From positions 1 through 49,882 of the forward strand of contig NZ_HG424441.1 of the NCBI RefSeq assembly GCF_000336385.2: a stretch of DNA of 49,882 bases, given 5' to 3'. Below the pieces are notes generated by a model that worked only from the letters and a program-made list of their open reading frames with translations, was not told the DNA's origin and made no database searches. The DNA comes from Lysobacter antibioticus HS124 (GTDB lineage: Bacteria > Pseudomonadota > Gammaproteobacteria > Xanthomonadales > Xanthomonadaceae). Shown one piece after another: positions 1-49,882 of the stretch. Numbering within the stretch: position 1 is the first letter of the stretch; each line of letters begins with the position of its first letter. The position numbers were made by a program, and so were the translations under genes.

Positions 1-135
1 CCGCCCGCGGCTACCACGCCCGCGCCTTGGCGCTCATCGTCCGGATTCGTACCGGAACCGGCGAGCCCGTCGCGACCGCGGCGCCGGCACGCTGCGTTCT
101 CCGCGGCCGGCGGGCGCAGCCCGCGGAGGCCCCGC

Positions 136-141
136 TAGAAT
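136..141 (+). promoter_or_regulatory. Possible -10 element for cystathionine beta-synthase
   Basis: TAGAAT lies 38 bases upstream of the start at 180, in the context GCTAGAATGG. Nearly the same motif precedes the next gene (1736) and etfB (20109, minus strand), which supports it as a real -10 element. No convincing -35 box is visible at the expected spacing. Confidence 0.35.
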
Positions 142-179
142 GGCCGGGAACCGCCGCATGGAGCGGCTGCAGGATCCGC

Positions 180-1550
180 ATGGCCATTCACTCTTCCGTA
201 CTCGAACTCATCGGCAATACTCCGATCGTCAAGGCGCAGCGCCTGGATACCGGCGTCTGCGAGCTTTACTTCAAGCTCGAATCGCAGAACCCCGGCGGGT
301 CGATCAAGGACCGGATCGGTCTGTCGATGATCGAAGCCGCCGAGAAGGCCGGCAAGATCCAGCCCGGCGACACCCTGGTCGAGGGCACCGCCGGCAACAC
401 CGGCATCGGCCTGGCCCTGGTCGCCCAACAGAAGGGCTACAAGCTGCTGCTGGTGGTGCCGGACAAGATGAGCCGGGAGAAGATCTTCAACCTCAAGGCG
501 ATGGGCGCGCAGGTCGTGCTGACCCGGTCCGACGTCGCCAAGGGCCACCCGGATTACTACCAGGACATGGCCGAGCGGATCGCCCGCGAGACCCCGGGCG
601 CGTATTTCATCAATCAGTTCGGCAACCCCGACAACCCGGCCGCGCACGAGTTCGGCACCGGCCCGGAAATCCTCGCCCAGATGGACGGCAAGCTCGATGC
701 GATCGTGTTCGGCTGCGGCAGCTCCGGCACCATGACCGGCCTGTCGCGCGCGTTCGCCAAGCTGTCGCCGTCGACCGAGCTGGTCCTGGCCGACCCGGTC
801 GGTTCGATCCTGGAGGAATACATCAACCGCGGCACGCTGTCGGACAAGTCGGCGAGCTGGATGGTCGAGGGCATCGGCGAGGACTTCCTGCCGCCGATCT
901 CGGACTTCACCCGGGTCAAGCGGGCCTATGCGATCTCCGATAAGGAAAGCTTCCTGACCGCGCGCGAACTGCTGGAGAAGGAGGGCATCCTCGGCGGCTC
1001 CTCGACCGGCACCCTGCTGGCCGCGGCGCTGAAGTACTGCCGCGAGCAGACCGAGCCCAAGAAGGTGCTGGTGTTCGTCTGCGACACCGGCAACAAGTAC
1101 CTGTCGAAGATGTACAACGACTACTGGATGCTCGACAACGGCTTCATCGAGCGTCCGCGCCACGGCGACCTGCGCGATCTGATCCTGCGTCCGTACTCGC
1201 AGCGCGACACGGTCGTGGTCGGCCCCGGCGACCTGCTGGTGACGGCGTACCAGCGCATGAAGCTCTACGACGTATCGCAGTTGCCGGTGATGGACGGCGA
1301 GCACATCGTCGGCATCGTCGACGAGAGCGACGTGCTGCTGCACGTCTACGGCGACGAGTCGCGCTTCCGCGACCCGGTATCGACCGCGATGGTCAGCAAG
1401 CTCGACAAGATCCCGGTCGGCGAGCCGATCGAGTCGTTGCTGCCGGTGTTCGACCGCGGCCATGTCGCCATCGTCATGGACGGCGAACGCTTCCTCGGCC
1501 TGATCACCCGCATCGACTTGCTGAACTTCCTGCGCCGCCGGGTGCAGTGA
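180..1550 (+). CDS. cbs: Cystathionine beta-synthase with C-terminal CBS domain pair
   Basis: A PLP enzyme that condenses serine (or O-acetylserine) with homocysteine to cystathionine in the cytoplasm. The 456-aa product has the fold-type II cysteine synthase core at about residues 5-310, with the PLP lysine in SIKDR (K43) and the phosphate-cradle motif EGTAGNTG (67-74). Two CBS domains follow at about 340-456, as in Xanthomonas and yeast enzymes; plain CysK/CysM lack them. The start at 180 is chosen because AGGA lies just upstream and the protein begins where the family does; the frame is open back to 27 but without a ribosome site. A cystathionine gamma-lyase/synthase follows 239 bases downstream, so the pair can run transsulfuration from homocysteine to cysteine. 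An OAS-dependent cysteine synthase cannot be fully excluded from sequence. Confidence 0.92.
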   Translation: MAIHSSVLELIGNTPIVKAQRLDTGVCELYFKLESQNPGGSIKDRIGLSMIEAAEKAGKIQPGDTLVEGTAGNTGIGLALVAQQKGYKLLLVVPDKMSREKIFNLKAMGAQVVLTRSDVAKGHPDYYQDMAERIARETPGAYFINQFGNPDNPAAHEFGTGPEILAQMDGKLDAIVFGCGSSGTMTGLSRAFAKLSPSTELVLADPVGSILEEYINRGTLSDKSASWMVEGIGEDFLPPISDFTRVKRAYAISDKESFLTARELLEKEGILGGSSTGTLLAAALKYCREQTEPKKVLVFVCDTGNKYLSKMYNDYWMLDNGFIERPRHGDLRDLILRPYSQRDTVVVGPGDLLVTAYQRMKLYDVSQLPVMDGEHIVGIVDESDVLLHVYGDESRFRDPVSTAMVSKLDKIPVGEPIESLLPVFDRGHVAIVMDGERFLGLITRIDLLNFLRRRVQ

Positions 1551-1561
1551 CCGGCCGGCGG

Positions 1562-1588
1562 GCGGGCGCGCCGCGACGGCGCGCCCGC
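1562..1588 (+). terminator. Hairpin after cystathionine beta-synthase
   Basis: A perfect 11-bp GC stem (1562-1572 with 1578-1588) and 5-base loop lies 12 bases after the stop codon at 1550. No T-run follows, so it may act as a weak or Rho-assisted terminator or protect the 3' end. It suggests that the next gene has its own promoter. Confidence 0.5.
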
Positions 1589-1732
1589 GTTCAGGACGAC
1601 CGGGCCGGGCGGCACGCCTTCCACCCGTTCAGTTCGCGACCGGGCGCACAGACTCGGTCGCGCCGGCCGCCACGGCCCGCCTGCACCCCGGCTGAAGTCC
1701 CGGCCGGCGCGAAGAGCCCCTCACCGCGGCAA

Positions 1733-1741
1733 TGTTAGAAT
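1733..1741 (+). promoter_or_regulatory. Possible extended -10 promoter for the cystathionine gamma-lyase gene
   Basis: TGTTAGAAT is an extended -10 (TGn plus TAGAAT) 48 bases upstream of the start at 1790. The rest of the 1551-1789 gap holds only the hairpin at 1562-1588. Confidence 0.4.
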
Positions 1742-1789
1742 TCGCGGTTACGCCAAATGGCGCGACATCCAGCGAATGGGACGGATTCA

Positions 1790-2971
1790 ATGAGCCAACA
1801 GCAGGCAAAGGGCGGGGCGTCCAAGCTCGGCCTCGGCACTCTCGCGATCCATGCGGGACAGTCGCCCGACCCCAGCACCGGCGCGGTCATGCCGCCGATC
1901 TACGCGACCTCGACCTACGCCCAGCGCAGCCCCGGCGAACACCAGGGCTTCGAGTACTCGCGCAGCCACAACCCGACCCGCTTCGCCTACGAGCGCTGCG
2001 TCGCCGGCCTGGAAGGCGGTAGCCGCGGCTACGCCTTCGCCTCCGGCCTGGCCGCGACCTCGACCATCCTCGAGCTGTTCGACGCCGGCAGCCACGTGAT
2101 CGCGATGGACGACGTCTACGGCGGCACCTACCGCCTGTTCGAGCGCGTCCGCCGCCGCTCCGCCGGACTGGACTTCAGCTGGGTCGACCTCAGCGACGTC
2201 GCCGCCTTCGAGGCGGCGATCCGCCCCGAAACCAAGCTGGTCTGGATCGAGACCCCGACCAACCCGTTGCTGAAGCTGGTCGACATCGCCGCGATCGCCG
2301 CGATCGCGCGCAAGCGCGGCCTGGTGGTGGTGGTCGACAACACCTTCTCCTCGCCGATCCTGCAGCGCCCGCTCGAACTGGGCGCGCACATCGTCATGCA
2401 CTCGGCGACCAAGTACCTCAACGGCCATTCCGACATCGTCGGCGGCATGGCCGTGGTCGGCGACGACGCCGACCTGGCCGAGCGCCTGGGCTTCCTGCAG
2501 AACGCGGTCGGCGGTATCCAGGGCCCGTTCGACAGCTTCCTGGCCTTGCGCGGCCTGAAGACCCTGCACCTGCGGATGAAGGCGCACTGCGAGAACGCGC
2601 AGGTCCTGGCCGAGTGGCTGGAAACCCATCCCGCGGTCGAGAAGGTGATCTATCCGGGCCTGAAGTCGCATCCGCAGCACGCCCTGGCCCAGCGCCAGAT
2701 GCACGGCTACGGCGGCATGATCAGCCTCTTCGTCAAGGGCGGCCTGGACGGCGCGCGGCGGATGATGGAACGCTGCGAGCTGTTCACCATCGCCGAGTCG
2801 CTCGGCGGCGTGGAAAGCCTGGTCAATCATCCGGCGGTGATGACCCACGCCTCGATCCCGCCCGATCGCCGCGCCGCCCTGGGCATCGCCGACAACCTGG
2901 TGCGCCTGAGCGTGGGCGTGGAGGATGCGGCCGACCTGAAGGCCGAGCTCGAGCGGGCGCTGAGTGCTTAA
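1790..2971 (+). CDS. metB: Cystathionine gamma-lyase / gamma-synthase family protein
   Basis: A 393-aa Cys/Met-metabolism PLP enzyme (fold type I, trans-sulfuration family). It carries the PLP lysine in SATKYLNGHSD (K208) and the aspartate in VVVDNTFSSP that contacts the pyridine ring; its length is normal for the family. In Xanthomonas the orthologue at this position is usually named metB, but biochemically such proteins often act as cystathionine gamma-lyase. Pairing with cystathionine beta-synthase favours the lyase direction (cystathionine to cysteine, 2-oxobutyrate and ammonia). I chose the ATG at 1790 over an in-frame ATG at 1757, which would lie close to the likely -10 element. This gene is the conserved left flank of the O-antigen locus in xanthomonads; the first glycosyltransferase starts 49 bases after it, so read-through into that operon is possible. 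Confidence 0.9.
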   Translation: MSQQQAKGGASKLGLGTLAIHAGQSPDPSTGAVMPPIYATSTYAQRSPGEHQGFEYSRSHNPTRFAYERCVAGLEGGSRGYAFASGLAATSTILELFDAGSHVIAMDDVYGGTYRLFERVRRRSAGLDFSWVDLSDVAAFEAAIRPETKLVWIETPTNPLLKLVDIAAIAAIARKRGLVVVVDNTFSSPILQRPLELGAHIVMHSATKYLNGHSDIVGGMAVVGDDADLAERLGFLQNAVGGIQGPFDSFLALRGLKTLHLRMKAHCENAQVLAEWLETHPAVEKVIYPGLKSHPQHALAQRQMHGYGGMISLFVKGGLDGARRMMERCELFTIAESLGGVESLVNHPAVMTHASIPPDRRAALGIADNLVRLSVGVEDAADLKAELERALSA

Positions 2972-3019
2972 GACCATGATCGTGGTGCGCTGGAAGCTCG
3001 CGTGCAGGAGCGCGCGCCC

Positions 3020-4363
3020 ATGACCGCTGCCGCTTTCGACTCCACCCGCGGCCTGTTGGCGCTGTGGGCCTGGGGGCGCCGGCAAGCCTGGCTACAAGGC
3101 GTGTATCGGCTTGTTCCGCAGCGCGCCCGCTACAAGGTGTCGTTCGAACTGGCGCGCCGGGCGAGCCGACGCACCCGCTTCCCGCGAACCGAGTCCTGGT
3201 CGCGGCCCATAGCGACGTCCACGCCGGCGGCGCCGGCGGCGCCGGCGATCGGCGCGGGAGCCAACATCCTGGGCTACCTGCGCGGCCAGTTCGGTTTGGC
3301 CGAAAGCGCGCGAATGTATTCACGCGCGCTGCTCGATGCGCGTTATCCCGTGGCTCTGTTCGATGTCGCCATCGATCTGCCGCACGGTCTCGACGACCGC
3401 AGTGTCGAGGCGCATATCGGCGACGCCACGCCTTACTCAACCAGCATCCTATTCGTCAATCCCGATTGTCTGCAGCCGGCTATGGATCTCATCGGCCCGG
3501 CGCGCCTGCGCGGCAAGCGGTTGATCGCCTGCTGGTTTTGGGAGTTGCAGGACATTCCGCACGATTGGTTGCCGGCGATCGAGCTGGTGGACGAAATCAT
3601 GGTCGCGTCCGAGTTCGTCAAGGACGCCTTCGAGCGGGTCACCGACAAGCCGGTGTTCTGCGTCCCGTTGCCGTTGAGCCCGGTGCCCGACAGCGGCCTG
3701 CAGCGTGGCGACTTCGGCTTGCCGGAAGATTCTTTCGTTTTCCTGTGTACGTTCGACTTCAACTCCTGGGTGCATCGCAAGAATCCGTTCGCGGTGATCG
3801 AGGCTTTTCGGCGGGCGTTTCCGCAAGGTCGCGATGACGTGCAGCTGCTGGTTAAGTCCAGCAACGGCCATCGCCACCCGGACAAGTTCCTCGAGCTGCT
3901 GGCGGCAAGCGCACAGGATCCGCGCATAGTGGTGCGCGACGAAGTCATCGACCGCGCGCATGTTCACGCCCTGCAGCGTTGCGCCGACGTCTACGTATCG
4001 CTGCATCGCGCCGAAGGCTTCGGCTTGGGGCTGGCCGAGTGCATGGCAATGGGCAAGCCGGTAATCGCCACCGGGTGGTCCGGCAACGTCGACTTCATGG
4101 ACCAGGCCAACAGCTGTTTGGTTGGCTATCGGCTGGTGCCGGTAGGCGACGGAGAATATCCGCATCCCGATGGAGCGCTGTGGGCCGAGGCCGATGTGGA
4201 CGAGGCAGCCGCGCACATGCGGCGCCTGGCCGACGACCGCGGCTATGCGGCGGGCTTAGGCGCGCGCGCGGCGCAGTCCGTTGCGGCGAGGTTATCTCCG
4301 CAAGCAGCTGCGGCGGCGCTGATCGCGCGACTCGAAGCCGGGTCGGTCGGAGGACTGAGCTGA
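3020..4363 (+). CDS. GT4-family glycosyltransferase, O-antigen synthesis
   Basis: A 447-aa cytoplasmic glycosyltransferase of GT-B fold (group 1/GT4). The C-terminal half has the E-x7-E nucleotide-sugar motif in AEGFGLGLAE (E332 and E340) followed by a GKPVIATGWSGN segment, both typical of GT4. The N-terminal about 75 residues are arginine- and proline-rich and poorly conserved-looking. It is the first gene of the plus-strand O-antigen operon, 49 bases after metB and 88 before wzm. The operon makes GDP-D-rhamnose, so it probably transfers D-rhamnose or an adaptor sugar to the lipid-linked chain; donor and linkage cannot be read from the sequence. The start at ATG 3020 is preferred; a GTG at 3002 is in frame. 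Confidence 0.85.
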   Translation: MTAAAFDSTRGLLALWAWGRRQAWLQGVYRLVPQRARYKVSFELARRASRRTRFPRTESWSRPIATSTPAAPAAPAIGAGANILGYLRGQFGLAESARMYSRALLDARYPVALFDVAIDLPHGLDDRSVEAHIGDATPYSTSILFVNPDCLQPAMDLIGPARLRGKRLIACWFWELQDIPHDWLPAIELVDEIMVASEFVKDAFERVTDKPVFCVPLPLSPVPDSGLQRGDFGLPEDSFVFLCTFDFNSWVHRKNPFAVIEAFRRAFPQGRDDVQLLVKSSNGHRHPDKFLELLAASAQDPRIVVRDEVIDRAHVHALQRCADVYVSLHRAEGFGLGLAECMAMGKPVIATGWSGNVDFMDQANSCLVGYRLVPVGDGEYPHPDGALWAEADVDEAAAHMRRLADDRGYAAGLGARAAQSVAARLSPQAAAAALIARLEAGSVGGLS

Positions 4364-4387
4364 TGCGTTCCGGTTGCATCATCGGCG

Positions 4388-4415
4388 CCGCACGAATCGG
4401 ATCCGCATCGTGCGG
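4388..4415 (+). other. Intercistronic hairpin before wzm
   Basis: An 8-bp perfect inverted repeat (4388-4395 with 4408-4415, 12-base loop containing CGGATCCG) sits in the 87-base gap before wzm. It lacks a T-run. It could be a processing site or weak attenuator inside the operon, or chance in GC-rich DNA. Confidence 0.3.
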
Positions 4416-4450
4416 TCCGCGCGTCGCCTCGGATTTGGTTGGAGACCTCA

Positions 4451-5245
4451 ATGCGTGACCTGATTCTCGCGATATGGCGCTATCGCTTCTTCATCGCCTC
4501 ATCAATCAAGAATGATCTGCGTTCGCGTTTCGTGCGCAGCAAGCTAGGCGGCTTATGGATGATCATCCATCCGCTGATGCAGGTGCTGATCTTCGCCCTG
4601 ATTCTGTCGGAGGTGCTGGCGGCCAAGCTGCCTGGCATCGACAACAAGTACGCCTATGCGCTGTACCTGATGGCTGGAATGACGTGCTGGTCGTTGTTTG
4701 CCGAGACCATCTCGCGCTTCCTGAGCCTTTTCGTCGATAACGGCAACCTGATGAAGAAGATGGCGTTCCCGCGCATCTGCCTGCCGATCATCGCGGCTGG
4801 CACCACGTTGGTGAACAACGTGTTGTTGTTGCTGGCGATCTTCGCGGTTTTTGCGGTGCTGGGGCATTTCCCCGGCGCCACGGCTTTGTGGTTGCCGTTG
4901 TTGATGTTGTTGACCCTTGTGTTGGCGATGGGCTTCGGCATGGTGCTCGGCGTGCTGAACGTGTTCATGCGCGATATCGGCCAAGTGGTGCCTGTGGTGC
5001 TGCAGGCGCTGTTCTGGCTGACGCCGGTGGTGTACGTGATCAAGGCCTTGCCGGAGCACTACCATCAGTGGTTCCGGCTCAATCCGATGTATCCGTTGGT
5101 GACCAGCTACCAGAACGTGCTCGTGTTCCAGAAGCCGCCGCTGCTGGCGGATCTGGCCTGGTTGTCCGTGTGGGCGGGAGCCTTCATGTTCATCGGTTTC
5201 TGGACCTTTCGGCGCGCCAGCCCTGAAATGGTGGACGTGTTATGA
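4451..5245 (+). CDS. wzm: O-antigen ABC transporter permease Wzm
   Basis: A 264-aa inner-membrane protein of the ABC-2 polysaccharide export family with about six hydrophobic segments. The N-terminal cytoplasmic stretch before the first segment contains FVRSKLGGLWMIIHP, a recognisable feature of KpsM/Wzm/TagG permeases. With Wzt it exports the finished undecaprenyl-linked O-polysaccharide. The start at 4451 has GGAG six bases upstream (4441-4444); an in-frame TTG at 4439 would lack this. Its end overlaps wzt by four bases (ATGA), as expected for translational coupling of transporter subunits. The presence of Wzm/Wzt, and the absence of Wzx/Wzy in the window, indicates the ABC-transporter-dependent O-antigen route. 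Confidence 0.93.
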   Translation: MRDLILAIWRYRFFIASSIKNDLRSRFVRSKLGGLWMIIHPLMQVLIFALILSEVLAAKLPGIDNKYAYALYLMAGMTCWSLFAETISRFLSLFVDNGNLMKKMAFPRICLPIIAAGTTLVNNVLLLLAIFAVFAVLGHFPGATALWLPLLMLLTLVLAMGFGMVLGVLNVFMRDIGQVVPVVLQALFWLTPVVYVIKALPEHYHQWFRLNPMYPLVTSYQNVLVFQKPPLLADLAWLSVWAGAFMFIGFWTFRRASPEMVDVL

Positions 5246-6474
5246 ATGGCGGCGCATTGCAGGTTCATCGGCTTGGCAAGGCCTATCGGCATTGGCGCAG
5301 CGAGTGGCTGCGGGTGGCCTCGTGGTTCGGCCTCTACACCGGCGTCGCGGATGAGCATTGGGTGTTGCGCGACGTTTCGTTCTCCGTCGCGCCCGGCGAG
5401 AGCGTCGGTATCGTCGGCCAGAATGGCGCCGGCAAGAGCACCTTGCTCAAGTTGGTGACCGGCACCTCGCGGCCGACCGAAGGCGCGGTGGGCGTGCAAG
5501 GCCGGGTCGCGGCGATCCTGGAGCTGGGGATGGGCTTCAACCCCGATCTTACCGGCCGCCAGAACGCATTCCATTCGGCCGGTCTGATGGGCTATTCCGA
5601 GTCCCAGATCGCCGCCGTGATGCCCGAGATCGAGCGCTTCGCGGAGATCGGCGAGTACTTCGACGAACCGGCGCGGACGTATTCCAGCGGCATGCAGATG
5701 CGCGTAGCTTTCAGCGTGGCGACCGCGATCCGGCCTGACGTGCTGATCGTCGACGAAGCGCTGTCGGTCGGCGACGCCTATTTCGTCCATAAGAGCTTCC
5801 AGCGTATTCGCGAGTTCCGCGAAGCGGGAACGACCTTGCTGATCGTTTCCCACGATGCGGTCGCGATCCAGTCGATGTGCGACCGTGCGGTACTGCTGGA
5901 TGCGGGGCGTTTGGTATTGGACGGGCCGCCGCAGGAAGTCTTCGACTATTACAACGCGATGATCGCGGACAAGGAAAACGCCTCGATCCGGATCGAGGCC
6001 AGCCAGGGCCACGTGGCCACCCATTCCGGCTCGGGCGAAGCGGTGTTCGAATCGGTCGGGTTGTTCGACGCACAGGGGCAGCCGGTCGAGTTCGTCGAAG
6101 TGGGGGCGCCGCTGACGCTGCAAGCGCGAGTCCGAGCGAACGAAAAAATTCCACGCCTGATTTTCGGCTACATGCTGCGCGACCGGCTCGGCCAGCCGAT
6201 TTACGGCACCAACACCGACCACACCGCTCAGCCGGTGGAAGGCTTACGCGAAGGCGACGAAATTGTTTTCCGGGTGTGCTTCCAGGCCGATCTGGGCGTC
6301 GGGTCGTATTCAATATCGGTCGCTCTGTCGAGCACCGAAACCCATTTGGTCAAGAACTACGAGTGGCGCGACATGGCCGTGCTGTTCACCGTGGCCAACG
6401 CTGCCAAGCCGAGATTCGTGGGTCTTGCTTATCTGCCGGCCTCGATCGAGGTCCAGCATAAGCATGGAGCATGA
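5242..6474 (+). CDS. wzt: O-antigen ABC transporter ATP-binding protein Wzt with C-terminal glycan-binding domain
   Basis: A 410-aa ATPase that powers O-antigen export. The N-terminal domain (1-240) has Walker A GQNGAGKST (59-67), the signature YSSGM (147-151), Walker B with catalytic Glu (VLIVDEALS, D171/E172) and the switch histidine H204. Residues about 250-410 form the Wzt_C beta-sandwich that, in E. coli O8/O9a, recognises the modified non-reducing end of the chain. The extra C-terminal domain implies that the polymer is capped before export, and the next gene encodes a methyltransferase that could make the cap. The N-terminal 40 residues include a WLRVASWFGLY segment typical of this Wzt group. 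Confidence 0.94.
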   Translation: MNGGALQVHRLGKAYRHWRSEWLRVASWFGLYTGVADEHWVLRDVSFSVAPGESVGIVGQNGAGKSTLLKLVTGTSRPTEGAVGVQGRVAAILELGMGFNPDLTGRQNAFHSAGLMGYSESQIAAVMPEIERFAEIGEYFDEPARTYSSGMQMRVAFSVATAIRPDVLIVDEALSVGDAYFVHKSFQRIREFREAGTTLLIVSHDAVAIQSMCDRAVLLDAGRLVLDGPPQEVFDYYNAMIADKENASIRIEASQGHVATHSGSGEAVFESVGLFDAQGQPVEFVEVGAPLTLQARVRANEKIPRLIFGYMLRDRLGQPIYGTNTDHTAQPVEGLREGDEIVFRVCFQADLGVGSYSISVALSSTETHLVKNYEWRDMAVLFTVANAAKPRFVGLAYLPASIEVQHKHGA

Positions 6475-6558
6475 GGCCTTAGCCGCTGGAGCGTGGTTCG
6501 CGGTGAGGGCGACCCTGCGATCCGCGCCGGCATCCAATCGAGATCGAGAGAGAGTGAC

Positions 6559-7961
6559 ATGAGTGCTTCATTTATGACGTTCGATGTCGGACACGTGCTT
6601 CGCCGCGTCCGCAACGAAGTGGCCCGGCTGGGTGGCAGCCCCGAGGCGTTGGGCGGGGATTTTCTCGACGGGGGAGAGGATTCCCTGCCGCGCTGGCGCC
6701 CGGTGACGCCTCCGCTCGAGCGCAAGGCAGCGTACACTCTGGGCGAGCTTCTGGCCTATTCGGACGAGGCTTTCATCGAAAATGCCTACATGGCGATCTT
6801 GCGCCGCCGGCCCGACGAAGGCGGCGGCCGCGCCTTGACCGAAGCATTGCGCAGCGGTCAGCTGACCAAGATCGGCGCGCTTGGCGAACTGCGCTGGTCG
6901 GCCGAAGGGATGCTGTATCAAACCCACATCGACGGGCTACTGGTTCCCTACACTTTCTTCAAATGGTCGCGCAAACGGCTGATCGGCCCGGCGCTGCGAT
7001 GGGCCCACGCGGTGTTGCGGCTGGGCGACATGCCCAGGCGCGCCGCGGCCGGAGAGGCGGCGCAGAGTCGCGAGACCCGCGAACTGGGCCGCCTTGTCAA
7101 CACGCTTTCGCTGGCAACCGAGGCGCGCCTGGCGCACGTCGAGTCCTGGGTGGACGCCGCCACCATCGCCGCGCGCGAGGAGGCGCGGACCGAAAAGACC
7201 TTGTTCGAGCGTTTGGCCCGGGTCGAGGCCTGGATCGATGCCCAGGCCGCCGAGAAGGCGGCGAGCGAATCGCGCGAGCAGGCCTTGGCGCCGTTGTACG
7301 TGCGCTTCGAGGAGGCGTTTCGGGGCGCGCCGGATTTGATCCGCCAGCGCGCGCTGCCGTATCTGGGAATGGTACAGGCAGCCGGCTTGGGGACGGCTGC
7401 CGCGCCGATCGTCGACGTCGGCTGCGGCAACGGCGAATGGCTGGAATTGCTGCGCGACCACGGCCTGGTCGGACGCGGCATCGATACCAACGCGACGTTC
7501 GTGCAGAGCTGCCGCGCACGCGGGCTGGATGCAATGGAAGGTGACGCCCTGGCCTTGTTGGCCTCCATGCCGGACGAGTCGGTCGGCGCCGTCACCGGCA
7601 TGCACATTGCCGAACATCTGCCGTTCCCGGTCCTGGTGCAACTGGTCGACGAATGCCGGCGGGTCATCCGTCCCGGCGGAATGTTGATCCTGGAGACGCC
7701 GAACCCGGAGAATCTGCTGGTCGCATCCCACTATTTTTACTTCGACCCGACTCACCGCAATCCGTTGCCGCCGCTGGCGCTGCAGTGGCTGGCTGGGGAA
7801 CGTGGCTTCGAGCATGTCACGATCGAGCGACTGACCATCGGACGGGAAATCCAGGCGCCGCCGTTGCTGCCCGAAGATGCAGCCGGCGCGGCTTCGATCA
7901 ACGTCATGCTGAGCTTGCTGCACGCCGCGCCGGATTACGCGATTGTCGCGAGGCGCGGACA

Positions 7962-7965
<4 letters not shown>
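6559..7965 (+). CDS. DUF4214-like / coiled-coil / SAM methyltransferase protein, candidate O-antigen chain terminator
   Basis: A 468-aa three-part protein. Residues about 55-130 resemble the DUF4214 helical domain often found in glycan-related proteins (YSDEAFIENAYMAILRRRP). Residues about 165-245 are charged, helical and probably coiled coil, and contain two related units, RLAHVESWVDA (190-200) and RLARVEAWIDA (218-228). Residues about 250-465 form a class I SAM methyltransferase with motif I IVDVGCGNGEW (284-294) and TGMHIAEHLPF. By analogy with WbdD, which caps E. coli polymannan and measures chain length with a coiled coil, this could methylate the chain end recognised by the Wzt C-terminal domain; that role is inferred. 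Start 6559 is preceded by a purine-rich GAGAGAGAG. Its stop overlaps rmd by four bases (ATGA). Confidence 0.8.
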
Positions 7966-9853
<1,888 letters not shown>

Positions 9854-9899
9854 GGCGGACGCAGCGCGCGGTACACATACGGTCGAGACAGACAGAAAT

Positions 9900-12359
9900 A
9901 TGAGAATTGCAGTAGACCTTCAGTCTTGCCAGACCGATTCCCGGGACCGGGGCATCGGGCGTTACGCGATGAGTCTGGTCGCGGCGCTGGCGATGGCGTT
10001 GCCCGAGGGCGACGAGTTGGTGATCGCCATCGACGGCACCGACGATCGGCGCGCGAGTGAGGTTCGTCGCGAGCTTCGGCGCGCTGGCGTGGGCGCGAAG
10101 GTCGTCGCATACAACTATCCGGCGAGCCGTTTCACCGATCAGTCCCAGGATCTGGTGGCGGCCGCCGGAACGTTGCGATCGCAATTCTTCCGTTCTTTGG
10201 ATCCGGATGTGGTTTTGGTCAGTTCGTTCTTCGAGCTGGGCAGCAACTTCACCACCGAGCTCGACGAAGCGGTGCTCGATGGAATCAAGACCGCAGTCAT
10301 CGCGTACGATCTGATCCCGCTGCTGTACCCGGACCGCTACCTGCGTCCAGGCGAGTTTGTGTCCAGCTGGTATCCGGCGAAGATCGAACGGTTCAAGAAG
10401 TTCGATATGTTCTTTGCCATTTCCAAGGCGACCAAGCGCGATCTGATCGAGCATCTTGGAATCGAGCCGGAGCGCATCCACGTCATCGACGCGGGCTGGG
10501 ACGACAAGCTCGCTGTGTCGGCGCACAGCGACGGAGTCGATCGGATCACGGAGCTGGGCATCGATAGGCCGTACGTTCTGATGGTCGGCAACGCCGACTG
10601 GCGCAAAAACTGCATGGGCGTCCTGCGCGCATTCTCGGATTTGCCGGCCAGCGTTTCCAAGGAACACCAATTGGTGTTCACCCAGGTCGGCCAAGACGTG
10701 CGCGATGCGCTGGAGAAGGAGTACGCCCACCTGCGCGACCGGGTGATCGTAGCGGGCAAGGTCGACGAGGCCACTCTGGCCCAGTTGTACCGCCGTTGCC
10801 GGGTGTTCTATTTTCCGTCGTTGTACGAAGGCTTCGGCCTGCCTGTGCTGGAGGCGATGGCGTTCAACGTGCCGGTGCTGTCGTCCTCGCTCGGTGCGTT
10901 GCCGGAAGTCGTGCACGACGAGCGCGTCCTGTTCGATCCTGCCGATGCGGCGGCGTCAGAGAGGATACTGCGCCGGGCTCTGCAGGACGAGGCGTTCCGC
11001 GAGTCGCTCAGCCGCGGAGCGCGCGAGCACGCGCTGCAGTTCACCTGGGAGCGCTGCGCGCGTTTGCTGCTGGATGGGTTGCGCGAGCGGAGCGTCGTCG
11101 GATGCGGCGAGGAGCGCTCACCATGGATTCCGCAGAACGAGGACGTTCAGCGCTTCGCTAGGGCGATGATGCAGACCGAGGCGGATTTCGCCGCAGGCTT
11201 GAAGTTCGGACTGGAGTCGATCGCCTCGCGCGGCCGGCGCCGCATTCTGGTCGACATCACCGAGGTGGTGAGGTTGGATGCGCGCAGCGGGATCCAGCGC
11301 GTGGTACGCAACTACATGGCCGGCCTGTTCCGCGCCGCACATTCATCGAACGACGCAGTGGTCGAGCCGATCTGTTGGACCGAAGACGGCGTCCAGTACG
11401 CGCGTAGTTTCGCCCGCGAGCGCTTCGGCCTGGACTGTGAGGGCGCCGACGATCTGGTTCAGGCGTTCGCGAACGACTTGGTCTTCATGGTGGATTCGTC
11501 CTGGTGGTCGCCCAGCCGCTTCGACGAGCTGCATCGGCAGGTCGGGCGGGCCGGCGGCGAGATCGTATGGATGGTATACGACCTCGTGCCGATCAATGCG
11601 GCGGAGTACTGCGATCCGGTCATGCCACCTGTGTTCTCTCAGTGGCTGGAACATGTCGCCGCGACCGCCGACGGATGCGTGTGCATCTCGGAAGCTACGC
11701 GCGCGGACCTGGAGAGGTTCTTCGACGAACTCAAGATCGAGCCGCGGCCGTGGACGCGGAGCCTGCACCTGGGCAGCGATCTGGAATCGGGGCGGGTAGC
11801 GGCCCCGAGCGAGCTGGCTGCGGAAGTGATCGAGAAGATAGGGGCGGCCCCGCTATTCGTCGCGTTGAGCACGCTGGAACCGCGCAAGGACTACGCTACG
11901 ATACTGACGGCATTCGAAGGCCTTTGGGCGACAGGCGCCGATGCTGTACTGGTGATTATCGGCAAACAGGGATGGAACGTCGAAGCCTTGGCGGAGCGCA
12001 TCCGCAAGCATTCCGAACTCGGCCGGAGGCTGTTCTGGCTGGACGCGGCCGGTGACGGCGATGTGCAGGCGTTGCTATCCAAGGCCACGGCCCTCATCCA
12101 GGCCTCGGTCGCCGAAGGCTTCGGGCTGGCGGTGGTGGAGGCCGGCAGCCTCGGCGTGCCACTGATTCTCAGCGATCTCGCGGTTTTCCGCGAAATCGCT
12201 GCCGATGAAGCCTCGTATTTCGCAGTAGGTGATCGGGATGGGCTGGCCGGAATAATTTCCCAAAGTCTGCTCACGGGACGGTGGCTAAAACCAGTGGGCA
12301 TACGCACCATGACCTGGGCCGAGTCCAGCTCGAGATTGCTGGCGCTTCTGATGCGTTGA
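9900..12359 (+). CDS. Double GT4 glycosyltransferase, O-antigen polymerising enzyme
   Basis: An 819-aa protein with two complete GT-B glycosyltransferase units. Unit 1 (1-395) starts MRIAVDLQSC, with the loop RDRGIGRYAMSL, and has the E-x7-E motif E310/E318 in YEGFGLPVLEA. Unit 2 (about 448-815) restarts at ILVDITEVVRLDARSGIQRV and has E739/E747 in AEGFGLAVVEA. A 50-residue linker joins them. Such tandem enzymes (for example WbdA in E. coli polymannan synthesis) build alternating linkages, so this is probably the D-rhamnan polymerase. Both active-site glutamate pairs are intact. Last gene of the plus-strand operon; it converges on the wxcO-like gene 96 bases away. Exact linkages are unknown. 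Confidence 0.88.
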   Translation: MRIAVDLQSCQTDSRDRGIGRYAMSLVAALAMALPEGDELVIAIDGTDDRRASEVRRELRRAGVGAKVVAYNYPASRFTDQSQDLVAAAGTLRSQFFRSLDPDVVLVSSFFELGSNFTTELDEAVLDGIKTAVIAYDLIPLLYPDRYLRPGEFVSSWYPAKIERFKKFDMFFAISKATKRDLIEHLGIEPERIHVIDAGWDDKLAVSAHSDGVDRITELGIDRPYVLMVGNADWRKNCMGVLRAFSDLPASVSKEHQLVFTQVGQDVRDALEKEYAHLRDRVIVAGKVDEATLAQLYRRCRVFYFPSLYEGFGLPVLEAMAFNVPVLSSSLGALPEVVHDERVLFDPADAAASERILRRALQDEAFRESLSRGAREHALQFTWERCARLLLDGLRERSVVGCGEERSPWIPQNEDVQRFARAMMQTEADFAAGLKFGLESIASRGRRRILVDITEVVRLDARSGIQRVVRNYMAGLFRAAHSSNDAVVEPICWTEDGVQYARSFARERFGLDCEGADDLVQAFANDLVFMVDSSWWSPSRFDELHRQVGRAGGEIVWMVYDLVPINAAEYCDPVMPPVFSQWLEHVAATADGCVCISEATRADLERFFDELKIEPRPWTRSLHLGSDLESGRVAAPSELAAEVIEKIGAAPLFVALSTLEPRKDYATILTAFEGLWATGADAVLVIIGKQGWNVEALAERIRKHSELGRRLFWLDAAGDGDVQALLSKATALIQASVAEGFGLAVVEAGSLGVPLILSDLAVFREIAADEASYFAVGDRDGLAGIISQSLLTGRWLKPVGIRTMTWAESSSRLLALLMR

Positions 12360-12372
12360 GCGGAGCGCATCT

Positions 12373-12396
12373 GTGAGTGGGTTGAGAACCCTTCAC
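12373..12396. terminator. Weak hairpin between convergent O-antigen operons
   Basis: GGGTT-GAG-AACCC, extended by GTGA and TCAC with small bulges, lies between the ends of the glycosyltransferase gene and the minus-strand membrane protein gene. It could terminate either transcript weakly; no T-run is present. Confidence 0.3.
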
Positions 12397-12455
12397 TGTG
12401 TCGGTCAACTCCTGTATCGGAGTTCATGGCGGCTTGACTGGCGCTTGAAGCGCAG

Positions 12456-14750
12456 TCAGTCATATTCTATGCGTAAGCGGATCATTCCGATTCCAAGCTT
12501 GCGTACGTCCGCGCTGACTCCAAGCCGCTGCGGAGATATCGGCGCCGCCGGAATGAACTCGATGGCGTTGGTGGATTCGCCAACCAAGTCGACAGGCAAT
12601 CGCACTTCCTTGCCATCTCCGCCGATTCGTAAGGCATAGCTTTGAGTCCCTATTTTGACGACCACTTTGTCGTTCTCGGGCTGGAATGCTCGGGCCGTCA
12701 GTATTAGGGAGAACTTCTTAGGCAGCGGCGATATAAGCTCCAACTTGACGCTTGGAGCGATGTTGGCGTCAGACCAGCGCCCCCATTGCTCACGTCCTGA
12801 GAGCCCTGTTGCGTCCTTGACGAAATAGGGCCAGCCGTCCTTGGAAAAATCGACTCCCTCCTTGAACGCGAGCCGCTGGGGGGCGCGCGTGGACTCGCCG
12901 GCTGCTGCGGGGATGGGGCTGGAGTTCGAGTCATCTGCCGGCTGCGCGGCATCGTGCTTTGTCGGGCCGAACTTGAAGAAAATGATTTCCCCGTCGGTTC
13001 GCGACAGGGCTGCCTTAGAGCCGTAACGTGCGGTTAGCTGTGCTAAGAGTGTGTCCGCATGGTCAGCGAAACCGCGGCGATCGATGTAGATGCCGGCAAA
13101 TCCCATGCGCTCGACAACTTGGAGTTGTGTGGCCAGTGGTTGGCTGGCGAGCGTCCTATAAAACAGGTCTCCTTTGCGACCTTTCATTCCTCCGAAACTC
13201 CAGTTCAGCGCCTTTGAATGCAAGAACCCGATGGCGAGCTCATAGCTGACCAATTGGTGCACCGGCGAGGATTCCGGGAACGGCATGTAGGGAAGCTGGT
13301 AGATTGCGCTGCCAGGGGGCAATTGCCGTTCTATTTTGGCTATAAACTCGCGATCTTGATCGAACGCCTGTTCTACCTGCACGTTACAGGGTCGGCAGAC
13401 TGGGGTGGATTGATCGTAAAGTCCCAAGGATCCTAGCGCCAAGCCGCAGCAGCCCAGCGTCAGTCGGCGCTTTGACGTGGGTACAAGGCGCGCAGTGAGG
13501 ATCTGTATTGCTAGGAAGCAAAGCGAGATCGAGGCGAAGGCGATGAAGACGCTGATGCGGTTCCAGCCACGAATAGACGCGGAGATTGTGGACGAAAAGA
13601 GCGTGCCTAGGCCACCGATGGTGCCGAAAGCGAATAGGACCAGGGCTAATAAGGTTAGGAACGCCAATCTTTGGTCGGTGCTGCCTCCGGAAAGCCGAAT
13701 CAGCAAGATCGCCCCAGCCAAAAGAAATCCTACTGTTCCGAGCGCGCCCAGCGTGGCGGTCGAATTTTCGTTCACCAACGGAAAGCTGGCCCGATAGGTG
13801 TTTCCTATCGCCGCCAAACGCGGAACGCGATGATCGGCTCGAGGCAGGATGAGTTGCATCATCTTAAGCCCGTAAACTTCTGACTCCACCGGCGATCTGG
13901 CTGCGACCTCGGGGTTAGGGCCGTTAGCCGCTCTGTTCGCCAGGCTGGGCGCAAGGTTCAGCATAGTGCCAATCACAATCAATGCGATAGCGCCGACGGC
14001 AGGAAGCGCAACCGTCGCAGTGCGGTTTCGGATGCCGGCTGCTGCTCCGGCGATGCTAAGGACAATAATACCGAAAAACGCGTAATAGACGCCGAAGCAG
14101 GCCAGTAGGATTAAGCTGGCGCAGATGGAGATGAGCTTGCAGGGTCCCAGGGTCTTCAGGTTCCCAGACGGTTCTGCAAAAAAAATCCGCAACCCGACAT
14201 AAAAGAAGAGCGGTACAACAAAGTACCAGGTGTAGAAAAGATGCGGCAGCCTAAGGAAATGAAAAGGTAGAAAAGCAAACGCAAGCGACGCGCTAGCTGC
14301 CAGGTTGCGAGACAGTCCCAATGTTCTGAGCACGCAGAACGCGGCGATGAACGTCGCTGGAAAACCCAGTAGGAAGTAGAGATTGAAAGCCGACTGATAG
14401 CTGCCGGTAATGGCGCCAAGCAGTTTCAGCAACGCGAGGTTGGCTGCGTCTGAGTTTGGATAGTCGAGAAAGTTCGAACCAAATGGGTAGCCGTTGCGGG
14501 GATTATCCGATAGCCAGCCCTCCATGACACGCTGGATCATCCAAGAATGGCTCAATCCATCGCCGGAATAGATGTAAGGATAGTTCAGGTTCGGCAGCAA
14601 ACCTTCAGGCCATCCTGACATTAGAATGCTGGCGAGTACGAAGCTGAAGATCGCTCCTAGCGACCACCACCTCCAATCGGATGCAAACACGCCTCGTATC
14701 GACGCAGGCCTGAAGGGCTGTAAAGGAGGCTGGGCGATTTGTGGCTTCAT
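12456..14750 (-). CDS. wxcO: Large multi-spanning membrane protein, probable GT-C glycosyltransferase for O-antigen branching
   Basis: A 764-aa inner-membrane protein with about ten hydrophobic segments between residues 28 and 450 and a soluble C-terminal part (about 460-764). After the first membrane segment comes YIYSGDGLSHSW (D64), followed by NFLDYPNSDA (D96, D101); acidic residues in the first outer loop are usual for GT-C enzymes. It is the last gene of the minus-strand set and overlaps the GtrA-like gene by four bases. Position and size match WxcO of X. campestris and the serotype-specific third protein of Gtr systems, so it probably transfers the amino-sugar from undecaprenyl phosphate to the O-chain in the periplasm. 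Base composition is clearly more AT-rich than the flanks. The symbol is given by synteny. Confidence 0.65.
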   Translation of the reverse strand: MKPQIAQPPLQPFRPASIRGVFASDWRWWSLGAIFSFVLASILMSGWPEGLLPNLNYPYIYSGDGLSHSWMIQRVMEGWLSDNPRNGYPFGSNFLDYPNSDAANLALLKLLGAITGSYQSAFNLYFLLGFPATFIAAFCVLRTLGLSRNLAASASLAFAFLPFHFLRLPHLFYTWYFVVPLFFYVGLRIFFAEPSGNLKTLGPCKLISICASLILLACFGVYYAFFGIIVLSIAGAAAGIRNRTATVALPAVGAIALIVIGTMLNLAPSLANRAANGPNPEVAARSPVESEVYGLKMMQLILPRADHRVPRLAAIGNTYRASFPLVNENSTATLGALGTVGFLLAGAILLIRLSGGSTDQRLAFLTLLALVLFAFGTIGGLGTLFSSTISASIRGWNRISVFIAFASISLCFLAIQILTARLVPTSKRRLTLGCCGLALGSLGLYDQSTPVCRPCNVQVEQAFDQDREFIAKIERQLPPGSAIYQLPYMPFPESSPVHQLVSYELAIGFLHSKALNWSFGGMKGRKGDLFYRTLASQPLATQLQVVERMGFAGIYIDRRGFADHADTLLAQLTARYGSKAALSRTDGEIIFFKFGPTKHDAAQPADDSNSSPIPAAAGESTRAPQRLAFKEGVDFSKDGWPYFVKDATGLSGREQWGRWSDANIAPSVKLELISPLPKKFSLILTARAFQPENDKVVVKIGTQSYALRIGGDGKEVRLPVDLVGESTNAIEFIPAAPISPQRLGVSADVRKLGIGMIRLRIEYD

Positions 14751-15172
14751 CGTGTCCGGCTCTCGTCAGAACGTTGTTTGTCAACCAAGGCGCCGGCTTT
14801 GCGGAGCACGAACTTGTTCATCAGATAAGTTATTGGAACCATCGCTGCGGTCACGATTAGCGGCCCTAGCGATTCTGGGACATGGGCAAATTCGATTATT
14901 ATTGCCAGAAGTGCCGCCGACGCTGCGTACTGGACGATATAGACGATAGGATAGGCCAGCAGTCCCTTCCACGACATCGGTACTTTGAACACGAGAGTCG
15001 AATTGACCCAGTACGCGAACAGGATGCCAAGCGCGTAAGCGATCAGGTAGGACACCTGATAGCTCATCAACGTGTTGAGTGCTAGGTAAACTGTGTAAGT
15101 GAAACCCGTGTTCGCGACGCCTCCGACCAGGAAGCGCAACCAGCGCTTGGTCTGGAATCGAGGTTCGATCAT
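14747..15172 (-). CDS. wxcN: GtrA-family membrane protein (lipid-linked sugar translocase)
   Basis: A 141-aa protein with four hydrophobic segments, typical of GtrA/DPMS-like proteins (start [20 protein letters not shown], end [11 protein letters not shown]). GtrA proteins are thought to flip undecaprenyl-phosphate-linked sugars to the periplasm. It overlaps both its neighbours by four bases. It probably works with the GtrB-like transferase (16119-17069) and the large membrane protein downstream. The symbol follows the gene order of X. campestris wxcK-O. Confidence 0.8.
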
Positions 15173-16122
15173 CGCTGGGACGCTTCGCGGCGCGCCAGTT
15201 TCATAAATTCGGAATAGTCTCGAATATAATCGTCGGCTTCGTACGGATGCGATGCGAACACCAGTAGAACAGCGTCGCTGGAGTATTTGTATTGAATGCC
15301 CCAGGTCATCGGCGGCAAGTATATGCCCTTGTCGGGCGAATCCAACAGCACCTCACAGCGGGACTCGCCGTCGTCGGCCACGACCGCGCAACTGCCTTTT
15401 ACGCAAATCAGGAACTGTTCGCAGTGATGGTGCGCATGCTCGCCGCGAGTCTTTTCGCTGGGAACGTCAAACACCAGGAAATAGCGCTTTGGTTCGAACG
15501 GAATGTCCTTGGGGAACTCGCCGACGGTCAGCGCGCCTCGCATGTCTTGGACCGATTTGAAGCGGTGCAAGGTGACTCCCTTTACCCCCACGGAAACGAT
15601 CGATGGGCCGCTGTCCGGATTGCTGTTGGTCGTTTTTTCGTTAGGCGCTGATGCGTTCTCTACGTAACCGGCAATGCGCGCTGGCGAGCCGTAGACGATG
15701 GCGTAGGGTGGAACAGACTTAGTTACAACCGCGCCGGCGCCGACCATCGCATGGCGGCCGATAATTACCCCTGGCAGTATCACCGCTCCGCCGCCGACCG
15801 ATGCTCCGGTTTCGATATGGGTTTGAAGAAACCGATCCGGATAGACTTTTGAGCGTGGAAACTTGTCGTTAGTGAACGTCACGTTGGGGCCGATGAAGAC
15901 ATCGTCCTCCACGCAAATGCCGTCCCACAGGTATACGCCGGACTTGACGGTGACCCTATCGCCGATTACCACGTCGTTCTCGACAAAGGTATGGGCGCAT
16001 AGATTGACGTCGGCGCCAATGCGAGCGCCAGCTAGAACTACTGCTGACTGCCATATCGTCGTGCCCGCGCCGATTTGCGTGGTCTGCACGTCCGCGGTTT
16101 CATGGATCTTGACATTGTTCAT
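15169..16122 (-). CDS. wxcM: WxcM-like fusion: sugar N-acetyltransferase plus dTDP-4-oxo-6-deoxyglucose 3,4-ketoisomerase
   Basis: A 317-aa fusion. Residues 1-155 are a left-handed beta-helix acetyltransferase with hexapeptide repeats (for example [20 protein letters not shown]) ending in [10 protein letters not shown], like FdtC/QdtC. Residues about 175-312 are a FdtA-type cupin (the 'WxcM-like C-terminal' family) with the histidine-rich [11 protein letters not shown] active-site segment. The enzyme can do two non-consecutive steps, 3,4-ketoisomerisation of dTDP-4-oxo-6-deoxyglucose and later N-acetylation of the 3-amino sugar; the aminotransferase at 17057 does the step between. The product is dTDP-Fuc3NAc or dTDP-Qui3NAc; which isomer cannot be decided here. 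RmlA and RmlB, needed upstream, are not in the window. Four-base overlaps on both sides. Confidence 0.88.
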
Positions 16123-17069
16123 TGCGGTTCCCGATCGTTGGCGTGTTTCATGCTTACTACGGCGAGGGGGCGTTGTTTGCTGTTTTCATATCCTCGCCAA
16201 GCGTAAGTACCAACCAGCCCAAGTCCCAATAAATTCAGTGTGCCGAAAAACAGGACGACTAACATGGTTGCGGCGTAGCCCGGTACAGCGATGCGCCCGC
16301 TTAGCGATGCGATCAATACGATCGCGCCCAGCACAAATGACAAGGCTGATCCCGCCGCGCCAGCACGGATCAGTAGTTTGATGGGGTAGTCGGTGAAGGC
16401 GAACACGCTATCCATCATGTATTCGACTTTCTTGCGCAGAGTCCAAGCTGATTTTCCGTGCTCGCGCTGGAGGCGCTCATAGCTGACCAACTTGCGTCGG
16501 AAGCCCAGCCAGAAGATCAATGCGATCAGGGACGAGCGCGATTCCTCCAGCCGCAACAGCTGATCTCGGAAGATCTGGTTACACCCGAACACGTCCACGC
16601 CGCCTTCCGGCATTTCGCGCACTACCAAGCGACGGTACAGCCCCCAAAACAGGCCCGAGGCCATTCGGGACAGCAGCGGATCCTTGCGGCCTGTACGCGT
16701 TCCGATCGCAACGTCGCATTGGTCGGATTCCAGCGTCTTGAAAAAGGTGATCAGCAGTTCCGGCGGCTCCTGTAGATCGGCCGCCATGACCCCGAAATAA
16801 CGGCCACACGCCGCTTCGAGCCCGGTGCGGATCGCCGGGAACGAGCCGAAGTTACGCGAGTGCGCCAACAATTGTGCGGGAAATTCGAGCCCGTCCAGCG
16901 CTGCGCTCAGCAGCGCGTACGACTGGTCAGGGCTGCCATCGACGACGAAGACTGCTTCCATTCTTCCGCTCAGCTCGCGGTTCATGGTTGCAAGTGTCAG
17001 CAGCAGCTGAGGAATCGACCCTTCGTTTTTGTAGACCGGGATGACCGTGCTGAAAGTTACGGTTGCCAT
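16119..17069 (-). CDS. wxcL: GtrB-like GT2 glycosyltransferase (undecaprenyl-phosphate sugar transferase)
   Basis: A 316-aa membrane-anchored GT2 enzyme. The N-terminal GT-A domain has [25 protein letters not shown] and the acidic motif [11 protein letters not shown]. Two hydrophobic hairpin segments at about 228-290 anchor it in the membrane as in GtrB/DPM1 relatives. It probably loads the 3-acetamido-3,6-dideoxyhexose from dTDP onto undecaprenyl phosphate for flipping by the GtrA-like protein. Its start overlaps the aminotransferase gene by 13 bases and its end overlaps wxcM by four. Donor specificity is inferred from the neighbours. Confidence 0.83.
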
Positions 17070-18151
17070 GAGTTAACGCTCGCAACGACTTGTTCGATTT
17101 GCGCGTCGGTCATTTCCGGATAACAGGGGAGGGTCAGGATTTCCACCGCCAGACGCTCGGTGTTCGACAAGCGGACATCGGCGTAGCGGTCGCCGAATAC
17201 CGGCTGGCGATAGTCGGGGACTGGATAGTGGATATCCGACGCGATGCCCTGCGCGCGCAAGTGCTGCCGCAAGGAGTCGCGCTGCGCGCTGCGCAATACG
17301 TACAAATGGCCGACGTATTCCGGGCCCGCGGCGGCGGGCGGTTCGACTTGTGGATGGCAAATGCCGGCGTTGTAGCGCGCGGCGATTTCGCGACGGCGCT
17401 CGTTTCCGGCGTCCAAGCCCGGCAGGAACGTGGACAGAATCGCGGCCTGCATTTCGTCCAGTCGGGTGTTGCGTGCGCCGTCGAATTCCACGTTGTACTT
17501 GTCGGTCCAGCCGTACTGGCGAAGGCGGCGGATGCGTTCGGCGACGTCGGCGTGCCGAGTGGTCGCAGCACCGCCGTCGCCAAGGGCGCCAAGGTTCTTG
17601 GTGGGATAGAAGCTGAAGCTGGCAGCGTCGCCGAAGGTGCCAACCATGCGGCCCCCGACCTGCGCGCCATGGGCTTGAGCGCAGTCTTCGAGCAGCTTTG
17701 CGCCGCTGCCGGCGCAGAGTTGGGCGATCTGGGAGATTTCCGGGGTCGCTAGGCCATAGAGGTGGGTCACCACGACGAACCTGACGCCGGCGGCGATTGC
17801 ACGTTCGACTTCGATGAGCGAGACGTTGCGGGTATTCAGGTCGACGTCGAGGAAGAACGGCTCGGCGCCGATAGCTCGCACCGCAGTAGCGGTGTACATG
17901 CCGGCGTTAGCGACAGTGGCGACCTTATCACCGGGGCCAACGCCGAAAGCGCGCAACGCCAGTTCGATGGCGTCGGTACCGTTGCCCACACTGACGCAGT
18001 ACTCGACGCCCAGGTACTGAGCGAAGGCCGATTCGAACTGCTTCACTTCGGGACCGAGCACCAACCAGCCGCTGGTAAGCACGCGCTGGATCGCACCTGT
18101 GATCGCCTGCTCATTGGCCTTGATGCGGGCGGAAAGGTCGTTGATTTGCAT
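17057..18151 (-). CDS. wxcK: DegT/DnrJ/EryC1 sugar aminotransferase (FdtB/QdtB-like)
   Basis: A 364-aa PLP-dependent aminotransferase of the DegT family. K185 in FYPTKNLGALGDGGA is the PLP lysine, D156 in LLEDCAQAHGA contacts the ring nitrogen, and VGNGTDAIEL binds the phosphate. The start MQINDLSARIKANEQAI and the genes downstream point to amination of dTDP-3-oxo-6-deoxyhexose at C3. First gene of the five-gene minus-strand set; the start has a purine-rich GAAGTGAGAG upstream. It is normal in length and retains all key residues. Confidence 0.88.
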   Translation of the reverse strand: MQINDLSARIKANEQAITGAIQRVLTSGWLVLGPEVKQFESAFAQYLGVEYCVSVGNGTDAIELALRAFGVGPGDKVATVANAGMYTATAVRAIGAEPFFLDVDLNTRNVSLIEVERAIAAGVRFVVVTHLYGLATPEISQIAQLCAGSGAKLLEDCAQAHGAQVGGRMVGTFGDAASFSFYPTKNLGALGDGGAATTRHADVAERIRRLRQYGWTDKYNVEFDGARNTRLDEMQAAILSTFLPGLDAGNERRREIAARYNAGICHPQVEPPAAAGPEYVGHLYVLRSAQRDSLRQHLRAQGIASDIHYPVPDYRQPVFGDRYADVRLSNTERLAVEILTLPCYPEMTDAQIEQVVASVNSWQP

Positions 18152-18263
18152 GAGCTCTCACTTCTGGTTGTGCTAGGTGGTGGGCGCGCGATTTGGACGA
18201 TGGTTCGGTTGCGGGATTTTGTAGGCTCCGCGCGCCCTCATACATAACCGCATATAAGACGAA

Positions 18264-18282
18264 AACCGGCACGAGGCCGGTT
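18264..18282 (-). terminator. Intrinsic terminator of etfBA
   Basis: A 7-bp perfect stem (18264-18270 with 18276-18282) is followed on the minus strand by a TTTT run, 89 bases after the etfA stop. It separates etfBA from the O-antigen branch genes. The remaining bases up to 18151 must hold the promoter of the aminotransferase gene; I cannot pick one with confidence. Confidence 0.7.
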
Positions 18283-18370
18283 AAGGAAGATATCTACTGC
18301 GGCGAACGGCAGGGGGCGTCGGGGCAAGCCGCAAACGCGCCAGCGGCGCGCTGCGGCCTGCTGACCCGGA

Positions 18371-19312
18371 TCAGGCCAACGCCGCTTCCAACTCCGGCAA
18401 CAGCTTGAACAGATCGCCGACCAGGCCGATATCGGCGATCTCGAAGATCGGCGCGTCGCCGTCCTTGTTGATCGCGACGATGGTGCCGGCGTCCTTGATC
18501 CCGGTCAGGTGCTGGATCGCGCCGCTGATGCCGACCGCGACGTACAGCTCGGGGGCGATGATCTTGCCGGTCTGGCCGACCTGCAGTTCATTCGGCACAT
18601 AACCGGCGTCGACCGCGGCGCGCGATGCGCCGACCGCCGCGCCGAGCTTGTCGGCGAAGTCGTAGATGATCTTGAAGTTGTCCGCCGAGCCGACGCCGCG
18701 GCCGCCGGAGACGACGCGCTTGGCGCTCTGCAGGTCGGGACGGTCGGACTTGCCGGCGGCCAGGCCCCGGTAGCGGGTGTGGCTGGGCAAGGCGACGTCG
18801 ACCGGCGCGGCTTCCACCGCGGCGCTGCCGCCCTTGCCGGCTTCCGGCCAGGACGCGGTGCGCACGGTGGCGACCACGGCGTGATCGGCCGGCGCTTCGA
18901 CGGTGACGATGGCGTTGCCGGCGTAGATCGGGCGCTTGAAGGTGTGGCTGCCTTCGATCGCCATCACGTCGGAGACCTGCGACACGCCGAGCAGGGCCGC
19001 GACGCAGGGCATCAGGTCCTTGCCGAAGGTGGTCGAGGGGCCGAACACGTGGCTGTAGCCCTTGCCCAGCGCGGCGATCTGCGGCGCCTGGACCTGGGCG
19101 ATGGCGTCGGCGTTGGCGGCGTTGGCCACGGTCAGCACGCGGGCGACGCCGGCGATCTGCGCGGCTTCGGCGGCTACGCCGGCCGGATCGGCGGCGAGCA
19201 CGACGATGTCGATGGATTCGGGTTTGAGCGCCTGCGCGGCGGAGACGCACTTGGCGGTCGAGGCGTTGAGCTTGCCTTGCAGGTGTTCGGCGACGATCAA
19301 AACCTTACTCAT
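18371..19312 (-). CDS. etfA: Electron transfer flavoprotein alpha subunit
   Basis: A 313-aa subunit of the heterodimeric ETF that collects electrons from acyl-CoA and other dehydrogenases. The C-terminal FAD domain shows [45 protein letters not shown] and the final [20 protein letters not shown], all hallmarks of EtfA. The start [10 protein letters not shown] is chosen at 19312, where ATG overlaps the etfB stop by one base (TGATG). Electrons pass on to ETF-QO, encoded at 27183-28835. In xanthomonads etfA is the conserved right flank of the O-antigen locus. Confidence 0.97.
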
Positions 19313-20058
19313 CACAGCAACCCCTTCTGCTTCAGTGCGGCGACCAGTTCGGCCGCGTCCTTGACCATCACGCCCTTGCTGCGCTTCGCCGGCGGTGCGT
19401 AATGGGTGGTTTTCAGCGTGTCGCCGGTGTCGACGCCGAGCTCGCCGAACTGGATCGTTTCCAGCGGCTTGCTCTTGGCCTTCATGATGTCCGGAAGCTT
19501 GATGAAGCGCGGCTCGTTGAGGCGCAGGTCGGTGGTGACCACCGCCGGCAGATCCACTTCCAGGGTTTCCAGGCCGGCGTCGACTTCGCGCACGACCGTG
19601 GCCTTGCCGCCTTCGACGTCCAGCTTGGAGGCGAAGGTCGCCTGCGGACGGCCCCACAGGGTGGCGAGCATCTGCCCGGTCTGGTTGGCGTCGTCGTCGA
19701 TCGCCTGCTTGCCGAGGATGACCAGGTCCGGCTGCTCCTTCTCGATCAGCTTGAGCAGGGCGCGCGCGGCGGTCAGCGGCTGGATCGGCTGCTCGCTGAC
19801 CACGTGCACGGCGCGGTTGGCGCCCATGGCCAGGCCGTTGCGCAGGTGGGCCTGGGCGTCGGCGGGGGCGATCGTCGCCACCACGACCTCGGTGGCGATG
19901 CCCTTGTCGCGCAGGCGCAGGGCTTCTTCCAGGGCGATTTCGTCGAACGGATTGGCCGACAGCTTGACGCCGTCGGTGACCACGCCGGAGTCATCCGGCT
20001 TGACCTGAATGCGGACGTTGTAGTCCACCACGCGCTTGTAACCGACGAGGATCTTCAT
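19312..20058 (-). CDS. etfB: Electron transfer flavoprotein beta subunit
   Basis: A 248-aa EtfB with the typical start MKILVGYKRVVDYNVRIQVK, the AMP-site region (VVVATIAPADAQAHLRNGLAMGA) and the C-terminal ETF-beta signature around VTTDLRLNEPRFIKLPDIMKAKSKPL. It forms the ETF heterodimer with EtfA, encoded directly downstream and translationally coupled. AAGGAAC lies just upstream of the start on the minus strand. Confidence 0.97.
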   Translation of the reverse strand: MKILVGYKRVVDYNVRIQVKPDDSGVVTDGVKLSANPFDEIALEEALRLRDKGIATEVVVATIAPADAQAHLRNGLAMGANRAVHVVSEQPIQPLTAARALLKLIEKEQPDLVILGKQAIDDDANQTGQMLATLWGRPQATFASKLDVEGGKATVVREVDAGLETLEVDLPAVVTTDLRLNEPRFIKLPDIMKAKSKPLETIQFGELGVDTGDTLKTTHYAPPAKRSKGVMVKDAAELVAALKQKGLL

Positions 20059-20108
20059 CGTGCGGGGGTTCCTTGTGGGGGGGCTGGCCGGGCGGCCGAC
20101 AGCCCTCG

Positions 20109-20114
20109 ATTCTA
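20109..20114 (-). promoter_or_regulatory. Possible -10 element of etfBA
   Basis: Minus strand GCTAGAATCG, 51 bases upstream of the etfB start, repeats the motif seen before the two transsulfuration genes. No good -35 box is visible. Confidence 0.4.
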
Positions 20115-20501
20115 GCGGAGACGGGGCTGTGGGGGCAGTGCACGCGGATCCGCTGTATCACGCGGCGAAGGGGAGGCAAATGGGGGGGCTCGGTTGAAAG
20201 ATGAACCTCGGCCAAGTAGTTCCACCGAGCAGGCTGGTGGCTGAAGAGCTGAACAGGAGGTTGCGGCCTCTGTGGATAACGTGGTGGGGCAGGCTTGAGG
20301 CGGTACGGGGCGGCTTCAGTCTGGTTTTCGATGACTGTCTTTCCCAGGACGGTTGGACTGTGGCCGTCTCGCAGCGAGGGCCGCGCAAATGCCGCGTATG
20401 TCGCTTGATCGTTGCGTGTTGTCGCGTCGCAGGATGTGCGCACCGGATGGCCTAATCTTCATAAGACGCTCTATAAGGCGCTCTGCTCGCAACCGAATGT
20501 T

Positions 20502-20508
20502 AAGGAGG
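20502..20508 (+). promoter_or_regulatory. Strong ribosome-binding site of the tailspike-like gene
   Basis: AAGGAGG is a near-perfect anti-16S match placed six bases before the ATG at 20515. It decides that start over the ATG at 20509, which directly abuts it, and over a long in-frame extension back to 20353. Few genes in this window have so strong a site. Confidence 0.8.
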
Positions 20509-20514
20509 ATGGCT

Positions 20515-22089
20515 ATGATCAATATTTCCGATAGGGACAGTGTCATTGCTTCTGCTGATGGTACTGCTGAGGACAAATCAACAGAGCCTCAAGCTGCAGT
20601 CGGGAGTTTAATGTCGCCCGAGAGCTCTGCCGAGATAGGGTTTATTGGCGGCGCGAGTGCAGGTGCCGGGACTGTACAGGCCGAACTGCGAGAACGCGCG
20701 AGCATTGCGGACTTCGGTGCGGTCGGCGATGGCTTGGCAGACGACACGGCCGCAGTGACGTCGGCGATCGCGTTCGCGCTCGACAATAATGTGCGTTATC
20801 TATTTGTTCCGTCAGGCGTTTATCGCTTGACAGCGCCGATAGTTATCGGTGGAAGCCTGTGGCTTGACGGCGATGGCGTAGAACCTTACGAAGGATTCAG
20901 TCCCGGTCCGGGGCCCAACCAGCGAGGCGGAGGCTCTTGGTTCTTTCTCGATCATGCCGGCAAAGGCTTCATCCTTCAGCGTCCATCGGTTGGCAATAGT
21001 GCGAGCGGCATCTCGATATCGTGGCTGGGGACCTTCCGCGCTCATACGGTCGGCGCACCGGGGACTACGTTCGTTCCCACGGTATACGACTACGATTTCA
21101 CGGTTGATGACGCGGATGCGCTTTTCGACAACGTTACGTTGCTAAATGCCTACAATGGCATCCAGGTGCTCAACGGCAATGCCGGCCGCTTGACCACGAG
21201 CAACTTACGTGGACAGCCGCTCAATATTGGCATTTTTATAGACCAAGCCTACGACGTTGTAAGAATAACGGATACGCATTTCTGGCCTTTCTGGTCCCAG
21301 TCCGAAGATGTGGCAAAATATCAGCTCAATCACTCTCGTGCGATCGTTTCCGCGCGCAACGACAATCCTTTGATCGTCAATTTGTTCTGTATCTTCTACA
21401 AGATCGGATTGCATGTCGTAGGCAACGGTTTCGGCACCACTAATAAGTTGAAGCTGGTGAATGCGGACTTTGATCGCGGTCAGTATGGTATTTATGTGGA
21501 GCCATCCGCGGTCGGGCATACCGGCATGTATACCAACGTAACCGCACAGGGTGAGGTCGGATCGCTCGCGACCTTTGCGAGCAACAACTCTGGTGTTTCG
21601 GTCAACGCGATTAATTGCGTCATGAATTTTTCCGGGCTGGATTTGGCGGAGCATCGGGGCCCAAGTCTTGACGCGAACGCCGCCGGTATCGAGTTGAACG
21701 TGGCCCAGCTTCAAGCTGGAAACTGGAATGGTTCGGGGCTCGGATTCGGCTGTGTCCAGGCGGCCTCGGGCGCCGTGGTGGAAATTAGCGACCGGCCGAA
21801 ATTTTTCGGTGGCGGAGGAGCGGCGGTATTTTCCGGAAACGGAGAAATCTCCGCGCCGTTGCGCGCAGGTACATCGAGTGCAAACACGGACGCGAATGGC
21901 GACGTCGTAATTACGCATAATTGCCCAATCACCCCGCGTAAAATCTTCGTGACGCCATCCAATTCCGTCGGGCTGATTTGCACGGTTCGCGCCCGTGGTC
22001 CGACGACCTTTATCGTGCGGCTATTCGATTCTGCCGGGAACGCGTGGGCCTCGGGAGACGCAAAATTCGACTGGAAAGCCGAATACTGA
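20515..22089 (+). CDS. Pectate-lyase-like beta-helix protein resembling a phage tailspike
   Basis: A 524-aa protein without a signal peptide or membrane segment. Residues 1-50 are Ser/Ala/Glu-rich. At 53-80, TVQAELRERASIADFGAVGD is the joint seen in phage tail-fibre/tailspike proteins just before a Pectate_lyase_3 beta-helix (GDGLADDTAAVTSAIAFAL, then VPSGVYRL). Residues about 70-450 have the repetitive Asn/Gly-rich strands of a right-handed beta-helix; 450-524 looks like a separate beta-rich end domain. Such proteins often cut or bind surface polysaccharide. It stands alone, 456 bases from etfB and converging on the mutarotase gene 11 bases away, beside the O-antigen locus and with lower GC than its flanks, suggesting transfer. 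Other phage genes are absent. It could be an O-antigen-active enzyme or a secreted glycan protein; substrate unknown. Confidence 0.72.
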   Translation: MINISDRDSVIASADGTAEDKSTEPQAAVGSLMSPESSAEIGFIGGASAGAGTVQAELRERASIADFGAVGDGLADDTAAVTSAIAFALDNNVRYLFVPSGVYRLTAPIVIGGSLWLDGDGVEPYEGFSPGPGPNQRGGGSWFFLDHAGKGFILQRPSVGNSASGISISWLGTFRAHTVGAPGTTFVPTVYDYDFTVDDADALFDNVTLLNAYNGIQVLNGNAGRLTTSNLRGQPLNIGIFIDQAYDVVRITDTHFWPFWSQSEDVAKYQLNHSRAIVSARNDNPLIVNLFCIFYKIGLHVVGNGFGTTNKLKLVNADFDRGQYGIYVEPSAVGHTGMYTNVTAQGEVGSLATFASNNSGVSVNAINCVMNFSGLDLAEHRGPSLDANAAGIELNVAQLQAGNWNGSGLGFGCVQAASGAVVEISDRPKFFGGGGAAVFSGNGEISAPLRAGTSSANTDANGDVVITHNCPITPRKIFVTPSNSVGLICTVRARGPTTFIVRLFDSAGNAWASGDAKFDWKAEY

Positions 22090-22100
22090 GGTACGGTGAT

Positions 22101-22910
22101 TCAGCATCCCCGGTTGGATTGGACTGTGAGAATCTGCGCCCCGGTCCAGGTCTGACCGGGCTGCAACCTCACCGGCTGCAGCACCTGTGCGGCCTCGACG
22201 CAGACGAAGCGGCGGTACCCGTCGGGTTCCAAGTCGGACAGGCCTGCGGCCAGTTCGGCGCCGGGATTCCACACCACGGTGTCGGCGAAGCCCTCGGCTT
22301 CGAAGCGCAGCATATGCTCGCCGTCGGTGACGCGCAGCAGGCGACGGGTGTCGGCGTAGATGCGGTCGACCTCGCCGCCGAAGCGCACCGGTGCGCCGCT
22401 GGGCGGGCAGGGCGCGCCGCCGCGCGCGGAGTCGATGTAAGGCCGGTCTTCCAGGCCGTGAACCTGGGTCTCGGCGATGTCGCCGACAGCCAGGTAGGTA
22501 TGCAAGGCGGCGCTGAACTCGAACGGGTCGGCATCGGCGTTGTGCACGGTCAGGGTGATGCGCAGGCGGTCCTCGCCGGGTTCGACGTCGAGCTCCGCCC
22601 CGAAGCGGTAGGGCCAGTGGCGGCGGGTTTCCTCGCGATCGCGCAGGCGAAAGCGTAGACGTTCGGGGTCGGGCTCGGTTTCCCAGGTGAGGGTGCGCGC
22701 GAAGCCGTGCCGCGGCCCGGGGCCGCGCGCGGCGAACTGCGGAAAGATCACCGGCACGCCGCCGCGGATCGCCGCGCCAGAAACGTCCGCCCGCGGGCTC
22801 AAATACAGGCGTTCGCGGCCGCGGCAATGCCAGGACAGCGCCTGGGCGCCGAACGCGGTGGCTTCGACTCGGCTGTCGCCCGGGCCGCTCATTAATAATG
22901 TGTTGTGCAT
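22101..22910 (-). CDS. D-hexose-6-phosphate mutarotase / aldose-1-epimerase-like protein
   Basis: A 269-aa member of the galactose mutarotase-like (YeaD) family that interconverts anomers of hexose 6-phosphates. Recognisable pieces are the FGAQALSW start, RGGVPVIFPQF (substrate phosphate side), the HGFARTLTWE histidine segment, TVHNADADPFEFSAALHTYLAVGDI with the second catalytic histidine, and VVWNPGAE. The start at 22910 fits the family N-terminus (SRVEATAFGAQALSW). It stands divergently from xanB, 134 bases apart, and converges with the tailspike-like gene. A role in feeding sugar-phosphates to nucleotide-sugar synthesis is plausible but not shown. Confidence 0.85.
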   Translation of the reverse strand: MHNTLLMSGPGDSRVEATAFGAQALSWHCRGRERLYLSPRADVSGAAIRGGVPVIFPQFAARGPGPRHGFARTLTWETEPDPERLRFRLRDREETRRHWPYRFGAELDVEPGEDRLRITLTVHNADADPFEFSAALHTYLAVGDIAETQVHGLEDRPYIDSARGGAPCPPSGAPVRFGGEVDRIYADTRRLLRVTDGEHMLRFEAEGFADTVVWNPGAELAAGLSDLEPDGYRRFVCVEAAQVLQPVRLQPGQTWTGAQILTVQSNRGC

Positions 22911-22930
22911 GTGCGCTAGCGTGGACGCCC

Positions 22931-22976
22931 CAGTCAGGCGCCCATTTTAGCCTCGACCCGCCGCCAGTCAGGCGCC
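22931..22976 (+). repeat. 12-bp direct repeat in the mutarotase-xanB promoter region
   Basis: CAGTCAGGCGCC occurs at 22931-22942 and again at 22965-22976 in the divergent gap. It could be a regulator-binding pair or a small duplication; no known regulator site is recognised. Confidence 0.4.
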
Positions 22977-23044
22977 GTGAAGCCGGTCGTGACGAGGTTC
23001 GGCTATCCTTGGCGGCCCTTTCCGTTCCGAAATCTGGAGCCAGG

Positions 23045-24457
23045 ATGCTTCATCCCGTCGTTCTCAGCGGTGGCAGCGGTTCGCGGCTTTGGCCGCTTTC
23101 GCGCCAGAACCAGCCCAAGCAATTTCTGACGTTGATCGGCGATCACTCGCTGTTCCAGGAAACCATCCTGCGCGCGAGCGCGCTGCCGGATGCCGGGGCG
23201 CCGGTGACGGTGTGCGCCGAAGACCATCGATTTATGGTTGGCGAGCAATTGCAGGAAATCGATGTCGCCAACGGCGCGATCATTCTTGAGCCGATCGCGC
23301 GCAACACCGCGCCGGCGATCGCCCTGGCGGCCCTGCACTTGGTCGCACAGGAGCCCGATGCGACCATGCTGGTGCTGCCGGCCGATCACCTGATCGAAGA
23401 CGTGCAAGCGTTCCGCGAGGCGGTCGCGCGAGCCTCGACCCTGGCCGCGCAGGACTGGCTGGTGACGTTCGGCATCGAACCGGATTACCCGGAAACCGGC
23501 TATGGCTACATCGCTCGCGGCGATGCCCTCGACGGCGCCGGCTACCGGGTGGCGCGCTTCGTCGAGAAGCCCGACCTGGCGACCGCCGAGCGCTACCTTG
23601 CCGAAGGCACCTACGCCTGGAACTCAGGCATGTTCCTGTTCAAGGCGCAGCGCTATCTGGACGAGCTGACGCGCCTGGCGCCGGCCATCGTCGAAGCCGC
23701 GCGCGCGGCCTATTCGCAAGCGCAGACCGACCTGGATTTCATCCGCCTCGGCAAGGACGCGTTCGCCGCCAGTCCCAACGATTCGATCGATTACGCGTTG
23801 ATGGAGAAAACCGAGCACGCCGCGGTGGTGCCGGTCAGCTGCGGCTGGAGCGATATCGGTTCGTGGTCGTCGCTGTGGTCGGTCGCACAGCGCGACGACG
23901 ACGGCAACCGCTACGAGGGCGACGTGATTTCGGTGGACACCCGCGACAGCCTGGTGCGCGCTTCGGACCGGCGCATGATCGCGACCATCGGCGTCGAGGA
24001 TCTGGTGATCGTCGATACGCCGGACGCTACCCTGGTCGCCCGCAAGGACCGGGTCCAGGACGTCAAGACCATCGTCGACAAGCTCAAGCAGGCCGGGCGC
24101 CAGGAGCATCTGTTCCACCGCAAGGTATACCGCCCCTGGGGCAACTACGATTCGATCGACATGGGCGACCGTTTCCAGGTCAAGCGCATCGTGGTCAAGC
24201 CGGGCGCGGCCTTGAGCCTGCAGAAGCACCACAAGCGCGCCGAGCATTGGATCGTGGTATCCGGCGTGGCCGAGGTGACCTGCGACGACAAGGTGTTCGA
24301 GCTGCGCGAAAACCAGAGCACCTATATTCCGCTGGGCAGCGTGCATCGCCTGCGCAATCGCGGCACCCAGCCGGTCGAGCTGATCGAGGTGCAGTCGGGC
24401 AGCTATCTGGGCGAGGACGATATCGTCCGTCTGGAAGACGTCTACGGCCGTTCCTGA
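23045..24457 (+). CDS. xanB: Bifunctional mannose-6-phosphate isomerase / mannose-1-phosphate guanylyltransferase
   Basis: A 470-aa type II enzyme. The N-terminal nucleotidyltransferase (1-about 285) has GGSGSRLWPLSR (9-20), QPKQFL and FVEKPD; the C-terminal cupin isomerase (about 350-465) has YRPWGNYDSID and the metal-binding LQKHHKRAEHW. It supplies GDP-mannose, the substrate of Gmd encoded at 8879. In Xanthomonas xanB is needed for both xanthan and LPS. GGAG lies five bases before the ATG at 23045, and a possible TATCCT -10 is present near 23004. The usual partner xanA is not in the window. An ATG-less extension upstream to 22898 has no ribosome site. Confidence 0.95.
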   Translation: MLHPVVLSGGSGSRLWPLSRQNQPKQFLTLIGDHSLFQETILRASALPDAGAPVTVCAEDHRFMVGEQLQEIDVANGAIILEPIARNTAPAIALAALHLVAQEPDATMLVLPADHLIEDVQAFREAVARASTLAAQDWLVTFGIEPDYPETGYGYIARGDALDGAGYRVARFVEKPDLATAERYLAEGTYAWNSGMFLFKAQRYLDELTRLAPAIVEAARAAYSQAQTDLDFIRLGKDAFAASPNDSIDYALMEKTEHAAVVPVSCGWSDIGSWSSLWSVAQRDDDGNRYEGDVISVDTRDSLVRASDRRMIATIGVEDLVIVDTPDATLVARKDRVQDVKTIVDKLKQAGRQEHLFHRKVYRPWGNYDSIDMGDRFQVKRIVVKPGAALSLQKHHKRAEHWIVVSGVAEVTCDDKVFELRENQSTYIPLGSVHRLRNRGTQPVELIEVQSGSYLGEDDIVRLEDVYGRS

Positions 24458-24478
24458 CCGGCGCGGCGAGTTTCGACG

Positions 24479-24502
24479 GAAGACCGGCTTCGGCCGGTCT
24501 TC
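24479..24502. terminator. Terminator between xanB and the ATP-grasp gene
   Basis: A 10-bp perfect stem (24479-24488 with 24493-24502) closed by a stable TTCG loop sits in the 88-base gap between convergent genes and is followed by TCGTTT. It fits a terminator for xanB and perhaps for the opposite gene as well. Confidence 0.75.
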
Positions 24503-24545
24503 TCGTTTGCGGGCTCCAAACGGCCGGGCGATACGCGCCCGCGGC

Positions 24546-25457
24546 TCAGGATGCAGCGCTGGTCTGCAGCAACTCCGCCAGCGCTTCGGCGAAGCGCGCC
24601 GCGCTGCCGGGGGCGTGTTCGAAAAACAGCGAGGGCTCGCACAGTTCGAGTTCGAGCAATCGCGGGCGGCCGTCGCCGTCGCGGATCAGGTCGACGCGCG
24701 CGTACAGCAGCGGGTCTTCCAGATCGAGCCGGGCGCCGGCGGCGCTGAGCGCGTGCAGGGCCGCGGTGAGTTCGTCCTCGCCGGGTTCGCGCGCGGCGAT
24801 GCGCTCGGTCGCGCGCAGGTTCAAGGCCTCGTCGCGGTGCAGCATCGCGCCCTTGCGGATCGCGTGGCTGAAGACGCCGTTGACGTGGATCAGCGCGGTC
24901 TCGCCGTCGCGGTCCACCGAGGCCAGATACGGCTGCAGCAGCACGCTGCGGCCGTCGTCGAGCAGGCGCGCGACGTGGTTGGCGGCGGCGAATTCCTGCG
25001 AACGGGCGTAGCGCTGGGTGTCGCGCGAGCCGGCGCTGACCGCGGGCTTGACCACGAACTCCTCGCACTCGGCATGCGCGGCGAGAAACTCCTGCAGCGC
25101 CGGCAGCGGATCGGCATCGGGTTCGACGAAGGCGCTGGGCACGACCGGCACGCCGCGTGCGGCGAGATCGGCGAGATAGTGCTTGTCGCTGTTCCAGCGC
25201 ACCACCGCCAACGGGTTCAGCAGCCGGGTGGCGGCGTCGACGCGCGCGCACCAGTCGAGGAACTCGTCCAGGCGCTGGGTGTAGTCCCAGGGCGAACGCA
25301 GCAATACGGCGTCGTATCGGCCCCAGGCCACGCTGGGATCGTCCCAGGCGCGGATGTCCGCGGCCAGGCCGAGGTCGGCGCAGGCTTGCCGCAGCGGCAG
25401 CAGGTCCTGATCTTGTCCGAGGGCGGCGATGGCGGTGACCAGGGCGATTCGGCTCAT
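24546..25457 (-). CDS. ATP-grasp domain protein (RimK/glutathione-synthase-like fold)
   Basis: A 303-aa cytoplasmic protein with the ATP-grasp fold. Visible parts are the N-terminal pre-ATP domain with VLLRSPWDYTQRLDEFLDW, a small ATP-lid domain with EEFVVKPAVSAGSRDT (lysine and glycine-rich loop), LLQPYLASVDRDGETALIHVNG, and the metal-binding end YARVDLIRDG plus LLELELCEPSLFF. Such enzymes join a carboxylate to an amine, thiol or imino group through an acyl-phosphate. The closest described group is DcsG/RimK-like ligases of unknown substrate. Convergent with xanB, and its own promoter faces the scoA gene. The actual substrate cannot be named. Confidence 0.8.
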   Translation of the reverse strand: MSRIALVTAIAALGQDQDLLPLRQACADLGLAADIRAWDDPSVAWGRYDAVLLRSPWDYTQRLDEFLDWCARVDAATRLLNPLAVVRWNSDKHYLADLAARGVPVVPSAFVEPDADPLPALQEFLAAHAECEEFVVKPAVSAGSRDTQRYARSQEFAAANHVARLLDDGRSVLLQPYLASVDRDGETALIHVNGVFSHAIRKGAMLHRDEALNLRATERIAAREPGEDELTAALHALSAAGARLDLEDPLLYARVDLIRDGDGRPRLLELELCEPSLFFEHAPGSAARFAEALAELLQTSAAS

Positions 25458-25573
25458 GGCGCAAGTCTAGCGTCGGTGCGGCGAAAGGGCGGGGGCGGCA
25501 ACGGCATTGTCGCGGCATTGCCCGAAAGTCCGCTACGTCCGCCGCCGGCGGCAGGCTAAACTTCGCATATCCC

Positions 25574-25580
25574 GCAAAGG
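25574..25580 (+). promoter_or_regulatory. Ribosome-binding site and nearby -10 of the CoA-transferase A gene
   Basis: AAAGGAG lies seven bases before the ATG at 25590. A TAAACT -10 candidate, in the context GGCTAAACTT, lies about 15 bases further upstream (25556-25561), which would give a short leader. Confidence 0.5.
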
Positions 25581-25589
25581 AGTTGTCTC

Positions 25590-26330
25590 ATGGCCCAGGC
25601 CTCACCCGCGACGCCCGCCCACGGCGGCGCGAACAGCAAGCTGTACCCCGACGCGCAGACCGCCCTGCAGGGCGTGGTGGCCGACGGGCAGACCCTGGCC
25701 GTCGGCGGCTTCGGCCTGTGCGGCATTCCCGAGGCGCTGATCGGCGCGCTGCGCGACAGCGGCGCCAAGGGCCTGACCGCGATCTCCAACAACGCCGGCG
25801 TCGACGGTTTCGGCCTCGGCCTGCTGCTGGAAACACGCCAGATCAAGAAGATGATTTCGTCCTACGTCGGCGAGAACAAGGAATTCGAACGCCAGTTCCT
25901 GTCCGGCGAACTCGAACTCGAGTTCAATCCGCAAGGCACCCTGGCCGAGCGCCTGCGCGCCGGCGGCGCAGGCATTCCGGCGTTCTTCACCCGTACCGGT
26001 TACGGCACGGTGGTGGCCGAAGGCAAGGAGACGCGCGAGTTCGACGGCCACCACTACGTGATGGAAACCGCGCTCAAGGCCGACGTGTCGCTGGTCAAGG
26101 CGTGGAAGGCCGACAAGGCCGGCAACCTGGTGTTCCGCAAGACCGCGCGCAATTTCAATCCGGCCTGCGCGATGGCCGGCAAGGTCTGCATCGCCGAAGT
26201 CGAGGAGCTGGTCGAGATCGGCCAGATCGATCCCGACCAGGTGCATCTGCCGGGCATCTACGTCGACCGCATCGTGGTCAACGCCACGCCCGAAAAGCGC
26301 ATCGAACAGCGTACGGTCCGCGCCGGTTGA
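25590..26330 (+). CDS. scoA: 3-oxoacid CoA-transferase subunit A
   Basis: A 246-aa alpha subunit of a succinyl-CoA:3-oxoacid CoA-transferase. It shows [21 protein letters not shown], the [15 protein letters not shown] segment, [27 protein letters not shown] and [11 protein letters not shown]-like [33 protein letters not shown] near the end. With subunit B it activates acetoacetate using succinyl-CoA. In Xanthomonas this gene has been called lpsI and tied to LPS because it sits near xanAB, but the family is plainly catabolic. The ATG has a good ribosome site. Confidence 0.93.
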
Positions 26331-26433
26331 CGCTGCGCGCGCCGCGCCGCCCGGCTCCGAACGGCCTTACGGCGCAGCTCGGATTGTCCCCGTCGCAGCT
26401 TATCTCCGACCTCTCATACAGGTAGATCTATCC

Positions 26434-27066
<633 letters not shown>

Positions 27067-27096
27067 ACGTCCCTGGTCTGCGCCGCCTAGGAAAAC

Positions 27097-27131
27097 GCAA
27101 ACGGCGCGATCGATCCGATCGCGCCGTTTGC
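27097..27131. terminator. Strong hairpin between convergent scoB and etfD
   Basis: A perfect 16-bp inverted repeat (27097-27112 with 27116-27131, 3-base loop) bordered by AAA/TTT pairs lies between the convergent stop codons at 27066 and 27183. Its symmetry suits a terminator for both directions. Confidence 0.8.
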
Positions 27132-27182
27132 GCATCTCCGGACCGGCGGCCGACGCAGACGCGCGCCACCGCCGCCGTTGTC

Positions 27183-28835
27183 TCACAGGTTCTGGTAGTT
27201 CGGCCCGGACCCGCCTTCCGGGGTGACCCAGTTGATGATCTCGTACGGGTCCTTGATGTCGCAGGTCTTGCAGTGCACGCAGTTGGCGGCGTTGATCTGT
27301 AGGCGCTTGGCGCCGGCCTCTTCGACGATCTCGTACACGCCGGCGGGGCAGAAGCGGGTGCAAGGGTTGCCGTATTCCTCGGCGCAGCGGGTCACGCAGA
27401 CGTTGGTGTCGGCGACCTTGAGATGCACCGGCTGGTCTTCGTCGTGCTCGGTCGCGGCGAAATACACCGCGGCCAGGCGGTCGCGCGGGGCCAGGCTGCG
27501 CTCCAGGTAATCGCGCTTGGGCTTTTCGGCCTCGCCGAGTTTCTGCAGCGAGGACCAGTCCGGCTTGTTCTTCAGCGTCCACGGCGAGGCGCCGCCGGTC
27601 AGGGTTTCCCAGGCCGCGTTGAGCATGCCGAACCACAAGCCGCGCTTGAAGCCCGGCTTGACGTTCCGCACTTTCTTCAGCTCGCTCATGATCTCCGAGC
27701 CGCGCAGCTTGGCGTCGAAGCCCTGCGGCGACAGCTGCGAGCCGGCCAGGTGTTCGGCGGCGAGCATGCCGCTGCGGATCGCCTGATGCGTGCCCTTGAT
27801 CTTGGGCACGTTGAGCAGGCCGGCGGTGTCGCCGATCAGCAGCGCGCCGGGCATTTCCAGCTTGGGCAGCGACTGGAAGCCGCCGGTGACGATGGCGCGC
27901 GCGCCGGCCGAGACGATGTTGCCGCCGTCCAGCAGCGGCTTGACCATCGGGTGGTTCTTCCACTGCTGGAACGCTTCCCAGGGCTTGTAGTCGGGATCGC
28001 GGTAATCCAGGCCGCTGACGTAGCCCAGCGCGATCCGGCCCTTGTCCAGGTGGTACAGGAAGCTGCCGCCGTAGGTGTGGCTGTCGGCCGGCCAGCCGAA
28101 GCTGTGCACGATCTTGCCCGGGGTCGTCCGGTCTTCGGGCACCTGCCACAGCTCCTTGATGCCGATCGAATAGCCCTGCGGGTCGCTGTCGGCGTCGAGC
28201 TTGAAGCGCTTGATCAGGCGCTTGGTCAGATGGCCGCGCGCGCCCTCGGCGAACACGGTGACCTTGGCGCGGATGTCGATGCCGGCGGTGAAGCCGGGCT
28301 TGTGGCTGCCGTCCTTGGCGATGCCCATGTCGCCGATGCGCACGCCGGCGACGCGGCCGTCGGCGTCGTGCAGGGTTTCGGCGGCGGCGAAGCCCGGGTA
28401 GATCTCGACCCCCAGCGCCTCGGCCTGCGGCGCCAGCCAGGCGCACATCGCGCCCAGGCTGACGATGACGTTGCCGTGGTTGTTCATGCCCGGCGGCACC
28501 GGCAGCTTGCGTCCGCCGGTCTTGCTGAGCAGCCAGAACTCGTCCTCGGTCGCCGGCACGCAGATCGGCGGCGGGTTGTCGCGCCAGCCCGGCAGCAACG
28601 CATCCAGCGGACCGGTCTCGATGACCGCGCCGGACAGGATGTGCGCGCCGATGGTGCTCGACTTCTCGATCACGCAGACCGAGATCTCGGGATTGAGCTG
28701 CTTGAGCCGGATGGCGAAGGACAGGCCGGCGGGACCGGCGCCGACGGTGACGACGTCGTATTCCATGACGTCGCGTTCGATTTCGATGGCTGGCGTGTCG
28801 GACGGCTGGACCGTGTCGATCGGCTGTTCGCTCAT
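27183..28835 (-). CDS. etfD: Electron transfer flavoprotein-ubiquinone oxidoreductase
   Basis: A 550-aa membrane-associated flavoprotein that takes electrons from EtfAB to ubiquinone. It begins with an FAD dinucleotide motif, VTVGAGPAGLSFAIRL (about 29-44). The middle contains LSGAVIETGPLDALLPGW and GARAIVTGGFQSLP. The C-terminus has the 4Fe-4S ligand cysteines in NPCTRFCPAGVYE and NCVHCKTCDIKDP, where the ETF-QO family binds its single cluster. It completes the electron path from EtfAB, encoded 7 kb away. Two inverted repeats upstream (28860 and 28926) may control it. Confidence 0.96.
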   Translation of the reverse strand: MSEQPIDTVQPSDTPAIEIERDVMEYDVVTVGAGPAGLSFAIRLKQLNPEISVCVIEKSSTIGAHILSGAVIETGPLDALLPGWRDNPPPICVPATEDEFWLLSKTGGRKLPVPPGMNNHGNVIVSLGAMCAWLAPQAEALGVEIYPGFAAAETLHDADGRVAGVRIGDMGIAKDGSHKPGFTAGIDIRAKVTVFAEGARGHLTKRLIKRFKLDADSDPQGYSIGIKELWQVPEDRTTPGKIVHSFGWPADSHTYGGSFLYHLDKGRIALGYVSGLDYRDPDYKPWEAFQQWKNHPMVKPLLDGGNIVSAGARAIVTGGFQSLPKLEMPGALLIGDTAGLLNVPKIKGTHQAIRSGMLAAEHLAGSQLSPQGFDAKLRGSEIMSELKKVRNVKPGFKRGLWFGMLNAAWETLTGGASPWTLKNKPDWSSLQKLGEAEKPKRDYLERSLAPRDRLAAVYFAATEHDEDQPVHLKVADTNVCVTRCAEEYGNPCTRFCPAGVYEIVEEAGAKRLQINAANCVHCKTCDIKDPYEIINWVTPEGGSGPNYQNL

Positions 28836-28859
28836 GCTGGCGGGACTCTGGCGTGCAAT

Positions 28860-28872
28860 GCGACATTGTCGC
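28860..28872. promoter_or_regulatory. Inverted repeat 25 bases upstream of etfD
   Basis: GCGACA-T-TGTCGC is a perfect 6-bp inverted repeat around one central base, close to the etfD start. It could be an operator overlapping the promoter or leader. No regulator gene is adjacent. Confidence 0.4.
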
Positions 28873-28925
28873 GGGTTTGCGCCGGCAGCGCCAAGCCGGG
28901 GCCGTGCCGGCCCTGCGGCGGGCGT

Positions 28926-28940
28926 CGCGTTTAAAACGCG
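28926..28940. promoter_or_regulatory. Inverted repeat in the etfD-alkB divergent region
   Basis: CGCGTTT-A-AAACGCG is a perfect 7-bp inverted repeat around one central base, in a GC-rich gap between divergent genes. Its shape suits a dimeric repressor or activator site. Confidence 0.45.
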
Positions 28941-29067
28941 TTGAGCGCCGTTTCACGCTCGTTCCCGGACGTTGGCTCCGGCCGGCGTATGGAGGCCGCG
29001 TCGGCGGCGGCTGGACGGGAGCCGGATCCGGAACGCGGCGCGCGCCGGCCGCGTGCTAGCGTGCGGC

Positions 29068-29658
29068 ATGCCCTTGCAACGACTGCCGCTGGAAGACGCC
29101 GAACTGGCCTTCGATCCGCATTGGCTGGCGCGCGAGGACGCCGACGCGTTGTTCGCGGCGCTGCGCGAGGGCATCGACTGGGAAGTGCACCGCATCCGCC
29201 TGTTCGGGCGCGAGCACGATTCGCCGCGCCTGAGCAGTTGGATCGGCGACGCCGAGGCGCGCTACCGCTATTCGGGCGCGCTGTTCGAGCCGCGGCCGTG
29301 GCCGGCGGCGTTGTTGCCGGTGCGCGCCCGTTTGAGCGCCGAACTCGGCGCGAGGTTCAACAGCGTGCTGGCCAACCGCTACCGCGACGGCCGCGACGCG
29401 ATGGGCTGGCACAGCGACGACGAACCCGAGCTGGGGCCCGCGCCGACCATCGCTTCGCTGAGCCTGGGCGCGCCGCGCCGGTTCGCGCTCAAGCACCGCC
29501 GCCGCGACGGCCTCAAGGCCGCGCTGGAACTCGGCCACGGCAGCCTGCTGGTGATGGCCGGGCCGACCCAGGCCAATTACCGCCACGCCTTGCCGCGCAC
29601 GGCGCGGCCGGTCGGCGAACGGATCAACCTGACCTTCCGCGCGATCCGGCCGCGCTAG
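29068..29658 (+). CDS. alkB: AlkB-type alkylated-nucleobase dioxygenase
   Basis: A 196-aa Fe(II)/2-oxoglutarate dioxygenase of the AlkB family (ALKBH2/3-like length). Iron ligands are H115 and D117 in GWHSDDEPELG and H173 in YRHALPR; R185 and R191 in RINLTFRAIR bind 2-oxoglutarate. FNSVLANRYRDGRDAMGWHSD is the characteristic segment before the iron site. It repairs 1-methyladenine and 3-methylcytosine by oxidation. The ATG at 29068 is chosen since the protein starts there like its relatives; no strong ribosome site is seen. Ends nine bases from the convergent GH16 gene. Confidence 0.92.
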   Translation: MPLQRLPLEDAELAFDPHWLAREDADALFAALREGIDWEVHRIRLFGREHDSPRLSSWIGDAEARYRYSGALFEPRPWPAALLPVRARLSAELGARFNSVLANRYRDGRDAMGWHSDDEPELGPAPTIASLSLGAPRRFALKHRRRDGLKAALELGHGSLLVMAGPTQANYRHALPRTARPVGERINLTFRAIRPR

Positions 29659-29667
29659 CCACGCGGC

Positions 29668-30855
29668 TTAGGGCCTGCGCCAGGCGCGGATGTAGTCGAC
29701 GTAGGTGATCGCCGACTGGGTCGCCGCCGCCGGCGGCTTGCCGGCGTAGACGAACTGATCGACCAGGATCGAGGTTTCGATCTGGCTGGCGTTGGCGGTG
29801 GTGCGCACCAGGCGTCCGTCGATGTAGAAGCGGGTCGCGTCGGGCGCGATGTCGGCGCCGTAGACGTGGTAGTCGGCGCTGGGATCGAAGCCGGGCGTGT
29901 GCACGTGGCTGTCCAGCGCCTCCGCGCCGTTGCGGATCACGTACTGGTTCAAGTACAGCCGGGTTTTGTTGTCGGAGTAGTACTCGAACACGTCGGTTTC
30001 GTTCCACTGCTGCGCGCCGGGCGCCTGGAAAGTCCAGAACGCCGGCCAGAATCCGGCTGCGGCGGGCAGCTTCATGCGCGCCTCGATGAAGCCGTAGCGG
30101 AAGTTGTAGCTCGGGTGCGAGGACAGCAGGCAGGAGGTCCAGTCGTAGCTGCGTCCGGAGGGCGATACCACGCGTTCGCGCTTGGCCAGCAAGCGCAGCG
30201 CGCCGCCGGCGACCGAACAGTTCGCGGCCTGGTTCCACTCCAGTTGCTGATTGCCGGGGTTGCCGTGGCCGTGGTCGGACTCGGCCGAAGAGGTGTCGGC
30301 CCATTTGCTCCAGTTCACGGCCGTCCCGTCGAACTCGTCGCCGAAGGCGTAAACCCAGTCGTTGCCGGCGCCGAGCGGGCGAGTCGCGGCCGGATCGCCG
30401 CCGGGCGCGGCGACGACCGTGAAGCTGCGTTCGGGGGCGAGGTCGGTCCAGCGGCCGCCGGCGTAGTACGACAGCCAATAGCGGTACTGGCCGGGCGGGA
30501 AGCGGCCGCTGCCGGTGAGGGTGCGTTCGCTGGTGCCGACGCTGTAGCCGCTTTGGTGGCCGAGGTCGAAATTGCGCCCGCCGCCGTCGCGCACCGCGAA
30601 CACGATCTGGTCGTAGACCACCGGCTGGGGGTTTTGCAGCCGGGCGCCGAACAGCACGGTCTGCTCGGCGGTGGGGGCCGGCAGGTCGCGGCCGATCGCG
30701 CGCAGCGGGGTCGCGCCGACGGTTTCGTAGTCGATCACGCCGGGCGGGGTGGCCCGGGTCGGACCGAGGGCGGCCATGCCGCTGAAGGCCAGCGCGAGGG
30801 CGAGCAGGGCGGGCCGCGAAGCGGCGCGACGGGGGTGCGGCGAGGGTGCGGACAT
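29668..30855 (-). CDS. Secreted GH16-family glucanase
   Basis: A 395-aa exported protein. Residues 1-36 form a signal peptide (Arg-rich start, hydrophobic core LLALALAFSGMAALG). Residues about 37-150 look like an N-terminal beta-sandwich accessory domain (GRFPPGQYRYWLSYYAGGRW). Residues about 165-395 are a GH16 domain with catalytic ETDVFE (E286 nucleophile, D288, E291 acid/base) and the usual GFWPAFWTF and YHVYGADIAPD strands. Likely activity is on beta-1,3- or mixed-linkage glucans; kappa-carrageenase or agarase activity cannot be ruled out. It fits the predatory, fungus-lysing habit of Lysobacter. It stands alone. Confidence 0.88.
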   Translation of the reverse strand: MSAPSPHPRRAASRPALLALALAFSGMAALGPTRATPPGVIDYETVGATPLRAIGRDLPAPTAEQTVLFGARLQNPQPVVYDQIVFAVRDGGGRNFDLGHQSGYSVGTSERTLTGSGRFPPGQYRYWLSYYAGGRWTDLAPERSFTVVAAPGGDPAATRPLGAGNDWVYAFGDEFDGTAVNWSKWADTSSAESDHGHGNPGNQQLEWNQAANCSVAGGALRLLAKRERVVSPSGRSYDWTSCLLSSHPSYNFRYGFIEARMKLPAAAGFWPAFWTFQAPGAQQWNETDVFEYYSDNKTRLYLNQYVIRNGAEALDSHVHTPGFDPSADYHVYGADIAPDATRFYIDGRLVRTTANASQIETSILVDQFVYAGKPPAAATQSAITYVDYIRAWRRP

Positions 30856-30867
30856 GGCGCCTCCGGT

Positions 30868-30892
30868 GCGCGCGGCGAGGCTGGCCGCGCGC
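30868..30892. terminator. GC hairpin between the GH16 and lipoprotein genes
   Basis: A 9-bp perfect stem (30868-30876 with 30884-30892, 7-base loop) lies downstream of the MCE operon's last gene and just upstream of the GH16 start on the same strand. No T-run is present. Confidence 0.4.
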
Positions 30893-31028
30893 TCTAGGTT
30901 GCGCAGTCTAGGAGCGCACCGGGGCCCGGCCTGTGCCGGCGGTCACCCGATTACAAGCTCTCTCGATCGGGCGTTTCGGGGGGGAGCTCTTCGCGGGCCG
31001 CGTCGCGCCGGCCCGGAACGGCGCGGCC

Positions 31029-31688
31029 TCAGCGCTTGTGGCTCTTCTCGTGCGCCGAGCCGGTGTCCAGTGTCCACCCGGCCAACTCGCCGGTGGTCGC
31101 GGCCAGCGAGCGCTCGAACGCGGCGACGACATCGCCGACCTCGGTCGTCGTCGCCGGCGTCGACTGCAGGAAGGTGCGCTGCGCGACCACTTTCTGGTCG
31201 GGGTTGTGCAGCAGCTTGGCGTTGAGTTCGATCACCGCCGACGGCAGGGCCTGGCCGGCGTAATCGGATTCGAAGCGGCGCAGGTCCAGCACCAGTTTGT
31301 AGTCGGCGCCGATGCCGCTGCCCTGGCGCGCCACGGCGGCGATCTTGCCGGAGTCCTCCAGCGTGCGCAGCAGCGCGTCTTCTATCATGGCGCTGGGCAG
31401 CTTGGCCCAGGCCGCGCCCTTGTAGACCTGGAACTCGTCGCCGTTGGGACGCACGGCGATGCGCAGGCTGTCGATCATGCGCGCTGCGGTCGGCGCGGTG
31501 ACCGACAACTGCCAGTCGGCCTGCGGCCAGGCCGGGTCGGCTGCCACGCGCGGGTCCGGCGCGTACTGGGTGGTCGGGTTCTTCGGCTTTTCGTCGAGGA
31601 TCGAGCAGCCGCCGAGCAGGGCGGCGGCGGCCAGCGCGGCGGCGAACGCGCGCAGCGCGGGTGGGGTCAGGGTCGGGATGCGGATCAT
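31029..31688 (-). CDS. ABC-type transport auxiliary lipoprotein (PqiC/YmbA-like)
   Basis: A 219-aa lipoprotein. The signal peptide ends in the lipobox LLGGC (C at about 28). The remainder has the ABC_trans_aux/PqiC layout: short proline/asparagine linker, then YAPDPRVAADPAWPQADWQL and a TonB-like alpha/beta fold with LVLDLRRFESDYAG. In MCE systems the lipoprotein sits under the outer membrane and partners the MCE protein. It overlaps the MCE gene by four bases and is the last gene of the operon. Its hydrophilic tail ends in a basic patch. Confidence 0.85.
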   Translation of the reverse strand: MIRIPTLTPPALRAFAAALAAAALLGGCSILDEKPKNPTTQYAPDPRVAADPAWPQADWQLSVTAPTAARMIDSLRIAVRPNGDEFQVYKGAAWAKLPSAMIEDALLRTLEDSGKIAAVARQGSGIGADYKLVLDLRRFESDYAGQALPSAVIELNAKLLHNPDQKVVAQRTFLQSTPATTTEVGDVVAAFERSLAATTGELAGWTLDTGSAHEKSHKR

Positions 31689-32626
31689 CGGGCGGCCGGC
31701 TCCGGTTCGAATTCCTTGGTGGCGTCACGACCGAGCAGGTAGCGGGTCGGGTTGCTGTCGAGGCGGTCGCTGATCCGGCGCAGGTCGCGCACCAGCACGC
31801 GCAGCTCGGCCAGGGTCGGGCCGAGCTGGGCCAGGCCGTCGTTGGCGAAGCTGCTGATCGCGGCGCGGTTGTCGTTGAGGATGCCGTTGGCGCCGGTGGC
31901 GGCCGAATCGAGCTTGGTCAGGGTGCTGTCGAGCTTGGCGACGATGCCCGGCAACTTGCCGGCGATCTCGCGGTCGACGGTCTCGACCGCGCGGTTGGTG
32001 GTGTTCAAGGTCGCGCTGAGCTGTTCGCTGGATTTGCGCGCGTTGGCGATCAGCGCGCGCAGGTCTTCGCGCTGGTCGGCGATCGAGCCGGTCAGCGATT
32101 CGATGTTGGCCAGGGTCTTGGAGACGTGCTCGACGTTGTCGTCGCTGAGCACCTGGTCCAGGCGCGCGACCAGGCGGTTGGCGGTGTCGGCGATGTTCTG
32201 CAGCGCCGAGGCCTCGGTCTGGATGATCGGGATCTCGCTGCCGCGTTCGGCGTCGGCCAGGGCCGGGCTGTTCGGGCTTCCGCCGGTGAGCTGGATGATC
32301 GGGCTGCCGGTGATGCCGGTCATCGACAGCTTGGCGCGGGTGTCGGTCTTGATCGGCGCGTCGGCCTGCAGGCGCAGCTTGGCGATGACCCGGCGCGGGT
32401 CGTCCGGCGCCAGGCTCAGCTGCTGCACGGTGCCGACCGAGATGCCGTTGTACTGCACGTTGCTGCCTTCGGACAGACCGGTCACCGGTTCGTTGAAGAT
32501 CACCGCGTACTCGCGCCAGCCGCGCTCGGAGGAGTACTTCGCCGCCCACAACGCGAACAGCAACAGGAACAGCGTCACGAGAATCGTGAACGCGCCGATC
32601 AGGACGTAATTGGCCTTGGTTTCCAT
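31685..32626 (-). CDS. MlaD-like MCE-domain protein
   Basis: A 313-aa inner-membrane-anchored periplasmic protein. One membrane segment (about 8-30) is followed by a single MCE domain (about 38-115; GLSEGSNVQYNGISVGTV is the core). A long helical tail (about 140-300) follows, with coiled-coil character and VSKTLANIESLTGSIADQRE. MCE proteins form hexamers that carry lipids between the membranes; this length and tail are closer to the single-domain toluene-tolerance/MlaD-like group than to the short E. coli MlaD (about 180 aa). The helical tail may form a needle-like channel as in longer MCE proteins. Confidence 0.9.
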   Translation of the reverse strand: METKANYVLIGAFTILVTLFLLLFALWAAKYSSERGWREYAVIFNEPVTGLSEGSNVQYNGISVGTVQQLSLAPDDPRRVIAKLRLQADAPIKTDTRAKLSMTGITGSPIIQLTGGSPNSPALADAERGSEIPIIQTEASALQNIADTANRLVARLDQVLSDDNVEHVSKTLANIESLTGSIADQREDLRALIANARKSSEQLSATLNTTNRAVETVDREIAGKLPGIVAKLDSTLTKLDSAATGANGILNDNRAAISSFANDGLAQLGPTLAELRVLVRDLRRISDRLDSNPTRYLLGRDATKEFEPEPAAR

Positions 32627-32672
32627 CAGGCACCTTCAGTACGACTGGGCGTCGCCGCCGCTTTGGCCGGCA

Positions 32673-33596
32673 TCATGCCAGCATGGGATAGGTAAACGCG
32701 GTGAAATGAATGAAGTTCAGGCCGAAGTGAGCCAAAACCGCGCCGAACAGACCGCCGCGGCGGTAGGCCCAGCCGTAGGCCAGCCCGGCCAGGGTCGCCA
32801 GCAGCACCCAGCGCGCGCCGCCGCCGGCATGGACCAGGCCGAAGGCCAGCGCCGACACCACGATCGCCAGCGCATCGCCGTGGCGCAGCGCGCGCCAGCG
32901 CTGTTGCAATGCCTGCTGCAGATAGCCACGGAACATCGCCTCTTCGGTCAGCGCCACCAGCAGCAGGTTGTTGGCCGCCCACAGCGGGGCGAAGGCCGGC
33001 CATTTCGGCGCCCAGGCGACCACGCCCAGCAGCAGAGCCAGGCCCAGGCAGGCGAGAGCGGCGGCGCCGGCACCGATCGCGCCGGCGCCCAGTGCCGCGC
33101 CCCAGCCCGGACCGACCAATGGCGGATGCGCGGGCGCGGCGACATCGCCGCCGCCTTTGCCGTGCGCGCTGGCGCCGATCCAGCACAGCAGCAGCCAGAA
33201 CCCGGCCAGCGGCTTGTCGAAGTTGAGGTACAGCGACATCGGCGCGGCGTCCGCGCTCAGGCGCAGGCCGTCGGCCAGTTGCGGGTTGCGGAAACCCGGC
33301 ATCAGGTGCAGGCCGAGCGCTAAGGCGACCACGACGAACAGGGCGTGGCCGGCGACCCGCGCCGGTTTGGCCCGCGCCGGGCGCACCAGCCATGCAGCCA
33401 GGCCGAGCAGGGCGAAGGCGGCCAGTGCCGGCGGCGCGAGCAGGCCAAGCGCGAAACCGGCGCCGACCGCGACGGCGAGCAAGACCGCGCTGAGCGCATG
33501 CGCGCGCGGCCACCACAGCAGGGCCGCAGCCAGGCACAGCACGCCCCAGGCGGCGAGGCTCGGCAGCTGCGCAGGGTCCGGGGGCCAACCGCTCAT
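32673..33596 (-). CDS. CPBP-family intramembrane metalloprotease
   Basis: A 307-aa protein with about eight hydrophobic segments. The CPBP (Abi/CAAX-like) motifs are present: EEAMFRG (E218, E219, R223), FGLVH (H256) and HFGLNF (H290), so the active site looks intact. CPBP proteases cut or process membrane proteins or prenylated substrates. It starts with a four-base overlap of the ATPase gene and lies 46 bases before the MCE gene, so it is part of the transporter operon. Its role there is unknown; a protease for a subunit of the transporter is possible. Confidence 0.88.
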   Translation of the reverse strand: MSGWPPDPAQLPSLAAWGVLCLAAALLWWPRAHALSAVLLAVAVGAGFALGLLAPPALAAFALLGLAAWLVRPARAKPARVAGHALFVVVALALGLHLMPGFRNPQLADGLRLSADAAPMSLYLNFDKPLAGFWLLLCWIGASAHGKGGGDVAAPAHPPLVGPGWGAALGAGAIGAGAAALACLGLALLLGVVAWAPKWPAFAPLWAANNLLLVALTEEAMFRGYLQQALQQRWRALRHGDALAIVVSALAFGLVHAGGGARWVLLATLAGLAYGWAYRRGGLFGAVLAHFGLNFIHFTAFTYPMLA

Positions 33597-34444
33597 GCGC
33601 CGGCCGCGTCCGCGTCGCGGAGGTTGCGCGCGCGCGTGACCTGGGCGGCGCGCGCGCGCGGGCCGTGGAAGTACTCCTGCACCCAGGGATGATCGAGCCG
33701 TTCGACGTCCTCGATCGGCGCGCAGGCGACGACCTGCTTGTCGGCCAGCACCGCGATGCGGTCGCAGATCGCGTACAGGGTGTCGAGGTCGTGGGTGATC
33801 AGGAACACGGTCAGGCCCAGCGCCTGCTGCAAGGTGCGGATCAGGCGGTCGAAGGCGGCGGCGCCGATCGGGTCGAGGCCGGCGGTGGGCTCGTCGAGGA
33901 ACAGCAGCGGCGGGTCCAGGGCCAGTGCGCGCGCCAGGCCGGCGCGCTTGCGCATGCCGCCGGACAGCTGCGAGGGCAGCTTGTCGATCGCATCGGCGGG
34001 CAGGCCGGATAGCTTGACCTTGAGCAGGGCCAGTTCGTAGCGCAGCGAGTCGGGCAGTTCGCCGTGGTACTCCTTGAGCGGCACCTGCACGTTTTCGCCG
34101 ACGGTCAGCGAGGAGAACAGCGCGCCGTCCTGGAACAGCACCCCGGTATTGCGCTCGATCTCGCGGCGCAGCCGCGGGTCGGGGCTGCGCGCGTCGATGC
34201 CGAGTACCTCGATCTCGCCGGCGTCGGGCCGGCGCAGGCCGAGGATGGAGCGCATCATCACCGACTTGCCGGTGCCCGAGCCGCCGACCACGCCGAGGAT
34301 CTCGCCGCGGCGCACGTCCAGGTCCAGCCCGTCGTGCACGCGCTGTTCGCCGAATTGGTTGACCAGGCCGCGGATGCGGATGATCACGTCGTCGCCTTCG
34401 GCGCCGACGTCGGGATTGGGGAGTGGGGAGTGGGGAGTGGTCAA
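33593..34444 (-). CDS. MlaF-like ABC transporter ATP-binding protein
   Basis: A 283-aa ATPase of an MCE lipid transporter. It has Walker A GGSGTGKS, signature LSGGMRKRAGLARALA, Walker B PLLFLDEPTAGLDPI and switch histidine in VFLITHDLDTLY; the GMRKRAGLARAL sequence is typical of MlaF. The best start is TTG at 34444, with GGAG seven bases upstream; a GTG at 34387 is the alternative. With the TTG start, the first residues (HSPLPNPD) are encoded by the GGGAGTG/GGGATTG repeat tract, so the repeat has become part of the coding region. It overlaps the CPBP gene by four bases. Confidence 0.9.
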   Translation of the reverse strand: MTTPHSPLPNPDVGAEGDDVIIRIRGLVNQFGEQRVHDGLDLDVRRGEILGVVGGSGTGKSVMMRSILGLRRPDAGEIEVLGIDARSPDPRLRREIERNTGVLFQDGALFSSLTVGENVQVPLKEYHGELPDSLRYELALLKVKLSGLPADAIDKLPSQLSGGMRKRAGLARALALDPPLLFLDEPTAGLDPIGAAAFDRLIRTLQQALGLTVFLITHDLDTLYAICDRIAVLADKQVVACAPIEDVERLDHPWVQEYFHGPRARAAQVTRARNLRDADAAGA

Positions 34445-34521
34445 AGCAGTGCTCCGTTGGGGTACGGCAGCGCTCGGCTTTGGCCTTTAGCCAATCCCGA
34501 ATCCCGAATCCCGGATCCCGG
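34412..34521. repeat. GGGATTG/GGGAGTG and GGGATTC short-repeat tracts in the MCE operon
   Basis: Plus-strand GGGATTGGGGAGTGG units (34412-34440) and the complementary CCCGAATCCCGAATCCC type (34491-34521) flank the gap between the permease and ATPase genes. They face each other and could pair. The same family recurs at 42206-42245, 45279-45344, 45816-45847 and 45906-45936. Confidence 0.75.
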
Positions 34522-34523
34522 CC

Positions 34524-35645
34524 TCACCAGCCCATCTCCATGAACCAGATCGCGAAGAACGCGTCGAGCACGATCACCAGCGAGATCGCCTGGACCACGC
34601 TGGAGGTGGTGCGTTCGCCGACCGATTGCGCGGTGCCCTTGACCTGCAGGCCCTCCAGGCAGCCGATCAGGCCGATCAGCAGGGCGAACACCGGGGCCTT
34701 GGACATGCCGACCAGGAAATGGCGCAGCTGCATGGTGTCGTGCATGCGCGTCAGGTACTGCGGCGGCGGGATGTCCAGGCCGTAGGCGCCGACGGTGAGG
34801 CCGCCCAGCAGGCCGGCGACCATGGCGATGAAGGTGAGCAGCGGCAGCATCACCAGCAGCGCCAGCACGCGCGGGATCACCAGCAGGTCGATCGGGTCCA
34901 TGCCCAGGGTGCGGATCGCATCGACCTCTTCGCGGCTGACCATCGCGCCGATCTGCGCGGTGAAGGCGCTGGCGGTGCGGCCTGCCAGCACGATCGCGGT
35001 CAACAGCACGCCGAACTCGCGCAGGAAGGAGATGCTGACCAGTTCGACCACGAAAATGGTGGCGCCGAAGTCTTTGAGGATGGTCGAGCCGAGGAAGGCC
35101 ACCACCGCGCCGACCAGGTAGCAGAGCAGGGCGATCAGCGGCACCGCGTCGAGGCCGACCTGCTCCATGTGGTGCACGGTCGCGGTCGGCCGGAAACGGC
35201 CCGGGCTCTTGAACAGCCGCAGCATCTTGACCAGGGTTTCGCCGAAGAAGGCGACCAGGGCCAGTACTTCCTTCCAGTTGTCGGTGACCGCGAAGCCCAG
35301 GCGCGCGAGCGCGGCCTGGAAGCCGTACTCGCGCTTCTTCTTCGGCCGCTCGTCGGCGACGTCCTCGATCGCGCTGACCAGGGCGCGGTGGCTGTCGTGG
35401 AAGGAGAACGCGGTGTCGAAATCGAGTTGGCGGCGGCGCGCATAGCGCATCAGCTGCAGCACGCCGACCGAATCCAGGCGTTCGACCCCGCGCGCATCGA
35501 TCTCGGTCGCGCCTTCCGGCGCGTGCTTGAGCGCGTCGCCGATGCGCAGGGCGTGTTCCAGCGTCCAGCAGCCGGACAGGCGCAGGCGCGAAGGCGCTTG
35601 GCCGTCGGCGGCGATTTCCGGCGCGTGCGAGGTCGATGCGGTCAT
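34524..35645 (-). CDS. MlaE-like ABC transporter permease with N-terminal STAS domain
   Basis: A 373-aa inner-membrane protein. Residues about 15-100 form a STAS-like domain (LSGCWTLEHALRIGDALK, IDARGVERLDSVGVLQL). Residues about 115-370 are the MlaE permease with IALLCYLVGAVVAFLGS, FLREFGVLLTAIVLAGRTASAFTAQIGAM and the conserved EVDAIRTLGMDPIDLLVIPRV coupling-helix segment. In E. coli the STAS protein is separate (MlaB); this is a fusion, as in many proteobacteria. First gene of the operon. The ATG at 35645 is preferred for its GAGAG; the frame is open to 35708. Confidence 0.92.
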   Translation of the reverse strand: MTASTSHAPEIAADGQAPSRLRLSGCWTLEHALRIGDALKHAPEGATEIDARGVERLDSVGVLQLMRYARRRQLDFDTAFSFHDSHRALVSAIEDVADERPKKKREYGFQAALARLGFAVTDNWKEVLALVAFFGETLVKMLRLFKSPGRFRPTATVHHMEQVGLDAVPLIALLCYLVGAVVAFLGSTILKDFGATIFVVELVSISFLREFGVLLTAIVLAGRTASAFTAQIGAMVSREEVDAIRTLGMDPIDLLVIPRVLALLVMLPLLTFIAMVAGLLGGLTVGAYGLDIPPPQYLTRMHDTMQLRHFLVGMSKAPVFALLIGLIGCLEGLQVKGTAQSVGERTTSSVVQAISLVIVLDAFFAIWFMEMGW

Positions 35646-35857
35646 AGGCTCTCGGGCGGGAGAATACAGGCTAGAAGCAGACAGGTGAGTGTCGGGTGTG
35701 CGGTCCATGCGGGGGCGTGCGGGGCCGCTTATGCGACGGCGCCTCGCTCGCGCGCGGCGGGATCGGGCCGGCGCGGCCGCATCCGGCTGACTGCCGCATG
35801 CACCGGCGGCGCGCGGCGTCTGCCCAGCGGCGCGCGCGCATGCGATGCTTCGCGGCT

Positions 35858-37108
35858 ATGTCCGCCCCGCATCCGCTCAGCGCCACCAGCTACGCAGCCC
35901 GCATCGCCTTCGTGGTCGAGCTGGCCGAGCGCCTGCACAGCTATGGCACCACGGCTCAGCGCCTGGAAGCGGCGGTGACCGCGGTGGCGCAGAAGCTGCG
36001 CCTGGAATGCGAGCCCTGGTCCAATCCGACCGGGTTGATCCTGACCTTCAGCGACCCGCAACGACCGCTGGGCGACAGCGACACCACCCGGGTCATCCGG
36101 CTGCCGCCGGGCGAGAACGATCTGTACCGGCTCAGCGAAACCGACCGCATCGCCGAGGAGGTGATGGCCGGCCGGCTCGACCTGGCCGCCGGGCATGCCG
36201 CCCTGGAGGCGTTGGACCGGCCGCGCACCCGGCGCTGGCGGGCGATGCAGGTGATCGCCTACGGCCTGGCCGCCGGCGCGGTCGCCAGCCTGCTGCGCCT
36301 GCCCTGGCTGGACATCGGCGTGGCCGCGGTGAACGGCCTGATGATCGGCCTGCTGGTGGACTTCTCCGGCCAGCGGCCGCGACTGCGCGAGGCGCTGGAA
36401 GCGATCGCCGGCGTGTTCGCCGCCGCCGCGACCGTGCTGGCGGCCAATTTCGTCGCTCCGTTGAACCAGAACACGGTGATCATCGCCTCGCTGATCGTGC
36501 TGCTGCCCGGTATGGCGCTGACCAACGCGGTCAACGAGCTGACCAGCCAGCATCTGGTCTCGGGCACCGCGCGTTTCGCCGGCGCGGTCACCACGGTGGT
36601 CAAACTCGCGGTCGGCACGGTGATCGGCCTGTACCTGGCCGACCTGATCGGGTTGGAGCCGGTGGTGCGGGCCTGGCGTCCGCAGGAGTCGTGGGTGGAA
36701 TGGTGCGGCCTGGCGGTATCGGCCTATGCCTTCGCGGTTTTGTTCCGCGCCGATCGCCGCGATTATCCCAAGGTGATGGCGGCGGCCGCGGGCGGTTATC
36801 TGATTTCGCGTTTCGGCGGCCTGGCCTGGGGCAACCCGGCGGGGATCTTCCTCGCCGCCCTGGTCATGACCGCGCTCGGCAACGCCTATGCGCGCTGGGG
36901 CAACCGGCCCGGCGCGATCATCCGCGTGCCCGGCATCATCCTGCTGGTGCCCGGCAGCGTGAGCCTGCGCGGGCTGCTGACCATGCTGCAGCAGCAGGAC
37001 GTCCACGTCGGCCAGGACGCGGTGCTGGCGGTGGTCAATATCCTGTTGGCGCTGATCGCCGGGCTGATATTCGGCAATCTGCTGTTGCCGGCCCGGCGCA
37101 ATCTCTGA
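35858..37108 (+). CDS. Threonine/serine exporter family protein (ThrE-like)
   Basis: A 416-aa inner-membrane protein combining both ThrE-type domains. The N-terminal soluble segment (about 10-120; FVVELAERLHSYGTTAQRLE) and the membrane half with about ten hydrophobic segments, including LIVLLPGMALTNAVNELTSQHLVSG and RVPGIILLVPGSVSLRGL, are the recognisable DUF1212 and DUF3815 parts. It probably exports threonine or serine by proton motive force. It is divergent from the MCE operon. The start at 35858 fits the family's N-terminus. It ends in a strong hairpin. Confidence 0.82.
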   Translation: MSAPHPLSATSYAARIAFVVELAERLHSYGTTAQRLEAAVTAVAQKLRLECEPWSNPTGLILTFSDPQRPLGDSDTTRVIRLPPGENDLYRLSETDRIAEEVMAGRLDLAAGHAALEALDRPRTRRWRAMQVIAYGLAAGAVASLLRLPWLDIGVAAVNGLMIGLLVDFSGQRPRLREALEAIAGVFAAAATVLAANFVAPLNQNTVIIASLIVLLPGMALTNAVNELTSQHLVSGTARFAGAVTTVVKLAVGTVIGLYLADLIGLEPVVRAWRPQESWVEWCGLAVSAYAFAVLFRADRRDYPKVMAAAAGGYLISRFGGLAWGNPAGIFLAALVMTALGNAYARWGNRPGAIIRVPGIILLVPGSVSLRGLLTMLQQQDVHVGQDAVLAVVNILLALIAGLIFGNLLLPARRNL

Positions 37109-37191
37109 TCCGGCTCCGCCGGGCGCCGATCCGGCCGCCTGCGTCCCCGGCCGAGTCCGGCCGGCTCCCATTCCCCGGCGGGTCGAATTCG

Positions 37192-37220
37192 CCGCACCGC
37201 TCCCCCGGGCAGCGGTGCGG
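37192..37220 (+). terminator. Terminator of the ThrE-like gene
   Basis: A perfect 10-bp stem (37192-37201 with 37211-37220, 9-base loop) is followed within a few bases by ATTTT. It lies 84 bases after the stop codon and backs onto the H-NS gene terminator. Confidence 0.6.
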
Positions 37221-37242
37221 CCGATTTTCGCCGACGCAATAG

Positions 37243-37264
37243 AAAACGCCGGCGGCTGCCGGCG
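37243..37264 (-). terminator. Intrinsic terminator of the H-NS-like gene
   Basis: On the minus strand a 7-bp stem (37247-37253 with 37258-37264, loop of four) is followed directly by TTTTCTATT, 18 bases past the stop codon. A classic Rho-independent form. Confidence 0.8.
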
Positions 37265-37281
37265 CCTGCGGCCGAAGCCGG

Positions 37282-37668
37282 TTACTTGATCAGGAAATCG
37301 TCGAGCTTGCGGCCCGCGGCGGTGTAGGCGGCCAGCCAGCGCGGCTGCTTGCCGCGACCGGTCCAGGTTTCGCCGGTATTGGCCGGATTGCGGTACTTCG
37401 GCGCGACCTTGCCGAGCGGCTTGCGCGCCTTGCGCGCGCCGGCGGCGGCCGGCTTGGCGGCCTTGGGGCCGGCCTTGGCGGCGCGCGGTGCGGACGCGGC
37501 GCCGAACAGTTCTTCGATGGTGTAGCCCTCGGCCTTGACCAGCTGGGCGATTTTCTTGCGCACTGCAGCAACCGGCTTGCGCTTGTTGAGCGTGGTTTTG
37601 CGCTTCTTGGCCTGGCTGATCAGGGATTCGAGTTCTTTGGCGGACAACGAGGAGATATCGATCGTCAT
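37282..37668 (-). CDS. H-NS family nucleoid-associated protein
   Basis: A 128-aa DNA-binding protein. The N-terminal part (1-50) is a helical dimerisation region rich in lysine; the middle (about 55-85) is an Ala/Lys/Pro-rich linker; the C-terminal domain has KYRNPANTGETWTGRGKQPRW, the H-NS DNA-contact motif. The family silences AT-rich, often transferred, DNA. In this window the lower-GC O-antigen branch genes and the tailspike-like gene would be natural targets, but that is inference. The ATG has GGAGG just upstream. Confidence 0.92.
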   Translation of the reverse strand: MTIDISSLSAKELESLISQAKKRKTTLNKRKPVAAVRKKIAQLVKAEGYTIEELFGAASAPRAAKAGPKAAKPAAAGARKARKPLGKVAPKYRNPANTGETWTGRGKQPRWLAAYTAAGRKLDDFLIK

Positions 37669-37721
37669 GGAGCCTCCGGGAGTGTGGTCGGTTTACGGCC
37701 AGTCCCTGGCGCGCGGCCAGC

Positions 37722-37750
37722 ATAATAGAGGGACATACCCCGGGCGTAAA
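37722..37750 (-). promoter_or_regulatory. Sigma-70-type promoter of the H-NS-like gene
   Basis: On the minus strand TTTACG (37745-37750) and TATTAT (37722-37727) are 17 bases apart. They match the consensus at four and five of six positions, and place the transcript start about 45 bases before the gene. Confidence 0.6.
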
Positions 37751-37794
37751 TGTGCCGATGGTCGCGATATATTCGTTCGCGATTCTGCGGGCGG

Positions 37795-37811
37795 TTGGCA
37801 CGATTAGTGCT
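37795..37811 (+). promoter_or_regulatory. Sigma-54-type promoter with no gene downstream on its strand
   Basis: TTGGCACG-ATTA-GTGCT fits the -24/-12 consensus (YTGGCACG-N4-TTGCW) at all but one position, with GG and GC ten bases apart. It points right, toward the proS terminator region, where no plus-strand gene is found before 40591. Confidence 0.55.
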
Positions 37812-38084
37812 GTGCTATTAGTGCCGCGACGTAAGCGGGCCGCGATGGTCAATGGGGTGCGGGGCCAGCGGAACGCGGCGCAAACCGACGCGATACGGTG
37901 CCGTGGGCGCGCCGGCGTTCGCGCGACCGGCGGCGGATAATCCGCGCGACGCCCCCGGCGCGATTCTATCCGGGCGGCGGATTCGCGATGTGCGGCGGGC
38001 GCAGAAAATCGCCGCGCGGGGTAGGCGATAAAACGTGTCTGCCGTCATATTTTCGAACACTATTACCAGTGCGCGGCGGCAGCG

Positions 38085-38115
38085 GGATTACCCGTGCGGT
38101 TTAGCCGGGTAATCC
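38085..38115. terminator. Hairpin downstream of proS
   Basis: A perfect 10-bp stem (38085-38094 with 38106-38115, 11-base loop) lies 13 bases beyond the proS stop. It lacks a T-run in both directions and would also end any plus-strand RNA from the sigma-54-type promoter. Confidence 0.5.
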
Positions 38116-38127
38116 GCCCGGGCCGGC

Positions 38128-39843
38128 TCAGCGGCCGGCGATGCGCGCCAGCACCGCGGCGCGATCGAGGTTTTCCGCCTCGGCGGCGCTGCGATGGCGG
38201 TATTCGAAGCTGCCCGCGGCCAGGCCGCGTTCGGACACCACCACCCGGTGCGGCACGCCGATCAGCTCCATGTCGGCGAACATCGCGCCCGGGCGCAGGC
38301 CGCGGTCGTCGAGCGCGGCGTCGACGCCGGCGGCGAGCAGGTCGCGGTACAGCGCCTGTGCGGCTTCGGCCACGGCGGCATCGTTCTTCGGGTTGATCAC
38401 GCACACCACCGCCTGCCACGGCGCCATCGCGTCCGGCCAGGCGATGCCGGCGTCGTCGTGGTTCTGCTCGATCGCCGCGGCGACTATCCGCGACACGCCG
38501 ATGCCGTAGCAGCCCATGGCCGGCGTCGCCGCCTTGCCGGTTTCGTCGAGCACGCTGAGCTTCATCGCCTCGGCGTATTTGCGGCCGAGCTGGAACACAT
38601 GGCCGACCTCGATGCCGCGGGCGATGCCGAGCGTACCGCGGCCGTCGGGCGAGGGGTCGCCGGCGACGGCGTTGCGGATGTCGGCCACTTCGTCCGGTTC
38701 GGCCAGGTCGCGGCCCCAGTTGACTCCGGCCAGGTGGTAGCCGTTGTCGTTGGCGCCGACCACGAAGTCGGCGAGCGCGGCGACGCTGCGGTCGGCGATC
38801 ACCCGCACCGGCTTGGCCGGCGCGACCGGGCCGAGGAAGCCCGGCTGGGCGCCGAGGTGTTCGAGGATCTCGGCCTCGCTGGCCAGGCGGTACTCGGCCA
38901 GGCCGGCGAGCTTGGACAGCTTGATCTCGTTGACGACGTGGTCGCCGCGCACCAGCGCCAGGGCGAACTGCGGCTGGCCGTCGGCGTCGGCGCCGACGAT
39001 CGCGACCGACTTGACCGTGCGCGCCAGCTCGATGCCGAGCAGGGCGGCGACGTCTTCGCAGGTCTTCTGGGTCGGCGTATCGACCTTGCGCATGGCCTCG
39101 GCCGCGGCCGGGCGCGGGCCCGGCGATACGGCTTCGGCCAGTTCGACGTTGGCGGCGTAGTCCGAGCCGTCGGAGAAGGCGATCGCGTCCTCGCCCGAAT
39201 CGGCCAGCACATGGAACTCGTGCGAGGCGCTGCCGCCGATCGCGCCGGTGTCGGCGAACACGGCGCGGAACTTCAGCCCCAGGCGGGTGAAGATGCGGCC
39301 GTAGGTGTCGTACATGTTGCGGTATTCGCGGTCCAGGTCCTCGTCGGTGACGTGGAAGGAGTAGGCGTCCTTCATCAGGAACTCGCGCGCGCGCATCACC
39401 CCGAAGCGCGGTCGGATCTCGTCGCGGAACTTGGTCTGGATCTGGTAGAAATTGACCGGCAGCTGCTTGTAGCTGGCCAGCTCGTTGCGGGCGAAATCGG
39501 TGACGACCTCTTCATGGGTCGGGCCGAAGCAATACCAGGCTTCCTTGCGGTCCTGCATCTTCAGCAACTGGCCGCCGAACTTCTCCCAGCGCCCGGTCTC
39601 TTCCCACAGCTCCTTGGGCTGCACCGCCGGCATCAGCACTTCGATCGCGCCCGCGGCGTTCATCTCCTCGCGCACCGCGCGCTCGACCTTGCGCAGCACG
39701 CGCAGGCCCAGCGGCGACCAGGTGTACAGGCCGGCGGCGAGCTTGCGGATCATGCCGGCCTTGAGCATCAGCTTGTGGCTGACGATTTCGGCCTCGGCGG
39801 GGGTTTCCTTGCTGGTATGGAGATGGAACTGCGACAGGCGCAT
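38128..39843 (-). CDS. proS: Prolyl-tRNA synthetase (bacterial type with editing domain)
   Basis: A 571-aa class II aminoacyl-tRNA synthetase that charges tRNA-Pro. It begins [18 protein letters not shown]. Motif 2 lies near [26 protein letters not shown]; the inserted YbaK-like editing domain is about 235-385; motif 3 is in [18 protein letters not shown]; the anticodon-binding domain ends the protein. Length matches the prokaryote-like ProRS. It is 150 bases downstream of the DUF4124 gene, same strand. Confidence 0.97.
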
Positions 39844-39993
39844 CGGCAGGGGTTCGCGGATGGGGAAAGCGAACAGTTTGCCATGCCGGCGCGCCAGGCT
39901 CGTTCGCGAACCGGGCCGGCGGGGCGCCGGGGGCGCCCTGGAGGCGAGCGCCGAAGCCGCTGCGGGCGGGCTCCGGCGCTCAGCGGGCGCCGA

Positions 39994-40479
39994 TCAGGCG
40001 TCGCCTTGCTTGGTGGTCGGGCGGCCCGTGGCCGGCGACCCGGCGGCCGGCGCCGCGGCCGGCTGGGTGCAGTAGGCGCGCACCGCGGCTTCGGCCAACT
40101 GGACCTGGGCGGCGCGCTGCTGGGCGTCGAGCACGTTGTCCGGCTTGCCGTCCTTGTTGGCGTCGACCCCGACCGAGCGCGAGCTTTGCAGCTGCTTGAG
40201 ATTGCCGCGCGCGGTCACGCACTGCGGGTTCTCGGCGGCCGGCGCGTCGGCCGCGGTGGCGGTCTGCGCAGCCGTGCCGGAGCGGTTCTTGATCACCCGG
40301 TTCTTGACCCCGGCCTGGTTGGGCGGCGGCGAATCGGAGTAGTGAGTGACGCCCTTGGCGTCCTTCCACTGGTACAGCTCGGTCGCGGCGACCGGGGCGG
40401 CCAACAGGACGAGCAGGGCGGCGCTGAGGCCCAGCGCCGGGAGGGGGCGGCGGGCGGAAGGGCAGGTCGGGCGGGACAT
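39994..40479 (-). CDS. DUF4124 domain-containing exported protein
   Basis: A 161-aa protein with a signal peptide (LGLSAALLVLLAAPVAA; cleavage near ATA-TEL). The DUF4124 motif follows immediately: ELYQWKDAKGVTHYSDSPPP. The rest is polar and alanine-rich, with GVDANKDGKPDNVL resembling a calcium-binding loop and a C-terminal helix. The function of DUF4124 is unknown; it may bind an envelope component. The start at 40479 has GGAG seven bases before it; the frame is open to 40497. It is divergent from pssA, with an inverted repeat in the gap. Confidence 0.8.
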   Translation of the reverse strand: MSRPTCPSARRPLPALGLSAALLVLLAAPVAATELYQWKDAKGVTHYSDSPPPNQAGVKNRVIKNRSGTAAQTATAADAPAAENPQCVTARGNLKQLQSSRSVGVDANKDGKPDNVLDAQQRAAQVQLAEAAVRAYCTQPAAAPAAGSPATGRPTTKQGDA

Positions 40480-40550
40480 GACGGAGCTCCGGGGCAACGG
40501 GCGGAACGGGGCGGCAGGCGCCGGTGAGGCGGGGGGAAGCTACGATTGCA

Positions 40551-40567
40551 GCATCCTGTCCGGATGC
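40551..40567. promoter_or_regulatory. Inverted repeat in the DUF4124-pssA divergent promoter region
   Basis: GCATCC-TGTCC-GGATGC. On the minus strand it falls between TTGCCT and TGCAAT, spaced 17 bases, a plausible promoter for the DUF4124 gene, so a protein bound here would overlap that promoter. Confidence 0.4.
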
Positions 40568-40590
40568 AGGCAAGCGCTACACTTCGCAGT

Positions 40591-41373
40591 ATGGAACCCC
40601 ATCACACGCCCCGCCCCCGCGGACGCGGCATTTACCTGCTGCCCAACCTCTTCACCACCGGCGGCATGTTCGCCGGCTTCTACGCGATCATCGCCGCCAC
40701 CCAGGGCCGCTTCGACGACGCCTGCGTGGCGATCTTCATCGCCGCGATCCTCGACGGCGTCGACGGCCGGGTCGCGCGCCTGACCAACACGCAGAGCGAG
40801 TTCGGCGTGCAGTACGACTCGCTGGCCGACCTGATCAGCTTCGGCCTGGCGCCGGCGCTGGTGATGTACCACTGGGCGCTGGAATCGACCAAGCTGGACG
40901 GCGTCATCCCCGGCAAGATCGGCTGGGTCGGCGCCTTCCTGTACGCCGCCTGCGCCGCGTTGCGCCTGGCCCGGTTTAATTCCCAGGTCGGCCAGGTCGA
41001 CAAGCGCTGGTTCATCGGCCTGGCCAGCCCGGCTGCGGCGGGCCTGGTCGCCAGTTTCGTCTGGACCTGCCACAGCTTCGACCTCGCCGGCGAGCAACTG
41101 CGTTATGGCGCGTTGGCGGTGACCGTACTGGCCGGCCTGCTGATGGTCAGCCGGATCCGCTACGTCAGCTTCAAGGGCAGCGGCCCGCGCAACGACCGGG
41201 TGCCGTTCCTGGCGATCCTGGTGGTGGTGGCGGTGGTGGTGGCGATCGCGATCGACCCGCCGCGGGTGTTGCTGGCGATCTTCGCTCCCTACGCGCTGTC
41301 CGGTCCCGTGCAGGCGATCTACCGCCGCGTGCGCCGCCTGCCGCCGCCCCCGACCGAGGGCGCCGCGCCATGA
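40591..41373 (+). CDS. pssA: CDP-diacylglycerol-serine O-phosphatidyltransferase
   Basis: A 260-aa membrane enzyme making phosphatidylserine, precursor of phosphatidylethanolamine. The CDP-alcohol phosphotransferase motif is complete: D58-G59-x2-A62-R63, G72, D76 and D80 (in DGVDGRVARL and FGVQYDSLAD). About seven hydrophobic segments follow. The type II (Bacillus-like) family member has this length. A TACACT -10 candidate sits only eight bases before the ATG, and no ribosome site is visible, so the mRNA may be leaderless. It overlaps the next gene by four bases. Confidence 0.92.
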   Translation: MEPHHTPRPRGRGIYLLPNLFTTGGMFAGFYAIIAATQGRFDDACVAIFIAAILDGVDGRVARLTNTQSEFGVQYDSLADLISFGLAPALVMYHWALESTKLDGVIPGKIGWVGAFLYAACAALRLARFNSQVGQVDKRWFIGLASPAAAGLVASFVWTCHSFDLAGEQLRYGALAVTVLAGLLMVSRIRYVSFKGSGPRNDRVPFLAILVVVAVVVAIAIDPPRVLLAIFAPYALSGPVQAIYRRVRRLPPPPTEGAAP

Positions 41374-41723
41374 GCGGACTGTGGAGCGCGCAGCAGCGCG
41401 AGTGGCTGCAGGCGATGGGCCACAGCGTGCTGAGCCTGGCCGGCGACGCCGCCGAGGCCGTGCCGCCGATGGAGCCGCGCGCCTCCGCTGCGTCGGCGGT
41501 CGGCGGCGCGGTCGCTGTGCCGGCGGCCAAGGCGGCGAGCGCCGGCGCGCCGGCGCTCGACAGCCCGCTGCTGCGCAATCTGCTGCGCGCCGCCCGCCGT
41601 TCGCCCGGCGATGCGGCGGTGCTGGCCTTGTTCGACGCGGCCGCGCTGCGCGGCGACCCGCGCGCCAAGCGCGCGTTGTGGCCGCAGTTGCGCGCACTGC
41701 GCCGCGGGAGCGCGCGCCGATGA
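41370..41723 (+). CDS. Small hypothetical protein between pssA and rimI
   Basis: A 117-aa protein that I do not recognise with confidence. Its start, SGLWSAQQREWLQAMGH, has a short amphipathic Trp/Leu helix; the middle (about 30-60) is low-complexity Ala/Pro; the C-terminal helix is Arg-rich (LRNLLRAARRSP, RAKRALWPQLRAL). It overlaps pssA and rimI by four bases each, so it is translated. In gamma-proteobacteria holD (DNA polymerase III psi) often precedes rimI, and the short N-terminal helix is reminiscent of psi; this is a guess. The pssA-rimI position is the only real clue. Confidence 0.7.
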   Translation: MSGLWSAQQREWLQAMGHSVLSLAGDAAEAVPPMEPRASAASAVGGAVAVPAAKAASAGAPALDSPLLRNLLRAARRSPGDAAVLALFDAAALRGDPRAKRALWPQLRALRRGSARR

Positions 41724-42217
41724 TCGCGCTGGCCTCGGACCTGGAACGTCCCACGGCCCCGGCCGCGCTGCGGCCGATGCGCGAAGACGACTTGGATGCG
41801 GTCCACGCGATCGAGATCCGCGCCTACGAGTTCCCGTGGACCCCGGGCATCTTCCGCGACTGCCTGCGCGCCGACTACCCGGCTTGGGTGCTGGTCGAGG
41901 ACGAGCGCATCGTCGGCTATTTCTTGATGAGCGTCGCCGCCGGCGAGGCGCACGTACTCAACGTGTGCGTCGCTCCGGAAGCGCATGGGTTGGGGTTCGG
42001 CCGCAAGTTGCTGCGCGCGCTGGTGATGATCGCCCGCGGCCGCGGCGCCGAACGGGTATTCCTGGAAGTGCGCCCGTCCAACGCCGGCGCGATCGCCCTG
42101 TACCACAGCGAAGGCTTCAACGAGATCGGCCGCCGCCCGCGCTACTACCCGGCCCGCGGCGGCCGCGAGGACGCGCTGGTGATGGCGATCGAGTTGTTGC
42201 CCGAGGGTGGGGATTAG
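41720..42217 (+). CDS. rimI: Ribosomal protein S18 alanine N-acetyltransferase
   Basis: A 165-aa GNAT acetyltransferase. It shows LRPMREDDLDAVHAIEIRAY, the acetyl-CoA loop VCVAPEAHGLGFGRKLL, EVRPSNAGAIALYHSEGFNEIGRRPRYY and the DALVMAIEL end, all typical of RimI, which acetylates the N-terminal alanine of S18. The start overlaps the previous stop by four bases. The C-terminus (PEGGD) and the TAG stop are supplied by the GGGATTG repeat tract that follows; RimI itself usually ends near the same point, so little is lost. Confidence 0.92.
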   Translation: MIALASDLERPTAPAALRPMREDDLDAVHAIEIRAYEFPWTPGIFRDCLRADYPAWVLVEDERIVGYFLMSVAAGEAHVLNVCVAPEAHGLGFGRKLLRALVMIARGRGAERVFLEVRPSNAGAIALYHSEGFNEIGRRPRYYPARGGREDALVMAIELLPEGGD

Positions 42218-42245
42218 GGATTGGGGATTGGGGATTCGGGATTGG
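42206..42245 (+). repeat. GGGATTG/GGGATTC short-repeat tract after rimI
   Basis: About five units of GGGATTG or GGGATTC type. The tract begins inside the rimI coding end and provides its TAG stop. Similar tracts stand at 34412, 45279, 45816 and 45906. Confidence 0.75.
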
Positions 42246-42265
42246 CAGGAGCGGCGACGCTGCCC

Positions 42266-42434
42266 CCTGTAGGAGCGGCGTGAGCCGCGACAACCCAAAC
42301 GACGAAACACCACGCCTCCTTCGGAAGCCCCGACCCTTCCCGCTCTGCCTGCCCAAATCGCGGATATCCGCGCTTCGGCTGCCACGCTTGCGTCCGTCGC
42401 TGCGGGTTGTCGCGGCTCACGCCGCTCCTACAGG
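42266..42434. repeat. Pair of inverted GTAG-type REP elements
   Basis: Two perfect 30-bp copies face each other: 42266-42295 on the plus strand and 42405-42434 on the minus strand, 109 bases apart. Each carries GTAG followed by a GCGGC-GTGA-GCCGC hairpin, the layout of GTAG REPs known from Stenotrophomonas and linked there to RAYT (REP-associated tyrosine) transposases. None is encoded in this window. The space between has no reading frame of note. They lie between rimI and valS ends. Confidence 0.8.
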
Positions 42435-42450
42435 AGCCACGCGCGGACGC

Positions 42451-42480
42451 AAAAAAGCCGCGGCATGACCGCGGCTTTTT
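42451..42480. terminator. Bidirectional terminator next to valS
   Basis: A perfect 12-bp stem, including A-T pairs (42451-42463 with 42469-42480), has A-tracts on one side and T-tracts on the other, so it ends transcripts from both directions. It lies 24 bases past the valS stop. Confidence 0.88.
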
Positions 42481-42504
42481 CGCCTGTGCGACCGCAGCGG
42501 CCGC

Positions 42505-45270
42505 TCAGTCCAGCTTGGCTCGCTGCGCGACCAGCTCTTCCAGCATCGTGGTCCAGTCGACCAGGCGCTTGCGCTCCTGCTCGACCACCGCCGGCGGCGC
42601 GTTCTGGACGAAGGTCTCGCTGGCCAGTTTGCCCCGGCACTTGGCGATCTCGCCTTCGACCCGCTTCTTCTCCTTGTCCAGGCGCACGCGCTCGGCGTCG
42701 AGCTTCTCCGCCGGCAGCGGCACCAGCAGGGTCAGCTCGCCGACCACCGCCGGCGCGGCCGGCGGCGCGGCGGCCACGTCGTCGACGAACTCGATCCGCT
42801 CCAGCTTGTTGAGGAACGTGAGCTGGCTGGCGAAGCGTTCGCTGCGCTCGCGGTCGCTGGCGTCGCCCTTGGCCAGCAGCAGCGGCACCAGGTCGGACGG
42901 CTTGACGTTGAGCTCGCTGCGCACCTTGCGCAGCGCCGACACCATCGCCTTGAGCCATTCCACGTCGGCCTCCGCGCGGGCGTAATCGCCGGCGAACTCG
43001 GCCGCTTGAGGGTAGGCGCGCAGCATGATCGTGCTTTCGGCCACGCCCAGCTTGGGCGCGACCTGCTGCCACAGTTCCTCGGTCACGAACGGAATCAGCG
43101 GATGCAGCAGGGACAGCAGGCGCTCGAGCACGTACAGCAGGGTGTGGCGGGTGCTGTCGGCGGCCTCGCGGTCTTCGCCCTGCAGCGCCGGCTTGGCCAG
43201 TTCGACGAACCAGTCGCAGAACGCGTTCCAGGCGAACTCGTACAGGCTCTGCGCGAGCAGGTCGAAACGGTAGGCGGCGAAGTGCGCCTCGGCCTCGGCC
43301 GCGGCCTTGGCCAGTTGCGCCAGGATCCAGCGCTCGGCGTCGGTGCGGGGCTGCGGCGCGCCGGCGAAGCGGGCGCCGTCGGTGTTCATCAGCACGAAGC
43401 GGGTGGCGTTCCACAGCTTGTTGCAGAAGTTCTTGTAGCCCTCGGCGCGGCCGAGGTCGAACTTGATGTCGCGGCCGTGGGTGGCGAGCGCGGCGATGGT
43501 GAAGCGCAGCGCGTCGGCGCCGAACGCCGGGATGCCTTCGGGGAATTCGCGGCGGGTGGCCTTTTCGATCTTCTCGGCCATCTTCGGCTGCATCAGGCCG
43601 CTGGTGCGCTTGGCCAGCAGTTCGTCCAGGGTGATGCCGTCGATCAGGTCGATGGGGTCGAGCACGTTGCCCTTGGACTTGGACATCTTCTGCCCGTCCT
43701 TGTCGCGCACCAGGCCGTGGATGTACACGTCGCGGAACGGGACCTGGCCGGTGAAGTGGTCGGTCAGCATGATCATGCGCGCGACCCAGAAGAAGATGAT
43801 GTCGAAGCCGGTGACCAGCACCGAGGTCGGCAGGTAGCGCTCGAAGCCGCGTGCGCCCATCGCCGCCGCGTCCGGCCAGCCCAGGGTGCTGAACGGCCAC
43901 AGGCCTGAGGAGAACCAGGTCTCCAGCACGTCGTTGTCCTGGCTCAGCGCCACCTCGGCGCCGAGTCCGGCGCGCGCGCGCGCGTCGGCTTCGTCGCGGC
44001 CGACGTAGATGTTGCCCTGCGCGTCGTACCAGGCCGGAATGCGATGGCCCCACCACAGCTGGCGGCTGATGCACCAGTCCTGGATGTTCTCCATCCAGTG
44101 ACGGTAGGTATTGATCCAGTTGGCCGGGACGAAGCGGACCTCGCCCTGCTCGACCAGCGCCAGGCCGCGCTTGGCCAGGCCGTCCATGCGCACGAACCAC
44201 TGATCGGTGAGATAAGGCTCGATCACCTGGCCGGTGCGGTCGCCGCGCGGCACCTGCAGCTTGTGCGGCTTGGTTTCGACCAGCAGGCCCTGCGCTTCCA
44301 GTTCGGCCAGCACGACCTTGCGCGCTTCGTAGCGGTCCAGGCCGACGAAGCGTTCCGGCGCGTTGCCGTTGACGGTCGCGTCGGGGGTGAAGATGTTGAT
44401 CAACGGCAGCTCGTGGCGCTGGCCGACCGCGTAGTCGTTGAAGTCGTGCGCCGGGGTGACCTTGACCACGCCGGTGCCGAACTCGCGATCCACGTAGGCG
44501 TCGGCGATGACCGGAATCTCGCGGCCGGTCAGCGGCAGGGTCACGCTCTTGCCGATCAGGTGTTGGTAGCGCTCGTCGTCCGGATGGACCATGACCGCGG
44601 TGTCGCCGAGCATGGTTTCCGGGCGCGTGGTCGCCACGGTCAGGGTCGCGCTGCCGTCGCTGAGCGGGTAGCTGATCGACCACAGGAAGCCGTCTTCTTC
44701 CTCGTTGACCACTTCCAGGTCGGAGATCGCGGTCTTCAGCACCGGGTCCCAGTTGACCAGGCGTTGGCCGCGGTAGATCAGGCCCTGCTCGTGCATGCGC
44801 ACGAAGGCCTCGATCACCGCCTGCGTGGCCATCGGGTCCATGGTGAAGGTCGAGCGGGTCCAGTCGCCGGAGGCGCCGAGGCGGCGCATCTGCCGTTCGA
44901 TGGTGCCGCCCGAATGCGCTTTCCACTCCCACACCTTCTCGATGAAGCCGTCGCGGCCCAGGCCGTCGCGGGTCAGGCCTTCCTGGCCCAGGTTGCGCGC
45001 CACCACCATCTCGGTGGCGATGCCGGCGTGGTCGGTGCCCATCTGCCACAGCGTGTCGTAGCCGCGCATGCGGTGATAGCGGATCAGCGCGTCCTGCAGG
45101 GTGTGCTGGAACGCGTGGCCCATGTGCAGGGTGCCGGTGACGTTCGGCGGCGGCAGCAGGATCGAATACGTCGGGCCTTCGCCGCGCGGCTGGAATACGC
45201 CGCTGCTTTCCCACTGTTCGTAGAGGCGGGCTTCGAACTGTTTGGGGTCGTAGCTGGAGGCGAGGGACAT
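42505..45270 (-). CDS. valS: Valyl-tRNA synthetase
   Basis: A 921-aa class I synthetase charging tRNA-Val. It has the HIGH-type motif [15 protein letters not shown] (H49-MGH-52), the CP1 editing domain, KMSKSKGN, the anticodon-binding domain and the ValRS-specific C-terminal coiled coil (residues about 855-921, [20 protein letters not shown]). It follows holC and pepA in the usual pepA-holC-valS order of gamma-proteobacteria. A GGGATTC repeat tract separates it from holC. Confidence 0.98.
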
Positions 45271-45278
45271 AGGGGCGG

Positions 45279-45344
45279 AGATTCGGGATTGGGAATTCGG
45301 GATTGGGTACAGCGGGGATTCGGGATTGGAGATTCGGGATTCGT
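45279..45344 (+). repeat. GGGATTC/GGGATTG repeat tract between holC and valS
   Basis: About seven imperfect units over 66 bases in the 111-base gap between the two genes. All units point the same way. Confidence 0.75.
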
Positions 45345-45381
45345 TAGGACAATGGCGAAAACCGAAGCGTGGGGCCGCCCC

Positions 45382-45807
45382 TCACATATCGTGCTTGTTC
45401 AACGCCAGCCCGCGCGCCTGGTATTGCTTCCAGCGCTCGCGCAGCGGACCGCGCGCGGAGTCGTCGGCGGGAACCACTTCGAGCACGCGGTCGAAGCCGT
45501 CGGCGACCGCGGCGTCGCGCAGGTTGATCACCAGCGGGCGCAGCGCGGCGTCGGACTCGGGCGCGGCGATCAGCACGTCGGCTTCTTCCTCGTCCTCGTC
45601 CAGGCCGGCGATCTGGTGCGGGATGTAGGCGTCCTCGCCCATGTCCCAGAGCATGTCGTCGAGTTGCTCGGCCTGCTCGGCGCTGCGCGCCAGGATCAGG
45701 GTCGGCAGCCCGGCGTCGTGGGCCTTGCGCGCCAGCTCGCAGACCAAGCGCATCGGCTCCTCGCGGAAGCGCGGCGATTGGATCAGGTAGAAGTCGGCAC
45801 GGGGCAT
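45382..45807 (-). CDS. holC: DNA polymerase III chi subunit
   Basis: A 141-aa member of the HolC family, which links the clamp loader to SSB. The start MPRADFYLI, the ACELARKAHDAGLPTLILA-like segment CELARKAHDAGLPTLIL, the LDDMLWDMGEDAYIPHQIAG region and the closing RERWKQYQARGLALNKHDM are characteristic. It is one gene downstream of pepA and upstream of valS. A repeat tract lies just before its start. Confidence 0.93.
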   Translation of the reverse strand: MPRADFYLIQSPRFREEPMRLVCELARKAHDAGLPTLILARSAEQAEQLDDMLWDMGEDAYIPHQIAGLDEDEEEADVLIAAPESDAALRPLVINLRDAAVADGFDRVLEVVPADDSARGPLRERWKQYQARGLALNKHDM

Positions 45808-45815
45808 CGGGAAGC

Positions 45816-45936
45816 CGGGATTGGGGATTCGGGATTGGGGATTGGTTGGGGCAAAAGCCGAGGCGGAGCCGGTGGGGATTCGATGGCGGCGTCAGGAGCC
45901 GTCATCGAATCCCGAATCCCGAACCTCAAATCCCGG
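45816..45936. repeat. Facing GGGATTG/GGGATTC tracts between holC and pepA
   Basis: A plus-orientation tract (45816-45847) and a minus-orientation tract (45906-45936) bound an 11-bp inverted repeat (45875-45885 with 45903-45913). The second tract overlaps the pepA stop codon. The pair could form a large hairpin in mRNA between the two genes. Confidence 0.7.
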
Positions 45937-47398
45937 CCTGATCGAGCAACCACTGCGACAGCAGCCCCACCGGGCGGCCGGTGGCCAGGCCGCGCTTGCC
46001 TTCTTCGTTGGAGACGCCGGCGATGTCCAAATGGGCCCAGCGCTGGCCTTCGGTGAAGCGGGCCAGGAAGCAGCCGGCGGTGATCGCGCCGGCCCAGCGG
46101 CCGCCGATGTTGTAGACGTCGGCGAAGCTGGATTCGAGCTGGGTCTGGTACTCGTCCCACAGCGGCAGGCGCCAGGCGCGGTCGAAGACCTGCTCGCCGG
46201 CCTGCAGCAGTTCGCCGGCGAGGTCGTCGTCCTTGCTCATCAGGCCGCTGGCGAACTTGCCCAGCGCGACCACGCAGGCGCCGGTCAGGGTGGCCACGTC
46301 GAGCAGGGCCTTGGGTTCGAAGCGCTGGGCATAGGTCAGCGCGTCGCACAGGATCAGGCGGCCTTCGGCGTCGGTGTTGCCGACCTCGATGGTCTTGCCG
46401 GACATGCTGGTGAGCACGTCGGACGGACGGTAGGCGTCGGCGTCGGGCATGTTCTCCACCGCCGGCACCACCACCACCAGGTTGATCGGCAGCTGCATGC
46501 CGACCGCCGAGACGAACGTGCCCAGCACCGAGGCGGCGCCGCACATGTCGAACTTCATCTCCTCGATGCCGCCCTGGACCTTGAGGTTGATGCCGCCGGT
46601 GTCGAAGGTGATGCCCTTGCCGACCAGCACGTAGGGCTTGGCGTCGCCGCCGTTGTCGTACTTGAGCACGATCAGCTTGGGCGGATTGGCCGAGCCGCGC
46701 GCGACGGCGAGCAGCGAGCCCATGCCCAGCGCCTGCATCTGCTCGCGATCGAGCACTTCGCAGGAGGCCTTGTCGAAGCGGCCGGCGAATTCCTGCGCCT
46801 GCTGCGCCAGGTAGGCCGGGTTGCAGATGTTCGGCGGCAGGTTGCCGAGCTCGCGCGCGAACGCGACGCCGGCGGCGATGGCCTGGCCCTGCGCCAGCGC
46901 GACCGTGTCGGTGCCGCTGAGCGAGAGCTGGCGCAGGCCGGGTTCGTCCTTCTTCTTGCCCAGGGTGGCGGTGTAGCGATAGCAGGCGTGGTCGGCGGCG
47001 ATCGCGGCCTGGCGGATCGCCCAGGCCGCGTCGCGGCCCTGCACCGGCTCTTCGGACAGGGTCAGCAGGGCGTGCTGGACCGGGCCGGCCTTGAGCGCGC
47101 GGGCGGCGTCGCCGACCGCCTTCAGGTACTGGGCGACGCCGAACTTGCCCGGCTCGCCGAGGCCGACCACCAGAACGCGCGGCGCGGTCACGCCGGGGAC
47201 GTCGTGCAACAGGGCGGTCTTGCCGGTCTTGCCGCTGATGTCGCCGCGTTCCAGCAGCACGGTCAGGCGGCCGCCGCTGATTTCATCCAGCGTTCGCGCG
47301 GCAGCGGTCAGGGTCTTGTCGGCGAAGGCGCCTACCACGACGCAATCGGTTTGAGCGGCCGCGGGCGTGTCGCGGTTCAGGTCGAATTCGAGGGCCAT
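45926..47398 (-). CDS. pepA: Leucyl aminopeptidase (M17 family)
   Basis: A 490-aa cytoplasmic zinc/manganese aminopeptidase. The catalytic C-terminal domain has [30 protein letters not shown] and the M17 signature [16 protein letters not shown] with its metal-binding and bicarbonate-binding residues intact. The N-terminal domain (1-about 165) is the regulatory/DNA-binding type seen in PepA/XerB. It is divergent from lptF, as in E. coli and Xanthomonas, and leads the pepA-holC-valS group. The start at 47398 ([10 protein letters not shown]) is preferred; the frame is open to 47470. Confidence 0.95.
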
Positions 47399-47434
47399 CC
47401 AACAGATTCCCAGCAGAAAAGAGGAGTTGTCTCG

Positions 47435-47440
47435 TACAAT
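47435..47440 (+). promoter_or_regulatory. Possible -10 element upstream of lptF
   Basis: TACAAT in the pepA-lptF gap (47399-47633), 193 bases before lptF. A purine-rich AAAAGAGGAG precedes it. No -35 box is clear; the rest of the gap shows nothing definite. Confidence 0.3.
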
Positions 47441-47633
47441 CGGCCGGCTTTGCCTACGGCCGGAGGCCAAGGACTGAAGCCGGGGCCTGAAGCCCGCGCC
47501 GCCTGGCGCTCTTGTCGATCCGCAGCCCCTAGATCGGGGCGGGATCGGGCCAGCCGGCCGTCGAACGAACCCCCGAGTTTAAAGCAAGCCCGCCCGATGC
47601 CGAAGCCCAACCCGAAGCGCGCCCCCACGCCTC

Positions 47634-48716
47634 ATGCAGAAGCTTGACCGTTACCTGACCGGCGAATTCGCCCAGGCCGTCTTCGCGACCCTGGTGGTGC
47701 TGCTGATCGTGAGCGTCGGCGGCGCCTTCACCGACGTGCTCGAGGACATCGCCAAGGGCAAGGTCCCGGCCGGGATGATGCTGATGCAGCTGGGCCTGGT
47801 GCTGATCAAGTGGCTGCCGCTGATCCTGCCCCTGGCGTTGATGCTGGGCCTGATGCTGGGCATCGGCCGGCTGTACCGGGACTCGGAAATGCCGGTGATC
47901 GCCTCGATCGGCGTCGGTCCCAAGCGTTTGCTGCGCCCGCTGCTGTACGTGGTCGGGCCGATCGTGCTCGTGGTCGGCGCCTGCTCGCTGTGGCTGGGTC
48001 CCTGGGCCGACCGCGTCTCGCGCGAAATGATCAACGAGGCCAGCCGCAGCCTGGTCGTGGCCGGGCTGGAGCCGGGCGCCTTCACCGGCCTGCCGAACGA
48101 CAACGGGGTGATCTACGTCGGCGCCATGTCCGGCGACGGCAGCCGTTTCGAGCGGATCTTCATCTATCGCAACAAGCCCGAGCGGCAGACCGTCACCACC
48201 GCCAAGAGCGGCCATCTGACCGTGCGAGCCAACGGCGACCGTTACCTGACCCTGGACGACGGCTTCGAGGTCGACGGGCCGATGGACGGAGGCCTGGACT
48301 ACCGGTTGATGCGCTACGCCAGCAACGACGTGCTGATGCCGGCCAGCGAAGACCGCTACGACCCGTCGCTGCCGGAAATGATGTCGACCCCGCAATTGCT
48401 GACCGACCCGCGGCGCGAGGCCGCGGCGCAACTGCATTACCGGATCGCGCCGCCGCTGCTGGCGCTGGCGTTCGCCCTGCTGGCGGTGCCGCTGGCCCGC
48501 AGCACCCCGCGCCAGGCCCGCTACGGCAGCGTGCTGATGGGCTTCCTGGCCTATCTGATCGGCAACAACTTCATGATGATGGGCACCGGCTGGATCGAGG
48601 ACGGCAAAGTCCCCGGCTTCGTCGGCCTGTGGTGGCTGACCCTGCCGCTGCTGGCGGTGTCGGCCTGGCTGTACCTGCGCGACGGCCGCGTCGCCCGGCG
48701 GAGGAAGGCGCGATGA
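47634..48716 (+). CDS. lptF: LPS export permease LptF
   Basis: A 360-aa inner-membrane subunit of the LptB2FGC complex that extracts LPS from the inner membrane. About six hydrophobic segments flank a periplasmic beta-jellyroll (about 125-260). Typical parts are LDRYLTGEFAQAVFATLVVL, IKWLPLILPLALMLGLMLGIGRLYRDSEM and LHYRIAPPLLALAFALLAVPLA. It overlaps lptG by four bases. It acts downstream of O-antigen synthesis from the first half of the window. No good ribosome site is visible at the start. Confidence 0.94.
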   Translation: MQKLDRYLTGEFAQAVFATLVVLLIVSVGGAFTDVLEDIAKGKVPAGMMLMQLGLVLIKWLPLILPLALMLGLMLGIGRLYRDSEMPVIASIGVGPKRLLRPLLYVVGPIVLVVGACSLWLGPWADRVSREMINEASRSLVVAGLEPGAFTGLPNDNGVIYVGAMSGDGSRFERIFIYRNKPERQTVTTAKSGHLTVRANGDRYLTLDDGFEVDGPMDGGLDYRLMRYASNDVLMPASEDRYDPSLPEMMSTPQLLTDPRREAAAQLHYRIAPPLLALAFALLAVPLARSTPRQARYGSVLMGFLAYLIGNNFMMMGTGWIEDGKVPGFVGLWWLTLPLLAVSAWLYLRDGRVARRRKAR

Positions 48717-49813
48717 AGCCCTTCCCCAAGATCCACGACGTCTACGTCGGCCGGGCCGTGCTCGGCACCGTGCTGCTGACCTGGGCGGTGCTGCTGGGCC
48801 TGGACTTCATGCTCAGCCTGGTCGGCGAGTTCGGCGACATCGGCAAGGGCCGCTACGGGCTGATGCAGGCGCTGGCCTACATGCTGATGACCGTGCCGCG
48901 CCGCGCCTACGGTCTGTTCCCCTATGCCGCGGTGATCGGCGCGCTGATGGCCCTGGGCCAGTTGGCCTCGACTTCCGAGCTGACCGTGCTGCGCGCGGTG
49001 GGCCTGTCGCGGCGCCGGCTCAGCCTGGCGGTGGCCGGCGCGCTGGCGGTGCTGACCCTGGCCATGGTGGTCAACGGCGAGACCCTGGCGCCGGAAGGCC
49101 AGCGCCGCGCCGATGCGCTGAAATCGGCGGCCAAGTCCAACAACCAGGTGGTGGCCGAGTATTCCGGCCTGTGGGCGCGCGAGGGCGACGTGATCCTCAG
49201 CGCCAGCCAGGGCCAGGAGCGCAGCAGCGGCCAGGACCGGTGGCTGGAGCTGCGCAACGTCAATCTGTACCAGTTCGGCGCCGACGGCCGCCTGGCCTCG
49301 TACGCGATCGCCAAGATCGCCGAGCACCGTCCCGGCGGTTGGCTGCTGCGCGACGTGACCCGCACCACCTTCCACGCCAAGTCGGCCGAGCAGACCCAGG
49401 TCGCGCAGGAGCGCTGGGAGTCCAAGCTCGACAGCGCGGCGCTGATGAGCGGCACCAACCGGCCGCGCTACCTCAGCGCCAAGGCCCTGCACAAAGCGAT
49501 CGAGGACCGCGAACGCAACGACCTCGATGCGGCGGAATTCGAGGCCCATTACTGGGGACGCTGGTTCTACCCGCTCAACGTGCTGACCCTGTGCCTGGCG
49601 GCGATTCCGTTCGCCTTCGGCAGCCTGCGCAGCGGCGGCCTGGGCAAGCGCTTGTTCATCGGCATCGTGTTCGCCCTGGTGTTCTGGCAGTTGCAGACCC
49701 AATTCGTCGAACTGGCCAAAGTGTTCCACTTCGACTTCCGCCTGGCCTATGCGATGCCGACGGTGGTGATGCTGGCGGTCTCCGCCTACCTGTTCAAACG
49801 CAGGTCGGGGTGA
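48713..49813 (+). CDS. lptG: LPS export permease LptG
   Basis: A 366-aa partner of LptF with the same layout: three membrane segments, a periplasmic domain (about 130-265), three more. Marks are YVGRAVLGTVLLTWAVLLGLD, the loop TVPRRAYGLFPYAAVIGALMALGQLASTSELTVLRAVGLS and the closing YAMPTVVMLAVSAYLFKRR. Translationally coupled to lptF. It ends in a long hairpin at 49814-49852. Confidence 0.95.
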   Translation: MKPFPKIHDVYVGRAVLGTVLLTWAVLLGLDFMLSLVGEFGDIGKGRYGLMQALAYMLMTVPRRAYGLFPYAAVIGALMALGQLASTSELTVLRAVGLSRRRLSLAVAGALAVLTLAMVVNGETLAPEGQRRADALKSAAKSNNQVVAEYSGLWAREGDVILSASQGQERSSGQDRWLELRNVNLYQFGADGRLASYAIAKIAEHRPGGWLLRDVTRTTFHAKSAEQTQVAQERWESKLDSAALMSGTNRPRYLSAKALHKAIEDRERNDLDAAEFEAHYWGRWFYPLNVLTLCLAAIPFAFGSLRSGGLGKRLFIGIVFALVFWQLQTQFVELAKVFHFDFRLAYAMPTVVMLAVSAYLFKRRSG

Positions 49814-49852
49814 GCCAAGCCCGCTTAGGCGGCACTGCCGCCTGGGCTTGGC
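49814..49852 (+). terminator. Long bulged hairpin after lptG
   Basis: Two stacked stems, an outer 9-bp stem (49814-49822 with 49844-49852) and an inner 7-bp stem (49827-49833 with 49837-49843), with a 4-base bulge on one side. It begins at the lptG stop. No T-run; either a terminator that needs Rho or a REP-like element. Confidence 0.55.
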
Positions 49853-49882
49853 GAACGCCCGGCGCGCTGCGCCGGGCCGGGG

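Follow-up and report, generated by a model that had tools for sequence, protein, structure and literature searches.

A solo phage-tailspike-like gene in a variable slot beside the LPS locus of Lysobacter antibioticus HS124

The gene and its slot beside the LPS locus

The window, the whole 49,882-nt stretch of Lysobacter antibioticus HS124 DNA that was analyzed, carries a tailspike-like gene between etfB and a mutarotase gene (Table 1), and its reading frame runs through 524 codons without interruption. The gene is low in GC, intact and foreign in composition. Its GC3 is 0.61, against 0.79–0.92 in etfA, etfB, the mutarotase gene and manC; values in the gtr cassette beyond etfA are likewise low (0.65–0.78). 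No sigma-70-like promoter was found near the gene (0 sites, 1.1 expected in shuffles) and no Rfam family matched there; the 524-aa protein drew no PADLOC or NCBIfam match. None of 10 flanking products has a structural PHROG match. Three of them match other PHROGs, namely a hexapeptide protein (families of unknown function), a GtrB-like protein and an aminotransferase. The initial annotation had described an orphan gene of lower GC than its surroundings, with an unusually strong ribosome site, just outside the O-antigen cluster. All of this holds, with the qualification that the gtr cassette is also low in GC.

Table 1. Positions of the features discussed (window unless another locus is named)
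Feature	Locus	Position	Strand	Basis or remark
Solo tailspike-like gene, 524 aa	window	20515..22089	+	ORF, Pfam, PHROG, AlphaFold2 model, fold comparison
Layout of its protein	window	residues 1-59; ~61-445; ~450-524		disordered N-terminus; right-handed beta-helix; C-terminal beta domain (low-confidence model)
Shine-Dalgarno-like AAGGAGG	window	20502..20508	+	6 nt before ATG
Fibre-to-helix joint, residues 54-80	window	20674..20754	+	
Family core with D247, D283, D320 and H255 around HFWPFW motif	window	21253..21474	+	family alignments
etfB, left border of slot	window	19312..20058	-	
Aldose 1-epimerase (mutarotase), right border of slot	window	22101..22910	-	
Approximate inserted segment	window	20125..22128	.	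relative to empty genus sites; GC 0.565
Low-GC gtr-type O-antigen modification cassette beyond etfA	window	12456..18151	-	
Comparable gtr/FdtA-type cassette	L094	4161-9173		
Gene X, ~199 aa	L035	7363-7962		
Gene X in the same slot also	L098, L099, L084, L093			
Leader-bearing beta-helix proteins of the genus	L036	7397-9016		
	L102	7283-8947		
	L103	6154-8202		
	L106	6856-8412		
	L107	8148-9791		
	L100	1659-3527		
G1008 prophage tailspike	L246	9226-11208		
G318 792-aa AAA protein	L229	5386-7764		
G367 element, 14.3 kb	L228	1091-15429		

The gene lies just outside an LPS locus that runs from metB to etfA, as in xanthomonads; in the window, metB, wzm and wzt were identified by eye. In xanthomonads this locus is a known hot spot of transfer (PMC2238763); the variable stretch described here reaches past etfB, beyond the metB–etfA locus. 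The cassette beyond etfA encodes a DegT aminotransferase, a GtrB-like glycosyltransferase, a hexapeptide-FdtA protein, GtrA and a large DUF7024 membrane protein, and its GtrB matches phage O-antigen-conversion families (E 4.9e-54). No integrase, tRNA site or further phage gene was found near the tailspike gene, whose neighbours were searched against Pfam and PHROG. A prophage remnant was rejected on these grounds, although phage-type gtr genes do occur beyond etfA.

etfB and the mutarotase gene stay close in all 20 genomes of the genus, and what lies between them varies. The gap between the two matches measures ~157–367 bp in 11 genomes, where the slot is empty, and 1.0–1.1 kb in four, which carry gene X (DNA identity 82–92%). 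It is 2.05 kb, filled by the tailspike gene, in the window genome (G000) and the conspecific G149, 3.8 kb in a second species, G016, with both tailspike and X, and 5.3 kb in G012 and G015. The tailspike thus occupies the slot in three of 20 genomes, two of them from one species. Pfam identifies GtrA, a GtrII-type protein, a DegT aminotransferase and a family-2 glycosyltransferase in the ~5-kb insert of G012, where an acetyltransferase-FdtA-like fusion was also recognized by eye. G015 has a GtrA match inside the gap, and a comparable cassette was judged from the gap size and the position of GtrA. Depending on the species, a gtr/FdtA-type cassette of comparable make-up lies on one side of etfAB or the other. 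The product of gene X, which alternates with the tailspike, looks hydrophobic in stretches near its N-terminus and matches nothing in Pfam or PADLOC.

Predicted fold and phage kinship

The protein matches PF12708 at residues 63–122 (E 7.7e-8) and PHROG 32881 ('pectin lyase activity') at residues 55–447 (E 3.8e-34). The fibre-to-helix joint and the GDGLADDTAAV motif both fall within residues 54–80. Such a joint is common to phage tailspikes and to bacterial beta-helix proteins with twin-arginine-like leaders; because the latter occur in this genus, the joint by itself is not diagnostic of tailspikes. Genomes of the genus carry several PF12708-type proteins that combine, by eye, a phage-like joint with such a leader, and one is encoded in the window's own genome (contig 84). 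In the family alignments D247, D283 and D320 are invariant and H255 is invariant or nearly so, which makes this core a candidate active-site face.

The AlphaFold2 monomer model has a mean pLDDT of 73; residues ~61–445 are mostly confident and the C-terminal domain is poorly modelled. Foldseek TM-scores against solved structures are low (0.24–0.42), with epimerases and lyases scoring as high as tailspikes. The best viral fold matches are Burkholderia phage BcepMigl gp27 and the Bcep22 pectin lyase-like proteins. The predicted fold is a right-handed parallel beta-helix, as in depolymerase-type tailspikes and equally in other beta-helix enzymes.

The 477-aa tailspike of L118 (IMG/VR 3300032218_000876), an uncultivated phage contig whose neighbouring genes read as portal, structural and capsid genes, is collinear with window residues 54–474 at 37% identity; its C-terminal domain is similar by eye and its N-terminus is also short. 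Unlike the window protein, it is encoded amid phage structural genes, and its N-terminus is common to many phage spikes. The tailspike of the G1008 prophage, beside which a 2224-aa product belongs to phage family PHROG 9880, matches from the joint to the C-terminus (window 57–523 against its residues 201–658 of 660, 31.5%) but differs in having an N-terminal adaptor, with residues 1–139 42% identical to Xanthomonas phage tail fibres. BcepMigl gp27 matches residues 58–320 at 35%. The BcepMigl and Bcep22 proteins (PHROG 32881) share the beta-helix core with its HFW motif; they differ in a longer N-terminus, another C-terminal domain (by eye) and a gene placed in the virion block. The Sf6 tailspike, an O-antigen endorhamnosidase, is 17% identical and differs in being virion-bound. 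The viral scan with A1 covered the best 80 of 389 relatives, mainly joint-only matches.

In a midpoint-rooted tree of 18 rows, a 10-row group (support 96/97) unites the proteins of the window and G016 with four phages, one prophage, one satellite-like element and two other solo genes. Outside it, with weak placement, lie the G319 solo gene, three other phage sequences and a Rhizobium plasmid sequence. Judged by alignment and tree, the window protein is kin to phage tailspikes over most of its length. The phage-tailspike-like character first proposed for it is therefore borne out by the homologues, the beta-helix model and the tree, and the structure prediction suggested for checking it gave a beta-helix.

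A secreted polysaccharide-degrading enzyme of bacterial descent, leaving the cell by a non-classical route, seems highly improbable. Leader-bearing members of the wider family, identified by reading, do occur in bacteria (L031, L248 and L249), and many beta-helix proteins in the genus begin with a twin-arginine-like leader. Those three exported-looking relatives, however, form a separate tree group (100/99), and no export leader is evident, by reading, in the window protein or its G016 homologue, in agreement with the absence of a signal peptide noted in the initial annotation. On a crude hydropathy measure, which settles neither case, the window protein is low (0.96), but the G016 homologue (1.62) is not separated from twin-arginine controls (1.45 and 1.62).

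Virion docking and the link to O-antigen

No adaptor family was recognized at the N-terminus of the window protein in PHROG, whereas the L228 and L246 tailspikes do match such families. A search of 50,697 phage records, with E allowed up to 1, returned nothing for residues 1–68, and the N-terminus of the G016 homologue likewise has no phage match. An N-terminal virion-docking domain is thus not recognizable from sequence, and a short docking peptide is possible. At least one phage spike also lacks a long adaptor, since that of L118 starts almost at the joint; the want of a long adaptor does not, therefore, mean that the window protein cannot dock. Of 80 loci that match the L118 spike, three do so over its full length and 76 only within its first 102 residues. 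In L264–L339 an N-terminus of ~45–100 residues is common to many phage spikes with differing remainders, and is likely a short docking module.

The window protein could instead act in trans, as a spike borrowed for receptor binding by a prophage, satellite or tailocin elsewhere in the cell. A family member does reside in a satellite-like element of G367. This element is bounded by a repeat of a tRNA-Thr gene (40 bp or more). It encodes a small terminase, a Prim-Pol/AAA protein, an integrase recognized by eye and a complete tailspike, adaptor included; capsid, portal and large terminase genes were not recognized in it by reading. Baseplate_J and Terminase_6N, the only two families looked for, gave no match in the 183-contig assembly of G000, while the conspecific G149 and also G016 match both (controls matched in 3 and 6 of 14 genomes). 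With no recognizable adaptor and no phage match at the N-terminus, the in-trans role appears quite unlikely. The tailocin part that the initial annotation had considered is not supported for the contractile (R-type) kind, as Baseplate_J has no match in G000 (one family, 183 contigs), although G149 and G016 do match.

Linkage to the O-antigen was probed with the 819-aa O-antigen glycosyltransferase of the window's cluster. At E 1e-20 it was found in four of 20 genus genomes (G000 and G149, plus partial matches of 32–34% in G005 and G001) and not in the carrier G016. Co-variation of tailspike and O-antigen genes, which the initial annotation had proposed to check, was not seen for this gene. A wzm-like permease is present in 19 of 20 genomes, with the G016 copy 51% identical, and G016 shares several metB-side LPS genes with the window at 48–88%, including GDP-mannose dehydratase; to judge from these genes, the O-chains of the two strains could still be partly similar. 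Twelve of 20 genomes have a GtrA gene within ~8 kb of etfB, namely 3/3 tailspike carriers and 9/17 non-carriers (own count). A tailspike–gtr pairing was rejected, the chance of 3/3 being 0.19 (by hand) with two carriers from one species.

A host enzyme that remodels the strain's own O-antigen or EPS, one of the roles offered initially, is very unlikely. The O-polymer is finished outside the cytosol and the protein has no evident export signal. The gene is present in only three of 20 genus genomes, it does not follow the O-antigen glycosyltransferase of the window, and the tree groups its product with phage proteins.

Movement, other solo sites and possible function

As the initial annotation had asked, a homologue was sought at the same position elsewhere, and G016 carries an 80%-identical tailspike in the same slot, set among duplicated pieces of the flanks. 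The order there is etfB, tailspike, a C-terminal mutarotase fragment, an N-terminal etfB fragment, X and a full mutarotase gene. The mutarotase fragment beside the tailspike is closest to G006/G007 (84–85%) and the full mutarotase gene to G003 (94%), and the full etfB–etfA stretch is closest to G003 or G001 in all five pieces (95–99%). Such a patchwork would be expected if foreign DNA had recombined homologously on one side and joined illegitimately on the other.

Silent-site divergence bears on descent. The window–G016 tailspike pair has dS 2.01, dN 0.125 and dN/dS ~0.06 (NG86; the pair is saturated), and the flanks of the same pair have dS of 0.19 (etfB), 0.21 (etfA, rough, as the listed frame overlaps etfB) and 0.56 (manC). 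Because the tailspike value is so far above those of the flanks, the two copies did not arise by vertical descent alone, and plain vertical inheritance at the slot was rejected. The low dN/dS may reflect purifying selection before capture, in phages. The G000 and G149 genes differ by one nucleotide, a nonsynonymous change that gives no sign of selection on the chromosomal copy.

The family is sparse. Among 395 genomes of the taxonomic family, 11 match the profile at E 1e-15 or better, six of them over full length (G000, G149, G016, G319, G1008 and G945); the match in G1012 is long but partial and lies in what looks like a prophage. A looser profile matched 44 of 397 genomes of the order at 1e-8, mostly at the joint only, adding G318 and G367 at full length; in 369 genomes of the class three matched, the genome itself and two exported-looking homologues. 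The refuting case named in the initial annotation, a secreted enzyme that is widespread and passed on vertically, does not describe this gene. Solo sites number four in the order (the etfB slot, G319, G945 and G318), a count that leaves out joint-only matches (G003, G871, G014, G940 and a second one in G945) and all weaker matches of the order scan. On reading, translated ORFs within about 5–10 kb of the G318, G319 and G945 genes showed no phage genes, and of nine chosen neighbours four match PHROG families, none labelled structural.

The G945 protein is, by alignment, the closest parallel to the adaptor-less window protein. Residues 3–506 of its 506 (chosen ATG) align with residues 156–660 of the G1008 tailspike at 66%, and the absent part is the 155-residue adaptor of the latter (PHROG 1640 at residues 1–120). 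A diverged duplicate (75%) of the end of the neighbouring gene lies ~130 bp before this solo gene. The G319 protein aligns with the G1008 tailspike end to end (26%), its prophage-like N-terminus kept. The solo gene of G318, possibly within an island, has a tRNA-Ser gene 98 bp away; no repeat of the tRNA end of 15 bp or more was found in the 19.9-kb stretch. About 2 kb from it, a 792-aa AAA protein matches the candidate defence family PDC-S06 (E 4e-237).

We consider that the gene is probably a captured phage gene for a depolymerase-type tailspike, kept as stand-alone cargo whose product stays in the cytosol and is released only by lysis. A phage tailspike gene would have entered the chromosomal slot beside the LPS locus as a stand-alone gene, its beta-helix and C-terminal domain kept intact, with no recognizable virion-docking domain and no evident export leader. 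The putative depolymerase would form a trimer in the cytosol and be capable of cleaving surface polysaccharide, which it would meet only once cells lyse. After lysis it might benefit the producer by stripping phage receptors from neighbours or by attacking them. ElmA, the K5 lyase of E. coli K5, is a tailspike-type capsule lyase and likewise has its gene in a bacterial chromosome, although it is a heparosan lyase. A table in PMC3594737 gives its origin as 'prophage'.

The main rival, possible though less than likely, is a recent passenger that reached a permissive intergenic slot by illegitimate recombination, has no function yet and is too young to have decayed. The low GC3, the lack of a promoter-like site, the insertion of a single gene, its presence in three of 20 genus genomes with two from one species, and the patchwork junction in G016 would all fit. 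Weighing against it are the intact frame with a strong ribosome site, the intact state in two species at dN/dS ~0.06, though partly a phage history, and the solo copies found at three more places in the order. The initial annotation is supported as to kinship, orphan state, composition, lack of an evident leader and same-site homologue, and not supported as to O-antigen linkage, tailocin and remodelling.

It is conceivable, although unlikely, that bacteria have repeatedly come to use solo adaptor-less tailspikes as a weapon or defence. They would be soluble cytosolic depolymerases, freed by lysis of infected or damaged cells, that strip the glycan receptor of neighbours and so block glycan-dependent phages, or that expose competitors; gtr genes at LPS borders would be the immunity side, altering the producer's glycan. 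The data are consistent with a lysis-released depolymerase with gtr immunity but do not support it directly. No description of solo adaptor-less tailspikes in the order was found in titles and abstract openings, a coverage that leaves out most subscription papers and all preprints.

Tailspikes are normally known as virion parts. If one tailspike family has indeed been captured repeatedly as single chromosomal genes, in one case (G945) with precisely the virion adaptor missing, bacteria would have a way to acquire soluble polysaccharide depolymerases. A slot that alternates between a tailspike, gtr serotype-conversion genes and gene X would make selection at LPS borders directly testable.
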